Of a stretch of 64,000 bases of DNA, positions 1 through 64,000 are shown in pieces. The stretch covers positions 1 to 64,000 of the forward strand of contig MIBJ01000056.1 in assembly GCA_001829495.1 (NCBI GenBank), in the 5' to 3' direction. How positions within the stretch are numbered: position 1 is the first letter of the stretch; every line of letters begins with the position of its first letter. Both the position numbers and the translations under genes were made by a program. Source of the DNA: Spirochaetes bacterium RBG_16_49_21. GTDB lineage: Bacteria > Spirochaetota > UBA4802 > UBA5550. Below the pieces are notes generated by a model. That model was given only the letters and a program-made list of their open reading frames with translations. It searched no databases and was not told the origin of the DNA.

Positions 1-173
1 CAGGCCGCATTAAATAAGGCTTCTGATGTGGTGAGGCCCAGCCCGCCGCAGGCGCGGGTGAGGAGGAGCACGAGGAGGAGAGGGCAGAGCCCTCTTCTCC
101 TCGTAAAGTTGCGCGACCCGCCACCGGGTCACTCACCCCGTGCCGGGTCAATGGCACAAGGCGGCCAACGGTG
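1..173. other. Hairpin-rich intergenic segment at the window edge
   Basis: No gene is visible. The segment is made of GC-rich inverted repeats: an arm GAGGAGGAGAGGGC around 79-92 pairs with GCCCTCTTCTCCTC just after it, and GACCCGCCACCGGGTC lies near 113-128. There is no T-tract typical of an intrinsic terminator. It lies downstream of the ABC-F gene, so one hairpin could end that transcript, but it looks more like the palindromic repeats seen elsewhere in the window. Confidence 0.4.
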
Positions 174-2009
174 CTAGCCAAAGCTTCTGAGCTTTTCCTC
201 AAGCTCTCTGACAAGCTCATCAAGCTCCCCGTACAACGCCTCGATCTTCGACCGGGCATCGTGCATCTCTTTTGACAATCGGGAAATTCGAGCGCCGCTC
301 CCGGCGTTTGAGGCCGCGATCATATCGCTGTTCAGGCCGGCGAGATGTTTTTCCCGGGACTCGATCATGTCCTCAATTTCGGAAATCTTAAGCTTGAGCG
401 GGTTTATGATTTTGGACTTGCGCGACAGGATGTCAGCCCTCTGCCTGCGCAATTCCTTTTTGTTTACGCCGTCACGGTCACCTTCCCCGGCCGGGGAAGG
501 TGAGGGGCTCCGTTCGCCTGCCGAGAAGCTCCCCCGCTCATCCTCCCACCCGATCCGGGCAAGAAAGCTCTGATAGGTTCCTTCAAAGACCGATACGCCG
601 CCTGCCTGGAACACCACGAACCGGTTGGCCAGGGTGTGGAGGAACATCTCGTTATGGGTCACTACCATCGCGGCGCCCTCGAACGCGTCGATCGCGGCCA
701 GGAGCGCATCGCTCGATTCCATGTCCAGGTGGTTCGTCGGCTCGTCAAGGAGGAGCAGGTTCGATTTCTGCGCCAGGATACGGGCCAGGAGCACCCTGCT
801 CTTCTCCCCGCCCGACAGCACGCCGATTTTTTTAAGCGCCCTGTCGTCCTCGAACATCATGGCGCCCGCAATATCCCTTGCGCGTTGGCGGTCGCAACCG
901 GCGCTCATGATCTCTTCTTCTATGCTGAAAGATTCGTTCATCATCGAGGTGTTTGTCTGCGCGAAATATCCCATTTTCATATCGTTGTGCGAATTAATGC
1001 TCCCGCTCAGGGGGGCGAGCTCGCCGGACAGAAGCTTTAACAGAGTGGTTTTGCCTTTGCCGTTCTTGCCAATGACGCATATCCGGTCGTTCCTTCCTAT
1101 GGTCATGCTGAAATCATTGATCATATCTTCGCCCGTGTAGGAAAACGACAGGGCGTCAGCGGTCAGAAGCACCTTGCCCGGAAACGGCCGGCAGGAGAAC
1201 GAAAAATCCAATGACTTGATCCTGGCGAGCCGGTCAAGCTTCTCCTGCTTTTCCAGGGCCTTGATGCGCGACTGGACCATGCCCGCAAGCCGGGCCTTTG
1301 CCCTGAACCGGCTGATGAAGAGCTCGGCTTCCCTGCGCTTCTTTTCGTCGTTTATCCTTGTTTTCTCATATATCTCCTCTTCCTTGAGAATCTGTCCGTA
1401 ATACTTATCAGTGCCGCCTTCGATCTTGCGAAGCTTTTGGCGGTGGATGCCCATGATGTGGGTGGTGACGCTGTCCATGAAGGAGCGGTCATGGGTGATG
1501 ACCACGAGCTCGCCCTTCCACTGGCGCAGGTATTTCTCCAGCCACCGGATCGACACGATATCCAGGTAGTTGGTCGGCTCGTCCAGCAGCAGGAGCTCGG
1601 GCTCGGACACCAGCACCTTTACCAGGTTCAACCGCACCTGAAAGCCGCCGGAAAACTCATCAGGCCGGCGGAGTATGTCCTTCTTCGTAAAACCAAGGCC
1701 GGACAGGACCTTCTCGGCCATCCAGGTCTCACCATGCTGTTCGGCGAGTCCCTTGCAGGCCTCCGCCAGCACGCTGTTTTCGGTAAACCTGAGCTGCTGG
1801 GTGACGTATCCGACCCGGTAGTTCCGGGGAATCGCCACCTCCCCCGAATCCGCATGCTCCTCTCCGACTATAATACGAAAGAGGGTGGTCTTGCCATGGC
1901 CGTTCCGTCCGACAAGGCCGATCCGTTCCCTGGGGTTTATGCTGAAGCTCACTGAGTCAAAAAGGAGCTGCCTGCCGAACGATTTTGTGAGATTGATGAC
2001 TGTTATCAT
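174..2009 (-). CDS. ABC-F family ATPase (Uup/YdiF/EttA type)
   Basis: A 611-residue protein with two ABC nucleotide-binding domains and no membrane segments. Walker A motifs are GRNGHGKTTL (about residue 34) and GKNGKGKTTL (about 316). Signature and Walker B segments read SGGFQVRLNL / LLLLDEPTNYLD and LSGGEKSRVLLAR / LLLLDEPTNHLD. A basic, helical linker separates the domains and a coiled-coil C-terminal tail follows. ABC-F proteins of this type act at the ribosome, on translation stalling or antibiotic protection, rather than in transport; the exact subfamily is not clear from the sequence. Just before the C-terminal coiled coil the protein carries an odd stretch, SPSPSPAGEG (about residues 502-511), encoded by a palindromic repeat inserted in frame. 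Start ATG at 2009 gives MITVINLTKSFG, the normal start of domain 1. Confidence 0.93.
   Translation of the reverse strand: MITVINLTKSFGRQLLFDSVSFSINPRERIGLVGRNGHGKTTLFRIIVGEEHADSGEVAIPRNYRVGYVTQQLRFTENSVLAEACKGLAEQHGETWMAEKVLSGLGFTKKDILRRPDEFSGGFQVRLNLVKVLVSEPELLLLDEPTNYLDIVSIRWLEKYLRQWKGELVVITHDRSFMDSVTTHIMGIHRQKLRKIEGGTDKYYGQILKEEEIYEKTRINDEKKRREAELFISRFRAKARLAGMVQSRIKALEKQEKLDRLARIKSLDFSFSCRPFPGKVLLTADALSFSYTGEDMINDFSMTIGRNDRICVIGKNGKGKTTLLKLLSGELAPLSGSINSHNDMKMGYFAQTNTSMMNESFSIEEEIMSAGCDRQRARDIAGAMMFEDDRALKKIGVLSGGEKSRVLLARILAQKSNLLLLDEPTNHLDMESSDALLAAIDAFEGAAMVVTHNEMFLHTLANRFVVFQAGGVSVFEGTYQSFLARIGWEDERGSFSAGERSPSPSPAGEGDRDGVNKKELRRQRADILSRKSKIINPLKLKISEIEDMIESREKHLAGLNSDMIAASNAGSGARISRLSKEMHDARSKIEALYGELDELVRELEEKLRSFG
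478..503. repeat. 26-bp perfect palindrome inside the ABC-F gene
   Basis: The palindrome runs from TCACCTTCCCC at 478 to GGGGAAGGTGA at 503 and is self-complementary along its whole length. On the gene strand it encodes the SPSPAGEG stretch in the linker before the C-terminal coiled coil. Its form resembles the intergenic GC-palindromes of this window, so an in-frame insertion of a repeat element is likely. Confidence 0.75.
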
Positions 2010-2063
2010 ATTCCGGAACAGTGGGACAATAGTGGGGAAAGGGTCGGAGATATCAAATATTTT

Positions 2064-2804
2064 TTATACGACCTCAATCTTCGCATCGGGATTGAAAGGG
2101 TTTTTTCGGACGGCGATGGAAAAAAGATAGGGATAGATCATTTTAAGGTGCTTCATATATTCGAGCCATTCGAACATTATGAGCTTATACGCCCTGTTTA
2201 CGTCACCGGCGAGGTGGGACAAGTCGTTCGGAGGCAGCTTCTCGAAAGAAACACGGTGGTGCAGCTCGTCCGCGAGATGGAAGACCGCCCATAAAAGGTC
2301 AGTGAACTTGTCGTGTTCCAGCAGATTCGGGTTTTCGAGCATGCGCAGCATGGCGTCGCGATGCTCAAGGAGAAATGTTTTCATCTTCGTCAAGACTTCC
2401 CGCGTCAAGGCCACCTCGGGATTGAAGCCGGCAAGAAACCTTCCACACACAGTAAATTTTTTCGTGTCCCACTCCTTATCGATCATCATTTCGCTCCGGA
2501 GCACCGGGAGGTTTTTTTCGGTCTCAATAAAAAGCGATATGAGTCCGGTCCCGACTTCGTTGAAGAACACGCCGATTATCATGTTCAGCTTGTTGAGGAG
2601 GGCCTCCTTTTCCTTCTTCTGTAAAAGCCGGTCGATTATGAGCATGACCAGGAGCACCTGCACCGGCACGAAGGCCAGGTCCTGGAGAAGGTAGAACAGG
2701 GTGTCCTCAGTTTTATGAAATACGATTATCTGAACTACGTATACGGCGAGTGAGGCGATTACGAGTGCCAGTGCGAGTATGAAATACCAGCGGAATCGGG
2801 ACAT
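2064..2804 (-). CDS. Membrane protein of unknown function with two N-terminal TM helices
   Basis: Not recognised. With the start at 2804 the product has 246 residues: two hydrophobic helices near residues 5-27 and 36-58 (ending VLLVMLIIDRLLQ), then a charged, helical cytoplasmic domain of about 185 residues ending in NPFNPDAKIEVV. The ATG at 2804 is preferred over the longer frame because AAAGGTG lies just upstream and the sequence MSRFRWYFI begins a membrane anchor. Helix-rich TM proteins of this shape are often annotated as hypothetical in environmental genomes; no catalytic motif is visible. It is transcribed towards the ABC-F gene with a 54-base gap and may share its transcript. Confidence 0.7.
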   Translation of the reverse strand: MSRFRWYFILALALVIASLAVYVVQIIVFHKTEDTLFYLLQDLAFVPVQVLLVMLIIDRLLQKKEKEALLNKLNMIIGVFFNEVGTGLISLFIETEKNLPVLRSEMMIDKEWDTKKFTVCGRFLAGFNPEVALTREVLTKMKTFLLEHRDAMLRMLENPNLLEHDKFTDLLWAVFHLADELHHRVSFEKLPPNDLSHLAGDVNRAYKLIMFEWLEYMKHLKMIYPYLFSIAVRKNPFNPDAKIEVV

Positions 2805-2872
2805 TGTTGCACCTTTGCAATCAAAATAAACTTCATGAGGACTTCTGTCAATTTTTTTTAATATGAAATTTA

Positions 2873-2901
2873 TTGACAAAACTTATATCAACCATGAAAA
2901 T
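2873..2901 (+). promoter_or_regulatory. Candidate sigma-70 promoter placing +1 near the start codon
   Basis: TTGACA at 2873-2878, a 17-base spacer and GAAAAT at 2896-2901 form a -35/-10 pair. The predicted transcription start (about 2908) almost coincides with the ATG at 2910, and no Shine-Dalgarno sequence is visible, so the mRNA could be leaderless. Confidence 0.4.
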
Positions 2902-2909
2902 TTTCCATC

Positions 2910-4712
2910 ATGTATAAAACAACAACGCTTCTATCTATCCTGGTATTAATTTCAATAGGCCAACCCTCGCTCGCAATACAAAAAGGCGACTGGGCCTCGC
3001 TGAAAAGGGAGACCGCGGAATATTCACAGAAATTGATGCGTAAAAAAAGCCTCAAGGGAATAAGCATAGCCCTTGTCGACGACGAGACCCTTGTTTTCTC
3101 CGATGGATACGGATGGGCTGACGAGAAAAAAAAGATCCCCGCGGACACGGACACCGTGTACCAGGTAGGAGCGATATCCAAGATCTTCACCGCGCTCGCC
3201 GTGATGAAGCTTTGGGAGAGGGGCATAATAAGCCTTGATGTTCCGTTTCGCCGGTATGTCCCTGAATTCTTAATCGGATCGCGCTTCCCCCGTGCAAAGC
3301 CCTTAACACTAAGGACGCTCCTTACGGAGCACTCGGGCCTGCCCTCTGAGATTTTAAAAAACACGTATACGATAACCAGGCCCGTCCCTTTCAATGACTA
3401 CATGGAAAAAACCTTTGCCTATTTACGGGAGGATTATCTATGCGCGCCGCCGGACACGGTATATGCGAATTGCAATCTTGGCTACGCCCTCCTGGGGTGG
3501 CTGGTGCAGAAACAGACCGGTGAGAGCTTCGTGACCTACACCGGCCGCGAGCTCTTCCGGGCTATGGGTATGCCGCGGACAACCTTTTCGCCGGACCGGA
3601 CGTACGCCAATCTGGCCAAGGGATACGTAAACGGAAGGGAGACGCCGCTCTTATATGTAAATGATCTGCCGGCCATGTCGGCGTATTCGAGCGTTGAGGA
3701 GATGGCTAATTTCATAAAAGCAATCCTGGCGCACGGCAGCTTCGGCGGGGAAAGAATCATAAGACCGCGGACCCTGAAAGCCATGATGGAGCCGCAGAAT
3801 TTGAGGGCGGAATTTGATGCGGATTTTAAGATAGGGCTCGGCTGGCAGCTCGATGGATATGACCTGATTTACAGCGAAAGGCTTCATTATAGCGGTCCCG
3901 TGATATGGCGCGCGGGCAATACGGTTATACATAGCGCGATTCTGATGATTTTGCCCCGCGAAAAGCTGGGCGTTGTCGTGCTCTGCAACACGGGAGGAGC
4001 CATGAGGGAACTGGGGAATATCGCGCTCAGGTGCATGAACCTCGCCCTGGAGGCGAAGACCGGCAGCCTGATGCGCCGGGAGAAAGAGCCTGCTGCGCCG
4101 GAAATAACACTCTCCCCGAAGAGGATGAAGTCGCTTGAAGGCTATTTCGCCTCAGAATATATCGGATTCATATCAATACGATCAACCGGGGAGCACCTGG
4201 TGATGAATGTCATGGACCGCGACATCAGGCTCATTCCGCATGCTGACGGGAGCTTTACGCTCAAGTATTATCTTTTCGGATTTATCCCTCTCAACATCGA
4301 GATCCTGGCAGACATCAGGTTCACGATAGACGATATCCGCGGTAAAACGGCGCTTATACTGCTGAAAGACGGTAAAAAATATTTCGGCGGAATGAAAATC
4401 GACCGGCCCGAGCTTCCCCCGATATGGAAATTACGCGTAGGAAAATATCAAATCATGGATCAGGGGGATGACGTCATCCTGTTCAGGGAGCCGCGGATCA
4501 TTTTAAAAGACGGCTTCCTCATATTTAAAGCCGATTATGCCTATCTCAAAAACGCGTCCATCATGCTCCCCTTGAGGCCCCTTTCCAGCTCGGAGTGCGT
4601 GGTCATGGGGCTCGGCCGCTTCATGGGACAAACCGCGAAATTTACGCAGTCAAACGGAAAAATACGATTCTCCTTTTCCGGTCTGACCCTGGAAAAGATA
4701 GAGCCAAATTAA
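2910..4712 (+). CDS. Secreted serine beta-lactamase-fold protein (class C / PBP4* type), probable pseudoenzyme
   Basis: A 600-residue protein with a signal peptide (cleavage likely after QPSLA, about residue 23), a beta-lactamase/penicillin-binding domain (about 35-390), and a C-terminal beta-rich domain of the kind often fused to it. The overall fold is clear from KIFTALAVMKLWERG, LRTLLTEHSGLP, LGYALLGWLVQKQTG and LGVVVLCNTGG. The three catalytic motifs are altered. The nucleophile motif SxSK reads GAISK (Ala88 in place of Ser). The YSN motif reads NCN (Asn187 in place of Tyr). The third H/K-T-G region reads WRAGN. If these alignments hold, the protein cannot act by the usual acyl-serine mechanism and may instead bind peptidoglycan or act as a scaffold. 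It stands alone between genes of the opposite strand. Confidence 0.85.
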   Translation: MYKTTTLLSILVLISIGQPSLAIQKGDWASLKRETAEYSQKLMRKKSLKGISIALVDDETLVFSDGYGWADEKKKIPADTDTVYQVGAISKIFTALAVMKLWERGIISLDVPFRRYVPEFLIGSRFPRAKPLTLRTLLTEHSGLPSEILKNTYTITRPVPFNDYMEKTFAYLREDYLCAPPDTVYANCNLGYALLGWLVQKQTGESFVTYTGRELFRAMGMPRTTFSPDRTYANLAKGYVNGRETPLLYVNDLPAMSAYSSVEEMANFIKAILAHGSFGGERIIRPRTLKAMMEPQNLRAEFDADFKIGLGWQLDGYDLIYSERLHYSGPVIWRAGNTVIHSAILMILPREKLGVVVLCNTGGAMRELGNIALRCMNLALEAKTGSLMRREKEPAAPEITLSPKRMKSLEGYFASEYIGFISIRSTGEHLVMNVMDRDIRLIPHADGSFTLKYYLFGFIPLNIEILADIRFTIDDIRGKTALILLKDGKKYFGGMKIDRPELPPIWKLRVGKYQIMDQGDDVILFREPRIILKDGFLIFKADYAYLKNASIMLPLRPLSSSECVVMGLGRFMGQTAKFTQSNGKIRFSFSGLTLEKIEPN

Positions 4713-4721
4713 GGCTCACGC

Positions 4722-4883
4722 TTATAAACCTCCGATATACTCGCCTATGCCGTCGAGCATCATCTGGATTCCGATGCCGGCTGCTTGTTCCGACAGGGTC
4801 GAAATCACGAATATCTTGCTGATCGGATTGATGAGAGCAATCAACGCTAAGGTACAATCGACAAATGTCTTTAGTACTTTCAT
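4722..4883 (-). pseudogene. MarC-like remnant, 53 codons, coupled to flxA
   Basis: The frame begins with an ATG overlapping the flxA stop as ATGA (4881-4885), so it is positioned as a translationally coupled gene. Residues 1-30 (MKVLKTFVDCTLALIALINP onwards) look like the first membrane helix and the NP motif of MarC-family integral membrane proteins. Residues 35-53 (GIGIQMMLDGIGEYIGGL) look like the end of the last helix of the same family. Intact MarC proteins have about 200 residues and six helices, so an internal deletion joining the two ends in frame is the simplest reading. It may still be translated as a small membrane protein. The family match is from memory of the motif, not from a search. 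Confidence 0.45.
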
Positions 4884-5722
4884 CAGTACTCGGGCGGCAG
4901 CTCGTTCACCTGCGCGAAGGTGAACACCGGGCCGTCCTTGCATACGAAATATTTGCCGACATTGCATCGCCCGCACTTGCCGATCCCGCACTTCATCCTG
5001 TTTTCCAGGGTCGTGTATATATTCTCGGGAGAAAATCCCAGGTTCGACAGAACCGGAAGCGTGAGCTTGATCATGATGGGAGGGCCGCACAGGAGCGCGA
5101 CCGAGTCGGCGCTCGAAGGTGAAGCCTTTTCAAGCACCGTAGGCACGAATCCGACCGGTCCCTTCCAGTCGGTGGTCTCCCCGCCCGGATCGACCGTTGT
5201 GATGAGCTTCACGTCCGGTCTCGCGTCCCATTCGGCAAGCTCCTTTTTGTATACCAGGTCCTGGACCGAACGCGCGCCGTACACGATGGTAATATCCTTG
5301 AAATTATCCCTGAGGTCCAGGGCGTTCCAGATGACGCAGCGCAGCGGAGGAAGAGCGATCCCTCCGGTGACGAAGAGGAGGCTTTTACCCTTCCAGTCGC
5401 TTAGGGGAAAGGTGTTGCCGTACGGGCCGCGGAATCCGATCGTATCCCCCTTCTCCCGTGCGGCCAGGGCTTTGGTCACCCTGCCGGCTTTTCTGAAGGT
5501 GCATTCGATATACCCCTTGCGTGTGGGGGATGAGGCGATGCAAAAAGTGCTTTCGCCCTCGCCGAACACGGAGTATTCGCCGAACTGGCCGGCCTTGTAG
5601 CTGAAGCTTGCGGCCTCATCCTCTTTGGTGAATTCAAGACGGAAGGTCCGGACGTCCGGCGTTTCCTCGGTGATCTCCGCAATCCGCATCAGATACGGTT
5701 TGTATACGTTTGTTTCCATCAA
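4883..5722 (-). CDS. flxA: FlxA-like FAD/NAD(P)-binding oxidoreductase subunit
   Basis: A 279-residue protein of the ferredoxin-reductase/PyrK/AsrB family. An N-terminal FAD-binding barrel (about 10-105, containing the flavin-binding stretch FRGPYGNTFP) is followed by an NAD(P)-binding Rossmann domain (GGIALPPLRCVIW about 122, CGPPIMIKLTLPVL about 215). At the end is a [2Fe-2S] site with cysteines in CGIGKCGRCNVGKYFVC. In FlxABCD-HdrABC complexes this subunit oxidises NADH and passes electrons through FlxBC to FlxD and HdrA. It is the last full gene of the operon: its ATG overlaps the end of flxB (5719-5722), and its own stop overlaps the MarC-like remnant. The assignment rests on gene order as well as domains; alone it could be called sulfite-reductase subunit B-like. 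Confidence 0.85.
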   Translation of the reverse strand: MMETNVYKPYLMRIAEITEETPDVRTFRLEFTKEDEAASFSYKAGQFGEYSVFGEGESTFCIASSPTRKGYIECTFRKAGRVTKALAAREKGDTIGFRGPYGNTFPLSDWKGKSLLFVTGGIALPPLRCVIWNALDLRDNFKDITIVYGARSVQDLVYKKELAEWDARPDVKLITTVDPGGETTDWKGPVGFVPTVLEKASPSSADSVALLCGPPIMIKLTLPVLSNLGFSPENIYTTLENRMKCGIGKCGRCNVGKYFVCKDGPVFTFAQVNELPPEY

Positions 5723-6732
5723 CGGGCCTCAAGTATGTCTTTGATGTGCTGAAGAATATTCATGTCCACGGGGCACGCGCGCGAGCATCTGCCGCACCCG
5801 ACGCACCCGGCTGTGCCGAGCTCGCCGGGCTGGTAGGAAAATTTATGCATGATCCGCTGGCGCCACCGCTTGCTCTGTACCCCGCGCGGATTGTGTCCTG
5901 AGGTGTGCAGGGTGAATTGGGCGAAGCCGCACGAATCCCAGCAGCGGAGCCGTATTCCTCTGGCTCCGTCCGTCTCGTCCTGGATGTCGAAGCAGGTGCA
6001 GGAGGGGCACACGAAGCTGCACGCTCCGCACCCGATGCACCGGAGGGATTGGCCGGCCCAGAGGGGACTCTCGAACAGTGCGGGAAGCCTTTTCTCAAGC
6101 TCATCCAAATCAAACTGCCGATTTACTTGTGCGAGATGCCTGTCCTTATCCACGTTACCCGCTTCGGAAAACAGCTCCGGCGCCGACGAAACGATTGATT
6201 CCCCTTTTTCGGTAATGATTTCGGCAAGGTAATTCGCATCGTTAATCCTGGTTAAAAGCAGATCGCTGCCGGCCGTGTCGCCCGGCGCTCCTCCCACTGA
6301 AGTGCAGAAACAGTACTCGTCGCTGTTCACGCAGCTTAACCCGATAACGGTGGTGCTGTCGATCTTTGATTGAACGAATATATCAGGATAATCCCGCTCA
6401 AACACGGCCTTGATCACGGACAGGCTTTTCGCGTCGCAGGGCCTCACACCGAATACGACCGTGGGAACCGGTTTGTTCGATTCCTCCTCAATTACCACAT
6501 CCCGTCCCTCTGAACTGAAGCGAAGTATTTCCTCGAAGCGCGGCAGAACCGCCTCCTTTGCCGAAAAAACGGTCTGGATATAGCCGGTCGCAACCTCCGG
6601 ATACGATGCGACCTCGCCGAAGAGTATCACTCCGTCCTTTTCCACCGGGGCGAGGATACGCTTCCCGCCGGACTTGATTTTATGGAACAGCTCGCCGAGC
6701 GAATCGACGTTTATGGTCTTTTTTCCCATCAT
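5719..6732 (-). CDS. flxB: FlxB-like iron-sulfur subunit (hydrogenase beta/AsrA-like)
   Basis: A 337-residue soluble protein. The N-terminal part carries FGVRPCDAKSL (about residue 115), typical of the AsrA/4Fe-4S dicluster family. Further cysteines follow at CVNSDEYCFC (about 153) and two [4Fe-4S] ferredoxin motifs CIGCGACSFVCPSCTC (about 235) and CVGCGRCSRACP (about 314). It should carry electrons between the flavin subunit FlxA and the rest of the complex. It sits between flxC (6-base gap) and flxA (4-base overlap). In isolation it resembles anaerobic sulfite reductase subunit A, but no catalytic sulfite reductase subunit is nearby. Confidence 0.82.
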   Translation of the reverse strand: MMGKKTINVDSLGELFHKIKSGGKRILAPVEKDGVILFGEVASYPEVATGYIQTVFSAKEAVLPRFEEILRFSSEGRDVVIEEESNKPVPTVVFGVRPCDAKSLSVIKAVFERDYPDIFVQSKIDSTTVIGLSCVNSDEYCFCTSVGGAPGDTAGSDLLLTRINDANYLAEIITEKGESIVSSAPELFSEAGNVDKDRHLAQVNRQFDLDELEKRLPALFESPLWAGQSLRCIGCGACSFVCPSCTCFDIQDETDGARGIRLRCWDSCGFAQFTLHTSGHNPRGVQSKRWRQRIMHKFSYQPGELGTAGCVGCGRCSRACPVDMNILQHIKDILEAR

Positions 6733-6738
6733 GGCCTT

Positions 6739-7527
6739 CTACCTGATAAAATCTTCTTTGTCGTCCGGCTTAAATGCGTTGAGCGCGTACTCGTCGGCTC
6801 CGCCGAATTTGTCCGCTATATCCGTAATGATCTTCTGAGTAAGGAGATTGAGCGGTATTTCAAGAGGGCACGCCCGGAAGCAATCGCCGCAGTTGACGCA
6901 GCGGCCGGCAAGGTGCATCGCCCTCATGATGTGCCATTCAAGGTTTCCCAGCCCATGCGACGGCACGCTGACCCACTGGGGCTGGTTGCATTCGACCGTG
7001 CAGCGCTCGCAGTAGCACAGGGGGCAGCTCTGCCGGCACGCGTAGCATTTGCTGCAGCCGGATAAGACATCGAGCCAGAAATTCCACCGCTCCCCGGCCG
7101 TCATTTTTTCAAGCTTTTCAACGGCAGCCTTCTCATCAGCGGAAAGCTCGAAAGGGATGGCGGACACGTATTCCGCCATGGATTTCAGATCCGGAAAATC
7201 GAGCACCTGACTGTCCGGTGATATGCCGATAACCGCCACCTCCCCCTCTGCCACCTGCTTTTCAAACATGAGCTGCTGTATCGTCCGCATCACCGGAACG
7301 CGCGCCACTACCGCCGGTCTGCCCAGCGCCCTCACCTCGCGTTTTGTCAGATACACGGCAAGGTTCTGCACGCACCGCTCGTCGAGAATGAGCTTGTCGG
7401 CATCATCCGGCTTCCGGATAAACAGGGCTCTGACCCTGTTTCCGGATCCCTCGCCGTATCCGATCACCGTGCTTACGACGCCGCTTGAAAGCAGATCTTT
7501 CGCTTTTTGCCTCATCTTAGCCAGCAT
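6739..7527 (-). CDS. flxC: FlxC-like ferredoxin-type subunit
   Basis: The ATG at 7527 is chosen because GGAGGA lies 6 bases upstream and the protein then starts MLAKMRQKAKDLL; the longer frame to 7608 only overlaps flxD. The product has 262 residues. A cysteine-rich stretch, CSKCYACRQSCPLCYCERC (about 152-170), and a second motif CVNCGDCFRACP (about 213) indicate several [4Fe-4S] clusters. The N-terminal half resembles the N-terminal domain of FlxB-like proteins. Its start lies inside the end of flxD (11-base overlap), so the two are coupled. Its role is inferred from the gene cluster: electron transfer between FlxAB and FlxD-HdrA. Confidence 0.8.
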   Translation of the reverse strand: MLAKMRQKAKDLLSSGVVSTVIGYGEGSGNRVRALFIRKPDDADKLILDERCVQNLAVYLTKREVRALGRPAVVARVPVMRTIQQLMFEKQVAEGEVAVIGISPDSQVLDFPDLKSMAEYVSAIPFELSADEKAAVEKLEKMTAGERWNFWLDVLSGCSKCYACRQSCPLCYCERCTVECNQPQWVSVPSHGLGNLEWHIMRAMHLAGRCVNCGDCFRACPLEIPLNLLTQKIITDIADKFGGADEYALNAFKPDDKEDFIR

Positions 7528-7972
7528 CCTGAATCCTCCAGTCTGCCGCGATCGGCGCGAGATTCTTATACCCGTCATACGGGCCGAGCGCCCGAACATC
7601 GTTAACAACAGAGTTAACCACTTCAGCCCACTTCGCTCCCTCGGCTGCGGAGACCCAGGCGAAATGGATCCTTCTCACGTCGATCCCCATAAAATCAAGG
7701 AGCGACTTAAACACGATCCACCGCCGCCGCGCGTGGAAATTGCCTGAGGTATAATGGCAGTCGTTCGGGTGGCAGCCGGACACGATCACGCCGTCGGCCC
7801 CGCGGCTGAACGCCTTCATGAGGAGCATGAAATCTATCCTGCCGGTGCACGGGAGACGGACGATCCTGACGTTGGAGGCGTATTTAATACGGCTCGTGCC
7901 CGTGAGGTCGGCGCCGGCATAGGTGCACCAGTTGCAGACGAATGCTATGATCTTGGGTTCAAATTCGGACAT
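7517..7972 (-). CDS. flxD: FlxD / MvhD-like electron-transfer subunit
   Basis: A 151-residue protein of the MvhD/FlpD (coenzyme F420 hydrogenase delta) family. It has the family's cysteine set: FVCNWCTYAGADL near the start, RLPCTGRID (about 41), and VSGCHPNDCHY (about 66-74). These ligate a [2Fe-2S] cluster in MvhD. In methanogens and in FlxABCD-HdrABC this subunit docks on HdrA and feeds electrons to the bifurcating flavin. It sits between hdrA (10-base gap) and flxC (overlap), exactly where a Flx-Hdr operon would have it. Confidence 0.88.
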   Translation of the reverse strand: MSEFEPKIIAFVCNWCTYAGADLTGTSRIKYASNVRIVRLPCTGRIDFMLLMKAFSRGADGVIVSGCHPNDCHYTSGNFHARRRWIVFKSLLDFMGIDVRRIHFAWVSAAEGAKWAEVVNSVVNDVRALGPYDGYKNLAPIAADWRIQDAG

Positions 7973-7982
7973 ATCTTACTCC

Positions 7983-9974
7983 TTACAGCGCCATCAGCTC
8001 CGCATATATCTGCTCATTCGTATATCCCTGTAAATCGATCGCCTTTACCCTGCACAGGGCCACGCAAGTACCGCATCCCTGGCACAGGCCGGGGTTCACT
8101 TTGGCGGCAACTTTCACGACCGTACCGTCCCTCGTCCTGATCTCTTCCATTTCAATAGCCTGGTACGGGCACGCAGGCATGCACAGGCCGCAGCCGGTAC
8201 AGGTTGAATAAAGCGGCGGAGCAGTCCGGTTCACCACGGCGACCAGAGGCTCGCGGGTGAGCTCTTCCTGCGAGAAAAGGCCGGCGACCTTGCTCGCCGC
8301 TCCCGAAGCCTGAGACACGGTCTCCGGTATGTCCCGCGGAGACTGGCACGCACCGGCCAGAAATATCCCGGCGGTGTTCGTCTCAACCGGCCGCAGCTTC
8401 GGATGAGCCTCGGCAAAGAAATGGTGCGAATCATAGCTCACGTGCAGCTTCTGCGCCAGTTCCTCGGCGCCGCTTGATGCGACGCCTGCCGTGGCGAGCA
8501 CCACGAGGTCGGCTCTTATCTCAAGGGGTTCGTGCCCCAGAAGCGTGTCCGCTCCCTTGACTACGAGCTTGCCGTCCTCCTCGTATATCCGTGACACCCT
8601 TCCCCTCACGTATTTGACGTCATCCTCTTCTATCGCGCGGCGCACGAACTCATCGTACATCTTGCCGCCCGCCCTGATATCCATATAGAACACGTATGCG
8701 CTCCCTTCATGCACCTTGTGCTTGTAGAGCATCGCGTGCTTGGCGGTGTACATGCAGCATATCTTGGAGCAGTACTCGATCCCCTTGGCAGGGTCGCGCG
8801 ATCCGGCGCAGGCGACGAACACTACTGTTTCAGGAACCTTTCCGTCCGAAGGCCTCTTTATCACGCCCAAGGTGGGACCTGAGGCTGAGGCGAGCCGCTC
8901 GAACTGCAGGCCGTTTATAACGTCCTTGTATCTGCCGTAGCCGTATTCCGGGAAGAAGTCGGTTCCGAGCACATCGAACCCGGTGGCAAGCACTACTGCG
9001 CCCACCTCGACATCGATGATCCGGTCTTCCTGGTCGTACCGGATCGCCTTGGTGGGACAGACCTTTTCGCACACCTTACATTTACCCTTCTGGAAAAAGG
9101 TGCAGTGATCCTTGTCTATGACCGGCTTGTTCGGCACCGCCTGCGGGAACGGGACATAGATCGCGCTCCTCATTCCCAGGCCGGCGTTGAACTCGCTCGA
9201 AATCTTTTTCGTGGGGCACTTCTGCGCGCACATGCCGCAGCCGGTGCAGAGCTTCTCGTCCACGCACCGGGCCTTGTTTCGTATTTTTGCCTTAAAATTG
9301 CCGATAAACCCCTCAAGGCTCTCGAGCTCTGAGTAGGTGTGCAGGGTAATGTTCGGATGCTGGGCCACCTCGACCATCCGCGGCGTCAGAATACACTGAG
9401 AGCAGTCAAGGGTCGGGAAGGTCTCAGAGAGCTGGGACATATGGCCGCCGATCGAAGGCTCCCGTTCAACCATGATGACCTGGTGCCCGGCGTTGGCGAT
9501 ATCCAGGCTCGCCTGGATTCCGGCTATGCCGCCGCCCAGCACGAGCGCCGCTCTCGTTACCGGCACCTTAATCGGCTGCAGGGGCTGGTTCAGCTTAACC
9601 TTCTCTATCATGCTTTTAATGAGGTCAACGGCCTTGCGGGTGGTGGCTTCCGATTTCTCGTGCACCCATGAGCAGTGCTCCCGCAGATTGGCCATCTCGC
9701 ACAGGTACGGGTTCAGCCCCGCCTCCGCGCAGGCCCTTCTGAACGTGGGCTCGTGCATCCGGGGCGAGCATGCTCCCACGACCACGCCGGTAAGCTTCTT
9801 CTCCTTTATGGCCTCTTTGATCATGCTCTGGCCGGGATCCGAACACATGTATTTATAGTCAACGCTGTGGCTCACGCCCGGAACGCGTGATGCAGCCTCG
9901 GCGACCTTGGCGCAGTCAACCGTACCATTGATATTTTCGCCGCAGTGGCAGATAAAAACGCCGATTCGTGACAT
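7983..9974 (-). CDS. hdrA: Heterodisulfide reductase subunit A (flavin-bifurcating type)
   Basis: A 663-residue HdrA. The N-terminus, IGVFICHCGENING, is typical. The FAD-binding Rossmann motif is LGGGIAGIQASLDIANAG (about 151), followed by the HdrA hallmark GGHMSQLSETFPTLDCSQC (about 177-195). Ferredoxin motifs occur at CTGCGMCAQKCP (about 243), CKVCEKVCP (about 302), CTGCGLCMPACP (about 593) and CQGCGTCVALC (about 632). HdrA is the site of electron bifurcation in HdrABC-MvhAGD and, by inference, in Flx-Hdr. The start is separated from the end of hdrB by no bases. No selenocysteine codon is needed to read the frame. Confidence 0.95.
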   Translation of the reverse strand: MSRIGVFICHCGENINGTVDCAKVAEAASRVPGVSHSVDYKYMCSDPGQSMIKEAIKEKKLTGVVVGACSPRMHEPTFRRACAEAGLNPYLCEMANLREHCSWVHEKSEATTRKAVDLIKSMIEKVKLNQPLQPIKVPVTRAALVLGGGIAGIQASLDIANAGHQVIMVEREPSIGGHMSQLSETFPTLDCSQCILTPRMVEVAQHPNITLHTYSELESLEGFIGNFKAKIRNKARCVDEKLCTGCGMCAQKCPTKKISSEFNAGLGMRSAIYVPFPQAVPNKPVIDKDHCTFFQKGKCKVCEKVCPTKAIRYDQEDRIIDVEVGAVVLATGFDVLGTDFFPEYGYGRYKDVINGLQFERLASASGPTLGVIKRPSDGKVPETVVFVACAGSRDPAKGIEYCSKICCMYTAKHAMLYKHKVHEGSAYVFYMDIRAGGKMYDEFVRRAIEEDDVKYVRGRVSRIYEEDGKLVVKGADTLLGHEPLEIRADLVVLATAGVASSGAEELAQKLHVSYDSHHFFAEAHPKLRPVETNTAGIFLAGACQSPRDIPETVSQASGAASKVAGLFSQEELTREPLVAVVNRTAPPLYSTCTGCGLCMPACPYQAIEMEEIRTRDGTVVKVAAKVNPGLCQGCGTCVALCRVKAIDLQGYTNEQIYAELMAL

Positions 9975-10898
9975 TTACGCCTCCTCAGTCTGCGCCGGCT
10001 CAGAATCCGCTGCCGGTTGTGCATGGGTCGGCGCCTGCGCAGCTCCTCTGTCCGCGGGAAAACGCACCTTGACCAGGTGCCGGTGCAGTCCTAGCTCTTT
10101 CTCCTTCAACCCCATTGCCAGACCGACCGCCTGGGTGATATAGAGGACCGGGACCGTATACTTTTTCCCGGCAGCCTTGTTTATCGCGCTTCTGCGCATA
10201 TCAAGGTTGGCATGGCACAGGGGACAGGCGACGATAATGGCCTCGGCGCCGCTCTTGACCGCATTCTCGATTATCCTGCCGGAAAGCTTTCCGACCAAAG
10301 CGGGACTGGTGATGGACAGGCCTGCGCCGCAGCATTCCACCTTGAAGGCCCAGTCAACGGGATTGGCGCCTACGGCGGACATCAGATCATCCATTGTGCG
10401 CGGATCCTCGCTTCGGTCAAACTTCATCACCGTGGGCGGCCGCACGAGCAGGCATCCGTAATAGCATGCTACGTTCCGCTCGAAAGGAAGCGCGGTTGCG
10501 GCCTTCACCGCATCAGTCCGTTTTTCGAGAAACTCAAGGATATTCAGGGGATGTATCGTTCCCCGGTAATCGAGCCCGGTGATATCCGCCACCCTGGCGC
10601 GCAGTTTCGAATCTTCGTTAAGCTCGTGGATGGTCATGACAAAGCGGTTATAACATGCAGCGCACGGCACCAGCATGTCGGTGATTCCCTTGTTTTCGGC
10701 GCTGGAGAGGATCCTCGCCGGAAGGGAAAGGGAAAGCTCATGATTGAGCATGTGCGCGGACGAGGCGCCGCAGCAGTTCCAGTCAGGAACATCGACAAGC
10801 TCGACCCCCATGCGGGGCAAAATCGCCCGCAGGGATTCATCATACTCGCGGGCGGTCCCCAGAAGGGAACAGCCCGGATAATATCCGATTTTAGTCAT
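9975..10898 (-). CDS. hdrB: Heterodisulfide reductase subunit B
   Basis: A 307-residue protein with two CCG domains, the signature of HdrB. The first has GYYPGCS (about 5), WNCCGASSAHM (about 40) and PCAACYNR (about 78). The second has YYGCLLVRPP (about 149), VECCGAGLSIT (about 190) and ACPLCHANLD (about 229). In HdrB these cysteines bind non-cubane [4Fe-4S] clusters that cleave a disulfide. The natural disulfide partner in bacteria is unclear; DsrC-type proteins have been suggested for Flx-Hdr, and none is encoded nearby. The C-terminal tail of about 35 residues is rich in Ala, Pro and Gln (APTHAQPAADSEPAQTEEA) and looks disordered. Confidence 0.94.
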   Translation of the reverse strand: MTKIGYYPGCSLLGTAREYDESLRAILPRMGVELVDVPDWNCCGASSAHMLNHELSLSLPARILSSAENKGITDMLVPCAACYNRFVMTIHELNEDSKLRARVADITGLDYRGTIHPLNILEFLEKRTDAVKAATALPFERNVACYYGCLLVRPPTVMKFDRSEDPRTMDDLMSAVGANPVDWAFKVECCGAGLSITSPALVGKLSGRIIENAVKSGAEAIIVACPLCHANLDMRRSAINKAAGKKYTVPVLYITQAVGLAMGLKEKELGLHRHLVKVRFPADRGAAQAPTHAQPAADSEPAQTEEA

Positions 10899-10917
10899 TT
10901 AACCGCCTCCTGCCGGT

Positions 10918-11478
10918 TCATGCCCCCGTTTTCTCATAAATCCGCGAAAGGCTTTTCCTGTTTTTTATAAAATGAGGAAAGAGCTTCAATTTTCCGAGTA
11001 GGTAGAGCCTCGGGGCGAGCATAAGATCCTGGAAGATGTTGAGGGTACGGGCCTTATAACCTGCGATAAGGCCCACTTCGTACAGCCTGCCGGTGTAACG
11101 CACGGAGTCGAGGAGCGTCTGGTGGAATTTCAACAGATCGCGGCCCCGCGGATTCACCTTTTTCCGGCTCACCGACTCCGCGCGGAGGAAATCCATCATT
11201 TTCGGAATATCCACCTCCTGGGGGCAGCGCGCATAGCAGGTTTCGCAGGCCAGACACACCCATAGGGAAAACGAACGGAGTATCGAATCCTCGTGACCGT
11301 CCAGGCCGAGCTGGAGCATACGCAGGATGCGGCTCGGGGTGTAATCCATCTCCTCTGCCAGGGGGCATCCGGCGGAGCATTTGCCGCATTGATAGCACCG
11401 GCTTACCGCGACACCCGTGAATTTCTGCAACAAGGCGGGAAGGCTGTTTGATTTTCGGCTATGAGTAATCGCCCCCAT
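10918..11478 (-). CDS. hdrC: Heterodisulfide reductase subunit C
   Basis: A 186-residue HdrC with two [4Fe-4S] motifs, CYQCGKCSAGCPLAEEMD (about 34-51) and CLACETCYARCPQEVDIP (about 84-101), and a helical C-terminal half. HdrC passes electrons between HdrA and HdrB. It is the first gene of the operon, with a good Shine-Dalgarno (GGGAGA) before the ATG and a candidate promoter 34-62 bases upstream. The 19-base gap to hdrB supports one transcript for all seven genes. Confidence 0.94.
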   Translation of the reverse strand: MGAITHSRKSNSLPALLQKFTGVAVSRCYQCGKCSAGCPLAEEMDYTPSRILRMLQLGLDGHEDSILRSFSLWVCLACETCYARCPQEVDIPKMMDFLRAESVSRKKVNPRGRDLLKFHQTLLDSVRYTGRLYEVGLIAGYKARTLNIFQDLMLAPRLYLLGKLKLFPHFIKNRKSLSRIYEKTGA

Positions 11479-11511
11479 ATATGTCTCCCTGAATACTGGT
11501 TATTCAAGTTA

Positions 11512-11540
11512 ATTATATAAAACATTTAAAGTAATTACAA
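11512..11540 (-). promoter_or_regulatory. Candidate promoter of the hdrCBA-flxDCBA operon
   Basis: Read on the minus strand, TTGTAA (11535-11540) and TATAAT (11512-11517) are separated by 17 bases in a strongly AT-rich gap. The predicted start of transcription leaves a leader of about 27 bases before the hdrC ATG. Confidence 0.5.
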
Positions 11541-11598
11541 ATTTAAATTTACTATAATTCTTCTCAAAGGACAAAGATAATTTCCCACCCGTCTTTTG

Positions 11599-12828
11599 TC
11601 AATGATGAAAATCGGCCCCTTTCCGGGGGCGGGTAATCAAAAGGTGATTGGCCCCATGAATATCGGAATATCCGAAACGGAATTCCAGGGCGCGGTATGG
11701 CTGGGTCTGCCACAGATTCCGTAACGATACGGCATCCGCGCCGCCGCCCTCATCCAGGAAGGCCCCGCTGAACCTGCCGTACGTGATCTGCTCAAAGCCG
11801 GCACGAAAGGCATGCCGCGGAAGTATGCCGGTGGAATCAGAGACGATGTAGACGCCGTCGCGCAGCAAATAGTCCCGGATTGCTTTAAAATTATCCATCC
11901 AGAGGAGATAGCTGGCGCCTTTTACCATGACCGCGACCCTCCCCTTGCCTTCCAGATGCCTGAGCAGCTCTGAGCCGGCAAAATGCCGGTTGTCGAGATT
12001 AAAGGCTATGTGCCGGTGGATGGTGACCGGCGCGAACGTGCCTGCTCCCTTCTTTCGAAAGGCGAGCTCCATGCTCCGAAAGGCGACTGAAAAATCAGAG
12101 TCAACCCACGATTGTTTGAGCCTCCGGCCGCGGACATTTTCAAGGGAATCGATCTCTTCTTTTGACAGATAATGAATTGAGCCGTCCTGACCGATGGTGA
12201 TGTACTTAAGCGAAACCGGCTCATAGCCCCTCACCGCCAGGGCGGTGAGGGCAAAGGCGAGCTGATTGGGGATAAGCCCCTGCTCCATGGCGCGCACGCT
12301 CCGGTTGGAGTTATCGTTCGACAGGAGCATGAATCCCACACTCGATCGGTAGATCTTCAATGCCTGAACCAATAGCGCTTTATCCGCCTTTAAAATCCTC
12401 CGCAGATCGCCCGCTCCCTCAAGGGATATGGTCGTGTATTCTGCCGCATTCGGATAAACGATCAGGGCCGGCAGGAGATCGCCGCCGCCGAACGGTACGA
12501 CGATTGCGCGGGGGAGGCCTGCCGGCACAATCCCGGCGAAGAAGGGTCCCGCTTTATTGATGAAAGCGATCCGGTATTTCTCAAAATCCCTGCTGATCTC
12601 ACGGCAGTGATTATTTACCGCCGCTGTCTCAAATCCGGACGGAAGATCGTCCCCGCCGCAGGCGACGAGCCGGTAAACCAATTTGGCTTCGTTGATAAAA
12701 TCATGACCGGCTGAGTATGCAGCGGGACTTCCCCAGAAAATCAGCACTGCCGTTATTGCACCGGTCTGAAACACTCTTAGCCGTGATATCATAGATATGA
12801 GAGCTGCTCGCGGTTCATGGTATGTCAA
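11599..12828 (-). CDS. Secreted protein of unknown function, 409 residues
   Basis: Not recognised. The N-terminus has a hydrophobic signal sequence (VFQTGAITAVLIFWG, cleavage probably after AAYSA, about residue 40), so the mature protein of about 370 residues should be exported. It contains only two cysteines after the signal (ACGGDDLP and NNHCREIS), which could form a disulfide. A segment VAVMVKGASYLLWMDNFKAI followed by YIVSDSTGILPRHA suggests a Rossmann-like sheet. The ATG at 12828 gives a long n-region; ATG codons further in could shorten it by 12 residues. It lies alone between the hdrC promoter region and the carboxylase operon, transcribed away from the latter. Confidence 0.7.
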   Translation of the reverse strand: MTYHEPRAALISMISRLRVFQTGAITAVLIFWGSPAAYSAGHDFINEAKLVYRLVACGGDDLPSGFETAAVNNHCREISRDFEKYRIAFINKAGPFFAGIVPAGLPRAIVVPFGGGDLLPALIVYPNAAEYTTISLEGAGDLRRILKADKALLVQALKIYRSSVGFMLLSNDNSNRSVRAMEQGLIPNQLAFALTALAVRGYEPVSLKYITIGQDGSIHYLSKEEIDSLENVRGRRLKQSWVDSDFSVAFRSMELAFRKKGAGTFAPVTIHRHIAFNLDNRHFAGSELLRHLEGKGRVAVMVKGASYLLWMDNFKAIRDYLLRDGVYIVSDSTGILPRHAFRAGFEQITYGRFSGAFLDEGGGADAVSLRNLWQTQPYRALEFRFGYSDIHGANHLLITRPRKGADFHH

Positions 12829-13013
12829 TGTATAAATTGAGCGTTTATAAAGTTTTTGAGTATCTGCGCAAAAAGCAGGGGGTAAATGTCCGCATCGTTT
12901 TTAAGATCCCCCAACCCCCTGAGGGGCTTTACATACACTCTCGGTTTGTGTATACTTTACCCTCCGATTTTTGAGCAATCACTTTTTTGAAAAATGAAAC
13001 TTCAACTTTCTGA

Positions 13014-13041
13014 TTGACAATGCCGCTTTCTCATTTAATCA
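13014..13041 (+). promoter_or_regulatory. Candidate promoter of the acyl-CoA carboxylase operon
   Basis: TTGACA at 13014-13019 and TAATCA at 13036-13041 are separated by 16 bases. Transcription would start near 13048, downstream of the ATG at 13042, which favours the ATG at 13084 as the true start of the carboxylase gene. Confidence 0.5.
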
Positions 13042-13083
13042 ATGGCTCATTTGACTTGTTTTGCAACAAGTCCATTTATAGAT

Positions 13084-15054
13084 ATGGCCGTGAATAAATT
13101 CCAGAAAGTGCTCATCGCCAACCGCGGCGAAATATCGTGCAGAATAATAAAAACATGCACCCGCATGGGGATTGCAACCGCGGCCGTGTATTCCGATATC
13201 GACCGGGAAAGCCTTTTCATGAAAGCCGCTGACGAGGCGATCTGCATCGGCCGATCAGGCATAGACACCTACCTCGATCAGGACCGGATCATTGAGGCTG
13301 TGCGGAAGAGTAAAGCCTGCGCCATCCATCCCGGATACGGACTCTTGTCGGAAAACCCGGCGTTTGCGTCCCGCTGCAGGGACGAAGGGATCGCCTTCAT
13401 AGGCCCCTCCCCTGAGGCGATAGCGGCGATGGGCTCGAAGACGGCGGCGCGCGGCCTGTGCGAGAAAGCGGGCGTTCCGGTCATTCCCGGCTTCGCGGCA
13501 GGCACCCTGTCGCCTGATGAGCTCGGCCTGAAGGCATCCCATCTCGGATATCCTATTCTTATCAAGGCGGCTGCGGGCGGAGGCGGGATCGGCATCTTTC
13601 TGGTGGAGGTACCGGCGCAATTTTCAGATACGCTGCAATCAGCGCGGGACAAATCTATGGCCGTTTACGGCACGAGCGACCTTCTGATAGAGAAGTATAT
13701 GAGCGAGGTCCGCCACATCGAATTCCAGATACTCGGGGACCTGCACGGCAACGTGCTCCACTGCTTCGAGCGGGAGTGTTCGCTCCAGCGCCGCCACCAG
13801 AAGCTCGTCGAAGAGTCGCCCTCACCCGTCATGACCGGCCGGCTCAGGAAGATAATGGGAGACGCGGCAGTGGCGGTCGCCCGGGCCGTCAACTATTCGA
13901 GCGCGGGCACGGTTGAGTTTGTCCTGGCTCGCGACGGCTCGTTTTATTTTCTGGAGATGAACACGCGGCTCCAGGTGGAGCATCCGGTGACCGAAGCGGT
14001 GACCGGGATTGACCTGGTCGAGCTCCAGATACGGATCGCGGAGGGGGAGCGGCTTCCCCTGCGCCAGGATGAGCTTTCGATGAACGGCCACGCGATCGAA
14101 TGCCGCATCTATGCCGAGGATCCGGACCGGGATTTCAATCCCTCGGCCGGGAAGCTCCTGGTGTGGCGGGACGCTGACCGCGCCCGGACCGACGGCGGGG
14201 TGGAATCATCGTCCAGGATCACGATCGATTTCGACCCCCTGCTCGCAAAGGTTATCACGCACGCGGATTCGCGGCACAACGCAATCAGGAAAATGCACAG
14301 CGTACTTAAAAATACGGTCGCCCTGGGGATAACGACCAATATCGATTTCCTGGCGCGACTTATTGTGCACGAGGCGCATATCCGGGGTGAGATAACAACC
14401 GACTTCTTTGAAAAAAATCCGGAGGCAGTTGCACGGCAGGGATTGGCGAAGGAAGAAGCACACCTGCTTGCGGCCGCCGGCGTCGCCGTCCTGTACGACG
14501 ATGATGAGCGAAGCGGCGAATCAGGATGGAAAGGAGAGTATCGTGCGTCGCAATATGCGACTTTCCGGATTTTTGACGAGCTGTATTCCGCGAATTTCCA
14601 TAAAAAGGACGGGAGCTGTTTTGAGATATCCATACAAAACGACCGGTATGATCTGATTCTTGCGGAAAAGCGCCCTGACTCCATCCGCATCATCGTCAAC
14701 GGCCGGCAGCAGAAGCTGCATTACGCCGTTGCGGGCGAGAGGGTGTTTCTTCATTCAAATATACTGGGACATCACGCGCTCCAGCATCTCAGCCGCTTTC
14801 ATTCAATGGAATTCCAGGCCCTCCGGAAGGGAACGCGGGAGGCGCCCATGGACGGCAAGATCTCCTCCGTCCGGGTGCGGCCGGGCGAGACGGTGAAAAA
14901 AGGCCAGGAGCTCATCGTCATGGAGTCGATGAAGATGGAAAACATCATTCACGCCGGACAGGCCGGAACCGTGCGGGAGATTTACATCAGCCCGGGCGAT
15001 TTCGTGACCATGGGAAAAATACTCATTGAAATCGACACGGAGAATCTCGCATGA
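13084..15054 (+). CDS. Acyl-CoA carboxylase, biotin carboxylase-biotin carrier subunit
   Basis: A 656-residue fusion of biotin carboxylase and biotin carrier domains. The start MAVNKFQKVLIANRGEISCR matches biotin carboxylases; the longer frame from 13042 adds 14 residues that would precede the predicted transcript start. The ATP-grasp glycine loop is KAAAGGGGIGIFLVE (about 160); the active-site region reads ECSLQRRHQKLVEESPS (about 225) and LEMNTRLQVEHPVTE (about 290). The C-terminal carrier domain has the biotin-accepting Lys617 in MESMKMEN. It carboxylates biotin with ATP and bicarbonate and hands the carboxyl group to the next gene product. Substrate is most likely propionyl-CoA, possibly methylcrotonyl- or acetyl-CoA; the sequence alone does not decide it. 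Confidence 0.92.
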   Translation: MAVNKFQKVLIANRGEISCRIIKTCTRMGIATAAVYSDIDRESLFMKAADEAICIGRSGIDTYLDQDRIIEAVRKSKACAIHPGYGLLSENPAFASRCRDEGIAFIGPSPEAIAAMGSKTAARGLCEKAGVPVIPGFAAGTLSPDELGLKASHLGYPILIKAAAGGGGIGIFLVEVPAQFSDTLQSARDKSMAVYGTSDLLIEKYMSEVRHIEFQILGDLHGNVLHCFERECSLQRRHQKLVEESPSPVMTGRLRKIMGDAAVAVARAVNYSSAGTVEFVLARDGSFYFLEMNTRLQVEHPVTEAVTGIDLVELQIRIAEGERLPLRQDELSMNGHAIECRIYAEDPDRDFNPSAGKLLVWRDADRARTDGGVESSSRITIDFDPLLAKVITHADSRHNAIRKMHSVLKNTVALGITTNIDFLARLIVHEAHIRGEITTDFFEKNPEAVARQGLAKEEAHLLAAAGVAVLYDDDERSGESGWKGEYRASQYATFRIFDELYSANFHKKDGSCFEISIQNDRYDLILAEKRPDSIRIIVNGRQQKLHYAVAGERVFLHSNILGHHALQHLSRFHSMEFQALRKGTREAPMDGKISSVRVRPGETVKKGQELIVMESMKMENIIHAGQAGTVREIYISPGDFVTMGKILIEIDTENLA

Positions 15055-16601
15055 GCCGGAACGAGGAGTCTTACCGATTAAGCGAGCTCGCCTCACGAAT
15101 AGAGAAAAACAAGCAGATGGGAGGCGAAAAAAAGATCGACAAGCAGCACGGTAAATCGAGGCTCACCGTCCGGGAGCGGATCGACCTGCTCTTCGACCGC
15201 GGCACCTTTGATGAGACCGGAATCCTGTGCCACAGCGACCTTCCCGAGGCGGTTCCCAAGACCCCGGCGGACGGGAAGGTGTGCGGATTCGGGCAAATCG
15301 AGGGCCGCACCGTGTATGTCTCCGGCGACGACGTCACGGTCATGTCCGGCGCGGGCGGAAGGATCGGCGTTATCAAGGCGATAAAAAACTTCATCTATGC
15401 AGCCAAGAAGGGGTTCCCCTGCATCCATCTCGGAGACGGCGGCGGCGCGCGCATTCCGGACACCATGGGCTCCATGGGCATCATGAAGGCCATGGAGCTG
15501 TTCGACGCCCATACCCGCGAGGTTCCCTTTATCGTGAACATCATGGGCGAGTGCTACGGAGGGCCCACCTGGGAGGCTTCGATATCGGACGTGGTGATCC
15601 AGGTCAAGGGGTCGGTCATGGCGGTGACGTCGCCGCGAATCATCGAGGTGGCGACCGGAGAGACCTCTACGGCCGAGGAGCTCGGCGGGTGGGAGCTGCA
15701 TGGCCGCGTGACCGGCCAGGTCGATCTTTTCGCCGAGAACGACGAGGAATGCCTCTGGCTCTGCAGGCGCCTTTTAAGCTACCTCCCCTCAAACGCGCAC
15801 GAGCTACCCCCCCAAAGACAATGCAGCGATCCCTCCGACGTGAAGATTGAATCGATATTCGAGGCAGTACCCGAGGATCCGAAGCAGCTCTACGACATCC
15901 ACAACCTCCTGAACATGGTGTTCGACCGGGACAGCGTTCTGGAGCTCAAACCCTATTATGACGGGAGCCTGGTCACCTGCCTGGCGCGGCTGGCCGGTCA
16001 GGTTGTGGGAGTGTTCGCCAATAACCCGCTCGTGACCGCGGGCGCGATGGGCCCGGGCGCGTGCGAGAAGGCCATCGCGTTCATCTGCCTCTGCGATTCG
16101 TTCAACATACCCATGATCTTCATCCACGATACTCCCGGGTTCCTCGTGGGAAGGGCCGCGGAGGAAAAAAAGATGCCCCTGAAAATCATGTCCATGATCA
16201 AGGCGCTCCAGCTCAGGTCGGTTCCGTGCTTCAGCCTCATTGTCCGCAAATCGTACGGCATGGCCCACCACAACATGGCGGGCGGCAAGCTGCCCGATGC
16301 CATTCTTGCATGGCCCATAGCGGACATCTCCTTCATGGCTCCGGATGTGGCCATCAACGCGGCCTTCGGCCAAAACCCCAGTGAGAACCCCGAGGTTGAA
16401 AAGATGCGGGAGGCTTTCATGCAGGAGATGATGAAAAAGTCGGAGCCCTGGGAGGCTGCCGGCATGAACCTGATCGACAAAATCATTGATCCGCGGGATA
16501 CCCGGACCGAGCTCGTCAAGGCGCTTGACCGGGCCCGGGGCAGCTCCGGTACCGGCGGGATGAGCAGGCGGCTGCTTGCGTCATGGCCGCGGATGGTCTG
16601 A
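15051..16601 (+). CDS. Acyl-CoA carboxylase, carboxyltransferase subunit (PccB type)
   Basis: A 516-residue carboxyltransferase of the PccB/MmdA family with paired crotonase folds. Oxyanion-hole glycine stretches are visible as VMSGAGGRIGVIKA (about 99) and AGAMGPGACEKAIAF (about 331), with GDGGGARIPD (about 128) and HDTPGFLVGRAAE (about 359). The start ATG overlaps the preceding stop as ATGA, so both subunits are made in a fixed ratio. PccB-type subunits usually act on propionyl-CoA to give methylmalonyl-CoA. No decarboxylase membrane subunit is nearby, so a cytosolic ATP-driven carboxylase is favoured over a sodium-pumping decarboxylase. Confidence 0.92.
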   Translation: MSRNEESYRLSELASRIEKNKQMGGEKKIDKQHGKSRLTVRERIDLLFDRGTFDETGILCHSDLPEAVPKTPADGKVCGFGQIEGRTVYVSGDDVTVMSGAGGRIGVIKAIKNFIYAAKKGFPCIHLGDGGGARIPDTMGSMGIMKAMELFDAHTREVPFIVNIMGECYGGPTWEASISDVVIQVKGSVMAVTSPRIIEVATGETSTAEELGGWELHGRVTGQVDLFAENDEECLWLCRRLLSYLPSNAHELPPQRQCSDPSDVKIESIFEAVPEDPKQLYDIHNLLNMVFDRDSVLELKPYYDGSLVTCLARLAGQVVGVFANNPLVTAGAMGPGACEKAIAFICLCDSFNIPMIFIHDTPGFLVGRAAEEKKMPLKIMSMIKALQLRSVPCFSLIVRKSYGMAHHNMAGGKLPDAILAWPIADISFMAPDVAINAAFGQNPSENPEVEKMREAFMQEMMKKSEPWEAAGMNLIDKIIDPRDTRTELVKALDRARGSSGTGGMSRRLLASWPRMV

Positions 16602-16604
16602 AGG

Positions 16605-18305
16605 GTGTTCATCCCCACCTGCATGGAGGAAGCGAGGGAACGCGGCTGGGAACGGCTCGACGTTGTTCTCGTGTCCGGCGACGCCTACCTTGATGCTCCC
16701 TCCGTGGGCGTATCCGTCATCGGACATCTGCTCATGCACGCCGGATACCGCGTCGGGATCATCGCCCAACCGGATACGCGTGAGGGCCGTGATATAATCA
16801 GGCTCGGCGAGCCCCGCCTCTTCTGGGGCGTGAGCTCCGGATCCGTAGACTCCCTTGTATCAAATTACACGGCCGCGGGTAAAAAGAGGATGAACGACGA
16901 CCTCACGCCCGGGGGAAAAAACATCCGCAGGCCCGACCGGGCGGTGATCGCGTACGCGAATTGTATCAGGCGGCACTTCAAGAATACGGCGCCGATAGTT
17001 ATCGGCGGGATCGAAGCGAGCTTACGGAGAATAGCGCACTACGATTATTGGGACGACAAAATCCGGCGCTCGATACTGTTCGACGCGAAAGCGGACATCC
17101 TGATCTACGGCATGGGCGAGCGCGCGGTCCGGGAACTGTCCGGCTGCCTGAATTCAGGAAGCGATTGGCGGAATATCCGGGGAATCTGTTACCTTTCGGA
17201 CATGAAACAGGAGCATTATATCGAGCTCCCGCCGTTTGAAGCTGTTTCAAGCGATACCGATGAATTCCGGAAAATGCATCGTATCTTTTGCCGTAACAGC
17301 GATCCGGCGCATGGTGCCGGCATGGTGCAGAGGCATGGAAGCCGCTACCTTGTGCACAACCCGCCAGCTCCGCCTCTTTCAACTGAAGAGCTCGACCAGG
17401 TGCACTCTCTTCCCTATGAGAGGGACGTCCATCCCTATTACAAAAAAATGGGAACGGTGCGGGCCCTGGACACGATCCGGTTCTCCGTAACTACGCACCG
17501 CGGCTGTTTCGGAGGGTGCAACTTCTGCGCCATAGCGGTGCATCAGGGAACGAGCGTGGTGTCCCGGAGCGAAGAGTCCGTTCTGAAAGAGGCGGAAAGC
17601 TTAACGCGGCATCCTGATTTCAAGGGAATACTATCGGATATCGGAGGGGCAACGGCCAACATGTACGGCATGGCTTGCCGGAAAATGAAGAGGAGCGGAA
17701 CATGCGAACACCGGCGCTGCCTTTTCCCCGGCGTGTGCGGGTCGATGAAGATATCGCACCAGAGGCTGACTCGCCTGCTCCGGCGGATCAGAATGATCCC
17801 CGGGGTGAAGAAAGCCTTTGTCGCTTCGGGAATCAGGCACGACCTGGTCATGGCCGACCGGGCGGCAGGCGAAAAATACCTGGCTGAAATTGTCCTGCAC
17901 CACGTGTCCGGCCAGATTAAGGTGGCTCCCGAGCATTGCGTACCCCGCGTGCTCGATCTCATGGCCAAGCCCTCAGTGCAAAGCCTGATCGAATTCCGCA
18001 ATCTATTCAACCGGCTCTCGCGTTCCCACAACAAAAAGCAGTATTGCACCTATTACCTGATCGCAGCCCACCCGGGATGCACCGGCGAGGATATGGCCGA
18101 GCTGCGCAGATTCGCGGCAACAGAGCTTGCTCTGACCCCCGAGCAGGTACAGATATTCACGCCGACGCCCGCAACCTGGTCCACCCTCATGTACCATACC
18201 GGGACGAATCCCTTCACCGGGGAAAAAATTTTCGTGGAGCGAAATGTTCGGGAAAAGGAAAGACAGAAGCGGGTTGTGGTTGCAAAAACGAATACAAAAA
18301 AATAG
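16605..18305 (+). CDS. ygiQ: YgiQ family radical SAM protein
   Basis: A 566-residue protein matching the YgiQ family over its length. The N-terminal domain starts FIPTCMEEARERGWERLDVV and contains VSGDAYLDAPSVGVSVIGHLL. The radical SAM [4Fe-4S] motif is CFGGCNFC (about 302), which fits CxxxCxxC. Further on are GGATANMYGMAC and QVQIFTPTPATWSTLMYHTG, both typical of YgiQ. The biochemical role of YgiQ is not established; family members are thought to use AdoMet radical chemistry. The start is a GTG at 16605, three bases after the carboxylase stop, preceded by GAAGG; ATG at 16623 would remove the conserved FIPT start. Likely co-transcribed with the carboxylase genes. Confidence 0.9.
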   Translation: MFIPTCMEEARERGWERLDVVLVSGDAYLDAPSVGVSVIGHLLMHAGYRVGIIAQPDTREGRDIIRLGEPRLFWGVSSGSVDSLVSNYTAAGKKRMNDDLTPGGKNIRRPDRAVIAYANCIRRHFKNTAPIVIGGIEASLRRIAHYDYWDDKIRRSILFDAKADILIYGMGERAVRELSGCLNSGSDWRNIRGICYLSDMKQEHYIELPPFEAVSSDTDEFRKMHRIFCRNSDPAHGAGMVQRHGSRYLVHNPPAPPLSTEELDQVHSLPYERDVHPYYKKMGTVRALDTIRFSVTTHRGCFGGCNFCAIAVHQGTSVVSRSEESVLKEAESLTRHPDFKGILSDIGGATANMYGMACRKMKRSGTCEHRRCLFPGVCGSMKISHQRLTRLLRRIRMIPGVKKAFVASGIRHDLVMADRAAGEKYLAEIVLHHVSGQIKVAPEHCVPRVLDLMAKPSVQSLIEFRNLFNRLSRSHNKKQYCTYYLIAAHPGCTGEDMAELRRFAATELALTPEQVQIFTPTPATWSTLMYHTGTNPFTGEKIFVERNVREKERQKRVVVAKTNTKK

Positions 18306-18337
18306 TCATGTTATGTCGCATTAATTCCGATATAATT

Positions 18338-18516
18338 ACTTAAGTTAGGCGAATTTTGTTAATACCTCCTGCTCCCTCCCCCCGCATGGGGGAGGGCTGG
18401 GGTGGGGGTGATTAAATTACAATAACCAGATGATTTTGTATGCCGAAGTGCACCCTCCCCTAACCCCTCCCATCAAGGGAGGGGAATTAATTTAATTAAA
18501 ATCGCCTAAATCGAGT
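18338..18516. repeat. MITE-like element, family A, copy 1
   Basis: Terminal inverted repeats ACTTAAGTTAGGCGA (18338-18352) and TCGCCTAAATCGAGT (18502-18516) bracket 179 bp. Inside each end is a GC-rich hairpin (CTCCCTCCCCC...GGGGGAGGG and CCCCTCCCATCAAGGGAGGGG) followed by TGGGGTGGGGGTG and its imperfect partner CACCCTCCCCTAA. It carries no coding sequence. A second copy in the opposite orientation lies at 24433-24719. It sits directly upstream of the TPR gene at 18548. Confidence 0.8.
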
Positions 18517-18547
18517 ACCAGCTGCTCTGTGCATGGAGGATACCGGG

Positions 18548-19039
18548 ATGCATAAGCTTAAAATGACATTAGCGATTCTTGCATTATGTATTATAACCCC
18601 CGCTGCTCTGCCGGCAGCGGATGAAAAAGAGGGGGACCGGAGCCTGGATGTTCTGGCCGACGACCTCAAGTTCCAGAACGGGGTCTATTTCATAGGCCTC
18701 AAGATGTACGACAAGGCTCTCGAGACATTAAACGAGTACCTTGAAATATACTACACCGGAAACCACCGGCATGAGGCATATAAGCTGATCGCCGATATAT
18801 ACTTTAACCGGATGGAATATTTTAAGGCGATCCAAAATTATCAGGCGCTGTATGAGGAATTCAGCGGCACGGACAGCGGTGTTGAAGCTTATTATCACCT
18901 AGGCTTGTGCTACAATAAAATGGGATATGAAAAAAAAGCTGCTGAAATTTTCAATGAGATAATAGAAAATCACTCTGATTCAATCTATGCGCAACAGGCA
19001 CGGCTGCAGCTTGACGTGTTGCAGGTACTTGAAGAGTGA
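18548..19039 (+). CDS. Small secreted TPR protein
   Basis: A 163-residue protein with a signal peptide (KMTLAILALCIITPAALPAA) and about three tetratricopeptide repeats, for example FQNGVYFIGLKMYDKALETL, AYKLIADIYFNRMEYFKAIQ and AYYHLGLCYNKMGYEKKAAE. Such proteins (YbgF/BamD-like) usually scaffold cell-envelope complexes in the periplasm; the partner is unknown. The ATG at 18548 is chosen over the one at 18533 because GGAGGA lies 7 bases upstream. The gene is alone between the family-A repeat and fusA. Confidence 0.8.
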   Translation: MHKLKMTLAILALCIITPAALPAADEKEGDRSLDVLADDLKFQNGVYFIGLKMYDKALETLNEYLEIYYTGNHRHEAYKLIADIYFNRMEYFKAIQNYQALYEEFSGTDSGVEAYYHLGLCYNKMGYEKKAAEIFNEIIENHSDSIYAQQARLQLDVLQVLEE

Positions 19040-19109
19040 TCCGGCCTCATAAAAAATTTTCCAAAAATAATTGACAAAAAAACCCCTGATTTGAATATGC
19101 CATACTATT

Positions 19110-19138
19110 TTGCAAATCGTGGAATAAAATGTTATATT
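19110..19138 (+). promoter_or_regulatory. Candidate fusA promoter
   Basis: TTGCAA (19110-19115), a 17-base spacer and TATATT (19133-19138) give a predicted start near 19145, about 19 bases before the fusA ATG. A second -35-like TTGACA lies at 19071 without a good -10. Confidence 0.55.
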
Positions 19139-19163
19139 GTAAGCAAAGACCAATGAGGAATGT

Positions 19164-21242
19164 ATGCAGCTACAAAAACTGAGAAATATCGGGATCGCGG
19201 CTCACATAGACGCGGGCAAAACGACGGTTACGGAACGGATGCTCTATTTCACCGGAACCACACGGAAGATGGGGGAGGTGCACGACGGCGAGGCGACCAT
19301 GGACTTCATGAAGCAGGAGCAGGAGCGGGGAATCACCATCGCCTCCGCCGCCATATCGTGCTCGTGGAAGGATCACGCGATCAACATCATCGATACCCCC
19401 GGCCATGTGGATTTCACCATTGAGGTGGAGCGCTCCCTGCGGGTGATTGACGGCATGATCGCGGTCTTCTGCGGAGTGGCCGGGGTTGAGCCGCAGAGCG
19501 AGACGGTATGGAACCAGGCCGACCGGTACGGGGTTCCCCGCATAGCCTTCGTCAACAAGATGGACCGGGTCGGCGCCGATTTCCATGAGGTGACCCGGCA
19601 GATGGAAAAGTACCTGGACGCCAATCCGGTGCCCTTCCAGGTTCCGATCGGAAGCGAGGACGACTTTCAGGGAGCCATCGACATCATCGAACGCAAAGCC
19701 CATACCTTCAAGGATATGGAGCACGAGGTCATGGACATTCCGGAAGCCTACCGGGAAAAAGTTGAAGCGGCGCGCACCCGGCTCATTGAAAAGCTTGCCG
19801 ACTATAATGAAATGATAATGGATCTCTACTTGAGCGGCGCCGATGTTCCGGCCGGCCTGCTTAAAAAGGCGGGCCGTGAGGCAACGATCAAGATGCTCAT
19901 TACGCCCGTGTTCTGCGGCTCCGCTTATAAGAACAAGGGGACACAGCTCCTCCTCGACGCAGTGATCGACTTTCTGCCGTCGCCGGTCGACGTCGGCGCA
20001 GTCGTCGGGATCGATATCGACGACGCGGAAAAATCCCACACCCGCCACCCCAGCGCAAAGGATCCGTTCGCCGCGCTCGCCTTCAAGCTCATCCACGACC
20101 CGTACGTGGGCCAGCAGACCTTCATACGGGTTTATTCGGGCGAGCTTCGAAGCGGGATGCAGGTTTTCAACTCGACCCGGAAGAAGCCCGAGCGGATCGG
20201 CAGGATCATGCGCATCCACGCAAAGGAGCGGGAAGAAATCGACGCAGCCGGACCCGGAGACATCGTGGCGCTCATCGGCATGAAGTACACCAAGACCGGC
20301 GACACGCTCTGCGATCCGGATCAACCCCTCTATCTGGAGTCGATCTTCGTACCGCCGTCCGTGATCGAGATGAAAATATCCCCGCCCACCAAAAAAGAGG
20401 ATGAAAAGCTGGGCGCGGCGCTGCGAAAGCTCGCCATGGAGGACCCCTCATTCACGGTGCGGTTTAACGACGAGACCAATGAAACGATCATCGCCGGCAT
20501 GGGCGAGCTCCACCTAGAGATCATCATCGACCGGCTCAAGACCGAGTTCGGCGTGACCGCGATGGTGGGCGAGCCGTCCGTGGCGTTCAGAGAGACGATC
20601 ACGCGGGAAGTCGACTGCGCATACAAGCACGTCAAGCAGACGGGAGGCCGCGGCCAGTACGCCCATACCGTGATGCGGCTCGAGCCGAATGAGGGCAAAG
20701 GATTCGAGTTCGAGGACCGGATCAAGGGAGGGGCCATCCCCACCGAGTATATCCCGTCGGTGCGCAGGGGAATCGAGGCGGCTATGGCTGAGGGAATACT
20801 CTCGGAATTCCCGGTCGTGGACGTTAAAGCGGTGCTCCTCGACGGCACCTTTCACGAGGTCGACTCCTCGGACATGGCCTTCAGGACCTGCGCCTCTATC
20901 TGCTTCAAGGAAGGCTTTCTCAAAGCGAATCCGATACTGCTTGAGCCGGTGATGAAAATAGAGGTGAACACCCCCGACGACTATATCGGCGACGTCGTGG
21001 GTGACCTGACCAAACGGCGCGGACGGATCGAATCGATGCGGAGGTACCGGAAAGGCTCGCAGAAGGTCATCGGCTTCGTGCCGCTCATGGAGATGTTCGG
21101 ATACGCCACCCAGCTCAGGAACATGACGAGCGGCAGGGCCAATTATTCAATGGAATTCCACAAATATGTACCGGTAAACAGGGAGATACAGGAGAAGGTT
21201 CTGAAGCAGCGCGAGCTTAAAAAGAAGGAAAAGGCGAGCTAG
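19164..21242 (+). CDS. fusA: Elongation factor G
   Basis: A 692-residue EF-G, the GTPase that drives translocation on the ribosome. The G1 motif is AHIDAGKTT (about 13), switch I is [13 protein letters not shown] (about 50), G3 is IDTPGHVDF (about 77) and G4 is FVNKMDR (about 131). Domain IV contains [15 protein letters not shown] and the C-terminal domain ends [18 protein letters not shown], as in canonical bacterial EF-G. Shine-Dalgarno GAGGAA precedes the ATG. It stands outside the str operon (no rpsL, rpsG or tuf nearby), as seen in several spirochaetes. It ends one base before the convergent regulator gene, with no terminator in between. Confidence 0.96.
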
Positions 21243-21719
21243 TTATTTAAGGGACCTTTTCAGGCGCCCGATCCATTCGCTCCCCCGGGAGTCCTCTTCT
21301 TTATAGAAATCGAGAAACTTATGGATCCGGGAGCAGGTCTGCGGCGCCAGGGCATGCTCGACCTTACAGGCTTCGCCGTCGGCCTTGCCGCAATCGATCT
21401 GCAGAACGTTGGTGAAAAATTCAATGAGACAGTTGTGCCGCTTCAGCACGCGGTCGGCGATCTCGTGCCCCTTGTCCGTAAGCTCGATATATCCGTACTT
21501 CTCATACTCGATGAGATCCATCTCCTTGAGCTTTGTAAGCGCCGCGGATACGCTGGGCATCTTGATATCCAGCTTTTTCGCGATATCCCTGACGCGCACC
21601 ACCTTGTTGGCCGCATACAGCATGACGATCGCCTCCATATAATCTTCCATATTGGAAGACAGGCCGGTGTCCCGGTAGCTGTATTTCGCCTTTCCCTGCT
21701 CCATGGCCGGAACCGTCAT
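21243..21719 (-). CDS. DtxR/MntR-family metal-dependent transcriptional regulator
   Basis: A 158-residue repressor of the DtxR/MntR type. The winged helix spans about 20-80 (SSNMEDYMEAIVML, DIAKKLDIKMPSVSAALTKL, LIEYEKYGYIELTDKG). The dimerisation domain has the usual metal-ligand segment RHNCLIEFFTNVLQ (about 94) and CKVEHALAPQTCSRI (about 117-131). There is no SH3-like C-terminal domain, so it is closer in size to MntR than to DtxR/IdeR. It presumably represses iron or manganese uptake genes when metal is bound. Its ATG overlaps the stop of the upstream TPR gene as ATGA, so it is the last gene of an envelope operon rather than next to a transporter. The znuABC-like transporter at 45 kb is a plausible target, but no operator was identified. 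Confidence 0.88.
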   Translation of the reverse strand: MTVPAMEQGKAKYSYRDTGLSSNMEDYMEAIVMLYAANKVVRVRDIAKKLDIKMPSVSAALTKLKEMDLIEYEKYGYIELTDKGHEIADRVLKRHNCLIEFFTNVLQIDCGKADGEACKVEHALAPQTCSRIHKFLDFYKEEDSRGSEWIGRLKRSLK

Positions 21720-22642
21720 CTCTCCATCTTGAAGTAGATCCGCTCGATGCGCGCCAGATCCTGCTCAACCCGTTTCCTTAGCGGAGACTTCCCGAACCGC
21801 TCATCAGTCTCTCCCTTCTTGATAAACTGTTTGTATACCCTCCGCGCCGTTTCGATATCCTTCAGCCGGGCGTCCCTTTCATACACCTTGCCGATCAGAT
21901 AATAGGCGACATCGACCGTGCCCCGGTCCTTGTAGCTTCTGATGACCCTGACGGCCGCTTCGAGCGCCTGCTCGCCCTTGTTCTGGTTCAGGTAGAGCCT
22001 TCCGGCGGCGAGAAGGGCCTTATCCGCGAGCTCATGCTGCGGGAACCGCATATACACCTTCTCAAAATTCTCTATGGCCGATGCATGATCCCCTTTCATC
22101 ATATAGCTTTCTCCGCTGTAGAATACGGCCGCCGGGTATTCTCCGGAATCCGGGGGAACCGCGGAAAACTCCTTAACCGACTCGTCATATTTATACTGCT
22201 TCAGATATACCTTCCCCATCCACATATGGGAGAGGTCCCTTACCGTGCTCTGGGGGAATCGCGTTATAAGCTCGCGGAAATTTTTAAGCGCATGGTCGTA
22301 CATTCCGCTGTTATAAAAATCGATCCCGGTCTTCAAGAGCGCCTGCTCCTCATTCGAAATCTGAGGAGCCGCTTCTGAGCTTGAGGATATCCCCTTCTTC
22401 TCCCCGGCCGCGTTCAGGGTAACCGATTTCCGGCCGGCAGAATTTTGAGGACCGGTTGCATCGCTCTTCAGGGCTTCGTACCGGCCCGCCTGAGCCTTGT
22501 TCGTCTCCACAGCCTTTTCTCCGCCGGAGTCGCTCAGGATATCCCTGATGATATCCTCAGTCTGTTTAGCATCCTTGGCAAAAATGCCTGCTCCGGTAAC
22601 GGACACGGCGCAGAGCGCTATAACGACAAATGCCCGCTTCAA
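21716..22642 (-). CDS. Exported TPR protein (BamD/YbgF-like)
   Basis: A 308-residue protein with a signal peptide (AFVVIALCAVSVTGAGIFA), a low-complexity linker (about 40-95) and five or so TPR units starting at EQALLKTGIDFYNSGMYDHA (about 103). The repeats YAAVF-type helices include PAAVFYSGESYMMKGDHASA and LAAGRLYLNQNKGEQALEAA. The pattern of repeats spaced as in outer-membrane lipoprotein assembly factors suggests a periplasmic scaffold, but there is no lipobox cysteine. Both ends overlap neighbours by ATGA junctions, so its expression is tied to the membrane protein upstream and the metal regulator downstream. Confidence 0.8.
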   Translation of the reverse strand: MKRAFVVIALCAVSVTGAGIFAKDAKQTEDIIRDILSDSGGEKAVETNKAQAGRYEALKSDATGPQNSAGRKSVTLNAAGEKKGISSSSEAAPQISNEEQALLKTGIDFYNSGMYDHALKNFRELITRFPQSTVRDLSHMWMGKVYLKQYKYDESVKEFSAVPPDSGEYPAAVFYSGESYMMKGDHASAIENFEKVYMRFPQHELADKALLAAGRLYLNQNKGEQALEAAVRVIRSYKDRGTVDVAYYLIGKVYERDARLKDIETARRVYKQFIKKGETDERFGKSPLRKRVEQDLARIERIYFKMER

Positions 22643-23343
22643 TCTTCAATCATCCCATCATTATTATTATTCGGCGTCTCGGGAGAACGTATGTCTGTAC
22701 CCCGCTCCCTCTTTTTCGCTCCCGGCTTTCGATCAATCCGCTCCGTATACCTGCCCCGAACATCCCGGCCCTTCTCCCGGACGGGCCGGAGCTGTTTCTG
22801 TTCGGCCCCTACGATCGTCTCATTATCGTCTAACGCCTTTGACCTCTTTTCAACCGGATCAACATTGGAGCTGACAACGGGTTTTGATCTGTTTTCATCC
22901 TCGAATATGGGCTCCCGGGTCATGATGTCCGCAGACGGCTTTACCTTCTTCTGTGTATCGGGCTCTATGATTCCCTTGTCGGCCTCCGGCTCCATATGCG
23001 CCCGCATGGGGAACTCCATTTTCCCCAGCCCTGATTTTTTTTCCTCATTGATCATGTCGGAGTCGAGCATGGATGAGAAATTCCCCTCATTCCGCTCGCG
23101 CTTTATATCCAGCTCGAACGTATCATTGGTATGCTCGATGATGGGAGCGCTTTTAATCACCGCCGCATCCCTCCCCCGTATAACTCCGTAAACCGCGCCG
23201 CCGACGGTCAGCATAAATACAAAAAGATAAAACATGCCCTTGACCGACTCCTGGGCGCGATAGGGCATTCTCCCGATGAGACGATCAATGCCGGAAGCGG
23301 CCTTATTAATAGAAGGGGGTCTGAATTTCATTTCCCGTACCAA
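22639..23343 (-). CDS. Single-pass membrane protein with long disordered tail
   Basis: Not recognised. The 234-residue product has one hydrophobic helix at about residues 37-56 (GMFYLFVFMLTVGGAVYGVI) after a basic N-terminus, then about 175 residues rich in Asp, Glu, Lys and Arg without predictable sheets. The tail ends PNNNNDGMIED. Such a layout (short cytoplasmic head, one TM, long charged periplasmic part) is common in envelope-spanning linkers. The start could be the Met at residue 5 (23331) instead of 23343. Second gene of the envelope operon; its stop overlaps the next start. Confidence 0.65.
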   Translation of the reverse strand: MVREMKFRPPSINKAASGIDRLIGRMPYRAQESVKGMFYLFVFMLTVGGAVYGVIRGRDAAVIKSAPIIEHTNDTFELDIKRERNEGNFSSMLDSDMINEEKKSGLGKMEFPMRAHMEPEADKGIIEPDTQKKVKPSADIMTREPIFEDENRSKPVVSSNVDPVEKRSKALDDNETIVGAEQKQLRPVREKGRDVRGRYTERIDRKPGAKKRERGTDIRSPETPNNNNDGMIED

Positions 23344-23361
23344 TCCCTATCCAATATACTA

Positions 23362-24216
23362 TCACTTCGCGGCTTTATCAATTATAAAAACCACCCTGGT
23401 TTTTTTCAGCTGCGCAATCGTACGGCTGCTGCTGAAAATTTTTCGTACGTCCCTGTCTGAAATTACCGGACATCCTTTCAGCCTGCTCACCGCGACCGCG
23501 TAATAGGGACGATCCCCGGCAACGGGGCTCTTAACCGCGTCGTCATCGGTGTATACGTAGCAGACGATGCCGTATCGCATCGCATGCCGTATGTCGACGT
23601 AGTACCTGCCGTAAACCTCCAGGCCGTCCTCATCAAAGACCGAAGGGAGGATCATCGGCTCAATGCCGAGTCCGCGGGTATCGATGATGAGGCTCGTATA
23701 CTCGGTCGGGATCGGGTTGTCGATTCTGGTGGGAAAGCTCTTCGCCGGATATTTGTAGGGAACCGCCTGGAGCAGATCCCCGATCTTCAGCTCAGCCCTG
23801 CAGCCTGACGTGTAAAAATCGACCGGAAATTCAGACAGCTTCACCCTGCGTGCTATAAGGTTTACGATGCGCGACTGGACCGCGTCGCTCCTTTCAAGCA
23901 GATCGTCGAACAGGGTATCCGGATCGATCCTGATCCCCCCGAGCATGCGGGCAATGCCGCTGATCGCCTGTTCGCGGGCTCTCCGGTATGCCTCAATCCT
24001 TCCCCGATTAAGGGATGTGACCGAGCCGTCTATACTATCCTCCGGCAGGCCCGTCTCCTTCACCGGGAAGCGCTCCATGCCGTATGACACGATAATTCCT
24101 TTGGTCCAACTCACCCTGTCTTCCGGATAAGACCTGTTCAGGGCTGCGGAGTCGGACAAGAAGCAAGATATAATTATTGTGACTATGGATAATCTTCTAA
24201 ACATTTGACTCAGCAT
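23362..24216 (-). CDS. Secreted protein, LPP20/FlgT-N-like
   Basis: A 284-residue exported protein (signal IVTIIISCFLSDSAA). The segment GRIEAYRRAREQAISGIARM (about 75-94) resembles the helix of LPP20/FlgT-N-type domains found in outer-membrane and flagellar accessory lipoproteins. A later stretch gives TSLIIDTRGLGIEPMILPSV and a C-terminal sheet. No lipobox Cys is placed after the signal. First gene of the operon leading to the TM protein, TPR protein and metal regulator. The family call is weak. Confidence 0.55.
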   Translation of the reverse strand: MLSQMFRRLSIVTIIISCFLSDSAALNRSYPEDRVSWTKGIIVSYGMERFPVKETGLPEDSIDGSVTSLNRGRIEAYRRAREQAISGIARMLGGIRIDPDTLFDDLLERSDAVQSRIVNLIARRVKLSEFPVDFYTSGCRAELKIGDLLQAVPYKYPAKSFPTRIDNPIPTEYTSLIIDTRGLGIEPMILPSVFDEDGLEVYGRYYVDIRHAMRYGIVCYVYTDDDAVKSPVAGDRPYYAVAVSRLKGCPVISDRDVRKIFSSSRTIAQLKKTRVVFIIDKAAK

Positions 24217-24287
24217 AATATAAAAAAATTTATATAAAATATTAAATAATGGTAACTACTCGGCTATTACTCTTTAAAAGAGTAACG

Positions 24288-24392
24288 GGAACCGCCGATT
24301 CACGCCGATAAACGCAGATTTAAAAATTATTTACAATCCGTTTTACTTCTATCTTTTCTAATCGGCGTTCATCTGCGTCCATCGGCGGTTCC
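24288..24392. repeat. Inverted-repeat element, family E
   Basis: GGAACCGCCGAT at 24288 pairs with ATCGGCGGTTCC ending at 24392; inside lie matching arms CGCCGATAAACGCAGAT and ATCTGCG (total 105 bp). No coding potential. Sequences of this kind, with GCCGAT and ACGCAGAT, are common intergenic repeats in many bacterial genomes. Confidence 0.75.
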
Positions 24393-24432
24393 ATTATTAT
24401 ATCTGAATAGCTACGGAAAATCTTCATTAATT

Positions 24433-24719
24433 ACTTGAGTTAGGCGATTTTTTTATCCCCCTCCCTTGATGGGAGGGGTTAGGGGAGGGTGATTAGAGCA
24501 GAATATGAACCTATTGGCTGCTCTCGCCTGAATTTCAGTCCCCTTAACTGCATTGATTTTAACTATTCCCATAGTGTTTTTTCTGCTTTTGTTTGATTCT
24601 TTCGTAATTGCTTCACAAAATACACTGAACTGTATATCATTAACTTTTCTCACCCCCACCCCAGCCCTCCCCCGTCAAGGGGGAGGGAGTTCTTAAATGA
24701 ATTTTCGCCTAACTCGAGT
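24433..24719. repeat. MITE-like element, family A, copy 2 (inverted relative to copy 1)
   Basis: Terminal repeats ACTTGAGTTAGGCGA (24433-24447) and TCGCCTAACTCGAGT (24705-24719) bracket 287 bp. The subterminal hairpins match copy 1 in reverse order. The centre is about 100 bases longer than in copy 1 and unrelated, so copies have variable cores. The 24217-24775 gap holds only this and the family-E element. Confidence 0.8.
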
Positions 24720-24775
24720 TAATTAGTAGAATTATCGGATTATTTCATAGTATATCTTAAGACCTTATCCGGCCC

Positions 24776-26503
24776 TTATATCCCTGAAGCGGGTCTTAAA
24801 AGCTTCTCGAGCTCGGCTACACTCCGCCCCATGACCGGTGTGAGGCGATCCGCAGCTTCGATTATATCGTTAAGAATAATCCGCTCCGACTCCTCTTCCG
24901 GGACCCGGCGGCGGGATACGAATGTCCGCGCTTTTCTGAGGAAGGGGATCATAATCTCGCGAAGCTCCTCCTGGTTCACCAGCTCTTCCACGCTGCGGAG
25001 GAGCTCCCTGTTCTTGAGGGCGTCGGCGGCAAGCGGCTTGATTTTCGCAAGCGACTCAAGGGCTTTCCGCATGGCGCTTATGAGAGGCCCGGGGTTTTCC
25101 TGTTCCCCTGCCGCAAGCATCTTCTTTAGGATGCCTTGAGGCTCAGGATTGAGGAGACTGCACCGCTCAAGAACCCCGGCGAGTGTTTGCTCCTCCATAT
25201 GCTCTATCCGGGCGCCGCCCTCTGTGGCGTTTATGATCGGAACGCTCACCTTGCGGGCCGAGTCCTCGAACCAGGAACGGTACAGATCAAAAACAAAATC
25301 GGATACGACCTCCCCCGTGCCGCCGTATGCAGGCACCCGCTTGATCTTGCGACGTCTGATCACGGCCTGGTTTATCGTGTCCAGGTTCCTGAACCGGTTC
25401 GTCCGGGGGAGCCATTCGTCGTTATGGTAGGTGCCGGCCGCATGAATCTCCCTGCCGGTATAGGCCAGGTCCTGGCCCACCAGAATGATCGGGGAGCAGC
25501 CCAGGTTCAGGAGAAGGTCGAATGCGCTGGTCGCCACCGACCCGCCGGACTGGATATCGCCGATCGCGCCCGCGTATTTCTCGATCCATCCCACGAGCGG
25601 CGTTGTCTCGCGCTTCAGCTCGCCGCTTGAGTCTGCGTAATACTTCGCGGTAGTGCTCACTATTTTCCTTCCCGGGAACGACCGTAGGACCGCGGGAAAA
25701 GAGACCAGGTCGGCAATAAGCGCCGCGCCGCCCCCGGTCCCCATGAAGTGTTTAATGCTGTACTTCTGCGCGTCAAGGGACATGACGATGTGGGGAACAA
25801 TATTTTTTCTCATGAGCACCTTGAAAGCGGTGTCAACCGACACGATGAGCGCACGGCCGCGCATCTGGCGCAAAAGATCGACGTTCTTCTTAAGTGACGG
25901 GCCGGCCGACACGATAACGCCGGGGCAGCCGGCGAACCCGCCGAACAGCCGGCGGACCCTTGAAGAGGTGAACAGATGGGGAAGATTCAGCAGAATATTC
26001 TCCATCCAACCCTCTTCGAATTCGAACCGGGTGAGCAGGTCGCTTATCTTCGACGAGATGTACCGGCTCATGTCCCTCATGATCGTTTCGTAAAATTTTT
26101 CATGCAGCCGGTAAGAAGGCCGGTGAATGAAGTGCGCCGCACCCCTGAACCCGGCGATGTCCATATCCTCGAATACGGCGGACAGGTCGGCAGGCGAGCT
26201 TATGACCTGCACATCGGCCAGGTTCGCGGGATAGGTCTTACGGCAGATTTCCGCAACCTCAGGATCGTGCTCCACGGCGATGATCTGCTTGCCGGGATAC
26301 CTTCTTTTGAGATGGTCAAGATGATACCCGAGTCCGATCCCGTAGACCGCGATGACGCTGGCCCTTCCTATGGAAAAGCCCTCGACAGCGCGCTCGGCCT
26401 CCCGGTCGGGATCATACCCGGAGTGAAGCCGGATCTCGCGCGAATTCTTATACACCAGGGTGAGCTTCCCGCTGGGAGTTTCCTTTAAAAGGTAGGTGCT
26501 CAT
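24776..26503 (-). CDS. Maf/DUF115-family motility accessory glycosyltransferase
   Basis: A 575-residue protein of the motility-associated factor (Maf, DUF115/6-hydroxymethylpterin pyrophosphokinase-like) family. Family hallmarks are the N-terminal Rossmann part VIAVYGIGLGYHLDHLKRRY (about 50) and the DUF115 core GVIVSAGPSLKKNVDLLRQM (about 195), with VGQDLAYTGREIHAAGTYHN (about 345). In Campylobacter and spirochaetes, Maf proteins attach nonulosonic or related sugars to flagellin. The start ATG overlaps the stop of the ATPase-HDOD gene as ATGA, so glycosylation and a signalling protein are made together. No flagellin gene is in the window. Confidence 0.85.
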   Translation of the reverse strand: MSTYLLKETPSGKLTLVYKNSREIRLHSGYDPDREAERAVEGFSIGRASVIAVYGIGLGYHLDHLKRRYPGKQIIAVEHDPEVAEICRKTYPANLADVQVISSPADLSAVFEDMDIAGFRGAAHFIHRPSYRLHEKFYETIMRDMSRYISSKISDLLTRFEFEEGWMENILLNLPHLFTSSRVRRLFGGFAGCPGVIVSAGPSLKKNVDLLRQMRGRALIVSVDTAFKVLMRKNIVPHIVMSLDAQKYSIKHFMGTGGGAALIADLVSFPAVLRSFPGRKIVSTTAKYYADSSGELKRETTPLVGWIEKYAGAIGDIQSGGSVATSAFDLLLNLGCSPIILVGQDLAYTGREIHAAGTYHNDEWLPRTNRFRNLDTINQAVIRRRKIKRVPAYGGTGEVVSDFVFDLYRSWFEDSARKVSVPIINATEGGARIEHMEEQTLAGVLERCSLLNPEPQGILKKMLAAGEQENPGPLISAMRKALESLAKIKPLAADALKNRELLRSVEELVNQEELREIMIPFLRKARTFVSRRRVPEEESERIILNDIIEAADRLTPVMGRSVAELEKLLRPASGI

Positions 26504-27999
26504 GGCGCGCTTCTTTGCACGAGTGACTGATGGCCGGCGTATCGGACCGCCAGCTCCTGATGGTACCGGTCAAAAACCGCGGGGCTGTTCAGATTGAATT
26601 TTTCAAGAACCTCGGATTCAAAAAAATGAGAATCGATCACCCGTGCGCCGGCTGCGGCGAGCAGATTCGCCAGGTACACGATCCCGACAAGCTCCCGGTG
26701 CACGATGGAGGGGTGCAGGGGCGCATGATGATACATGATGGGATCGATCAGCTCCTCCGGAAAATTCCAGCGCCGGGCCATGAGCGCACCGATGGTGGAA
26801 TGGCTGATCCCGATGGATATCTCCTCCAACACGGCGGCATTCCGTATCTTCCGGTTCTTCACGATGTCCGCTATCAGGGAGACCATGTCGGCGTCGGTAG
26901 CGAGCAGAACGATCTTTCCGATATCATGCAGGAGGCCGGCGATCAAGGCATAATCCGCTATTCCCGAATACCCCCGGTCACCCGCGATCGATCGGGCGTA
27001 GAACGCCGTCCGGTTACAGTGCTCCCATACCTGCTCGAACCGCCGGTACCGCTTGTCGATTATTTTCCGGGCCGAAACTGCGGTAAGGATATACTCCAGA
27101 TTCTTAAGCCCGATCAGCATTACCGCCTCGCTCACCTTCTTGATCCGTTTGCCGGCCATGAACCCGGCGGAGTTTGACAGCCTCAGGACGTCCGCGGTAA
27201 GCGAAGGGTCGTTGCTGATCCTGTCGGAAATGGCCTCAATCGTCGTGTCCGGATTATTGCATAAAGCCCGAAGCTCCCGGATATGCTCCGGAAAGGTCGG
27301 CAGGGATTCGACGTCTTCCAGTATCTTTTCTTTGATGGAGGAGGTGATCTCCAGGCTCCTCAGATCGGAGGGGACCGTCAGGGCGATCTTCATGGAAGCC
27401 TCATCCGGAACAAGCGAGACGATATGCACGTCCAATCCCGCGTTCTTCAAGAGCATCACCGACATGATTATGCCGAGCCCCGCGCCCTCCGAGGAATCAT
27501 ACATGTTCTCATACGCTTCCGTGAAATTTCTACATTCCCCTGCCTTGACGAGGCGATACCGCAGCCGCTCAAGCTCGACCGGCATGATCCGCGCATTGTT
27601 GATTATAGCGATTTCTATCCCGCCTTCCCGCTTCCGGAATTTAATGACGATCCGGTACCGGCTGTCCACGAGCATATTTTTAAGGAGCTCCGGATGATAC
27701 GCGACCTTTTTAAATTCCTGCATTCCCCTTTCGTAGTCCGCATCATCGGCGATATCGAGATCCATGCTTTTAAAGTACACGCGCTTCATGTTTGCCTTGA
27801 CTGCGTTTTGAATCAGTTCCCGTAGTACCGGCTCGAATGTTTCATACAGGAACAGCTTGTCACAGCGCGACAGGATTTTTACCAACAGGGAATTTATATC
27901 GTTTTCGATATCCCTGCTGACATACTGGAAACCGATGAAGACCTCTTTCCCAAGGTCAAAGTCCTTAGCCAGTTTCGATGAATCAAATAATGCGCTCAT
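26500..27999 (-). CDS. Signalling protein: HATPase-like domain fused to HDOD domain
   Basis: About 499 residues from the preferred ATG at 27999 (the frame is open to 28074, and no start has a clear ribosome-binding site). The N-terminal 230 residues form a GHKL ATPase-like domain: the N-box reads EPVLRELIQNAVKANMKRVY and the G-box reads GAGLGIIMSVMLLKNAG. The C-terminal 260 residues are an HDOD domain: LPTFPEHIRELRALC, TADVLRLSNSAGF, GLLHDIGKIVLLATD (an HD-like pair in HDIGK). HDOD proteins are signalling modules in motility and stress pathways. A stand-alone homologue of the N-terminal domain lies at 62987-63643. No histidine phospho-acceptor domain is visible. Coupled by ATGA to the Maf gene. 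Confidence 0.85.
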   Translation of the reverse strand: MSALFDSSKLAKDFDLGKEVFIGFQYVSRDIENDINSLLVKILSRCDKLFLYETFEPVLRELIQNAVKANMKRVYFKSMDLDIADDADYERGMQEFKKVAYHPELLKNMLVDSRYRIVIKFRKREGGIEIAIINNARIMPVELERLRYRLVKAGECRNFTEAYENMYDSSEGAGLGIIMSVMLLKNAGLDVHIVSLVPDEASMKIALTVPSDLRSLEITSSIKEKILEDVESLPTFPEHIRELRALCNNPDTTIEAISDRISNDPSLTADVLRLSNSAGFMAGKRIKKVSEAVMLIGLKNLEYILTAVSARKIIDKRYRRFEQVWEHCNRTAFYARSIAGDRGYSGIADYALIAGLLHDIGKIVLLATDADMVSLIADIVKNRKIRNAAVLEEISIGISHSTIGALMARRWNFPEELIDPIMYHHAPLHPSIVHRELVGIVYLANLLAAAGARVIDSHFFESEVLEKFNLNSPAVFDRYHQELAVRYAGHQSLVQRSAP

Positions 28000-28118
28000 G
28001 ATGATGGTTTCAATCCGGCAGCCGCTTTTCGTAATCATGAATAAGTGCATGCCATCGTAACGCGGATATTTCAAATATGTAAAGTTAAATATCGGGCCTC
28101 ATCGCATAATCTACGGGC

Positions 28119-28357
28119 TTCCCCCCTTACGAAGGGGGGACAGGAGGGGGGTCAAAGGCGTATGGATAAATGGGAGTTCTAGTGACTGAGTTATTTAACA
28201 AACTCGATGAAAAGGAAAAAGGTCAAATATGACTAGTGCTAGAAAGAATGATGGGGTTGAAACTTGAGTCACGATAGATATCGTGGAAAAAAATTCGACC
28301 TCTAGCATTGACCCGTACTTAGACCCCCCTTGGTCCCCCCTTCGTAAGGGGGGAAAA
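28119..28357. repeat. Long inverted-repeat element, family D
   Basis: The left arm TTCCCCCCTTACGAAGGGGG (from 28119) continues into GGACAGGAGGGGGGTC; the right arm ends with CCCCCCTTCGTAAGGGGGGA near 28355 after GACCCCCCTTGG. The two arms are near-perfect complements and enclose about 170 bp without an ORF. It nearly fills the gap between comEC and the ATPase-HDOD gene. Only one copy is in the window. Confidence 0.8.
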
Positions 28358-28368
28358 ACTAAAAAACA

Positions 28369-30396
28369 CTATCGGCTTACCTTAGATCGCAAGCGTTTCA
28401 GCAGGGAGTTGTACGAAACGCAGACTCGATCATGAAAAGCGGCGCTCCCACTCACACGCGATGGCGTACGGCCGGCGGCTCTACACGAATCAAAATTTTG
28501 CATGACCAAAACCACTCCGTCCCGGTCCAGAATCCTGAAAAATTTTTTGACATAGCTTCCGATAGGGAACGTTTCCGTCAGATAACAGACACGCACCGGA
28601 TATCGCTTTGCAAGATATGAATAACCGGCGATGTTCCGATAATCCGGATGCGGTATATAAAACGAGATATCGCGGAAAGGGGTCTTGGTGATCTCCTTTT
28701 CGACGAGACCCAATCGTTTTCTTCCGGGAAGAGCGCCGATGACCGACACGGCCGTCCCATCCCTGAGAATAAGAGCGGACCCCCGGTCGTGTTCAATTAC
28801 CCTCGGGTTTTCATCCGCGGCCTGCGGAATAGCCAATGAAAGCCACGCGCAACCGAATGCAGCGGCGATTGAGAGAGAGACGACTCTCTTATGTGAAGTC
28901 CAGGGAAAAAGAGGAAGGAGGAGCATGCCGAATGCGGCAAAAAGGACGGGATGAACGGCGGAGACGTTAAAATGGCACATCAGTCCCGATAGGGAGCCGA
29001 CAACGAGTTTGTTAAGGCTGAAAATAGCGTCGGCAACAGATCCCAGGTACGCGGCATAAGCGGTTACAAGAGAAAGCCCGCTGGCGGCAAGCGATACGAT
29101 CAGAAGAAGGGACATAGCGGGCACAATGATAATATTTGATATGACGCAGGATAGATTGAGCTCCCCGACCTGAAGGAGCAGAACCGGTATGACAAGGACC
29201 TGAGCGGAGATGGTAAGAGCCAGGGTATCAGATATACGTGAGGGAAGATAGGTCAGCACGCGCCTATATAACCGGTGAAAAAGGAGAATGCCCAGGGTCG
29301 CTCCGAAACTGAGCTGGAACCCAAGGCTGTATATCTCATGCGGGAATATCGTCAGAATAGCTATTCCGGATAAAAAAAGGGTATTGATGGTATTGATTTC
29401 GCGGTCAATGATGCGCTGCAGGCTATAAATCATGAACATGATTCCCGCCCTGAGGAGCGACACGGGCAAATCGGTGATGTACAGGTATAAAACAATGGCC
29501 AGCCCGGCTGCGGCAAGGGCCCATTTCCGGTTCAGACGGCAGAGGCCGAGTAGCAGAAGCAGGGTGCCGGCAACTATCCCCACGTGGAGCCCGCTCGCCG
29601 CCAGGACATGGAGCACGCCCGCTCTCTTGAAATCGTTCAGAATATGCTTGTCAATATAGCTCTGATTTCCGAAGTAGAGAGCCTTGACGACGGAGGCAGT
29701 ATCCTTACGAAACAGGGCGTCGCAGCCCGCAGACAGCCTTTCACGGATCTGCTCTCTGAGGGTTGCTTCGGAGCGAACGACTGATACCGTATCGCCCTCC
29801 AGGTACATCAGGTATCCTGTTCCGCGGCATACTAACGAGCGCTGAAAAGCAGAGGTTGAGTCGAGAAGGGCCACCGGGACCGGCTTGGCGTAGAATTCCA
29901 GTCTGTCGCCGGCGTGCAGGCATGGTCCGCCGGAAATATAGGCGGTTCCCGTCAGCCATGCTGTTCCGTCAGGCGAGCCGCGCCCTCCCCTTTCCAGCCT
30001 CTGAAATCGTAGGAACACTTCCTGATCGTATCTTCGGTCAACGGCCCGAATCACCTCGCCGATATAGACCGCCTGCGGCAAGGGAAGTTTTTCCCGGCCA
30101 CAATCGCGAATTCGGACGGACAAAAAAATTGATAGTGCCGCGGTACAAATCATCAAACAGACTACCCGCGCCCGCGCGGCCGGAAGATGCGCTCCACACT
30201 CCGGCGCAACCCTCATCGAATTACGGTAAACAAAAGGGAGCGATAATGCCGACAGGATAAAAAAAATTATTCCGGCTATTTGGCCGTATCCGTTTAATAT
30301 GATTGAATACGACAGGATGATCGTTGCGCTGATAAAAAATACCGTGAACAAGGAGGGGACAAAAAATTTCTGCGCTATATTCCTATATTCTTCCAA
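28369..30396 (-). CDS. comEC: ComEC/Rec2-family DNA uptake channel protein with degenerate nuclease domain
   Basis: A 675-residue polytopic membrane protein. An N-terminal membrane pair and OB-like segment are followed by the conserved competence domain: HVLAASGLHVGIVAGTLLLL (about 262) and the helices up to about residue 505. ComEC forms the inner-membrane channel for single-stranded DNA during transformation. The C-terminal metallo-beta-lactamase-like domain is present (about 520-660) but the metal motif reads PHPDYRNIAG (about 582) where active proteins have SHxDxDHxGG; the second Asp and His are replaced by Arg and Asn. Other genes for a DNA-uptake pilus are not in the window. Upstream of it, 32 bases away, is the LolA-like gene on the same strand. 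Confidence 0.88.
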   Translation of the reverse strand: MEEYRNIAQKFFVPSLFTVFFISATIILSYSIILNGYGQIAGIIFFILSALSLPFVYRNSMRVAPECGAHLPAARARVVCLMICTAALSIFLSVRIRDCGREKLPLPQAVYIGEVIRAVDRRYDQEVFLRFQRLERGGRGSPDGTAWLTGTAYISGGPCLHAGDRLEFYAKPVPVALLDSTSAFQRSLVCRGTGYLMYLEGDTVSVVRSEATLREQIRERLSAGCDALFRKDTASVVKALYFGNQSYIDKHILNDFKRAGVLHVLAASGLHVGIVAGTLLLLLGLCRLNRKWALAAAGLAIVLYLYITDLPVSLLRAGIMFMIYSLQRIIDREINTINTLFLSGIAILTIFPHEIYSLGFQLSFGATLGILLFHRLYRRVLTYLPSRISDTLALTISAQVLVIPVLLLQVGELNLSCVISNIIIVPAMSLLLIVSLAASGLSLVTAYAAYLGSVADAIFSLNKLVVGSLSGLMCHFNVSAVHPVLFAAFGMLLLPLFPWTSHKRVVSLSIAAAFGCAWLSLAIPQAADENPRVIEHDRGSALILRDGTAVSVIGALPGRKRLGLVEKEITKTPFRDISFYIPHPDYRNIAGYSYLAKRYPVRVCYLTETFPIGSYVKKFFRILDRDGVVLVMQNFDSCRAAGRTPSRVSGSAAFHDRVCVSYNSLLKRLRSKVSR

Positions 30397-30428
30397 CTTT
30401 GAGAATAAACCCCCGCCCGGCCAATCTG

Positions 30429-31034
30429 TTATCGCATATTCAAGGGATTTCTCACTATCTGCACGCCTTTGGGGATCCTGAAATTAAACAATTTCTCTTT
30501 GACCTCAACCGCGGTGTTCGTGTCGGAAATCGAAAAGCTGATTATTCTCCCGTCCTCCCTTTTAAAAATAGCCCCCTTAAGCAGATATGACGGGTCCACG
30601 CTCAGGATGATCTCACGGTACTGCCTTTCGTCGCTTTTAAGCTTGATGGTATATCCGGACTCACCGCCGGTCGCGATCGAATTATATCCGGACACGGCTG
30701 CGGCAATGCCGCCCGAATTGGTTCCCCGCGCCAATTCCTGGATCCCGCACATCTTCGTTCCGGGATTGTAAATCCAGAGGGTCTGTCCGTTCGACACCAG
30801 TATCTTTTCAGTCGGGCCGGTGAATTTAACATATACCCTGTCCGGAGCCAGATACTTGAATATGCCGGAATAGGTTTGCCCGTCAAGAGCCGTCCAGGAG
30901 ATGACACCCGTCAACCTCGGCAATTGCCGCATCCGTGCCTGAAATTTCACAACCGCCTCATCTCCTGAAACGGAAAAAAGAAATGAGGCATGTCCGACGA
31001 GCATTAATATTACTGATATTTTGAGCTTTTTCAT
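30429..31034 (-). CDS. lolA: LolA-like outer-membrane lipoprotein carrier
   Basis: A 201-residue periplasmic protein with a signal peptide (ISVILMLVGHASFLFSVSG). The body has the LolA fold pattern: LPRLTGVISWTALDGQTYSG, FKYLAPDRVYVKFTGPTEKI, VSNGQTLWIYNPGTKM and a C-terminal NFRIPKGVQIVR. LolA shuttles lipoproteins from LolCDE in the inner membrane to the outer membrane, consistent with the many lipoproteins here. Homologues in LolB-less bacteria are common. First gene of a likely two-gene unit with comEC. Confidence 0.82.
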   Translation of the reverse strand: MKKLKISVILMLVGHASFLFSVSGDEAVVKFQARMRQLPRLTGVISWTALDGQTYSGIFKYLAPDRVYVKFTGPTEKILVSNGQTLWIYNPGTKMCGIQELARGTNSGGIAAAVSGYNSIATGGESGYTIKLKSDERQYREIILSVDPSYLLKGAIFKREDGRIISFSISDTNTAVEVKEKLFNFRIPKGVQIVRNPLNMR

Positions 31035-31121
31035 TGCGGAAATCCTCTCATAGTATTACGAATTAAGGGAATAAGAATGAAAAAAATTCAGGGCTAATTC
31101 TTTAAAATTTTTTATTATTAA

Positions 31122-31367
31122 ATACTCCGAGACTGTCTAAGAAGCCCCCACTACCCAGATCTCATTCTTTCATGCCCCCCAACCCCCCGGAGGGGGGCTA
31201 ATATTGCTTTCAAAAAGCAATAATGTATTATTTCAATATATTTCTTTATAAGAAAACATACTATCCAAGTCCCCCTCCGGGGGATTTAGGGGGCTGAGAG
31301 ACTCGATTGAAAGATGTGGGTTATGGGTAGCCCTCCGGAGAGGACTTTTTAGACAGCCCCGGAGTAT
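31122..31367. repeat. MITE-like element, family B, copy 1
   Basis: Terminal repeats ATACTCCGAGACTGTCTAAG (31122) and CTTTTTAGACAGCCCCGGAG (31345) are inverted and nearly identical; the total is 246 bp. Inside are the arms CTACCCAGATCTCATTCTTT and its partner ending GGTTATGGGTAG, and hairpins built on CCCCCCGGAGGGGGG and CCCCCTCCGGGGG. The gap 31035-31546 holds only this element plus AT-rich sequence. Confidence 0.8.
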
Positions 31368-31546
31368 TATGTTAATATTTCTATTATGTTATATAGTAAC
31401 TTTATGAATTAACTTTAAAAATTTCTTATTATCCATAACTATTCAACAGATTGATATTTTTCAACTATTAAATCGGAAAATATTTGTAAAGTATTATGCT
31501 TGAAATTTTTACATTATACTATATGACGTTTATTCAGGAGATGACC

Positions 31547-32278
31547 ATGAGAAGAAAAAGAGCCAGCATCAAAAACGTCCTGATCTTCATCATCATTGTC
31601 GGCACTATACCTGTCTCGTACTTTTACAGTAGAAAGATCTACTCATTTTACATGAGGAGCTATTATGAAAAGATACGGGGTCAGAGCATCGGGCAGCTGG
31701 TTCGCAAGGGCCGGGAGATGTATGACAACAAACAATATGCGCTTTTGTCCGAATATCTGAAAACCCTCGTGATCGTATATCCGGACAACAAGGAGTTGAA
31801 AATACTCGAAGGTCTTACCTACATCAAGCTCGGCCGGGGCGATATCGGCTCGGACATCATCCTCTCGGCCACAAACGGCGAAAAACTGCCGGAACCTGTC
31901 CTTGAGGAAACTATCCGCACCCTCTATGATCTGAAACAATATAAAGATATCATCATGACCATGAAAAAGAATAATGCGGCCGGCAGCCCCGGCCTCCTCT
32001 ATTATTACGGAACATCGCTTTTGAATACGGGAAATTATAAAGCCGCCATACCGGTGTTGCAACAGGCGCTTCAGAAAGGGCGAGCAGGGTATGAAACATA
32101 CCTGAATATCGGGATCGCCTATTCCAAAATCAATGAACCGCGCGCCGCCCTTCCCTTTCTTGAGCGCGCGCGGGCGATGAACAACAATCGGGATACGGCC
32201 GGAGCACTGGCGGATACATACTGGAGATTGGGCAGATACAAGGACGCTGAAAAGATCCTATCGAAAATGAAAAAGTAA
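31547..32278 (+). CDS. Membrane-anchored TPR protein
   Basis: A 243-residue protein with a basic N-terminus, one TM helix (VLIFIIIVGTIPVSYFY, about 9-25) and TPR-type repeats over about 45-240, for example YYGTSLLNTGNYKAAIPVLQ, YLNIGIAYSKINEPRAALPF and ALADTYWRLGRYKDAEKILS. It should face the periplasm and hold a complex together; the partner is unknown. The ATG at 31547 is chosen from three candidates because AGGAG lies 6 bases upstream. It converges with the FadL-like gene. Confidence 0.78.
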   Translation: MRRKRASIKNVLIFIIIVGTIPVSYFYSRKIYSFYMRSYYEKIRGQSIGQLVRKGREMYDNKQYALLSEYLKTLVIVYPDNKELKILEGLTYIKLGRGDIGSDIILSATNGEKLPEPVLEETIRTLYDLKQYKDIIMTMKKNNAAGSPGLLYYYGTSLLNTGNYKAAIPVLQQALQKGRAGYETYLNIGIAYSKINEPRAALPFLERARAMNNNRDTAGALADTYWRLGRYKDAEKILSKMKK

Positions 32279-32295
32279 AGGCCGCAACCGCGCAT

Positions 32296-33621
32296 TCACA
32301 GAGCCTTGATGGACATGCCGATTCCCCACGTCCATGCGGTCTTGTTCATTTTGATCGACTTGAACAGCATCCGGTCCGTGAAAAAAAAGTAGGATGCCGC
32401 CCCGGTCTCGATGCTCACCGTATCAGAGGTTTGCACCTTCAATCCGCCGCCTATGCCGAACCGGCTTAGATCAGGATACAGGGGGTTCTGGCTGCGCGGG
32501 TATTTCTCCTGCGTCGAATATGAGAAGCCGACGCCGGGAAACATGCCGTCCACCTCAAGCTCAAGTCCGAAACCGACGCTGTGCCGGTTCTTATATTTAT
32601 AATTCTGGGCATTGCCGCCGGCAGTCAAGGGCATAACAGCCAGGGCCGATGAATTGTTCGCCAGATAGAGCCAATCCAGGTATCCGAATTCATGATCGCT
32701 CGTCAGGATATTTTTACTTCCGTAATTTTTCTCGCCGGAAAATGAGACCTGGTATGATATCTGTAGGGAAGCTCCTTCAGATGACAGAATATTAAGCCCG
32801 ATGAGCAGATAATCAGAAAGCCTCTGCTCGGCTATGCGGGAATAATGTATCTTACGGTCGTGCTCCGTGCCGCGGGCGATTACCGGTGTCGCGTATAAGA
32901 GCGTGAGCGCTGCCTTTTTCGCGGACGAGATCATCATCCCGGCAAAGCCGGACCAGCCGTAAGCGCTCGTTTCGGTTTTATAGCCGGTCCCCATCTTAAT
33001 CAAGCCCGCGGATTGCACCGCATCATAATAACTGCAGACTATGCCGCCGGTAAAGGCTAGAGCGTCGCTCAGGGAAAACGCCCCTCCCACCCTTCCCTGG
33101 AGCCAGTACCTCCTGCCCTTGATGTAATTCAGCGCCGGCACTTCCAGGGGGCCCAGGGTAAGCGTGAGCCCGGCCTGCCGGAGCACACCCATCCGCACCG
33201 GATCAAGATTCAAACCCGAATACGCCAAGAGCGGGATCCCGGCCTGCGGCTCGGTATAGTGAACGGATTCAACATCTTCCGGCGCGGAAAGAGAGGCAAA
33301 AAACGCGCCCCTCCCCTGCTTGTATGCGAAGGCGAAACCGGGAATGAACCATGATGGGGTATTCTCCTCTCCGTTGCTGTAGAAAATCCGGTGGGAGATC
33401 GTTTTTGTCATAAGCTGGTATTCAAAATCGAGATACAGGCCGTCTTTTAGATTCACCAGGCCTGTCGGGTTGTAATAGGCTGAGTCAATTGAATTTACGG
33501 TAGCCGCTCTGCTCTGCATTCTGAGGTAGGAAATAGTATTCTCCGCGCTTGCGTAAATGCCGTTAGCAAGGATCGACAAAAAAATCATCATCCCCAATAG
33601 ATATCTGCGGTAATTCTCCAC
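32296..33621 (-). CDS. FadL/OMPP1-family outer-membrane protein, paralogue 1
   Basis: A 441-residue exported protein with a signal peptide (LLGMMIFLSILANGIYASA) and the FadL/TodX/OMPP1 N-terminal hallmark SAYYNPTGLVNLKDG (about 46-60). The rest alternates aromatic and polar residues as in a beta-barrel, ending WGIGMSIKAL. This family imports hydrophobic compounds such as fatty acids or aromatic hydrocarbons across the outer membrane. It has the same length as the upstream paralogue at 33695-35020; a terminator lies between them, so they may be expressed separately. Substrate unknown. Confidence 0.85.
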   Translation of the reverse strand: MENYRRYLLGMMIFLSILANGIYASAENTISYLRMQSRAATVNSIDSAYYNPTGLVNLKDGLYLDFEYQLMTKTISHRIFYSNGEENTPSWFIPGFAFAYKQGRGAFFASLSAPEDVESVHYTEPQAGIPLLAYSGLNLDPVRMGVLRQAGLTLTLGPLEVPALNYIKGRRYWLQGRVGGAFSLSDALAFTGGIVCSYYDAVQSAGLIKMGTGYKTETSAYGWSGFAGMMISSAKKAALTLLYATPVIARGTEHDRKIHYSRIAEQRLSDYLLIGLNILSSEGASLQISYQVSFSGEKNYGSKNILTSDHEFGYLDWLYLANNSSALAVMPLTAGGNAQNYKYKNRHSVGFGLELEVDGMFPGVGFSYSTQEKYPRSQNPLYPDLSRFGIGGGLKVQTSDTVSIETGAASYFFFTDRMLFKSIKMNKTAWTWGIGMSIKAL

Positions 33622-33648
33622 CTGCGGCTCCTGGCATTAATAGAAAAA

Positions 33649-33672
33649 CGGCGGTGTGTGCACCGCCGTTTT
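33649..33672 (-). terminator. Intrinsic terminator of the second FadL-like gene
   Basis: CGGCGGTG (33649-33656), loop TGTG, CACCGCCG (33661-33668), flanked by A5 and T4, gives a terminator in both directions. It lies between the two FadL-like genes, just past the stop of the one at 33695-35020. Confidence 0.8.
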
Positions 33673-33694
33673 ATGTTTCCTATAATAACCTGCA

Positions 33695-35020
33695 TTATAT
33701 AACCTTGTGTGTGAAACCGATAGCGCCAAAATAACCCTGCCGATAATATTTGGCCGGATTAAACTTAAACATTGTTCCCTTGTTTATATCTGTTGTAATG
33801 TAGTGTGAATAGGCGAACGCCAGTGTCAACTTCATTTTTTCATTAAACAGATAAGATATCCCGCCGCCGACGGTATGATAATCAACGTCATCGTTGAACT
33901 GGCTGAGCGCACTCGGCCGCGCGCCGGTTTCGGACCACTGGTATCCTGCCCCGATATTGAGGGGAGCGGATTTGAAGGTATAATCGATTCCGCCGCCGAT
34001 ATCATAACCGCCGGTGAAATTTTTCTCCCTCCCCCTCATCTGCGCAAACTGGTTAAAATAGTAGGTGTAGTGCGCCGCGATCTGCGCTCCCTGAATCTGA
34101 TACGCCGCTCCGACGCCCAGGGTGCCCGGTATCTGCGCATGCCTTTTATTCCCGTCCATGTTGCTCTTATCAAACATGCCGAATGCGATATAATCGGTTG
34201 ATACGGTCTTCTGTCTGAGCGGAGAATTCCATTCTCCCTTGACCGCGATTGTCAGATCCTTGACCGGCTTGAGGTCCACGCCGCCGATAAAACCGTACGC
34301 CAATCCCTGCTGGTTCGCATGAAAATTGCTGGCGCCGGGAAGATAGCCTGCGTACCTGCCGCCGAGAGCGTACAGGGTCGCGTCCAAAACCGTAACTCCG
34401 TACATGCCCCGGACGCCCAGGGAAAGCGTCAGTATATCCTTTATCGCCTCATACGCAACGCTCATCTGTGCGGTATAAACAACCGAAAAACCCTTAAGCT
34501 TAGAAATCACGGATCCGCCGATAACCGGCGTTCCTCCATACAACTGGTTGAGGATCCCGCCTAAAAGGGCCTGCGGATTGAGCGCAAGGTCGATCATCTG
34601 CAGGCCGTTGTTATAGGTGGCGTTTCCGCCGCCGCCCAGGGGCAAAAAGCCGAACGACCAGGCAACCCTGTCTTTTTTATGAACCAGATAAAGGTTGATG
34701 AAGGTAAATCCGGACTTGTCAGCCTTGTATTCATGTCTGCTGGCTCCCATCAACTCATTCGCATACCCTCCGAACGGCTTGATGCGTATCGGATCAACGA
34801 TAACCTGCTCGCTGATATAATAATAGAAGCCGTCTTTCATCAGGGCTGTTCCCGCAGGATTGAAAAAAGCCGCATCCGGCTCAATTGAAGCGCTCCTGCT
34901 TTGTGTTTTAACATACTCCGCGCTCTGATTGGGATTACTGTTAGGACCGGCCGCGAACAGTATGGTCTCAGCGCCCATAAATAGCGCGCAGAGAGCGAAT
35001 ACAAATAATAACTTCTTCAT
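33695..35020 (-). CDS. FadL/OMPP1-family outer-membrane protein, paralogue 2
   Basis: A 441-residue exported protein with signal FVFALCALFMGAETILFAA, the family signature DAAFFNPAGTALMKDG (about 48-63) and a C-terminal barrel ending GAIGFTHKVI. It shares length and layout with the protein at 32296-33621 but is clearly diverged, so the pair comes from an old duplication. A strong Shine-Dalgarno (GGAGGTC) precedes the ATG. Likely role: passage of hydrophobic substrates through the outer membrane. Confidence 0.85.
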   Translation of the reverse strand: MKKLLFVFALCALFMGAETILFAAGPNSNPNQSAEYVKTQSRSASIEPDAAFFNPAGTALMKDGFYYYISEQVIVDPIRIKPFGGYANELMGASRHEYKADKSGFTFINLYLVHKKDRVAWSFGFLPLGGGGNATYNNGLQMIDLALNPQALLGGILNQLYGGTPVIGGSVISKLKGFSVVYTAQMSVAYEAIKDILTLSLGVRGMYGVTVLDATLYALGGRYAGYLPGASNFHANQQGLAYGFIGGVDLKPVKDLTIAVKGEWNSPLRQKTVSTDYIAFGMFDKSNMDGNKRHAQIPGTLGVGAAYQIQGAQIAAHYTYYFNQFAQMRGREKNFTGGYDIGGGIDYTFKSAPLNIGAGYQWSETGARPSALSQFNDDVDYHTVGGGISYLFNEKMKLTLAFAYSHYITTDINKGTMFKFNPAKYYRQGYFGAIGFTHKVI

Positions 35021-35265
35021 TTAATTGACCTCCTTATTTGAGATTGTTTCTAACAATTTCCTGAATCTTTATTTTTGTATATAGATTGACTCACTCAATT
35101 CAATCCACGGCATTTAAGCTGCACACCGCTGAAATCCAGGTAAAATTTTATTAAAGTAGAATTTTATTAAAGTATAATTTTATAATATATTAAAAATGTC
35201 AATTGCTTTTTTTAAAAAATATGATGCCCCTGGGGGGAATTAACTCTAATAATTATTTATAATTA

Positions 35266-35294
35266 TTGACAAAATCAGCCTGCCGATTTAGAAA
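35266..35294 (+). promoter_or_regulatory. Candidate promoter of the GAF-PP2C-like gene
   Basis: TTGACA (35266-35271), a 17-base spacer and TAGAAA (35289-35294). A second TTGACA at 35296 has no good -10. The gap 35021-35371 has no gene; the rest is AT-rich with a run of TTTTATTAAAGTA repeats near 35145-35180. Confidence 0.45.
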
Positions 35295-35371
35295 ATTGAC
35301 AGCCTTATCGGCTGATGCTGCGGGGGCGCGAATTCTGCCCGAACGTTTCGTCAAGTGCCTGTTATACGACT

Positions 35372-36658
35372 ATGTTTAAAAAAAAAGACCTGGTTCATGA
35401 GCGCGCAATCGTTGAAGATCAGATAGTGAATCTGACGAAGCTCATCAACATCAACGGCATGATCAATTCCACCCTCGACATGGGCAGGCTGCTGGCTCTG
35501 ATCATGGAGACAATAACCGATATCATGAAGACCGAAGCCAGCACCCTGCTCCTGTACGAAGAAAAGACGAATGACCTTGTTTTCAAGGTGGCCCTGGGCG
35601 AGGCGGGAAAGGGGCTTGTGGAGAAATACCGGATAAAGCCCGGCCAGGGTATTGCCGGCTGGGTCGCAGAGACGAGAAAGCCGGTATCCATCAATGACGT
35701 ATACGCCGACCGGCGTTTCAATCCTGATTTTGACCGGATAACCGGGTTTAAAACCAAGGCTATAATCTGCGCGCCGCTTCATTTTAAAGGAAAGTTCCTG
35801 GGCGTGATTCAGTCCATCAACCCGACAAACAGGACCGGATTCACCGATGACGACATGAAGCTGTTCCTGATATTTTCCGATCAGGCGGCCCTGGCCGTTC
35901 AAAACGCGATATACTTCCAGGACGCCCTAGAAGAGGAGCGCATTAAGAGCGAGCTCTCCTCCGCGCAGGTGATTCAGGATACGCTCAACCCCGATCTTGA
36001 TCTTAGATTCGGCAATATCAGAATAACGGCGAAATCCATGACGGCGCGGGAAATAGGAGGCGGCTTCCACAGTCTGTTCAAACTTGATGAGAACCACATA
36101 GGGATAGCCCTCGGCAGCCTCCATGAAAAGGGGGTGCCCGGCGGAATGCACGCCTCAATTCTCAGCGGCGCACTCAGGGCGCTGGCAAACATAAAAGGAA
36201 AAAATCTTATTGGGTTGATGAAGGAGCTCAAGCATATCATCGGGCATAATATGGAGCCCATGCAGAACGCCTCTCTCCTGTACGGAGTGCTGGACTTCTC
36301 GGAAAGCAAGCTCCGCTTTCTGAACGCGGGCATCGCGTACCCGGTTCTCGTGCGCGAGAACGTGTCCCGCTACCTGAGGTTCGGCAACAGAAGCCTGGAG
36401 CAGAACATCTCGGAAATGAAGATCGTGGCCGTGTCCCTGAAACCCGGAGATATGTTCGTATTGTTGTCGGATGGGATCATCAAGATCAAAAACAGCATGG
36501 GCAAGCACCTGGGCCTGAAAAAAGTGATGGATTTTCTTGAACGCAATTTTCCCGCAACCGAGGACGTCATTGGATCACTGATGAGATTCGCGCATGATTT
36601 TTCCGGAGGCACCGGCCTGAGGGAAGATGTATCAATGATCATCCTCCGGGTTGCCTGA
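35372..36658 (+). CDS. GAF domain-PP2C-like protein (RsbU/SpoIIE type), catalytic metal ligands missing
   Basis: A 428-residue protein with a GAF domain (about 20-190: INGMINSTLDMGRLLALIME, GQGIAGWVAETRKPVSINDV, APLHFKGKFLGVIQSIN) and a C-terminal PP2C/SpoIIE-like domain. In active RsbU-type phosphatases the two manganese ligands are Asp in GGD and Asp in GDVSGKG. Here these read GGG (Gly231) and GSLHEKG (Ser249), while SDG (LLSDGIIKIKN) and EDVSMIILRV near the end are kept. It is therefore probably a pseudophosphatase that binds a partner or ligand. The ATG at 35372 is the most likely start; none has a Shine-Dalgarno. It is followed by a small zinc-ribbon gene on the same strand. Confidence 0.85.
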   Translation: MFKKKDLVHERAIVEDQIVNLTKLININGMINSTLDMGRLLALIMETITDIMKTEASTLLLYEEKTNDLVFKVALGEAGKGLVEKYRIKPGQGIAGWVAETRKPVSINDVYADRRFNPDFDRITGFKTKAIICAPLHFKGKFLGVIQSINPTNRTGFTDDDMKLFLIFSDQAALAVQNAIYFQDALEEERIKSELSSAQVIQDTLNPDLDLRFGNIRITAKSMTAREIGGGFHSLFKLDENHIGIALGSLHEKGVPGGMHASILSGALRALANIKGKNLIGLMKELKHIIGHNMEPMQNASLLYGVLDFSESKLRFLNAGIAYPVLVRENVSRYLRFGNRSLEQNISEMKIVAVSLKPGDMFVLLSDGIIKIKNSMGKHLGLKKVMDFLERNFPATEDVIGSLMRFAHDFSGGTGLREDVSMIILRVA

Positions 36659-36712
36659 ATACCCCCGACGACGGAGACACGTTTTTATGAGTGAGTTTTG
36701 GGAGGGTTCCTC

Positions 36713-36931
36713 ATGGACAATTACGTATCGGTCATTTTCTGCAGAAACTGCAAATCGCGGTTCGTTGACGCGGGGGAATGGACGCAGGACGGCAAGGTCG
36801 TCGTGCAGTGCAGGTCGTGCAACGCAAAGGAGGTGCTGTCGAATTTCACGTTAGGCAGGGGCAGAATCAGCAATGCCGAGCTCCAGAACGCGCGCGATAC
36901 CGCGGCAAAGAAAGACAGATACGAACGATAG
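36713..36931 (+). CDS. Small zinc-ribbon protein
   Basis: A 72-residue protein with two CxxC pairs (CRNC about 10-13; CRSC about 33-36) typical of a zinc ribbon, then a charged tail LQNARDTAAKKDRYER. GGGAGGG lies 6 bases before the ATG at 36713, which settles the start. It lies 54 bases downstream of the GAF-PP2C-like gene, possibly co-transcribed. Specific role unknown; small zinc ribbons often bind RNA polymerase or nucleic acid. Confidence 0.75.
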   Translation: MDNYVSVIFCRNCKSRFVDAGEWTQDGKVVVQCRSCNAKEVLSNFTLGRGRISNAELQNARDTAAKKDRYER

Positions 36932-36936
36932 CCCCG

Positions 36937-37752
36937 TCACCGGGTAAACAGCCTTTTCGCAATAACCGCGATGAAAAAATAGACAGTCCTGAGAAACCGG
37001 CCGAGCCGCCAGGGTTTTGTTATAATCCGAAAAAACCAATCCAGGCCCCGGTCCATGAAGAAGGGCGGAGCCTTTTTAATCTCGCCGGAGATGATGTCGA
37101 ATGCCCCGCCGACGCTGATGAATACCGTATTTTTAAATTCGCCCTTGATCTTGTGGATCCATTTGTCCTCCCGCGGAAAACCGAGGCCGACGAAGATGAT
37201 GTTCGCTTCAGATTTCCGCATGGCTTCAATAACCGATTTTTCCCGTGCGGCATTGAAATACCCGCCATGCCTTCCGACGATCCGTATCTTGGGGAAGGAT
37301 TTCCGTATGTTGAAAAAGGCGCGCTCAACGATCTCCGGCTTCCCTCCGACAAGGAATATCGTATATTCCTTTATCTCGGCAATTCTTATTATATCCATGA
37401 TGAAGCTCAGGGGGGCTATCCGCTCCTTGAGCGGGGTTTTCAGCATTTCCGCCGCCCACTGGATTCCCGCTCCTGATGCAAGGTGGAGGTCCGCGGCGCC
37501 GCAGATTACGCGGAGGTCGGCGTTACTTTTATAGCGGAGAAGCTTGTACGGATTCATGCCGATGACGTGATACACGCCGCCGGATTTTATCATATCCATG
37601 ACCTTGACCACGGCCTGGGCCCGGGTAATATTGTCCACCCCGATCCCCACTATGTTCGTTATTTTCGCATCGCTTAAATCAATCTGGTTGTATTCCAGTA
37701 TCAGGTCCCGCTCCTCTTTATAGGAATCATAGTGCACGGTGTTATTGCTCAT
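36937..37752 (-). CDS. WecG/TagA/CpsF-family glycosyltransferase
   Basis: A 271-residue enzyme with the WecG/TagA hallmarks: VYHVIGMNPYKLLRY (about 60), ADLHLASGAGIQWAAEML (about 86), IFLVGGKPEIVERAF (about 129) and VGLGFPREDKWIHKI (about 185), and a C-terminal VGGAFDIISGEIKKAPPFF. Family members transfer N-acetylmannosaminuronate or N-acetylmannosamine onto lipid-linked sugars for surface polymers. The ATG at 37752 is chosen because GGAGGAGGA precedes it; the longer frame to 37791 lacks a ribosome site. Converges with the zinc-ribbon gene. Confidence 0.9.
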   Translation of the reverse strand: MSNNTVHYDSYKEERDLILEYNQIDLSDAKITNIVGIGVDNITRAQAVVKVMDMIKSGGVYHVIGMNPYKLLRYKSNADLRVICGAADLHLASGAGIQWAAEMLKTPLKERIAPLSFIMDIIRIAEIKEYTIFLVGGKPEIVERAFFNIRKSFPKIRIVGRHGGYFNAAREKSVIEAMRKSEANIIFVGLGFPREDKWIHKIKGEFKNTVFISVGGAFDIISGEIKKAPPFFMDRGLDWFFRIITKPWRLGRFLRTVYFFIAVIAKRLFTR

Positions 37753-37951
37753 TAATCCTCCTCCTGTGCCCGGAACGCACATTGTCCGCAAATCAGGGCG
37801 ATTGTTATGAATCTATTCCGTAGCGCGCGGATGTCAATAAAAATTCTGATTATGTCGTATATACTTTCTTTTTAAAACATGAGGGAAATTAAAAAAAGGG
37901 TTGCGCAAAATGAAATATATAAAGATAAACACTTGGATGGAAGGCGGTATA

Positions 37952-38728
37952 ATGAGCAGGCTCGCGGAGATCGTTGCATTTATTGAACATGATTATCAGA
38001 AAAAGGCGGTCATTGAGCCGGAAAAAAGGCTGGATAAACTGAGGGACAGCCTGTTTGATATTGTAAAAACATACCACCCGGGGGTCATCGTCAAGGCTGG
38101 GCTCGGCAGCGGACGCCTCCTGTATGATCTTGCGAAAAATTCAGGCGCCTACATCGTCGTGGTCGAGCCTTCTCTCGGCACAATCCGGGAATTCTCGAGC
38201 CTGCATAAGGACGATCCTGCTTGCGAAAAAATCAGATTCATCAACGGCGAATTCAACGCCTTCCCGATCGACTATTACGCGGCGGACCTGCTCATCTGCA
38301 TCGATTACCTTGACTTCCTTGAATCCGGCAGGGTTGTGGACGAATTCCGGAGGGCGCTGCAGTTCGACGGCATACTCTTTATCGCCAGCGTCGTGCTCCA
38401 CGACGACGACCTTGAGGGCGCGTATGATGATTTTATGAAAAAGGCCTTCCCCCTGCATAACGACTATTATCTGCGGGAAGATTTGAAAACATTTATGGAT
38501 TTGAACGAGCTTACGTTCGTCAAAGGCTCCCTGGAGCATTACAGCGCCGATCTTTCCGGGATGGTGGATTATTTCAGCGGGCTCTTTCCCGATACGGGAG
38601 AAAACCCGCTCATCCAGATCGAAGAGCAAAAAAATAAATTTACCGAATTATACAAACTTGAGGGAAGCGTGATATCCGAGCCGTACTATATCGGCGTATT
38701 CGCGAGAAGAAAACCCGCGCATCCATAA
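37952..38728 (+). CDS. Class I SAM-dependent methyltransferase
   Basis: A 258-residue protein with the AdoMet-binding motif VKAGLGSGRLLYDL (about 43-56), then IVVVEPSLGTIREF (acidic strand end, about 63) and LLICIDYLDFLESGRVVDEF (about 112). The N-terminal helical stretch (AEIVAFIEHDYQKKAVIEPE) may form a cap. Substrate not evident. GGAAGGCGG upstream of the ATG fixes the start at 37952. It ends 14 bases before the TTG start of the aroA-like gene, so the three genes up to aroH probably form an operon. Confidence 0.8.
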   Translation: MSRLAEIVAFIEHDYQKKAVIEPEKRLDKLRDSLFDIVKTYHPGVIVKAGLGSGRLLYDLAKNSGAYIVVVEPSLGTIREFSSLHKDDPACEKIRFINGEFNAFPIDYYAADLLICIDYLDFLESGRVVDEFRRALQFDGILFIASVVLHDDDLEGAYDDFMKKAFPLHNDYYLREDLKTFMDLNELTFVKGSLEHYSADLSGMVDYFSGLFPDTGENPLIQIEEQKNKFTELYKLEGSVISEPYYIGVFARRKPAHP

Positions 38729-38742
38729 TGGAGCATTGAGAA

Positions 38743-40014
38743 TTGGAATTTATCGTACACCCGTCCCGCTTGAACGGCTCTGTCAACATACCCGGATCAA
38801 AATCGCATACCATACGGGCGCTCGTGTTCGGCCTCCTGGGAGACGGGGAATCGGTGATCGAGCATCCCCTCGATTCCTCGGACACCCGGTCATGCATGGA
38901 TATGATCCGTAAATTCGGCGCACGCGTCGAACCGGCCGCCGCTGCATGGAAGGTGACGGGGACGGCCGGCGTTCCCTCGGTGCCTGACGACGTCATCGAT
39001 ACCGGAAATTCAGGTACGTCGCTCTACATAGGGCTCGGCATCGCCGCGCTGGTGAACGGCTGGAGCGTGTTCACCGGCGACCATCAGATACGGGCCAGGC
39101 CGGCTGACGGGCTTCTGGCTTCCATCAATCAGCTCGGCGGAACAGCCTTCTCCACACGGGGCAACGGAATGCCGCCTATCGTCGTAAAGGGGAAGATCTC
39201 CGGCGGCGAAACCAAGATCGAGGCAGTCACCTCCCAGTACCTGACCTCCCTCCTCATGGCTGCGCCGCTTGCCAGCGGGGATACGGTGATCCGGGTGCCG
39301 CTCCTCAACGAAAAGCCGTACGTGGCCATGACCCTGAGCTGGCTCGACAGATTGAACATACGATATGACAACAGGGATTATGAGCATTTCCGCGTGCCGG
39401 GCGGGCAGAGATATCCCTCATTCCGGGAAAGCATACCGGCAGATTTTTCGTCAGCCGCGTTTTTCCTGGTTGCGGCTGCCGTCACCGGCTCAAAGCTCAC
39501 GCTCACGGGCCTTGACTTCACCGATACCCAGGGGGACAAGGAGGTCGTAAACATACTGAAAGCCATGGGAGCGGAGATAAGTATCGGCCAAAGAGAGATT
39601 TCAATACAGGGAAAGCCTCTCAAAGCCGGGACATTCGACCTGAATGCGATCCCGGACTCCCTGCCGGCGCTGTCCGTGGCCGCCTGCTTCGCGGACGGAG
39701 AAACCAGGCTGGTGAACGTGCCCCAGGCGCGGCTCAAGGAAACCGACAGGATCAGGGTAATGCACGAGGAGCTTGCAAAAATGGGGGCGAACATACGGGA
39801 AAAGCCGGACGGCCTGGTCATACGCAGGAGCAGCCTGGCCGGATGCAGGGTAAGCGGCCGCCACGACCATCGGGTCGCCATGGCCCTGGCGGTGGCAGGC
39901 CTGGCTGCCAGCGGCGAGACAATTGTTGAAACCGCGGAATCGGTCTCAGTAACTTTCCCCGACTTCCCTGTCCTACTAGAATCGGCAAACGCGAATATTA
40001 CATGCACGGAGTAA
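38743..40014 (+). CDS. aroA: EPSP synthase-like protein (AroA), two key residues substituted
   Basis: A 423-residue EPSP synthase fold of the shikimate pathway. PGSKSHTIRAL (about 20-30) keeps the Lys, Ser and Arg of the substrate loop; PTSQYLTS-type residues appear as VTSQYLTSLLMAAPLA; DSLPALSVAACF has the conserved Asp; RLKETDRIRVM and GRHDHRVAMALAV keep the Glu-Asp-Arg and the HDHR group. Compared with E. coli AroA, two PEP-binding positions differ: NSGTSLY has Tyr95 where Arg124 is usual, and VSVTFPDF has Val403 where Lys411 is usual. It may belong to a divergent AroA subfamily or have another enolpyruvyl reaction. The start is a TTG with GGAG 9 bases upstream. Gene followed by chorismate mutase. 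Confidence 0.85.
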   Translation: MEFIVHPSRLNGSVNIPGSKSHTIRALVFGLLGDGESVIEHPLDSSDTRSCMDMIRKFGARVEPAAAAWKVTGTAGVPSVPDDVIDTGNSGTSLYIGLGIAALVNGWSVFTGDHQIRARPADGLLASINQLGGTAFSTRGNGMPPIVVKGKISGGETKIEAVTSQYLTSLLMAAPLASGDTVIRVPLLNEKPYVAMTLSWLDRLNIRYDNRDYEHFRVPGGQRYPSFRESIPADFSSAAFFLVAAAVTGSKLTLTGLDFTDTQGDKEVVNILKAMGAEISIGQREISIQGKPLKAGTFDLNAIPDSLPALSVAACFADGETRLVNVPQARLKETDRIRVMHEELAKMGANIREKPDGLVIRRSSLAGCRVSGRHDHRVAMALAVAGLAASGETIVETAESVSVTFPDFPVLLESANANITCTE

Positions 40015-40018
40015 AAAT

Positions 40019-40393
40019 ATGGCTGTGAGAGGAATACGGGGAGCCACCACCGCTGATTCGAACACAAGCGACGAGGTCATCGCGAAAACAAAGGAGCTTC
40101 TCCTCTCCCTGGTCAGGCACAACCACCTGGACGTTGAGGATATCGCCTCGGTGATCTTTTCGGTCACTAACGATCTGGACGCTGAGTTCCCGGCCGTAGC
40201 GGGCCGGGAGCTGGGATGGGCGCACACGCCGCTCTTCTGCACCATGGAGATGGAAGTTCCCCAAAGCCTTCCCTGCTGCATCAGGGTGCTCCTGCACGTG
40301 AACTCGGAAAAGCGGCAGGATGATATGGTCCACGTGTATCTTCACGGCGCAAAAAAGCTGCGCCCGGACCTGGAATCTATTTATCGAGAATAA
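40019..40393 (+). CDS. aroH: Chorismate mutase, AroH class
   Basis: A 124-residue monofunctional chorismate mutase of the AroH (pseudo-alpha/beta-barrel trimer) class. Active-site residues of the B. subtilis enzyme are present in context: Arg in VRGIRGATT (about 7), Glu in CTMEMEV (about 77), Arg in CIRVLLHV (about 88) and Tyr in VYLHGAKKLRPDL (about 108). It makes prephenate for Phe and Tyr synthesis, in line with the aroA-like gene 4 bases upstream. Its end overlaps the convergent PQQ-OmpA gene by 17 bases. Confidence 0.92.
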   Translation: MAVRGIRGATTADSNTSDEVIAKTKELLLSLVRHNHLDVEDIASVIFSVTNDLDAEFPAVAGRELGWAHTPLFCTMEMEVPQSLPCCIRVLLHVNSEKRQDDMVHVYLHGAKKLRPDLESIYRE

Positions 40394-42431
40394 AAAATTC
40401 AGTACGCCGGTTTTTTCTTCTCCCTTCAACGGTCTTATTGTCTCCAATCGGCTTTTCCGGCCCGTAGCCGACCGATGCAAGCCGCTCGGGGCTTATGCCG
40501 TTTTTGATCAGGTAATCCCTGACCGCGTCAGCCCTCTTTTCCGAGAGCTTTATATTATAAGCGCGGGGGCCGGTTGAATCGGTATGTCCCCGTATCTCAA
40601 GCCTGATCTTCCTGTTCTTCTTCAATTCATCTATCGTGCGGTCGAGGACATTCAGGGATTCCTTCTTGAGATACGCGGAATCGACCTCGAAGTGAATATT
40701 CTCGACAACGATCCCCTTCCCCTTTTCGATTTTTACCAGCTTGATCGATACGTCCTTGTCCTGAGGCGATACGATTACCTTTTTCGGCACATACCCGTCC
40801 GCATCGGCGGTTATCTCCACGTCGTCGGCGCTCGGGACATCGATCTCCTGGCCGCGTCCATCGACTCTGATCCTTTCCGAATAGGCGATCCTCCCCTTGT
40901 CCCAGCGCTTCACGTCCACCTGGGCCGGCAGCGGGGCTCCCTTCTCGTCGTTCACAGTGATATTCATTTTGCGCAGAGCCGGCTTTTGGACCTGATCCTC
41001 GGATTTTTTGTCCTGATCCCCCGTTTTATCTTTCTCAATCTTCATCGCCGTCGTGTCCGGCGCGGCTTTTCCGCCGGAATCCTTTTTGCCGTCTGAATCC
41101 TTCTTGTTGTAAGGATCATATATCGCGCTGCCGCCGTCGATTATGCGAGAATAGTAGTCCGTGCCGACCGCGTACAGATAGTTCCCCGCAGGCAAAAACA
41201 TTATTCCGCCCGCTGCAGCGGGTTGGTACGCGCCCCCGGGGAACGGCGGAACAAACTCCCAGAGCGCACCCTTCCGATTGAACCGCATCGCTTTAAGCGA
41301 AGCATAGGATAAATCCCTGCCGCCTACGTTCTTCTTAAAAGTGCTGACTACATATATCTGATCGCGGATGGTCACGAAATACGGGCTTGACCGATCTCCG
41401 AGATCGATCCGGGAGACGACGCTCCCATTTTCCGGGGAGATGATCACCACTTCGCGGTTCCCTGTGGTAAACAATATTTCCCTCTCGGTAAAGCTCGGGT
41501 TGGAGGTTACTGTATCCGAGTAATCCTTGTCCCATAATTTGGAGCCGTCGTCGAGATTAAAGCAGTGCATGACGCTGCCTGAGGCAAGGTAAACCCTTCT
41601 CTGATAAACGACCGGGGAGAAAATCTGCACGGGCTTATTGATCCTGTTCGACCACACAACCGCGCCCGTATCCGCGTCCAGGCAGTAGAGCATGAACCTG
41701 TTCTTACTGTAATCCATGGATTGGGTGAATATATATTTGTCGTAAAAAGAGGGGAAGCCGCTGTAGGATTTGACGCTCTTGTTGTCCCATTTCAGGTGGC
41801 CCTGCACTATCTCGCGCGATATGAATACGTTTCTGGTGCCGTAGTATATCATGTCATTGTTGACCACCGGGTCGGAGTAGATGCCTTCAACCAGCGTAGT
41901 GGAATGCTTGGCCGGATCCCATGCCCCCTCGTCCACCTTCTGCCACTTCGACGTCTTCCGGTTGTACAGGCTGTCTTTATCGAACAGCTCCTTCTCATCC
42001 CGCATGCCGGTACGGGCCCAAAGCGGCCTCCCGTTTCTCTTGTCAAGGCAGTATATGACGAAATTATCCGTGAGGATAAGGCGGTTGTCCTTCACCAGGG
42101 GATATTTCACCTTCCCGAAAGCCTTCTCGTTCAGCGTAAACTGAGCCGATAACTCCCTGAGGCTTATCTTCCATTTGAGCTTGCCCGTATTCCCGTCAAG
42201 GCAGTAAACATTTTTTTTCAAATCAACAAAATAGACCATGCCGTCGGACAGAATCGGATTATAAACCATATCCGACGCCTGAAACAGCCATTTCAGATTA
42301 TTATTCTTCACCGTGATCTCGTCATTGTTGCCGGTATAGAAAATATTCCCCTTGTATATGGGCCAGTCTGAAGCCGGCGCGATTCCCCCGGAGATGATAA
42401 ACAGAATAATGAATCCACAGAGTTTTTTCAT
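40377..42431 (-). CDS. Exported PQQ-type beta-propeller fused to an OmpA peptidoglycan-binding domain
   Basis: A 684-residue exported protein (signal LCGFIILFIISGGIAPAS). At least five propeller blades are visible as NTGKLKWKI, NGRPLWAR, DTGAVVWSN, DDGSKLWDK and ENGSVVSRI (about 60-350). A Gln/Lys/Asp-rich linker (about 445-505) leads to a small beta domain with NDEKGAPLPAQVDVKRWDKG and PSADDVEITADADGYVPKK (a PEGA/carboxypeptidase-regulatory-like domain), then an OmpA C-terminal domain with RGHTDSTGPRAYNIKLSEKR (about 616) that binds peptidoglycan. The combination suggests a wall-anchored periplasmic sensor or scaffold. Propeller fusions with OmpA are not a common textbook pattern. Confidence 0.85.
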   Translation of the reverse strand: MKKLCGFIILFIISGGIAPASDWPIYKGNIFYTGNNDEITVKNNNLKWLFQASDMVYNPILSDGMVYFVDLKKNVYCLDGNTGKLKWKISLRELSAQFTLNEKAFGKVKYPLVKDNRLILTDNFVIYCLDKRNGRPLWARTGMRDEKELFDKDSLYNRKTSKWQKVDEGAWDPAKHSTTLVEGIYSDPVVNNDMIYYGTRNVFISREIVQGHLKWDNKSVKSYSGFPSFYDKYIFTQSMDYSKNRFMLYCLDADTGAVVWSNRINKPVQIFSPVVYQRRVYLASGSVMHCFNLDDGSKLWDKDYSDTVTSNPSFTEREILFTTGNREVVIISPENGSVVSRIDLGDRSSPYFVTIRDQIYVVSTFKKNVGGRDLSYASLKAMRFNRKGALWEFVPPFPGGAYQPAAAGGIMFLPAGNYLYAVGTDYYSRIIDGGSAIYDPYNKKDSDGKKDSGGKAAPDTTAMKIEKDKTGDQDKKSEDQVQKPALRKMNITVNDEKGAPLPAQVDVKRWDKGRIAYSERIRVDGRGQEIDVPSADDVEITADADGYVPKKVIVSPQDKDVSIKLVKIEKGKGIVVENIHFEVDSAYLKKESLNVLDRTIDELKKNRKIRLEIRGHTDSTGPRAYNIKLSEKRADAVRDYLIKNGISPERLASVGYGPEKPIGDNKTVEGRRKNRRTEFFILDK

Positions 42432-42565
42432 AGCAGCCTCTCGATTATGGATGGTTGATTTTAGTAAAATTAGTCGAGCCGGGAAAAAACATTAATCCAT
42501 TAATTATACTGCATGGCGACAGATTAGGCAAATTAATAATTTGAATTTATTCTCTCCGAGCATCA

Positions 42566-44503
42566 TCATATTATCTTCCTGAAAACATAAACCGCTATGA
42601 ACACGGCGAGGCCTCCTATTACCAGGACTCCCCCAACCCCTATCCAGGTTAAATAATTTCCTCCCGTTATGAGGCGCACCGGATTCCAGCTCGGCTCCTT
42701 CACTATCCGCGCCTCGGATAACTTATATTTTTCAGGTATGTCCGGTAATCCGTCGCCGTCTATGTCTTTGAAGCTTCGGACATATTCAATAAGCCCCACC
42801 CACTGTTTCACCTCCTGGATCCCGGGCTTGTCCTGATCAGCGTCAAGGCGCGCTTCCGCAATATCGTCAATAGGCCTGCCGTCCCTGTGCTTGGGCACGA
42901 TCTTCAGAATATTCCTGGTGCGATCGCCGATAATCTTTATGAAAGCGGCATTGTACAAATTGGTCGCTACCCGGTACAGCTTCTTGTTCGATGAGGAATA
43001 ATCAAGGGGAATATAACCGGTCTCATCATTCCCTATATTGATGCCGGTCACCCGGTCGAAGATCATCCGGTGCGGATTGTAAGCCGCCGTAAGCCCTGAA
43101 ACATGCAAAAAGTACCTGCTTCCCTTTTCAGGATAAATGCTGGTTACGATCTCCAGGGCCTTCTTGATCTCCGATGCGTACAGATACACGGCAACTAACG
43201 GATACCCCATGGTGTCGTCCGCGCCGATTCCCAGGGGAAGCGCGCTGAAAAGATCGCAGAGCGCGATCCTTCCGGTTTTTCCCCTCATTACATTGTCCCT
43301 GATGAGGCCGTTTGAATCCAGGCTGACCGCGATCCGGGAACCGGGGTCGCGGGGATCGTACGCGAATTTATCGGCGTACGATCTGTCCGCGTCCGCGATG
43401 AGGTTTCCCAGGTTTGATTCCTCCTCCTTCTTTTTCAGATCAAAACCGGTGTGAGCGATAATGGATTCAAATGAGAGTCTGAGGGAAGCGAGCACTGAGG
43501 TATTTATCTCTTTCTTAAAGTCGTTTATCAGGTTCGTTATAAACGGATCGCCCGGTATAGAGTCATCAATCAAGACCGGCTGATATTTACTCAAGGTAAC
43601 TGCGCCGCGATCCAGCACAACGTCGAGTATGCCCGCCCACCGGCCATAGCACCAGGCCTGGACGATGATGGTTTTCCCCGCCAGGATCGGATCGCGGAGG
43701 GGGGTATGCGTGTGCCCGCTGAAAATAATATCAATGCCCGGAGCCTTGACCGCAAGAATCAGGTCCTCCGATTTATCGATATTATCAAGATACACGCCGC
43801 CGTGCGAAAGGCAGACGACCATATCGACCTTTTCCCTGTTCCGGAGCAGGTCGATCATCTCCTGTGCCGCCTGCACCGGATCACGGAAGGTTACCGGCTT
43901 CGCAAAAGGAGACACCTCCGCCGCGCTTCTGCCGATGAGGCCGAAAAATCCGATCCTGATTCCGCTTCGTGCTATTACCGTGTAGGGACGTACGAAGCCT
44001 GATTTGAAGACAGCCTCCAGGGCGTCGTCCTTGTCGCTGGTTTTGCTGAATACGACATTGGAGGCTACCAGAGCGGGCAGCCCGCCGCGAGTCCGGGCGG
44101 ACTCGATTATCCGCGCGAGCCCCGCCGGCTTCAGGTCGAATTCATGGTTCCCCAGGGTACAAACATCGTATCCCATATTTTTCATGAGCCTGAGCTCAAA
44201 GCTCCGCTCCCTGCTCAACGTATGGAAGAGCGACCCCATGAGAAAGTCGCCGGCATCCGCCACGAACACCGGATTACCCCGATCCGCCTTTGTTCTTTTG
44301 ATGAGGGTCATTATTCTCGCCCACCCTCCTCTGGTGGCGTCATTGCCGGTCGCATCCGGTGAATAGTCAATAATGGGTGAAGACCCCAGAAGGTGGGAAT
44401 GCAGGTCATTCGTGTGGATAAAGGTGATCTTCCGCGGTTCAGCAAAAATCGTGCAGGGAATACAAATCAGAAAAACCGGCATGATCCGCAAAATTTTTTT
44501 CAT
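42566..44503 (-). CDS. 5'-nucleotidase / UshA-type metallophosphatase with C-terminal membrane anchor
   Basis: A 645-residue exported enzyme (signal IMPVFLICIPCTIFA). The metallophosphatase core has FIHTNDLHSHL (about 29), VFVADAGDF, TLGNHEFDLK (about 116) and IIFSGHTHTP (about 259), all metal-ligand motifs. The 5'-nucleotidase C-terminal domain follows (about 340-540). Near the end the sequence states a hydrophobic helix WIGVGGVLVIGGLAVFIAVY (about 618-637), so it is probably tethered to the membrane rather than free in the periplasm. It hydrolyses extracellular nucleotides or sugar nucleotides. AGGAGTAAGGT precedes the ATG. It is separated from the upstream PQQ-OmpA gene by 134 bases. Confidence 0.9.
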   Translation of the reverse strand: MKKILRIMPVFLICIPCTIFAEPRKITFIHTNDLHSHLLGSSPIIDYSPDATGNDATRGGWARIMTLIKRTKADRGNPVFVADAGDFLMGSLFHTLSRERSFELRLMKNMGYDVCTLGNHEFDLKPAGLARIIESARTRGGLPALVASNVVFSKTSDKDDALEAVFKSGFVRPYTVIARSGIRIGFFGLIGRSAAEVSPFAKPVTFRDPVQAAQEMIDLLRNREKVDMVVCLSHGGVYLDNIDKSEDLILAVKAPGIDIIFSGHTHTPLRDPILAGKTIIVQAWCYGRWAGILDVVLDRGAVTLSKYQPVLIDDSIPGDPFITNLINDFKKEINTSVLASLRLSFESIIAHTGFDLKKKEEESNLGNLIADADRSYADKFAYDPRDPGSRIAVSLDSNGLIRDNVMRGKTGRIALCDLFSALPLGIGADDTMGYPLVAVYLYASEIKKALEIVTSIYPEKGSRYFLHVSGLTAAYNPHRMIFDRVTGINIGNDETGYIPLDYSSSNKKLYRVATNLYNAAFIKIIGDRTRNILKIVPKHRDGRPIDDIAEARLDADQDKPGIQEVKQWVGLIEYVRSFKDIDGDGLPDIPEKYKLSEARIVKEPSWNPVRLITGGNYLTWIGVGGVLVIGGLAVFIAVYVFRKII

Positions 44504-44648
44504 ACCTTACTCCTGAAAGATTTTTAAGGGAACGGACGGATAATAAAATCGACTTCCGGAAAAATATCAACATAAATATAACGAATTAAGGAGCCTGATT
44601 TATAAAAAAAATTTTAAGCCCCCCCCCTCCTGTCACGCTGCTACCCGT

Positions 44649-44950
44649 TACCCATATCTTATTCTTTCATGCCCCCCAGCCCCCCCCAGAGGGGGGGGCT
44701 AACAACTACCCACAAGTGTGTAAGCAAGGGGGATAAGAAGATAGAAGAGATGATAGAGATACATTTTTAGCGGAATATTGTTAAAATTGAAGAGGAAAAA
44801 CAATCATTTAAGCTCAAAAAATAAAATTATCTCTGATATCTCTTCAATTCCCCTATCCCCTGTTCTTACACATGGAGATGTGGGTAGTTGTTAGCCCAGA
44901 GGGGGATTTAGGGCCGGAGGGCTTGATTTAAAGATGTGGATAATGGGTAT
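44649..44950. repeat. MITE-like element, family B, copy 2, containing a nested insertion
   Basis: Left arm TACCCATATCTTATTCTTTC (44649) and its inverted partner ending GATAATGGGTA near 44950 match family B copy 1 at 31 kb. The CCCCCAG...GGGGGGGG hairpin is interrupted at 44698 by another element (44699-44894). The gap 44504-45073 contains nothing else except AT-rich sequence. Confidence 0.7.
44699..44894. repeat. Nested inverted-repeat element (family C) inside family-B copy 2
   Basis: Perfect 16-bp terminal repeats CTAACAACTACCCACA (44699-44714) and TGTGGGTAGTTGTTAG (44879-44894) bound a 196-bp element. The inner arms AGTGTGTAAGCAAGGGGGATA and TATCCCCTGTTCTTACACAT are nearly complementary, so most of the element can fold. 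It carries no gene. Its position inside a family-B hairpin indicates it arrived later. Confidence 0.75.
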
Positions 44951-45073
44951 AGAGGCGGTTAAAGATTCTTAGTGGGGAATTTCCCGAAGAATAATTCACG
45001 CCCACCAAATGGAAGGAATATCAAAGCGCCAATGAGTTGACAGACAGGCGTCTATAGTATATGTTTGCTGTAT

Positions 45074-45955
45074 ATGAAAAAAATCATTCTGTGTACCCTG
45101 ATGACCCTTCTGATAATCGCTCTCGCCGACTGCAAAAAGCAGGAGGAAAACAAAAAAGGATTCATCTGCGCCCTATCCATCTTTCCATTGTATGACATAG
45201 CGCGGAATATAGCCGGCGAGGAGGCCGGCGTCTTATTCGTGATTCCGGCCGGCGCCGATCCTCATACATTCGAGCCGCTGCCGTCAATCGCGGAAAAGCT
45301 TCAGAATGCCCGCCTCTTCATCGGAGTCTCGAAGGAATTCGACGGGTGGATCGAGCGATATCTGCCCGACAACGCGGCGAGAAAATACCTGATGGGCGGC
45401 GCAGACCGCGGTATCAGGTCGAGCGATCCGGAATACGGCGCCCCGAACCCGCACCTATGGTTGAGCGTAAAGCAGGGAAAAATCATCGCACAGAAGATCG
45501 CCCGTTTCCTGGCTGAAGCCGACCCGGAAGGGAGCGGCCGGTACGAACTGAATCTTTTTTCTTACGCGAAAAAACTGGATGCGGTTGATAAAACAACCGC
45601 GCGCCTCTTCAAGAGTACAAAGAACCGGTCTTTCATCCAGTGGCACGAGGCGTGGAACTACCTCGCCGACGACTACGGGCTCTCTATAGCCGGCACGGTT
45701 CAGCGCGAGGGAAGCGACAAGGCGTCGGTGCGATCGATCAAGGAGATCGTGGAGCGCGCAAAGAAGAACAGGGTCACCGTCATTGTGGTGAGCTTAGCCG
45801 CCGAGGCCAGGACTGCGCGGGTTTTGGCCCGCGAGATACGGGGAACCATCGCGCAGCTCGACGGCATCGGAAATCCGGACGAGAAAGAAAGGTCGGATTA
45901 CCTGAAACTTATGCTTTACAATGCATCAAGGCTGGCTGAAGCCTTGCGGGATTAA
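45074..45955 (+). CDS. znuA: Zinc/manganese ABC transporter substrate-binding lipoprotein (ZnuA type)
   Basis: A 293-residue cluster-A1 solute-binding lipoprotein. The signal ends in ALADC (lipobox with an unusual Asp before the Cys). Metal-ligand His residues occur in PAGADPHTFEP (about 61), APNPHLWLSV (about 124) and IQWHEAWNYL (about 190), with a backbone helix VDKTTARLF between lobes. Domain halves are linked by the long helix typical of ZnuA/TroA. The upstream promoter pair TTGACA (45037-45042) and TATGTT (45060-45065) puts transcription start almost at the ATG (45074), so the mRNA may be leaderless. Followed by the ATPase and permease genes. Whether zinc or manganese is carried cannot be told from sequence. 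Confidence 0.92.
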   Translation: MKKIILCTLMTLLIIALADCKKQEENKKGFICALSIFPLYDIARNIAGEEAGVLFVIPAGADPHTFEPLPSIAEKLQNARLFIGVSKEFDGWIERYLPDNAARKYLMGGADRGIRSSDPEYGAPNPHLWLSVKQGKIIAQKIARFLAEADPEGSGRYELNLFSYAKKLDAVDKTTARLFKSTKNRSFIQWHEAWNYLADDYGLSIAGTVQREGSDKASVRSIKEIVERAKKNRVTVIVVSLAAEARTARVLAREIRGTIAQLDGIGNPDEKERSDYLKLMLYNASRLAEALRD

Positions 45956-45965
45956 AGGGCGCATC

Positions 45966-46730
45966 ATGGATGAAGTCATTTCACTGCAAAACGTCTGGGT
46001 CAAGTACGACGGGGCCGTGGTGCTGGAGGACGTGAGCCTGACGCTCCGTAATAAGGAAATCGTTTCCATCGTGGGGCCGAACGGCAGCGGCAAGAGCACG
46101 CTGCTCAAAACGATCATGGGACTTAAACAGCCATGGAGGGGAACGGTCGAGGTCATGGGATTGCCGCCGCGGAAAGTCCCGGGCGGAACGATCGGATACC
46201 TGCCGCAGAGAAGCTCGCTCGACTATACCATGCCGGTGAGCGTCTTCGACGTTGTGGCCATGGCGCGGTATGCAGGCGCGCGCGTGCTGGAGAGGCTCAC
46301 CGCAGATGACCGGATGCGGATCGACCGTGCGCTTGAGTCCGTGGAGATGTCGGATCACCGGCTCCGCCATTTCGGAAGCCTGTCCGAAGGCCAGAAGCAG
46401 CGGGTGCTTATCGCGCGCGCCCTTGCCCTCCAGCCCCGGATACTCCTCCTGGACGAGCCGTCCACCGGGCTTGACGCCGTTGCCCAGGACAACTTTTACC
46501 AGATGATCCGCGCGCTCAGGGATGCGAAGGACCTCTCCATTCTGATGGTATCGCACGATATCGGCGCGGTGTCCCGCATCGTGGACCGGCTTGCCTGCCT
46601 CAAGAATAAAATACACTTCCATGGAAAGCCTGCAGACTGCTTTTCAAACGAGTCGCTCTCCGGCGTGTTCGGGAAGAACGTCTATTATGTAACCCACGAC
46701 AAAAACTGCGACGGCTGCGAGGATGAGTGA
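45966..46730 (+). CDS. znuC: Metal ABC transporter ATP-binding protein (ZnuC type)
   Basis: A 254-residue ABC ATPase. Walker A is VGPNGSGKSTLLK (about 36), Q-loop GYLPQRSSLD (about 78), signature LSEGQKQRVLIARAL (about 140), Walker B ILLLDEPSTGLDA and switch His in MVSHDIG. It powers import through ZnuB. The ATG at 45966 with AAAGGG upstream is preferred over the longer frame starting inside znuA. Ends CDGCEDE after a Cys/His-containing tail (VTHDKNCDGC) that could bind metal. Confidence 0.93.
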   Translation: MDEVISLQNVWVKYDGAVVLEDVSLTLRNKEIVSIVGPNGSGKSTLLKTIMGLKQPWRGTVEVMGLPPRKVPGGTIGYLPQRSSLDYTMPVSVFDVVAMARYAGARVLERLTADDRMRIDRALESVEMSDHRLRHFGSLSEGQKQRVLIARALALQPRILLLDEPSTGLDAVAQDNFYQMIRALRDAKDLSILMVSHDIGAVSRIVDRLACLKNKIHFHGKPADCFSNESLSGVFGKNVYYVTHDKNCDGCEDE

Positions 46731-47542
46731 TGATCGAGCTCTTTTATTTCCACTTTTTCAGAAACGCCTTTATCATAAGCCTCATCCTGGGGATACTCTT
46801 CGGCATCCTCTCCTTTTTCGTGGTAATGCGGAAAATGACCTTCCTCGGCGCGGGCATCGCGCATACGGCTTTCGGCGGCGTCGCGCTCGGCGTGCTCCTG
46901 GGGATCGACCCGTTTCTCACGGCGCTTGCGTTCTGCATCGGAGCCGCGATCCTCATCGGCAAGCTCGTGAAGTACGGAAAAATATCCTATGACATGAGCA
47001 TCGGAATATTCTTCTCCTTTTCCATGGCGCTGGGAGCGATATTTCTCGCGCTCAAGCGCGGGTACGCCTTCGATCTTATGAGCTATCTTTTCGGAAACAT
47101 ACTCGGCGTGACTTTTGCAGACACCCTCATCGCCGTCTGCGTACTGGCCGTATTCATGCTGTTCGTTCTCATCTTCATGCAGCGAATCCTCTTCATGACG
47201 CTGGACGAGGAGGTCGCTGCCGTAAGCGGGGTAAACGTCAATCTGCTCGATACAATACTCCTGGTATTTCTTGCAGCCATCGTAGTCACGAGCATTAAGA
47301 TAGTCGGCATAATCCTGGTCTCGGCACTCGTGGTGCTTCCCGCCGGGTTCGGGCTTCTCATCTCCAAAAACTATCGGACGGTGATCGCCGCCGGAATCCT
47401 TTTTGCGGTAACGGTCATGATCGGCGGATTGTTCCTCTCCTATCTCATGGACACGCCGACCGGAGCCACCGTGGTCAGTGCCGGAACCGCGCTCTATTTT
47501 CTGTCGCTTATCGCGTCCAAGCGGCTTAAGCCCGACCGGTAG
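46730..47542 (+). CDS. znuB: Metal ABC transporter permease (ZnuB type)
   Basis: A 270-residue permease of the ABC-3 family with about eight membrane helices. The start ATG at 46730 overlaps the znuC stop as TGATG. Family landmarks include GILSFFVVMRKMTFLGAGIA near the N-terminus and the cytoplasmic coupling region LDEEVAAVSGVNVN (about 159). It forms the membrane channel of the zinc/manganese importer. Converges, 3 bases away, with the Yip1 gene. Confidence 0.92.
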   Translation: MIELFYFHFFRNAFIISLILGILFGILSFFVVMRKMTFLGAGIAHTAFGGVALGVLLGIDPFLTALAFCIGAAILIGKLVKYGKISYDMSIGIFFSFSMALGAIFLALKRGYAFDLMSYLFGNILGVTFADTLIAVCVLAVFMLFVLIFMQRILFMTLDEEVAAVSGVNVNLLDTILLVFLAAIVVTSIKIVGIILVSALVVLPAGFGLLISKNYRTVIAAGILFAVTVMIGGLFLSYLMDTPTGATVVSAGTALYFLSLIASKRLKPDR

Positions 47543-47545
47543 TCT

Positions 47546-48151
47546 TTAGCCCGTCAAATATCCGACCCCGCAGATTACCAGCAGAATTACGATAAGGCTC
47601 AGTATCGTACCCACCAGCAAAACCGGGAACAGGTATATCATCACCGATTTTCCGATGCCCGCTCCGTGCATCTCCGAAATCCCCTGTACGGCGATGAGCG
47701 CGGACCAGACCGATAATCCCATATTGAACAGAATAAAGAAAAAAATCGGGGCAAACCTGAATATTTTGAATATATATACCAGGGGAAGGATGAAGGCATC
47801 CGGGAAAAGGGAAAAGTTAACCAGAATTATCAACTCCCGCATATTACCCTTAAATCCGAAAAACTGCGATGCCGTGTCCATGAGCGCGGCGGCAATGATA
47901 ATCTTAAGCGAGACCGCCAGGAACACCAGTATCCAGCCGTACGTGACCTTGTAATAAAAAAAAGAAGTTTCCCTTCCCAAAAGCGAAAGGGTGATGATGT
48001 CGATGACGGCCACGGCCGCGGGCACGGTAAAGCTTAACAGAAAACACCGGGGCTCGTTTCTGCTGATCATGCGGTAAAGCGCCCTCGGGTCCAGCAGGGT
48101 GTGAAGGAAAAAGTCGGTCCAGCGCATTGATCGGATCTCGGACAGGATCAT
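47546..48151 (-). CDS. Yip1-family membrane protein
   Basis: A 201-residue membrane protein with about five helices and the Yip1-domain pattern (SMRWTDFFLHTLLDPRALYR at the start, then the long helix pairs LLSFTVPAAVAVIDIITLSL, MGLSVWSALIAVQGISEM and YLFPVLLVGTILSLIVILLV). Function of bacterial Yip1 proteins is unknown; some sit beside proteases or secretion genes. Its ATG (48151) overlaps the sppA stop as ATGA, so it is coupled to SppA. Confidence 0.75.
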   Translation of the reverse strand: MILSEIRSMRWTDFFLHTLLDPRALYRMISRNEPRCFLLSFTVPAAVAVIDIITLSLLGRETSFFYYKVTYGWILVFLAVSLKIIIAAALMDTASQFFGFKGNMRELIILVNFSLFPDAFILPLVYIFKIFRFAPIFFFILFNMGLSVWSALIAVQGISEMHGAGIGKSVMIYLFPVLLVGTILSLIVILLVICGVGYLTG

Positions 48152-49101
48152 GGCTCCCACCGGTATTCCACGCGATAGTTGTTCTCATAATCGACGGCCG
48201 GATACCGGTACAGGTTCCGGGCGCCGAACAGCCCCTGCATGCTGAACAAAAGCTGTTGCAGAGAGGACTTGGCCTCGTCATACACCGGGGAGTCCGCAGG
48301 AAGATTGCCCATCTGCCGCGCCTTGTCGACGGCGTCTTCGAAAGTGCCCAAGCCGTCGATGATCTTGTACTTGAGAGCGACGTCGCCGCTCATGACCCTG
48401 CCGTCGGCTATCGGCGCGATATCGGATTCGTTCTGATTTCTGCCTAGGGCCACGTCTTTCAGGAACTTCCGGTACGATGAATCGATCATCTGCTGAATAA
48501 GCTCGCGCTCCTCCGGCGACATGTCGCGGAACGATGAGAGAATATCCTTGTATCTACCGCTCTTGATGACATTCATGCCGATCCCGAGCTTTTCAAACAG
48601 CTTCTTCAGATTCGGAGAAAGCGCGATCACGCCAATGGAGCCGGTTATGGTCCCGAAATTGGCCATGATATAATTGCACGCGGACGCAACGTAATACCCG
48701 CCCGATGCCGCGACATCGCCCAGGGACGCAACCAGCGGAATGTTCTTCTTCCTGAGCCGCCACAGCTTCTGATATATCTCCTGGGTCGCGGCCACCGTGC
48801 CGCCGGGGGAGTTTATCCTCACCACCACTGCCTTGATGGAGCTGCTCTCCTCCATTTCATTGAGGCGGTCGATTATAGCCTCGGCCCCCTGGCGCATCCC
48901 GAAAGCGCCGCCTGAGGAGAGCATCTCAATGGCGCCCTCAACCCGCACGATACCGACCCCGGGCCCGATCCGGGGCCCGGAAACGGATATGCCGGAAGGT
49001 CTTTTATACTGCATGTTGATGCTGATGTCAACAATAGCGATGACCGACGTGAGTACCAGCATCGTCAGTATGGAAAGCATAAGTTTTCTGTTTCTGTCCA
49101 T
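48148..49101 (-). CDS. sppA: Signal peptide peptidase SppA
   Basis: A 317-residue membrane-bound serine peptidase of family S49. After one N-terminal TM helix (LMLSILTMLVLTSVIAIVD) comes the SppA core: INSPGGTVAATQEIY (about 96), the nucleophile Ser133 in GDVAASGGYYVAS, GSIGVIALSPN (about 155) and the catalytic Lys185 in SGRYKD. It cleaves signal peptides left in the membrane. The ATG at 49101 is chosen over the longer frame because the extra 11 residues precede the normal TM start. A palindromic repeat (49117-49144) lies just upstream. Confidence 0.92.
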   Translation of the reverse strand: MDRNRKLMLSILTMLVLTSVIAIVDISINMQYKRPSGISVSGPRIGPGVGIVRVEGAIEMLSSGGAFGMRQGAEAIIDRLNEMEESSSIKAVVVRINSPGGTVAATQEIYQKLWRLRKKNIPLVASLGDVAASGGYYVASACNYIMANFGTITGSIGVIALSPNLKKLFEKLGIGMNVIKSGRYKDILSSFRDMSPEERELIQQMIDSSYRKFLKDVALGRNQNESDIAPIADGRVMSGDVALKYKIIDGLGTFEDAVDKARQMGNLPADSPVYDEAKSSLQQLLFSMQGLFGARNLYRYPAVDYENNYRVEYRWEP

Positions 49102-49116
49102 CTGATTACCCTGTGT

Positions 49117-49144
49117 GAAGGCGGGGATGAGCATCCCCGCCTTC
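49117..49144. repeat. Palindrome, family G, copy 1
   Basis: GAAGGCGGGGATG, loop AGC, CATCCCCGCCTTC. A related, longer copy is at 50088-50133. It sits in the 5' leader region of sppA and could also end the small gene upstream (49166-49462). Confidence 0.7.
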
Positions 49145-49165
49145 AGGCGTCTTTGCGAGAATTAA

Positions 49166-49462
49166 TTAATAATGGTTTTTCCCGATGCACGAACACGCGT
49201 ACACTATATCTTTAGGAGGATCGCACTTCAAATCCGCCTTGCCGCTCCATCTTCCCACAGCAACCCCCTCGCAGGTGCAATAGCTGACGGTAAGGAGCTC
49301 TTTTCTGTTCACCTGCGCTTTTGCAGTCAATTCAGCCATGCCTAACTCCTCTTCGCACACATAGGTATCAACCATCTGATACAGGGTCTTGCTGGGGCTG
49401 TAAATAACGCCAAAAGAGATAAAAAGGAAAATAATGATCGTCACGAATATCAACCGTTTCAC
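49166..49462 (-). CDS. Small secreted cysteine-containing protein
   Basis: Not recognised. A 98-residue protein with a signal peptide (FVTIIIFLFISFGVIY) and six cysteines in the exported part (YVCEEE, YCTCEG, LKCDPP, ACSCIG), an even number consistent with disulfides. The start is GTG, chosen because AGGAGG lies 6 bases upstream; the nearest ATG is out of frame. It lies between rnpB and sppA. Confidence 0.7.
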   Translation of the reverse strand: MKRLIFVTIIIFLFISFGVIYSPSKTLYQMVDTYVCEEELGMAELTAKAQVNRKELLTVSYCTCEGVAVGRWSGKADLKCDPPKDIVYACSCIGKNHY

Positions 49463-49505
49463 GCATTACCTCCTTACCAAAAAGGTTTTGACAAGGCGCA
49501 TCCGC

Positions 49506-49533
49506 GTAGGGGCGATTCATGAATCGCCCCTAC
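49506..49533. repeat. Palindrome, family F, copy 1
   Basis: GTAGGGGCGATTC and its complement GAATCGCCCCTAC flank a dinucleotide centre (28 bp). A related copy is at 60970-60997. It follows the 3' end of rnpB. Confidence 0.75.
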
Positions 49534-49554
49534 AGGCGGGGGCGCCGGCAGCCG

Positions 49555-49953
49555 GAGAGGAGGGGGACATAAGCCGAATCCTGTTTATGCAGCAATCTAT
49601 CTTGACCGCATGTTTCCATGCGGCTCTTTGCGACCTACCCTCAGCCTCGAACGGGCCGTTCTCATGCGGCTGTATGCTTGGTCTTGCACCAGGTGGGGTT
49701 TGCCATGCCGCCTGCTTTACAGCACGGCGCGGTGAGCTCTTACCTCGCCATTTCACCCTTACTCCTCGACTCCGCTCGGAACGACGCCACTGCGGCGATG
49801 CCCCGAGCGGAGCCGAGGGGCGGTATCTTTTCTGTTGCACTTTCCATCGCCTCGCGGCGCCCGGGTATTGCCCGGCACCCTGCCCTCCGGTGTTCGGACT
49901 TTCCTCACCGTCTGTTCATGTGACAGTTCGGCGCTGCTGCTTGGCCCCCTCCG
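49555..49953 (-). ncRNA. rnpB: RNase P RNA (bacterial type A)
   Basis: On the minus strand the RNA begins GGAGGGGGCCAAGC and ends GTCCCCCTCC, forming helix P1. Conserved landmarks are GACGGTGAGGAAAGTCC (CR I, about 49890), AGGGCAGGGTGCCGGG (next), CAAACCCCACCTGGTGCAAG (CR IV/V region, about 49690) and AACAGGATTCGGCTTAT near the 3' end. Length is about 399 bases, as expected. It processes the 5' ends of tRNAs. The helix P12 region (49762-49820) is replaced by a palindromic repeat with CTCGACTCCGCTCGG arms, which extends that arm. A long frame on the plus strand over this locus (49434-50009) is not a gene. Confidence 0.92.
49762..49820. repeat. Palindromic repeat inside rnpB helix P12
   Basis: The arms CTCCTCGACTCCGCTCGG and CCGAGCGGAGCCGAGGGG pair, with GACGCCACTGCGGCGATG between. 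It sits between GATACCGCC and TAAGGGTGAAA, where other RNase P RNAs have a short P12 stem. Its look is that of a mobile palindromic unit rather than normal RNase P sequence. Confidence 0.65.
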
Positions 49954-49958
49954 CTGTT

Positions 49959-49987
49959 ATAGTATACCGGGAGCGGTATTTTGGCAA
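49959..49987 (-). promoter_or_regulatory. Promoter of rnpB
   Basis: Minus strand: TTGCCA (49982-49987), 17-base spacer, TACTAT (49959-49964). Predicted start near 49952 coincides with the first base of P1. Confidence 0.6.
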
Positions 49988-50087
49988 GAAAATATTTTTT
50001 TCGGTTTGATGGCGGCGAAATTAAAATTTAAAGATTCAATTCTGAAAAATAATTGATTTCAAAGGCGCTTATTAAGCTTATTGCATA

Positions 50088-50133
50088 GCGCCCCATGAAG
50101 GCGGGGGTGCGCATCCACGCCTTCATGGGGCGC
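50088..50133. repeat. Palindrome, family G, copy 2
   Basis: GCGCCCCATGAAGGCGG at 50088 pairs with its complement ending at 50133 (46 bp). The core GAAGGCGGGGGTG/CACGCCTTC matches copy 1. It is upstream of the DUF4015 gene. Confidence 0.7.
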
Positions 50134-50178
50134 ATACCGGTAATAATTTTGCACAAAGAACCGATGCAGCATTAAAGC

Positions 50179-51633
50179 ATGAATGATAAATTTAAATATC
50201 TCATAGTTTCCCTGTTCTGCGCCGCTACCCTATCGTATGGGATCATGAAATATCATGCGGAACTGGCGTATTTAAAAGACTATATTTATGGAACATACCT
50301 TGAGCTTGCCGAGACATTCTTCCCTCTCCCTGAAAACTTTACCATCATCAATAATCGCGCATATAAAAAATACGTCAAGACGTTCACGCATCTTCCCCGA
50401 GGCTCAGTACATGCCGGAGGCATAGTATTGTACCAAGTGCACGGAACAAGGGATCTGGACGAACTGGCCCCGGACCTGATCCGCTATAGCGAATACTACA
50501 GCGAATCCAGGCTCAAAAGCGATATGAAAAAATACAACGGCTTGGCATCGAACAGGCTGCGTGAAAATATGACCGTGATCGTACCCGATGCCGCGCCTGC
50601 CCTGATCATTGATACGAAAAACCATTCCAAGCCGCAGCTTATCGCCGCCAAGGGGCTCTACTTCACCGGCACATCGGCCGGTTCGCCGAAGTTTATAGAC
50701 AACCTGGAGCGATACGGGAAGCAGGGGATCAACACGGTTGTATTCGATGCCAAGGACATCACCGGGATCGTTAACTATTACAGCAGGGTGAATGAGGTCC
50801 GGAAATACGACACCCATGGGAAGAGGACCATCGGCAACATTGAAAAACTTATCCGCATGCTCAAAGAGAACGGCTTCTACACCATCGCCCGGATAGCCGT
50901 ATTCCACGACCACCTTCTTCGAAAAAAAGCGCCTCAGTTCGCCATCCGCTCGAAAAGAACAGGCGGGGTGTGGAATCCGGAATCCAAGGAGAAATGGTGC
51001 GATCCGACCAGTAAAAAAGTCCAGGACTACAATATCGACATCGCCCTGGAGCTGGCCGACCGGGGGGTTGATGAGATCCAATTCGATTATATCCGCTTCC
51101 CGACGACCGGCGATCTTTCCGATGCCGGTTTCAAATATGATTTCGGCGCCATGACGAACGATGAATCGATCACCCATTTCCTCCGGCGCGCGTATCGGAA
51201 AATATCAGCGCATAATGCCCGCCTGTCGATAGATATTTTCGGCGTTGTGGCCTGGGGCAAGGCGGTCGACATCAACAACACCGGCCAGCGGATAGAGCTT
51301 CTCGCCCGCTCCTGCGACATCATTTCTCCCATGCTCTATCCGTCGCACTTTAATGATGATTTCGACGGATACCCGCGGCCCGGCGACAACCCGTATTATT
51401 TTATTTACAACGGCTGCATCAAAGTGGCGCGCATCGCCGGCGGCCGGAGCGTCGTGCGCCCCTGGCTCCAGGCCTTCCGCTGGAATGTATCCCATTACAA
51501 TACCGATTATATCCTGACACAGATAAAAGCCTGCAACGATTCAGGCACCCGGGGATATCTTTTTTGGAACTCTTCTAACGAATATGACACGGTACTCCGG
51601 GCTCTGGAGGAGATCAATTCAAAGGAAAACTAA
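50179..51633 (+). CDS. DUF4015/putative glycoside hydrolase-like exported protein
   Basis: A 484-residue protein with an N-terminal membrane segment (YLIVSLFCAATLSYGIMKYH). From about residue 170 it shows the DUF4015 pattern of a TIM-barrel hydrolase: GINTVVFDAKDITGIVNYY, NGFYTIARIAVFHDHLL, GVDEIQFDYIRFPTTGDL, LSIDIFGVVAWGKAV and DIISPMLYPSHF. Acidic residues in VFDAKD and FDYIRFP are the likely catalytic positions. The substrate is unknown; the family is often near polysaccharide or envelope genes. No Shine-Dalgarno is clear before the ATG. Confidence 0.82.
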   Translation: MNDKFKYLIVSLFCAATLSYGIMKYHAELAYLKDYIYGTYLELAETFFPLPENFTIINNRAYKKYVKTFTHLPRGSVHAGGIVLYQVHGTRDLDELAPDLIRYSEYYSESRLKSDMKKYNGLASNRLRENMTVIVPDAAPALIIDTKNHSKPQLIAAKGLYFTGTSAGSPKFIDNLERYGKQGINTVVFDAKDITGIVNYYSRVNEVRKYDTHGKRTIGNIEKLIRMLKENGFYTIARIAVFHDHLLRKKAPQFAIRSKRTGGVWNPESKEKWCDPTSKKVQDYNIDIALELADRGVDEIQFDYIRFPTTGDLSDAGFKYDFGAMTNDESITHFLRRAYRKISAHNARLSIDIFGVVAWGKAVDINNTGQRIELLARSCDIISPMLYPSHFNDDFDGYPRPGDNPYYFIYNGCIKVARIAGGRSVVRPWLQAFRWNVSHYNTDYILTQIKACNDSGTRGYLFWNSSNEYDTVLRALEEINSKEN

Positions 51634-51770
51634 AAAAATACGGAAGAAATAAAAGCGCCGCTCCGATTATTAGTATAGTGATTCAGCAAAACATGGCTTG
51701 ACAGCATATTCTCTTTTGGAATATATTAATAGAGTTATTGCATAACTAATTATAATTATTCATTTTTACG

Positions 51771-51876
51771 GGGGCTGTCTAAAAAGATGCTCGCGCAGAG
51801 ACGACCTCACCCCCGGCCCCTCTCCAAATTGGAGAGGGGGGCAGCAGAAGGAAGCTAATTCAGCGCGGGTGAGGTC
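51771..51876. repeat. Family-B-related fragment
   Basis: GGGGCTGTCTAAAAAG (51771-51786) equals a family-B terminal repeat; next is a hairpin GACCTCACCCCC...GGGTGAGGTC around CCCCTCTCCAAATTGGAG. Only one terminus is family-B-like, so it may be a solo end joined to another palindrome. The gap 51634-51891 holds nothing else. Confidence 0.6.
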
Positions 51877-51891
51877 AAAGAAGGGGACGAT

Positions 51892-52266
51892 ATGGTAGAA
51901 AAAAGAAAATACGAACGGTACCACTGTAAATTAAAAACAAAATTCAACTTTTATGAGGGGAACCCGGATGAAATCGATTACGACATCACCGTACCGAGCA
52001 AGGGAAAAGGGATAATATGCGATATCAGCCAGGGAGGAGTCTTCATCATTTCAAAGGAACGAGTGACGGTGGGTATCCCGGCTCTGCTTCAATTTAAGAC
52101 GAAAAAAAGCAAATATTCCGTACAAGCCCGGATCGTGAGGACCGGATTATTGAAAAACAACCCGACTGAAGCTGCAAAAATCTTTTTAAAATATATAGCT
52201 CTCGGCGATTCATATATAGCCGTGGAATTCAAGGAGCCCATACAATTATCCCACGATGAGCTGTGA
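51892..52266 (+). CDS. PilZ-domain protein
   Basis: A 124-residue stand-alone PilZ domain. The c-di-GMP-binding motifs are RKYERYHC (RxxxR, about 4-11) and CDISQGGVFI (D/NxSxxG, about 43), then the barrel strand QARIVRTG. PilZ proteins respond to c-di-GMP and often regulate motility or envelope functions. The gene stops 3 bases before the next, unrecognised gene, so the two are likely co-expressed. Confidence 0.88.
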   Translation: MVEKRKYERYHCKLKTKFNFYEGNPDEIDYDITVPSKGKGIICDISQGGVFIISKERVTVGIPALLQFKTKKSKYSVQARIVRTGLLKNNPTEAAKIFLKYIALGDSYIAVEFKEPIQLSHDEL

Positions 52267-52269
52267 ACC

Positions 52270-53130
52270 ATGAAAAATATCATTATCAGAATCAATGATA
52301 TATCCGATATCGACACCTCGAAAATATCAGTATACGATCTGAATAACCGCTATGTGGACAGCCACGGCAACATGTACGGCCTCAAGTATAATAAGGCCCT
52401 CCGGAGAATGGAGATAATTAAAATCGTCAGAACCCATGAGAAGAATGCGGACAGTTACCAACAGAAAATCCTCATAAAAAAACGGAGTCTGGGCGAATCG
52501 GCGATAAACGGCAACAGCATGCTTGCGGGCAGGAAAGAAGGACTTCAGGAGGCATCAGAGCCATTTTTCAGTCCCGACGCCTTTATTGAAAAGGCAATGG
52601 AATTGACCCGAACCCACAGGGAGAGGATCAAGGGCATCATCATGAATGTTAGAAATTCCAATATCATACATAAAGATAACAAAACAGAGGGCAACCAGCT
52701 GGAGGATATTTTTAGAAATCTTGATATAGACGTCATCCAGGGCGTCGACAATCTGTTGAACCATCAGAAAGAGCTCATCAATTACCCGCGATCCGTATCC
52801 TACTATCAGGCGAAAATGGACGACCGGGGACGCGAGATTATGGAGACCCTGGCGAGCAGCAACAAGAAAGTGCTCCGCTTCATTTACCTTTCGGAAATGC
52901 TGGAGAATATCGGAATTCTATACAAGAACATGGACAGGATCATCAAAACCCTCAAGACCTTTCTCGAGGAAATAAACCTCGAAGAGGTAAAATGGATCAC
53001 ATCCTATGAGAGGCAATCCTTCAAGGACGGCATGATTTCCATAAATACGACGATCCAGGAAATATCCTCCTTGCAAGACGAATTAAAGCACCTGGAGCAG
53101 TTTACCTACAATCTCGATCATTATGCATAG
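52270..53130 (+). CDS. Unknown protein next to PilZ gene
   Basis: Not recognised. A 286-residue soluble protein. The first 60 residues (IRINDISDIDTSKISVYDLN, NKALRRMEIIKIVRTHEKNA) look like a small sheet domain. A central variable part follows, then a helical bundle with coiled-coil character (GREIMETLASSNKKVLRFIY, NMDRIIKTLKTFLEEINLEE, TIQEISSLQDELKHLEQF). No membrane segment or cofactor motif. It follows the PilZ gene directly, so it may be the PilZ partner. Confidence 0.6.
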   Translation: MKNIIIRINDISDIDTSKISVYDLNNRYVDSHGNMYGLKYNKALRRMEIIKIVRTHEKNADSYQQKILIKKRSLGESAINGNSMLAGRKEGLQEASEPFFSPDAFIEKAMELTRTHRERIKGIIMNVRNSNIIHKDNKTEGNQLEDIFRNLDIDVIQGVDNLLNHQKELINYPRSVSYYQAKMDDRGREIMETLASSNKKVLRFIYLSEMLENIGILYKNMDRIIKTLKTFLEEINLEEVKWITSYERQSFKDGMISINTTIQEISSLQDELKHLEQFTYNLDHYA

Positions 53131-53157
53131 CCGCAAAAAACCTGATAATCTACACCC

Positions 53158-56100
53158 ATGATACTGAAGCCGGTCTCCGATATTTTCAGGCGGTCGGAAG
53201 AATTTCTTGCTTTCGAGCAGGAACGATCCAAGAAAACCGCGGGTGTTTCGGGAACAATCCTGATAGAGGGGATTTCACCCGCGTCCTTCCCCTTGATTTC
53301 AGCTTCGATATTCAACGCTTCTCCGGTTCAAACCGTCATTATAACCGAAAATTACCAGAAAATGTATGACCTGCATCTGAACCTCGCAGCCTTTGTCGAC
53401 CCGGGGCTCCTTTTTGTGTTTCCTCCATGGGAGACCCTCCCGTATGAGTTCGTATCCCCGCCTGAAAAAACAGAACGTGAACGGCTAACCGCCCTCTACC
53501 GCCTCCTCAGCGGAGAACCTGCCCTGGTGGTCACAACCGTTGAGTCGCTTATCCGGAAAATTCCGGACAGGGATTTTTTCAATAAAAAAGGCGTGGTGCT
53601 GGAGTCCGGCGGGGAATATCCCTTTGATGACATCATGGAAATGCTTTCCGGATACGGCTATTCGCGCGAAAAACGGGTCGATTCCTTCGGCCAATTTTCG
53701 GTAAAGGGGGGTATAATCGACATTTTCCTCCCATCCAATGAGAATCCGCTGCGGCTCGATTTCCTCGGCGATACCCTTGAAGCGATCAGGGAATTCGATA
53801 TCTACGATCAGACCTCAAAAGCGAGCCGGGATTCGATGACCGTTTATCCGCGAAAGGAGCTTATCCTCTTTGAAAATGAAAGAGTCCGGCTTTTCGCGAT
53901 TTTAGCGGATGCGCGGGAGCGGGGGATGGATCTGCCGGAAAGCATTTTACAGCAGCTCGACGAGGGCGCGATAACGGAGGTGGCCGGAATTGAAGATTTA
54001 TTTCCCCGCGTGATACAGGCTACGACCCTGACCTCATATCTGCGCGACGAGGGCCGGATCATACTCATTGAGCCGGCCGAACTGTCCGCCCGGAAGAGCC
54101 ACATTGAGAAAACGTTTCATGAGCTGTACCGAAAAAATCGATCGGCCACGATCTGCCTTCATCCGGATGAGCTGATCGATGCTGCATCCCTTGACGCCGC
54201 ATCCCGAAACGCGATATCGCTCCAGTCCTTCACCGCTTCCCCGCATTCCCTGAAATGGCGGCTCAGGAGCATCCCCAACTTCCACGGAAGGATCAAGCAG
54301 GTCCGCGAGGAGATCGCCGCAAAAATCTCGCAGGACTGGAGGGTCATCATCACGACCGGATTCGAGGGACAGGCGCGGAGACTCCATGATCTCTTTTCCG
54401 AATTCCATCCCGACGGCCGGTTCGAGACTTTCGCCGATGCTCCGGTGAAGATCCTCCTTTCACCCCTGACGGAGGGGCTCGAGATAACCCTGTGCAAAGT
54501 TCTTATACTGTCAGACCATGAAATTTTCGGCAAGAGCTACCGGAAAAAACGCGAGTTCAAGAAGAAGACCTCCCGGCCGATCGATTCTTTTATGGATCTT
54601 AAATCAGGCGACTATGTGGTGCACATCAACCACGGGATCGGGATATTCAGGAAAATGGAGCGCATGGCCGCCGGCGGGGTCGAGCGCGATTTCCTCCTTA
54701 TCGAGTATGCGGAGGGAGACAAGCTCTACGTTCCGCTGGACCAGATCGTCATGGTTCAGAAATACCTCGGCATCGAAGGGAGAAAGCCCCACATCGACCA
54801 CCTGGGGAAAAAATCAGCCTGGAACAGAATCAAGGAAAAAGTTCAAAAATCGGTACAGGAAGTTGCCTCAGAGCTCATCAAAATCTATTCAGCCCGGAAA
54901 GCCTTGAGGGGTTTTCCGTTTCCGCCCGACACCCAGTGGCAGGAGGAATTCGAGGCGCTGTTCGAGTTCGAGGAAACGCCCGACCAGATCACGGCGATTG
55001 AAGATGTGAAGGATGATATGGAAAGCCCGCGGCCGATGGACCGTCTCATCTGCGGGGACGTGGGATTCGGCAAGACCGAGGTGGCCATCAGGGCGTCCTT
55101 CAAGGCAGTGATGGCGGGAAGGCAGGTCGCCATGCTGGTACCCACCACGGTATTGGCCATGCAGCACTTTTCGACATTCAAAAAGCGCTTCGAAGGCTAT
55201 CCGATCGAAATCGACATGATCTCCCGCTTCAGAAGCCATGGAGAGATAAAACAGATCAAAGAAAGGCTCAAACAAGGGAACATCGACATTATAATCGGCA
55301 CGCACGCCATGCTCTCAAAGGACACGGTGATCAAGAACCTCGGCCTGCTCATCATCGACGAGGAGCAGCGTTTCGGCGTCCGGCACAAAGAGGAGCTGAA
55401 AAAATTCAGGACCCTGGTCGACGTCATGACCCTTTCGGCGACCCCGATCCCCCGGACCCTGCACATGGCGGTGGCGGGGGTCCGCGACCTGTCCATCATC
55501 CTCACGCCCCCCGAGAACCGCCAGTCGATCGAGACGTATGTGCTGGAGGAGAATCCGGACATACTCCGCATGGCCGTGCTGAACGAAATCGAGCGCAACG
55601 GCCAGGTCTTTTACGTGTATAACCGGGTCCAGACCATCGAGGCGCACGCGGCCGCGCTCCGGCAGCTCGCGCCCGAGGCAAGCTGGGCGGTGGCGCACGG
55701 ACAGATGCGGGAGCACGAGCTTGAACGCGTGATGATAGATTTTCTGGATAAAAAATACGACGCCCTGGTGAGCACCTCCATCATCGAGTCGGGACTGGAC
55801 ATGCCGAACGTCAATACCATCATCATAAACCGCGCCGACGCCTTCGGCCTGGCCCAGCTCTACCAGCTTAAAGGCCGCGTGGGGCGCTCCATGCGCAAGG
55901 CGTACGCCTATCTCTTTTATCCGAAGCACCGGCCCCTCACCGAGGAGGCGATGAAGCGGCTCCGCGTCATTGCCGAATACGCCGACCTGGGAAGCGGATT
56001 CAGAATCGCCATGAAAGACCTGGAGATACGGGGAGCGGGAAACATACTCGGCGTGGAGCAGTCGGGCAACATCTATGAAATCGGCTTTGAGCTGTACCTG

Positions 56101-56592
56101 CAGATGCTCGACGAGGCGATCAGAAAACTCAAGGGAGAGCCGGTTGCTTCCCTGTTCAGAACTCCGATCTTCCTGAAAACCGACTTTTTCATTCCCGATG
56201 AATATATCAATGATGAAAAACAGAAGATCGAGTTTTACAAGCGCTTCGAATCATGCGATTCCCTGGATGAGGTGGAACAGGTTGAAAAGGAGCTCGTGGA
56301 CCGGTTCGGCCCCTATCCCGAGGAGGTGCGCGTTCTGATCGAGATTGAAAAGATCCGGGCCATGGCGACGCTTATGGCCATTGATGAGATACTTGAGGAT
56401 TCCCGATCAATTCGGATTAAGATTTCCGGAAGCTCGAAGGTCGACATAGAAAAGGTGATCGCCCTGATTACGAAAGACAAGCGGCTTGCCATTGATGCGG
56501 GCGAGCAGGACACCCTTGTCTTCACGCCGGAATCAATGAAGGGAGAAAAAAAGGTCGTGCCGTTGAAAAAATTGTTGCAACAATTAGGGTGA
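53158..56592 (+). CDS. mfd: Transcription-repair coupling factor
   Basis: A 1144-residue Mfd. N-terminal UvrB-like domain (VFPPWETLPYEFVSPPEKT about 82), then the RNA polymerase-interacting domain (GDYVVHINHGIGIFRKMERM about 485), then the superfamily 2 translocase: Walker A GDVGFGKTEVAIRAS (about 637), Walker B IIDEEQRFGVRHKE (about 735), motif VI QLKGRVGRSMRKAY (about 905), and the C-terminal TRCF domain. It moves stalled RNA polymerase off DNA lesions and recruits UvrA. Size and order agree with typical Mfd. No Shine-Dalgarno is visible. Confidence 0.95.
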   Translation: MILKPVSDIFRRSEEFLAFEQERSKKTAGVSGTILIEGISPASFPLISASIFNASPVQTVIITENYQKMYDLHLNLAAFVDPGLLFVFPPWETLPYEFVSPPEKTERERLTALYRLLSGEPALVVTTVESLIRKIPDRDFFNKKGVVLESGGEYPFDDIMEMLSGYGYSREKRVDSFGQFSVKGGIIDIFLPSNENPLRLDFLGDTLEAIREFDIYDQTSKASRDSMTVYPRKELILFENERVRLFAILADARERGMDLPESILQQLDEGAITEVAGIEDLFPRVIQATTLTSYLRDEGRIILIEPAELSARKSHIEKTFHELYRKNRSATICLHPDELIDAASLDAASRNAISLQSFTASPHSLKWRLRSIPNFHGRIKQVREEIAAKISQDWRVIITTGFEGQARRLHDLFSEFHPDGRFETFADAPVKILLSPLTEGLEITLCKVLILSDHEIFGKSYRKKREFKKKTSRPIDSFMDLKSGDYVVHINHGIGIFRKMERMAAGGVERDFLLIEYAEGDKLYVPLDQIVMVQKYLGIEGRKPHIDHLGKKSAWNRIKEKVQKSVQEVASELIKIYSARKALRGFPFPPDTQWQEEFEALFEFEETPDQITAIEDVKDDMESPRPMDRLICGDVGFGKTEVAIRASFKAVMAGRQVAMLVPTTVLAMQHFSTFKKRFEGYPIEIDMISRFRSHGEIKQIKERLKQGNIDIIIGTHAMLSKDTVIKNLGLLIIDEEQRFGVRHKEELKKFRTLVDVMTLSATPIPRTLHMAVAGVRDLSIILTPPENRQSIETYVLEENPDILRMAVLNEIERNGQVFYVYNRVQTIEAHAAALRQLAPEASWAVAHGQMREHELERVMIDFLDKKYDALVSTSIIESGLDMPNVNTIIINRADAFGLAQLYQLKGRVGRSMRKAYAYLFYPKHRPLTEEAMKRLRVIAEYADLGSGFRIAMKDLEIRGAGNILGVEQSGNIYEIGFELYLQMLDEAIRKLKGEPVASLFRTPIFLKTDFFIPDEYINDEKQKIEFYKRFESCDSLDEVEQVEKELVDRFGPYPEEVRVLIEIEKIRAMATLMAIDEILEDSRSIRIKISGSSKVDIEKVIALITKDKRLAIDAGEQDTLVFTPESMKGEKKVVPLKKLLQQLG

Positions 56593-56735
56593 TCATTAAT
56601 GACTGCACCGTATGGTTTCAGTTTCCCCGCCTCCCAAGGCAGATCGGGATTTTATGTAACAATAAATTATCACAACTGTTCCCAATTGGATCGAACAGTC
56701 ATAAAGCTTAAATTTTTATGTGAAGGATTAGTACT

Positions 56736-57440
56736 ATGAAAAAGGCAAAATTAATATTTTCAATAATGCTCATTGCCCCGCTTTTCTTGATATCGACGTG
56801 CAAGAAAGAGGGTGATGAGACGGCTGTAAAGATCGATGATGAAAAATACAGCATCAACCAGTTCAATAACTATTACTATATGTTCGCGAAGATGATGCTT
56901 AACCTTGATAAGAAAGATGTGGATAAAATGGCCGCCAATCCCGAAATAGAGAATAATCCAACATTGAATCTTCTGAACAAATCCAAGTTCATGGAATACT
57001 TTGTCAGCAGAAAGTTGCTCTACATCAAGGCATTTCAGGATGATGCCGTCAATAAAGACGATCTGAATACGGTGGCGGATCTGGCGAAGCTGCAGTTCAT
57101 ATCATCGTACTATTTAAGCCAGAAGCTCAAAGATGATATTAAAGTCTCGGATGAAGACGTTAATAATTTCTACAATAAAAACAAGGATCAGCTCAAGGGC
57201 CTCCCGATGAATGACGAGGTGATAAACAGGATAAAGCAGCAGATATTCATGGAAAAACTGGAGCAGAAATCTCAACAGTTCATAATTGAAATACTCGGGG
57301 AGATCAAGGTCAACAAGGAAGGATTCAAAAAATACATTGCCAAATTAAATAAAGAAAAGACGGCCGGAGAGAAGAAAGAAGACAAAAAAGAAGATAAAAA
57401 GGAGAAACAAGCCCCGAACAACCAAACCGGTAAAAAATAA
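56736..57440 (+). CDS. SurA-N-like lipoprotein
   Basis: A 234-residue lipoprotein with lipobox LISTC. The body resembles the N-terminal helical part of SurA/PpiD chaperones (DEKYSINQFNNYYYMFAKMM, SRKLLYIKAFQDDAVNKDD, VSDEDVNNFYNKNKDQLKGL), without a parvulin isomerase domain. The tail is highly charged (KKEDKKEDKKEKQ). Probably a periplasmic chaperone. An intrinsic terminator follows at 57503. Confidence 0.75.
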   Translation: MKKAKLIFSIMLIAPLFLISTCKKEGDETAVKIDDEKYSINQFNNYYYMFAKMMLNLDKKDVDKMAANPEIENNPTLNLLNKSKFMEYFVSRKLLYIKAFQDDAVNKDDLNTVADLAKLQFISSYYLSQKLKDDIKVSDEDVNNFYNKNKDQLKGLPMNDEVINRIKQQIFMEKLEQKSQQFIIEILGEIKVNKEGFKKYIAKLNKEKTAGEKKEDKKEDKKEKQAPNNQTGKK

Positions 57441-57502
57441 TAAGGCAAGTATGGATGAGCCGCGGGTTAACTGCCCGTCATAATCCATATGCACATTGAA
57501 AA

Positions 57503-57530
57503 AACAGCCGCTCTCACACGGCTGTTTTTT
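57503..57530 (+). terminator. Intrinsic terminator
   Basis: ACAGCCG, 8-base loop CTCTCACA, CGGCTGT followed by a T-run; A-run on the other side. Located after the SurA-N-like gene. Confidence 0.85.
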
Positions 57531-57575
57531 TATTGACAGTCGCGAATCGGAATTGATAACATAAGTACTTGACTT

Positions 57576-57660
57576 AGAGACTGACTGAAAAGCCCCCAAC
57601 CCCCCGGAGGGGGGCCAATATAATATCTGGCTGCTCCCCCTTTGGGGGATTTAGGGGGAA
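57576..57660. repeat. Family-B-related element
   Basis: GAGACTGACTGAAAAGCCCC opens the element, CCCCCCGGAGGGGGG and CCCCCTTTGGGGG form hairpins, and ATTTAGGGGG closes it. It resembles half of family-B copy 1. It sits upstream of the lipoprotein at 57684. Confidence 0.6.
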
Positions 57661-57683
57661 GTATTAAACAGAGGAGCATATAG

Positions 57684-58250
57684 ATGCTAAACAAGCCGAA
57701 AACAACCCTTATAGCACTCTTCTTCGCCGCTTTGACGCTCATCTCCTGCATGAGCAGATCCGTCAAATACCTGTCCCGGCCCCTTCCGCCCAATACCGGC
57801 GTGGCGGTAATAGTCGATGCCTCCAACAGGGTGAAAAACGTAATCATGGCGCGGTTTCTCGCCAGGGGCTTTGCCGTAAAGGCGGTTAATGCCTCCGATT
57901 TCTACACCATGGATAACGTGTTCGATATAAGAGATTTTAAAAAGATATCATACCTGGAGCGGGAGCACAATTTACTCTCTCTGGAGAAAACATTCGATAA
58001 TCTGTACAAAATGCATTACTACAACTTTGAGGTGAACAAGGCGGAGGTGCTGGCCGAAATGAGGAACAAATGGAATGTCCAGTATTTAGTGCTCCTTGAA
58101 TTAAAGCCTTTCGCCAGGACAAGCTGGGGCAGAGCGATCGATCTTCGAACCAATGATCTGATATGGATTGAAAATTATCCCACTTCATTCATCGACAACA
58201 CGGAGAAGATAGTCGATAAGTTCATAGACAGCATGACCGGAAAAAAATAA
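57684..58250 (+). CDS. Lipoprotein of unknown function (paralogue of neighbour's C-terminal part)
   Basis: A 188-residue lipoprotein, lipobox LISC. The C-terminal part (RTNDLIWIENYPTSFIDNT) resembles that of the next protein (VRSKDLIWMQSDIAGSI), so the two share a domain. The rest, with LPPNTGVAVIVDASN and ARFLARGFAVKAVNA, looks like an alternating sheet and helix domain. Not recognised beyond that. Its stop directly abuts the next start. Confidence 0.6.
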   Translation: MLNKPKTTLIALFFAALTLISCMSRSVKYLSRPLPPNTGVAVIVDASNRVKNVIMARFLARGFAVKAVNASDFYTMDNVFDIRDFKKISYLEREHNLLSLEKTFDNLYKMHYYNFEVNKAEVLAEMRNKWNVQYLVLLELKPFARTSWGRAIDLRTNDLIWIENYPTSFIDNTEKIVDKFIDSMTGKK

Positions 58251-59276
58251 ATGAAATTATCGCGCGTCGCAACCTCTTGTATCATGACCTGCCTGCTCGC
58301 AGCAGCGGCCGAAGCCGCTCCCGTAATGGCTTTCGGCTACCTTGCCAATAAATCCAAAGACGGCAATTACGACTATCTCGAGACCATCTTCCCGAACTCG
58401 TTCGCAGGCTCCATCCAAAACATATTCTGGGTCGACGTGATTAAACCGATCCGTGTCAACCGGATCATGAAAAAATATAACCTCCGGCTGGAAAAGGAAT
58501 ACAGGCCCTATGAGCTCGTCGACATCGCCCGCAAATTATCGGCCGACTATTTCATCAACGGGAATTTCATCATACTCCCCAAAGACAGGATCAGAATCAA
58601 CATCAACCTCTGCTCCAGCGGCGGCAGGCTTTTCACCTTCTCCAACACCGGCAGGATGGAAGCGGAAATTTTTAAACTCGTCGACCGTATCGCGAATATA
58701 ATTATAGATTTCATGAGCAAAGAGAAGCTGTTCATGTCCGGAATAATCCCCGGGGGATCGAAGATCGGCATATTTACCAATCTGAGCGGAGAAGACCTTA
58801 ATTATCTCTATTATTCATTTCTGTCCGGCGGCTACCGGATCGCCGGTATTCAGGCTAATTCCTTGAACAATAATCTCTCTACCGACATGATAGAAAGCTT
58901 CAAATACATGTCCGGCAGTGAAAATTCATATCAGACGATCACCGATCTTCGGAGTGCGGGATTCCGCTACGGAACCTGGGCCGGTCCGGGATATATCACG
59001 GAACTGAATTATATAAAAAAAATCTACCGGATCTACGACCAAAACTACTTTGACGCAAAAGCCGCAATCCTCAACAAGATGAGCGCCGCACATGATATGG
59101 ATAAAATCCTTGTCATCGGATTCAACAATCTGAAGACCGGAGCCTGGATACGCTGTCTTGATGTGAGGTCAAAAGACCTTATCTGGATGCAATCCGACAT
59201 CGCCGGCTCGATTCCCGAGATCTGCTCAAAGATAATCAAAAGGATGTCGTCCGGGATAAGCCCGCGGCGCGAGTAG
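58251..59276 (+). CDS. Exported protein of unknown function with repeated domain
   Basis: A 341-residue exported protein (signal TSCIMTCLLAAAAEAAPVMA). Two similar halves are visible: each has a sheet-like segment with a FINGNFI or KIGIF pattern and a region ending DLIWM. The C-terminal part is related to that of the upstream lipoprotein. Some features (AFGYLANKSKDGNYDYLETI) recall FlgO/TolB-N-type outer-membrane assembly domains. The start codon ATG directly follows the preceding stop, so the pair is one transcription unit. Confidence 0.6.
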   Translation: MKLSRVATSCIMTCLLAAAAEAAPVMAFGYLANKSKDGNYDYLETIFPNSFAGSIQNIFWVDVIKPIRVNRIMKKYNLRLEKEYRPYELVDIARKLSADYFINGNFIILPKDRIRININLCSSGGRLFTFSNTGRMEAEIFKLVDRIANIIIDFMSKEKLFMSGIIPGGSKIGIFTNLSGEDLNYLYYSFLSGGYRIAGIQANSLNNNLSTDMIESFKYMSGSENSYQTITDLRSAGFRYGTWAGPGYITELNYIKKIYRIYDQNYFDAKAAILNKMSAAHDMDKILVIGFNNLKTGAWIRCLDVRSKDLIWMQSDIAGSIPEICSKIIKRMSSGISPRRE

Positions 59277-59701
59277 TCAAAACCCATCATCCAATCTGTC
59301 CGTCTTGCCGCTAGAGATGAAGCTTAATGGATTCCAACACTCTATATGCCTCTATGAATGAATTTAGTCAAGAAAAAAGATAGTTGATATTATTCAGGCA
59401 GGATTGGATTGGTGATTGACAAATATGCACAAATATTAATCATTTACCCGCAGAAAGGGGCTAAATTATTTTCCGGGAAATTCCAGATTAAGACTCCCTT
59501 TTCCTCATAAGAAGCCCCCTCAGGGGGATGGGGGGTCTTAAAAAATGTGGACACAGCAGTTTTAGCCGGAATTTAATTCGCGCCAAAAAAAACGCAGAGA
59601 TATTCTGCATCAATAAAATTTATGAAACATTTTATCCATGATTTAACCCTATAAGGTTAAACGCTCTTACCGTATAAGATTAAACCCGTAAGGAAATCAA
59701 A
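59277..59701. other. Intergenic region with repeat fragment and tandem motif
   Basis: No gene was seen. A family-B-like fragment (CCCCCTCAGGGGGATGGGGG, about 59514-59533) is present. Just before the next gene are two near-identical 13-base copies TATAAGGTTAAAC and TATAAGATTAAAC, at 59650 and 59673, that is, 23 bases apart; spacing near two helical turns suits a dimeric regulator, but this is speculative. Confidence 0.5.
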
Positions 59702-60316
59702 ATGAAACACGTTGCCGCACTAGCCGTACTCGGCATAATTTTATCATTCACCTTCTGCACTGAAGACAGCAACAATCCCCGGTTTATTCCCGGATACATA
59801 AGCCCGGGAGATTTCAGGCCTACGGGAGTTGCTAGAGAAAAGCAGTATCACTTTAATCATGCTTCATTCGATCAGGATTGCGGCCCCGCCACTCTCCCGC
59901 CTGATGATCCCGGCCTTCCTGGTGGCCAAGAATGCGCGGCAGTGTATGGCAACTGGTTCACCGCCGAAGAAAACATATATGCCGAGGGAATTGCGGTCAA
60001 TGACCGGCACCTGGCTACGCCGGTCTTCAGCATGAAGATCTTCAGGGCGATCGGATCGCCGTGGTGGTATGCCACTATTATCTTAAACGGCGCAAGCCAT
60101 TCCGGCGTCATCACTGACCCTGGAGCCATATCAGTAACAAGATTGAAAAGCCAAAATATTTACAGCCAGGATTTTACCACACCACAATACGGGTCTTTGA
60201 GCAGTTCAGGAGGAAATATAAATCTAACGGTTATTACCTTTAATAATAACATAGATATCGGCGGTGTAAGAATACAAGCCGGCGAAAAAATCGTCGCTCA
60301 AGATCATGCATTTTAA
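59702..60316 (+). CDS. Lipoprotein of unknown function
   Basis: A 204-residue lipoprotein with lipobox FTFC. The middle region has a Gly/Pro-rich segment PPDDPGLPGGQ and later VITDPGAISVTR. Its last strand, NNIDIGGVRIQAGEKIVAQD, is beta-type. No family recognised. Its stop overlaps the lytic transglycosylase start (TAATG), so the two genes are coupled and may act on the cell wall together. Confidence 0.6.
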   Translation: MKHVAALAVLGIILSFTFCTEDSNNPRFIPGYISPGDFRPTGVAREKQYHFNHASFDQDCGPATLPPDDPGLPGGQECAAVYGNWFTAEENIYAEGIAVNDRHLATPVFSMKIFRAIGSPWWYATIILNGASHSGVITDPGAISVTRLKSQNIYSQDFTTPQYGSLSSSGGNINLTVITFNNNIDIGGVRIQAGEKIVAQDHAF

Positions 60317-60963
60317 TGAATAATATCACCAACCCATCAATGCAATCTCCTTTGATGAAGGCATTGGTATTCGTACAAATTTTTCTATTGATTCTGTCCT
60401 ATCCCTGGCCCCTTCCGGCAAAGGTGCACAAGCGGGTACATAAGGACGGGTCAATCGAGTACTATAATACGAACGAGCCTGCTCGTAAATACAGCGGCGG
60501 GAGCGTATCCAGCAGATACGACGGCCTCATTGAAAAGGTGTGTACAAAGCACGGGGTTAACCCGCTTCTCGTGAAATGCATTATTAAGGTTGAATCGAAT
60601 TTCAATCCGGACGCGGTTTCAGTGGCAGGAGCCATGGGACTCATGCAGATCATGCAGGATACCGCAGACTATTACTCGCTCGAGAATCCCTTCAATCCTG
60701 AGCAGAACATCGCCACCGGCGTCAGGCACATCAAATCGTTGCTCGCCTATTTCAACAATGACGTGGAGCTCTCCCTTGCCGCCTACCACGCGGGCCTCGG
60801 CAGGGTGAAGAACCGCACCCTGCCGCCGATACGCGCCACCATCGATTACGTGAACAGCGTCATGCGCCTGTATACCGGCACGGCGGGCCAGGCCGAAAAT
60901 TCCGTCAGGCGTTTATACAAAAAAATCGAGCGCGACGGCACGATAGTAATCTATAGCCGATAG
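60316..60963 (+). CDS. Lytic transglycosylase (SLT family)
   Basis: A 215-residue protein with an N-terminal hydrophobic signal (ALVFVQIFLLILSYPWPLPA), a short DUF4124-like segment (HKRVHKDGSIEYYNT) and an SLT transglycosylase domain. The catalytic Glu93 is in IIKVESNFNP and the GLMQ motif is GAMGLMQIMQ; ATGVRHIKSLLAYF and AAYHAGLGRV complete the domain. It cleaves peptidoglycan. Such small secreted SLTs often accompany flagellar or pilus systems; fliG lies 50 bases downstream on the other strand. Confidence 0.9.
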   Translation: MNNITNPSMQSPLMKALVFVQIFLLILSYPWPLPAKVHKRVHKDGSIEYYNTNEPARKYSGGSVSSRYDGLIEKVCTKHGVNPLLVKCIIKVESNFNPDAVSVAGAMGLMQIMQDTADYYSLENPFNPEQNIATGVRHIKSLLAYFNNDVELSLAAYHAGLGRVKNRTLPPIRATIDYVNSVMRLYTGTAGQAENSVRRLYKKIERDGTIVIYSR

Positions 60964-60969
60964 GGGCGG

Positions 60970-60997
60970 GTAAGGGCGAATAATTATTCGCCCTTAC
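60970..60997. repeat. Palindrome, family F, copy 2
   Basis: GTAAGGGCGAATA and TATTCGCCCTTAC form a perfect hairpin. It lies between the converging SLT and fliG genes and may serve as their terminator, but has no T-tract. Confidence 0.7.
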
Positions 60998-61014
60998 AGA
61001 GCAGGCGCCGCCTG

Positions 61015-62028
61015 CTATTTCACGTATATATCATCCCCCCGTTTCAGGGAAATCACCCCGTTTTCATCCAGGCTTTTCATGATCGACACGATTTGGCGGC
61101 GGCAATCCTCCACCTCGGAAAGCCTGACCGAACCCATGGCGTCCATGTCCATAAGCACATCGGTGGCCCTGTTCTGGCTCATGTTCCGCAAAAACTTGAA
61201 GCGCACGTCGTCGCCGGAGCCCTTGAGCGCCATGGCTATGAGGCGGTCGTCGCGGATCTCGTCTATGATTATCCGAATCTCGTTGTTCGTCAGGTACACG
61301 ATATTCTCAAAGGCGAAGGTCTTCTCCTGTATCTGCCGGGACACCTCCGGCAGGTTAATCTCAAGATCGCGCATGATCTTCCGCTCGTTCTCCGGGTCCA
61401 TGTGTCGCAGAATGTCCGTCAGGGTGTCCAGTCCGCCCGCGGACAGCCCCTGACTTTTTTTCTGATATTCCTTGTATCTCTTCTTAATCGTTTTGACGAT
61501 GCCCGCAACCGCGTCCGGCATCACCTTGTCCATCTTGGCCATGCGGAGCACGACCTCCTTCACGGTTTCAGGGCCGAGCGCTTTCAGTATCGCCGCCGAC
61601 TTCTCGGGAGGAAGAAATGACAAGGCGACCGCTATGGTCTGCGGGTGCTCGTCTTTAAGAAAGGATACGAGCGCCTCATCCCCGATCTCGGCGAGAGACG
61701 TGAATTCCTTGTCGACATCGATAGGAGACAACTTTTCAAGTATCCGCTCTGCTTTTTCCTTGCCAAAGGTCTTGGTCAGTATCTCCTTGGCTGCGCCCTC
61801 CCCGCCTTTGAGCCTCCGCTTTTCCTTCTTTAAATCAATGAGAAACTCGCCGATGAGCTCCTCACGCCCCTGAGACGTCAGCTTCTCGATCTTCGCGATC
61901 TCCTGGGTCAATTTCTCTATGCTCTCCTCGTCCAGGTGCTTCATGATATCTGAAGCGATCCCCGGGCCGAGAGCAACCAGCAGGGCAGCCGCACGCTCGA
62001 CGCCGCTCATGTCAAATACGGATTTCAT
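61015..62028 (-). CDS. fliG: Flagellar motor switch protein FliG
   Basis: A 337-residue FliG of normal length. N-terminal domain GVERAAALLVALGPGIASDI; the middle EHPQ motif in DEHPQTIAVALSFLPPEK (about 124); C-terminal armadillo-like domain with AMALKGSGDDVRFKFLRNMS (about 266) and torque-helix charges (MDAMGSVRLSEVEDCRRQI). Its ATG at 62028 overlaps the stop of the RnfB-like gene as ATGA, so it is translated after that protein. No other flagellar genes lie within the window. Confidence 0.96.
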   Translation of the reverse strand: MKSVFDMSGVERAAALLVALGPGIASDIMKHLDEESIEKLTQEIAKIEKLTSQGREELIGEFLIDLKKEKRRLKGGEGAAKEILTKTFGKEKAERILEKLSPIDVDKEFTSLAEIGDEALVSFLKDEHPQTIAVALSFLPPEKSAAILKALGPETVKEVVLRMAKMDKVMPDAVAGIVKTIKKRYKEYQKKSQGLSAGGLDTLTDILRHMDPENERKIMRDLEINLPEVSRQIQEKTFAFENIVYLTNNEIRIIIDEIRDDRLIAMALKGSGDDVRFKFLRNMSQNRATDVLMDMDAMGSVRLSEVEDCRRQIVSIMKSLDENGVISLKRGDDIYVK

Positions 62029-62801
62029 ACCGGCGATTCAACCTTATTCGGCGCGGATTCACGGGGTTTTTGATCCCCTGATTCCTGAAATTTCATCGAT
62101 CTCACGATCGGATTGATGACCGGAACCGGGCACACGTACACGCACTGATGGCACTGGATGCACCGGTCGTAATTGATCCGGGCGAGAGAATTATCGACTT
62201 CTATCGCGAGCTCTATCCGCGACGGATCCCGGTCCGGATACTTTTCAGACAGCGCCTTCCGGCAGGCCTTTTCGCAGAGCCTGCAGGCAATGCAGCCGGC
62301 CGAGCACTCGAGCTTCATGACCGCCGATTTTTCCTCGTTATTGCACAGCGTATGCACGTCGTTTTGACGCGGCGCCAGGCCGATGATGTTCCGCGGGCAG
62401 GCCATCACGCACATGCCGCAGCCGGTGCACCGGTCGTAGTCGACGATGGGAAGCCCGTTGCCCCCCATATGGATGGCGTTGAATGAACAAGCACGGCCGC
62501 AGTCGCCGAATCCGAGACATCCGTACCGGCAGACCTTGAATCCGCCCATGACGCCGTTTGCCGCCGTGCACTGCCGAAGGCCGCTGTATAGGAACCGCAC
62601 CGCCGTCTCGGCAGTGCCACCCTGACAATGAACGCGGGCCGTGTTCGCGATCATGGCGGTCGGCGATTCCTGGCCCATGATCCGGGGGTCCGGGACTACC
62701 CGAAGCTTTATCATCGCTATGGAGAGAAAGAGGCCGAAAGCCGCTCCAAGGAGCGTTACCGCGGCAATGGAAGCTATTGAGGGGAATATGATATCAAGCA
62801 T
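62025..62801 (-). CDS. RnfB-like ferredoxin protein lacking the CGxCG domain
   Basis: A 258-residue protein with one N-terminal TM helix (IIFPSIASIAAVTLLGAAFG), then VHCQGGTAETAVRFLYSGL, CRYGCLGFGDCGRAC, CTGCGMCVMACPRNI, CIACRLCEKAC and CIQCHQCVYVCP. These [4Fe-4S] sites and the sequence CLGFGDC are signs of RnfB, the ferredoxin-type subunit of the Rnf complex. Normal RnfB has an extra Fe-S domain with CGxCGxPGC between TM and HCQGG; here only about 30 residues link them, so that domain is missing. No rnfCDGEA genes are nearby. The start (62801) has GGAAAC upstream. Coupled to fliG. Confidence 0.82.
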   Translation of the reverse strand: MLDIIFPSIASIAAVTLLGAAFGLFLSIAMIKLRVVPDPRIMGQESPTAMIANTARVHCQGGTAETAVRFLYSGLRQCTAANGVMGGFKVCRYGCLGFGDCGRACSFNAIHMGGNGLPIVDYDRCTGCGMCVMACPRNIIGLAPRQNDVHTLCNNEEKSAVMKLECSAGCIACRLCEKACRKALSEKYPDRDPSRIELAIEVDNSLARINYDRCIQCHQCVYVCPVPVINPIVRSMKFQESGDQKPRESAPNKVESPV

Positions 62802-62916
62802 GATTCTGTTTCCGCACGTCAGGAATCCCAAGATCAGGGTAATTTATGCTTGAAAAAAATCAATAACTAATTTGTAATAATAGATTCGTTGCGAAATCCG
62901 ATATTCAATGATTTTT

Positions 62917-62943
62917 TCCCCCGCCGCCTTCGGCGGCGGGGGA
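62917..62943. repeat. GC-rich hairpin between divergent genes
   Basis: CCCCCGCCGCC, TTCG loop, GGCGGCGGGGG, flanked by T5 on the left and A5 on the right. The runs are on the wrong side for an intrinsic terminator in either direction. It lies in the divergent gap between the RnfB-like and HATPase genes and looks like another repeat unit. Confidence 0.65.
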
Positions 62944-62986
62944 AAAATAAATAATTCGAAAATCTATTTTCAGGTGATTTTGCATC

Positions 62987-63643
62987 ATGCTAAAAAAAAA
63001 TTTCGACGCAGCCTACCAGACGGAGATAATAACGGCGATAAAGAACAGAAGCGATCTTGTGTTTATCACCTATTCCGGACTGGAAAACACCGAGGAAAAA
63101 ATAAAATACGCCCTGGCGAAGATTCTGGAAAAATTCAGAAGGGAGGAAATCTTCACGCCCCTCCTCTCCTGCATCAAGGAATTAATAGCGAACGCGGCAA
63201 AGGCCAATGCGAAAATGATCCTCATAAGCGAGGGGAAGATAACGAACCCCGATGATCCGGCTCATGTCGTGAAACAGATACAGAGCGTCTTGAACGAGGA
63301 GGGTCTCCTCGAGTACGGAATAAAAGCCAAGCAGCACAAGCTCTCGACGCGGACATATCTAAAAACACACAACAACAACCTGATCATCGAGGTGGTAAAC
63401 AACGTCCCCCTCTCGGCCAAGGAGCTGAAGAGGATTTCCGAAAGAATCGACGTCTCCTCAAAATACGACAGTATCGCCGAGTTTTATATGGAAAATCCCG
63501 ACCCTGAAGCCGAGGGAATGGGCCTGGGCCTTTCCATGGTCGTGGTCTTGCTCAAGAACATCAATATATCCCATAAGAATTTCATGGTAACCACGGATGG
63601 GAAGGTGAAGACCTACGCCACCATCCTGGTCCCGCTTGCTTAA
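62987..63643 (+). CDS. Stand-alone GHKL (HATPase-like) protein
   Basis: A 218-residue protein consisting of one ATPase-like domain. N-box: LLSCIKELIANAAKANAKMI (about 58). G-box: EAEGMGLGLSMVVVLLKNI (about 174). Both are clearly related to the N-terminal domain of the HDOD protein at 26500-27999 (there the same two motifs read VLRELIQNAVKANMKRVY and GAGLGIIMSVMLLKNAG). It has no phospho-acceptor or sensor domain, as in anti-sigma kinases of the RsbW type. AGGTGA lies before the ATG. It ends by sharing TTAA with the convergent radical SAM gene. Confidence 0.83.
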   Translation: MLKKNFDAAYQTEIITAIKNRSDLVFITYSGLENTEEKIKYALAKILEKFRREEIFTPLLSCIKELIANAAKANAKMILISEGKITNPDDPAHVVKQIQSVLNEEGLLEYGIKAKQHKLSTRTYLKTHNNNLIIEVVNNVPLSAKELKRISERIDVSSKYDSIAEFYMENPDPEAEGMGLGLSMVVVLLKNINISHKNFMVTTDGKVKTYATILVPLA

Positions 63644-64000
63644 GCCATCCGGTAAAATTCGCCGCGCTCGAGCCTTTCCGCGGTAATCATCCCCGATTCC
63701 ATCATCGAGGCAAGGGTACTTTCCAGCGCCGCCCGGCCGGCGCCGGTGGCGGCCACGAGATCATCCACTGTGGAGGGCCGGCGCCGGAGCAGCTCGATGA
63801 CGGCCTTCGCCAGATCGCTGACGTGCCGGTCCGCGAACTTTTTCCGCGCCGGTCCGCCGATGATCTCCGCGCCGAAAGGGGCGAAAAATTCCTTGATCCT
63901 TAGAAGCCGTACCTGATCCGCCGGCTGCACCCACTCCTCCGCTCCCGGCCGGTCCAGGCTGTTGATCTGTATCCGGTCGGGCTTGATCCTCCGGCACGCC
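63640..64000 (-). CDS. Radical SAM protein, C-terminal part (cut by window edge)
   Basis: Only the C-terminal part of the gene is in the window (reading frame open to 64000, 119 codons). The segment KPDRIQINSLDRPGAEEWVQ (about 63950-63890) is typical of a radical SAM family in which a LNTxDRPG motif follows the barrel. It continues into a helix-turn-helix-like C-terminus (TVDDLVAATGAGRAALESTL). The cysteine motif is outside the window, so the catalytic call is inferred. Confidence 0.65.
   Translation of the reverse strand, partial: ACRRIKPDRIQINSLDRPGAEEWVQPADQVRLLRIKEFFAPFGAEIIGGPARKKFADRHVSDLAKAVIELLRRRPSTVDDLVAATGAGRAALESTLASMMESGMITAERLERGEFYRMA

Follow-up and report, generated by a model that had tools for sequence, protein, structure and literature searches.

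A displaced RnfB without its FdI domain beside a fliG paralogue in a Spirochaetota genome, probably a subunit of the main Rnf complex

Why a gene for an RnfB-type protein should lie directly before a copy of fliG, and what such a protein could do without one of its Fe-S domains, are the questions raised by the locus in Table 1. The locus is part of the window, the 64,000-nucleotide stretch of contig MIBJ01000056.1 that was analysed here. The first-pass annotation had described the protein as having the transmembrane (TM) helix and ferredoxin motifs of RnfB but lacking the CGxCG domain, and its gene as detached from any rnf operon and joined to fliG by an ATGA overlap. These four observations are confirmed by the analysis, while the link that had been suggested between a membrane redox protein and the flagellar motor is not.

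Table 1. Coordinates of the features at the fliG-linked rnfB locus (positions in the window)
Feature	Position	Strand	Description
rnfB	62025..62801	-	258 aa; start ATG at 62801; lacks the FdI (CGxCG, PF04060) domain
N-terminal TM helix of RnfB	62706..62765	-	approx. residues 13-32; from hydropathy
FdII-III region of RnfB	62097..62630	-	20 conserved cysteines, from which five [4Fe-4S] motifs are expected
Deletion junction	62679..62684	-	CGG/ATC (R40/I41); 51 codons (153 nt) missing; from codon alignment
fliG paralogue	61015..62028	-	337 aa; extra copy, outside the fliF-G-H-I set; ATGA overlap with rnfB
Lytic transglycosylase (SLT) gene	60316..60963	+	beyond fliG; PF01464, 92.3 bits; neighbour kept in many relatives
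Divergent conserved neighbour	62987..63643	+	218 aa; without Pfam match; adjoins fliG whether rnfB is there or not

Evidence for the TM helix comes from a hydropathy peak of 2.24 at residues 13-31, which aligns with that of the relatives, the five ferredoxin motifs are present, and the closest solved structures are RnfB chains (9eri_B and 7zc6_B). The curated RnfB model TIGR01944 gives the protein 33.1 bits and its cutoff of 68.7 bits is missed because of the deletion described below; the two intact orthologues tested score 105.7 and 85.2, both above the cutoff. No match to PF04060 (FeS), the model for the CGxCG domain, is found in the 258-aa protein even at E 10, and the RnfB of an intact congener matches this model with 46 bits. 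Judged from its sequence, the protein is an RnfB by descent, and an incomplete one. The TM helix and the polyferredoxin region FdII-III are common to this protein and to the RnfB of the RnfABCDGE complexes of C. tetanomorphum (7zc6) and A. woodii (9eri), but in contrast to these it has no FdI (B8), and it is encoded away from the rnf operon, in front of a copy of fliG.

Alignment with the 27 other complete orthologues at the same locus shows that exactly 51 residues are absent between DPR and IMG, a loss of 153 nt that is in frame, domain-sized and cleanly joined. The orthologues share with the 258-aa RnfB the locus, the neighbours and 20 cluster cysteines, but FdI with its four cysteines is present in 27/27 of them and absent from the protein of the window. 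Of 24 conserved cysteines, the latter thus keeps 20, comprising all 20 outside FdI, whereas 4/4 within FdI are gone; because the loss affects every one of the four invariant cysteines of the stretch and none of the 20 elsewhere, the missing domain is not a matter of chance. Furthermore, since FdI is intact in the other orthologues, the shortening is specific to the window's genome and no feature of the locus, so that the idea of a shortened RnfB conserved among relatives does not hold. The RnfB of Thermotoga maritima is shortened too, but in the opposite way, as it is reported to comprise the FdI part only (PMC9588780). Judged from the sequence of the relatives, the ends of the deletion share few bases.

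No separate FdI gene adjoins rnfB. Three other PF04060 proteins are encoded in the genome, none of them beside rnfB: a CODH/ACS gamma-like protein, a protein encoded next to CooC-like ATPase genes and a fusion of RnfB with a GltD-like oxidoreductase. The cofactor residues of RnfA, RnfE and RnfG are all present, and the Rnf proteins of this genome show no clear acceleration of evolution, as would be expected if the loss is recent, if the change is tolerated or if the single MAG contains an error. A flavinylation defect of RnfD (TRATPL) was considered and dropped, as the position varies in intact relatives.

The other rnf genes of the genome lie on different contigs. The main operon on contig C62 has the order rnfC-rnfD-rnfG-rnfE-rnfA with no rnfB beside it, and a second, divergent rnf operon on C65 has its own RnfB, the fusion with the GltD-like oxidoreductase; the sole non-fusion RnfB found in the genome is the product of the fliG-linked gene. 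The divergent operon (L042:2372-13000) is made up of a cytochrome c3-like gene, rnfC-D-G-E-A and the gene for the 680-aa fusion, 3' of which lie NuoE/NuoF-like and formate-dehydrogenase- or hydrogenase-like genes. Two MAGs of Desulfobacterota (L009, L011) encode fusions resembling the RnfB::GltD-like protein. Near the end of the main operon lies a convergent cheX gene (L043:9417-9884; also at the corresponding place in most of L089-L100), as it does in many genomes of the window's family. An rnfCDGEA-type operon without rnfB, as on C62, also figures in the proposed origin of NQR (PMC4014512, PMC12174285), for which the loss of rnfB from such an operon is the proposed first step (PMC4014512). 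The present case differs in that rnfB is present at another locus and in that no NqrF-type replacement electron input scores above the cutoff in the genome.

The 46 genomes of the order that were available were all searched. In 30 of them rnfB lies directly before fliG (28 complete genes and contig-edge pieces in G010 and G026), and the pair is thus conserved in related genomes. The piece in G010 adjoins the 218-aa neighbour; G026 was rejected as a genome without rnfB, since the 3' end of the gene lies before fliG at a contig edge. In the displaced arrangement, rnfB is flanked by the 218-aa gene on one side and by a second copy of fliG on the other, and it overlaps or nearly abuts the latter. 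As far as the contigs show, all 30 genomes have an rnf operon without B, and in many, such as G002-G004, the fliG-linked RnfB is the single one. In 11 other genomes fliG stands beside the same 218-aa gene and rnfB is absent there. In six of these (G006, G009, G013, G018, G019 and G020) rnfB stands last in the rnf operon, and the other five are without an intact RnfA/E pair, with no RnfA/E match in G008, G014, G027 and G036 and a degenerate RnfA only in G033. Outside both counts are G001, which is intermediate, and G031, G044, G017 and G038, where loci are broken or missing or completeness is low.

A Fisher test comparing 27 genomes with 11 gives 8e-10, the genomes being related and the counts not independent; by family and genus labels, about five lineages are without a fliG-linked rnfB. 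The tree distances of RnfB correlate with those of RnfCDEA at 0.92 and with those of FliG at 0.87, which is weak evidence as all genes share the species tree, and the partial r is 0.67 with RnfCDEA versus 0.32 with FliG. RnfB tracks the Rnf complex and not FliG, because fliG stays where rnfB is operonic or where Rnf is lost or reduced. This complementary distribution of genes suggests that the fliG-linked RnfB belongs to the main Rnf complex. In a separate observation, RnfE of the order's operonic-rnfB type and of G047 is without its second [2Fe-2S] cysteine, with LVVVFAIILARA or similar and not LIVVNCIILGRA (rnfE genes of L075, L077, L078, L079 and L073).

The product of the linked fliG scores 254.8 bits against TIGR00207 (cutoff 226.7), with FliG_N, FliG_M and FliG_C all found, and the canonical fliG of the genome lies on C21 in a fliF-G-H-I-like set. 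A partial search of the literature found no earlier description of rnfB paired with fliG. As an oddity of gene order the pairing is real and conserved, and it is explained as a displaced Rnf subunit; what joins the two genes would be location and probably expression, not motor function.

What the deletion may mean for the complex can be gauged from the known Rnf structures. In C. tetanomorphum, FdI lies between the TM helix and FdII-III, where it is mounted on flexible linkers, and it has been proposed to carry electrons to the RnfA/E iron site (PMC9588780). The B8 domain of A. woodii, which corresponds to FdI, approaches the RnfA/E [2Fe-2S] cluster, and in B8 cysteine mutants ferredoxin:NAD+ activity is abolished and there is no growth on H2+CO2 (PMC11889175). 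By this route, known from solved complexes, electrons from ferredoxin would pass in the intact relatives to the FdII-III clusters of RnfB, on to the mobile FdI and from there to the [2Fe-2S] cluster of RnfA/E. The 153-bp in-frame deletion in the window's genome takes out exactly FdI, and the remaining RnfB could keep its anchoring by the TM helix and its binding to RnfC. Without FdI, electrons should not reach RnfA/E, and ferredoxin-driven pumping by the complex should stop. The pump is probably broken in this genome because the domain through which electrons enter the membrane is lost; the deletion is most likely a loss-of-function step, after which Rnf would no longer couple ferredoxin oxidation to pumping.

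Reduced forms of Rnf are also found in relatives. The congener G001 has an rnf operon that lacks rnfG, and its RnfA/E evolve faster. Its rnfB (contig C22, L123:5498-5755) is gutted to an 85-aa frame with 11 N inside, with the start and the fliG overlap kept. A decay shared by the two congeners was considered, but trees put them on separate branches and two events are more likely; from the sequences, the deletion in the window's genome and the losses in G001 look like separate events. Remnants in which rnfC and rnfD are kept after loss of the rest occur in L095, L107, L113 and L116 (G008, G027, G033 and G036); that of G033 additionally has a degenerate rnfA with Cys25 lost, and the contig of G036 breaks off within rnfD. 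The order thus looks to hold stages of Rnf loss, from a displaced B with the full set, through a B without FdI and the loss of G and most of B, to C and D only. In a distant family of the same phylum, G301 has a second RnfB that is also without FdI (L177:5449-6132, 227 aa). Like the 258-aa protein it has a TM helix joined to the ferredoxin part, but unlike it, it is encoded in an rnfCDGEAB operon with cluster-free RnfA/E. In this six-gene operon, the second rnf operon of G301 (its contig C65, L177:1211-6132), RnfA and RnfE have none of the four [2Fe-2S] cysteines, SGAT of RnfG and the cluster cysteines of RnfC are retained, and the operon encodes an Rnf paralogue without the transmembrane wire.

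Taken together, we favour, with a probability of about 0.72, the reading that the gene encodes the displaced RnfB of the main Rnf complex, that the deletion of FdI most likely disables the pump, that Rnf has been reduced or lost several times in the order, and that the link with fliG is locational. Against a disabled pump stands the lack of acceleration in Rnf and the full retention of cofactor residues, which would be unexpected for a long-dead complex. The same lack of relaxation would suit an error in a single MAG, by assembly or strain mixture, in which case the real RnfB of the species would be full-length and only its displaced locus unusual. The species is represented by one genome, and the 11-N gap at the same locus in G001 indicates that the locus can assemble badly; however, the deletion has a clean junction, corresponds to a domain in size and keeps the frame exactly, and the bases common to the deletion ends are too few for an assembly-graph collapse, which makes such an error rather unlikely.

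Unlikely as well is a functional RnfB without FdI, served by an FdI in trans (e.g. that of the RnfB::GltD-like protein of the divergent operon) or by another electron route. The 20 other cluster cysteines and the cofactor residues of RnfA, RnfE and RnfG are kept, the Rnf proteins are not accelerated, three PF04060 proteins are encoded elsewhere in the genome, and G301 retains another such RnfB in a six-gene operon, all of which would agree with a working protein. However, all solved Rnf complexes have FdI tethered within the RnfB chain itself (PMC9588780, PMC12174285), no NqrF-type input is found above the cutoff, and the operon of G301 is no working equivalent, as its RnfA/E cluster cysteines are lost too. 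A wider version, in which Rnf without FdI or wire (the window's genome and G301, and G008, G027 and perhaps G036, where little besides rnfC and rnfD is left) would form a retained, repurposed class with no ferredoxin-driven pumping and another membrane or flavin function, is quite doubtful. It is very improbable that RnfB works together with FliG in the flagellar motor as its redox or ion-linked partner: the two genes stay paired and tightly overlapping across the order, but 11 genomes keep fliG at the locus without rnfB, and in these either rnfB is operonic or Rnf is reduced, so that the presence of rnfB follows rnf and not fliG, and the linked fliG is an extra copy. FliG is, moreover, a cytoplasmic protein and is not known to contact RnfB.

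For the order as a whole, the displaced RnfB of the main Rnf complex means that rnfB can follow the Rnf complex in its distribution even when placed apart from the operon, and that a link to the motor need not be read into its position beside fliG. Given the origin proposed for NQR (PMC4014512), the genomes of the order with a reduced Rnf may serve as test cases for an rnf core without electron input.
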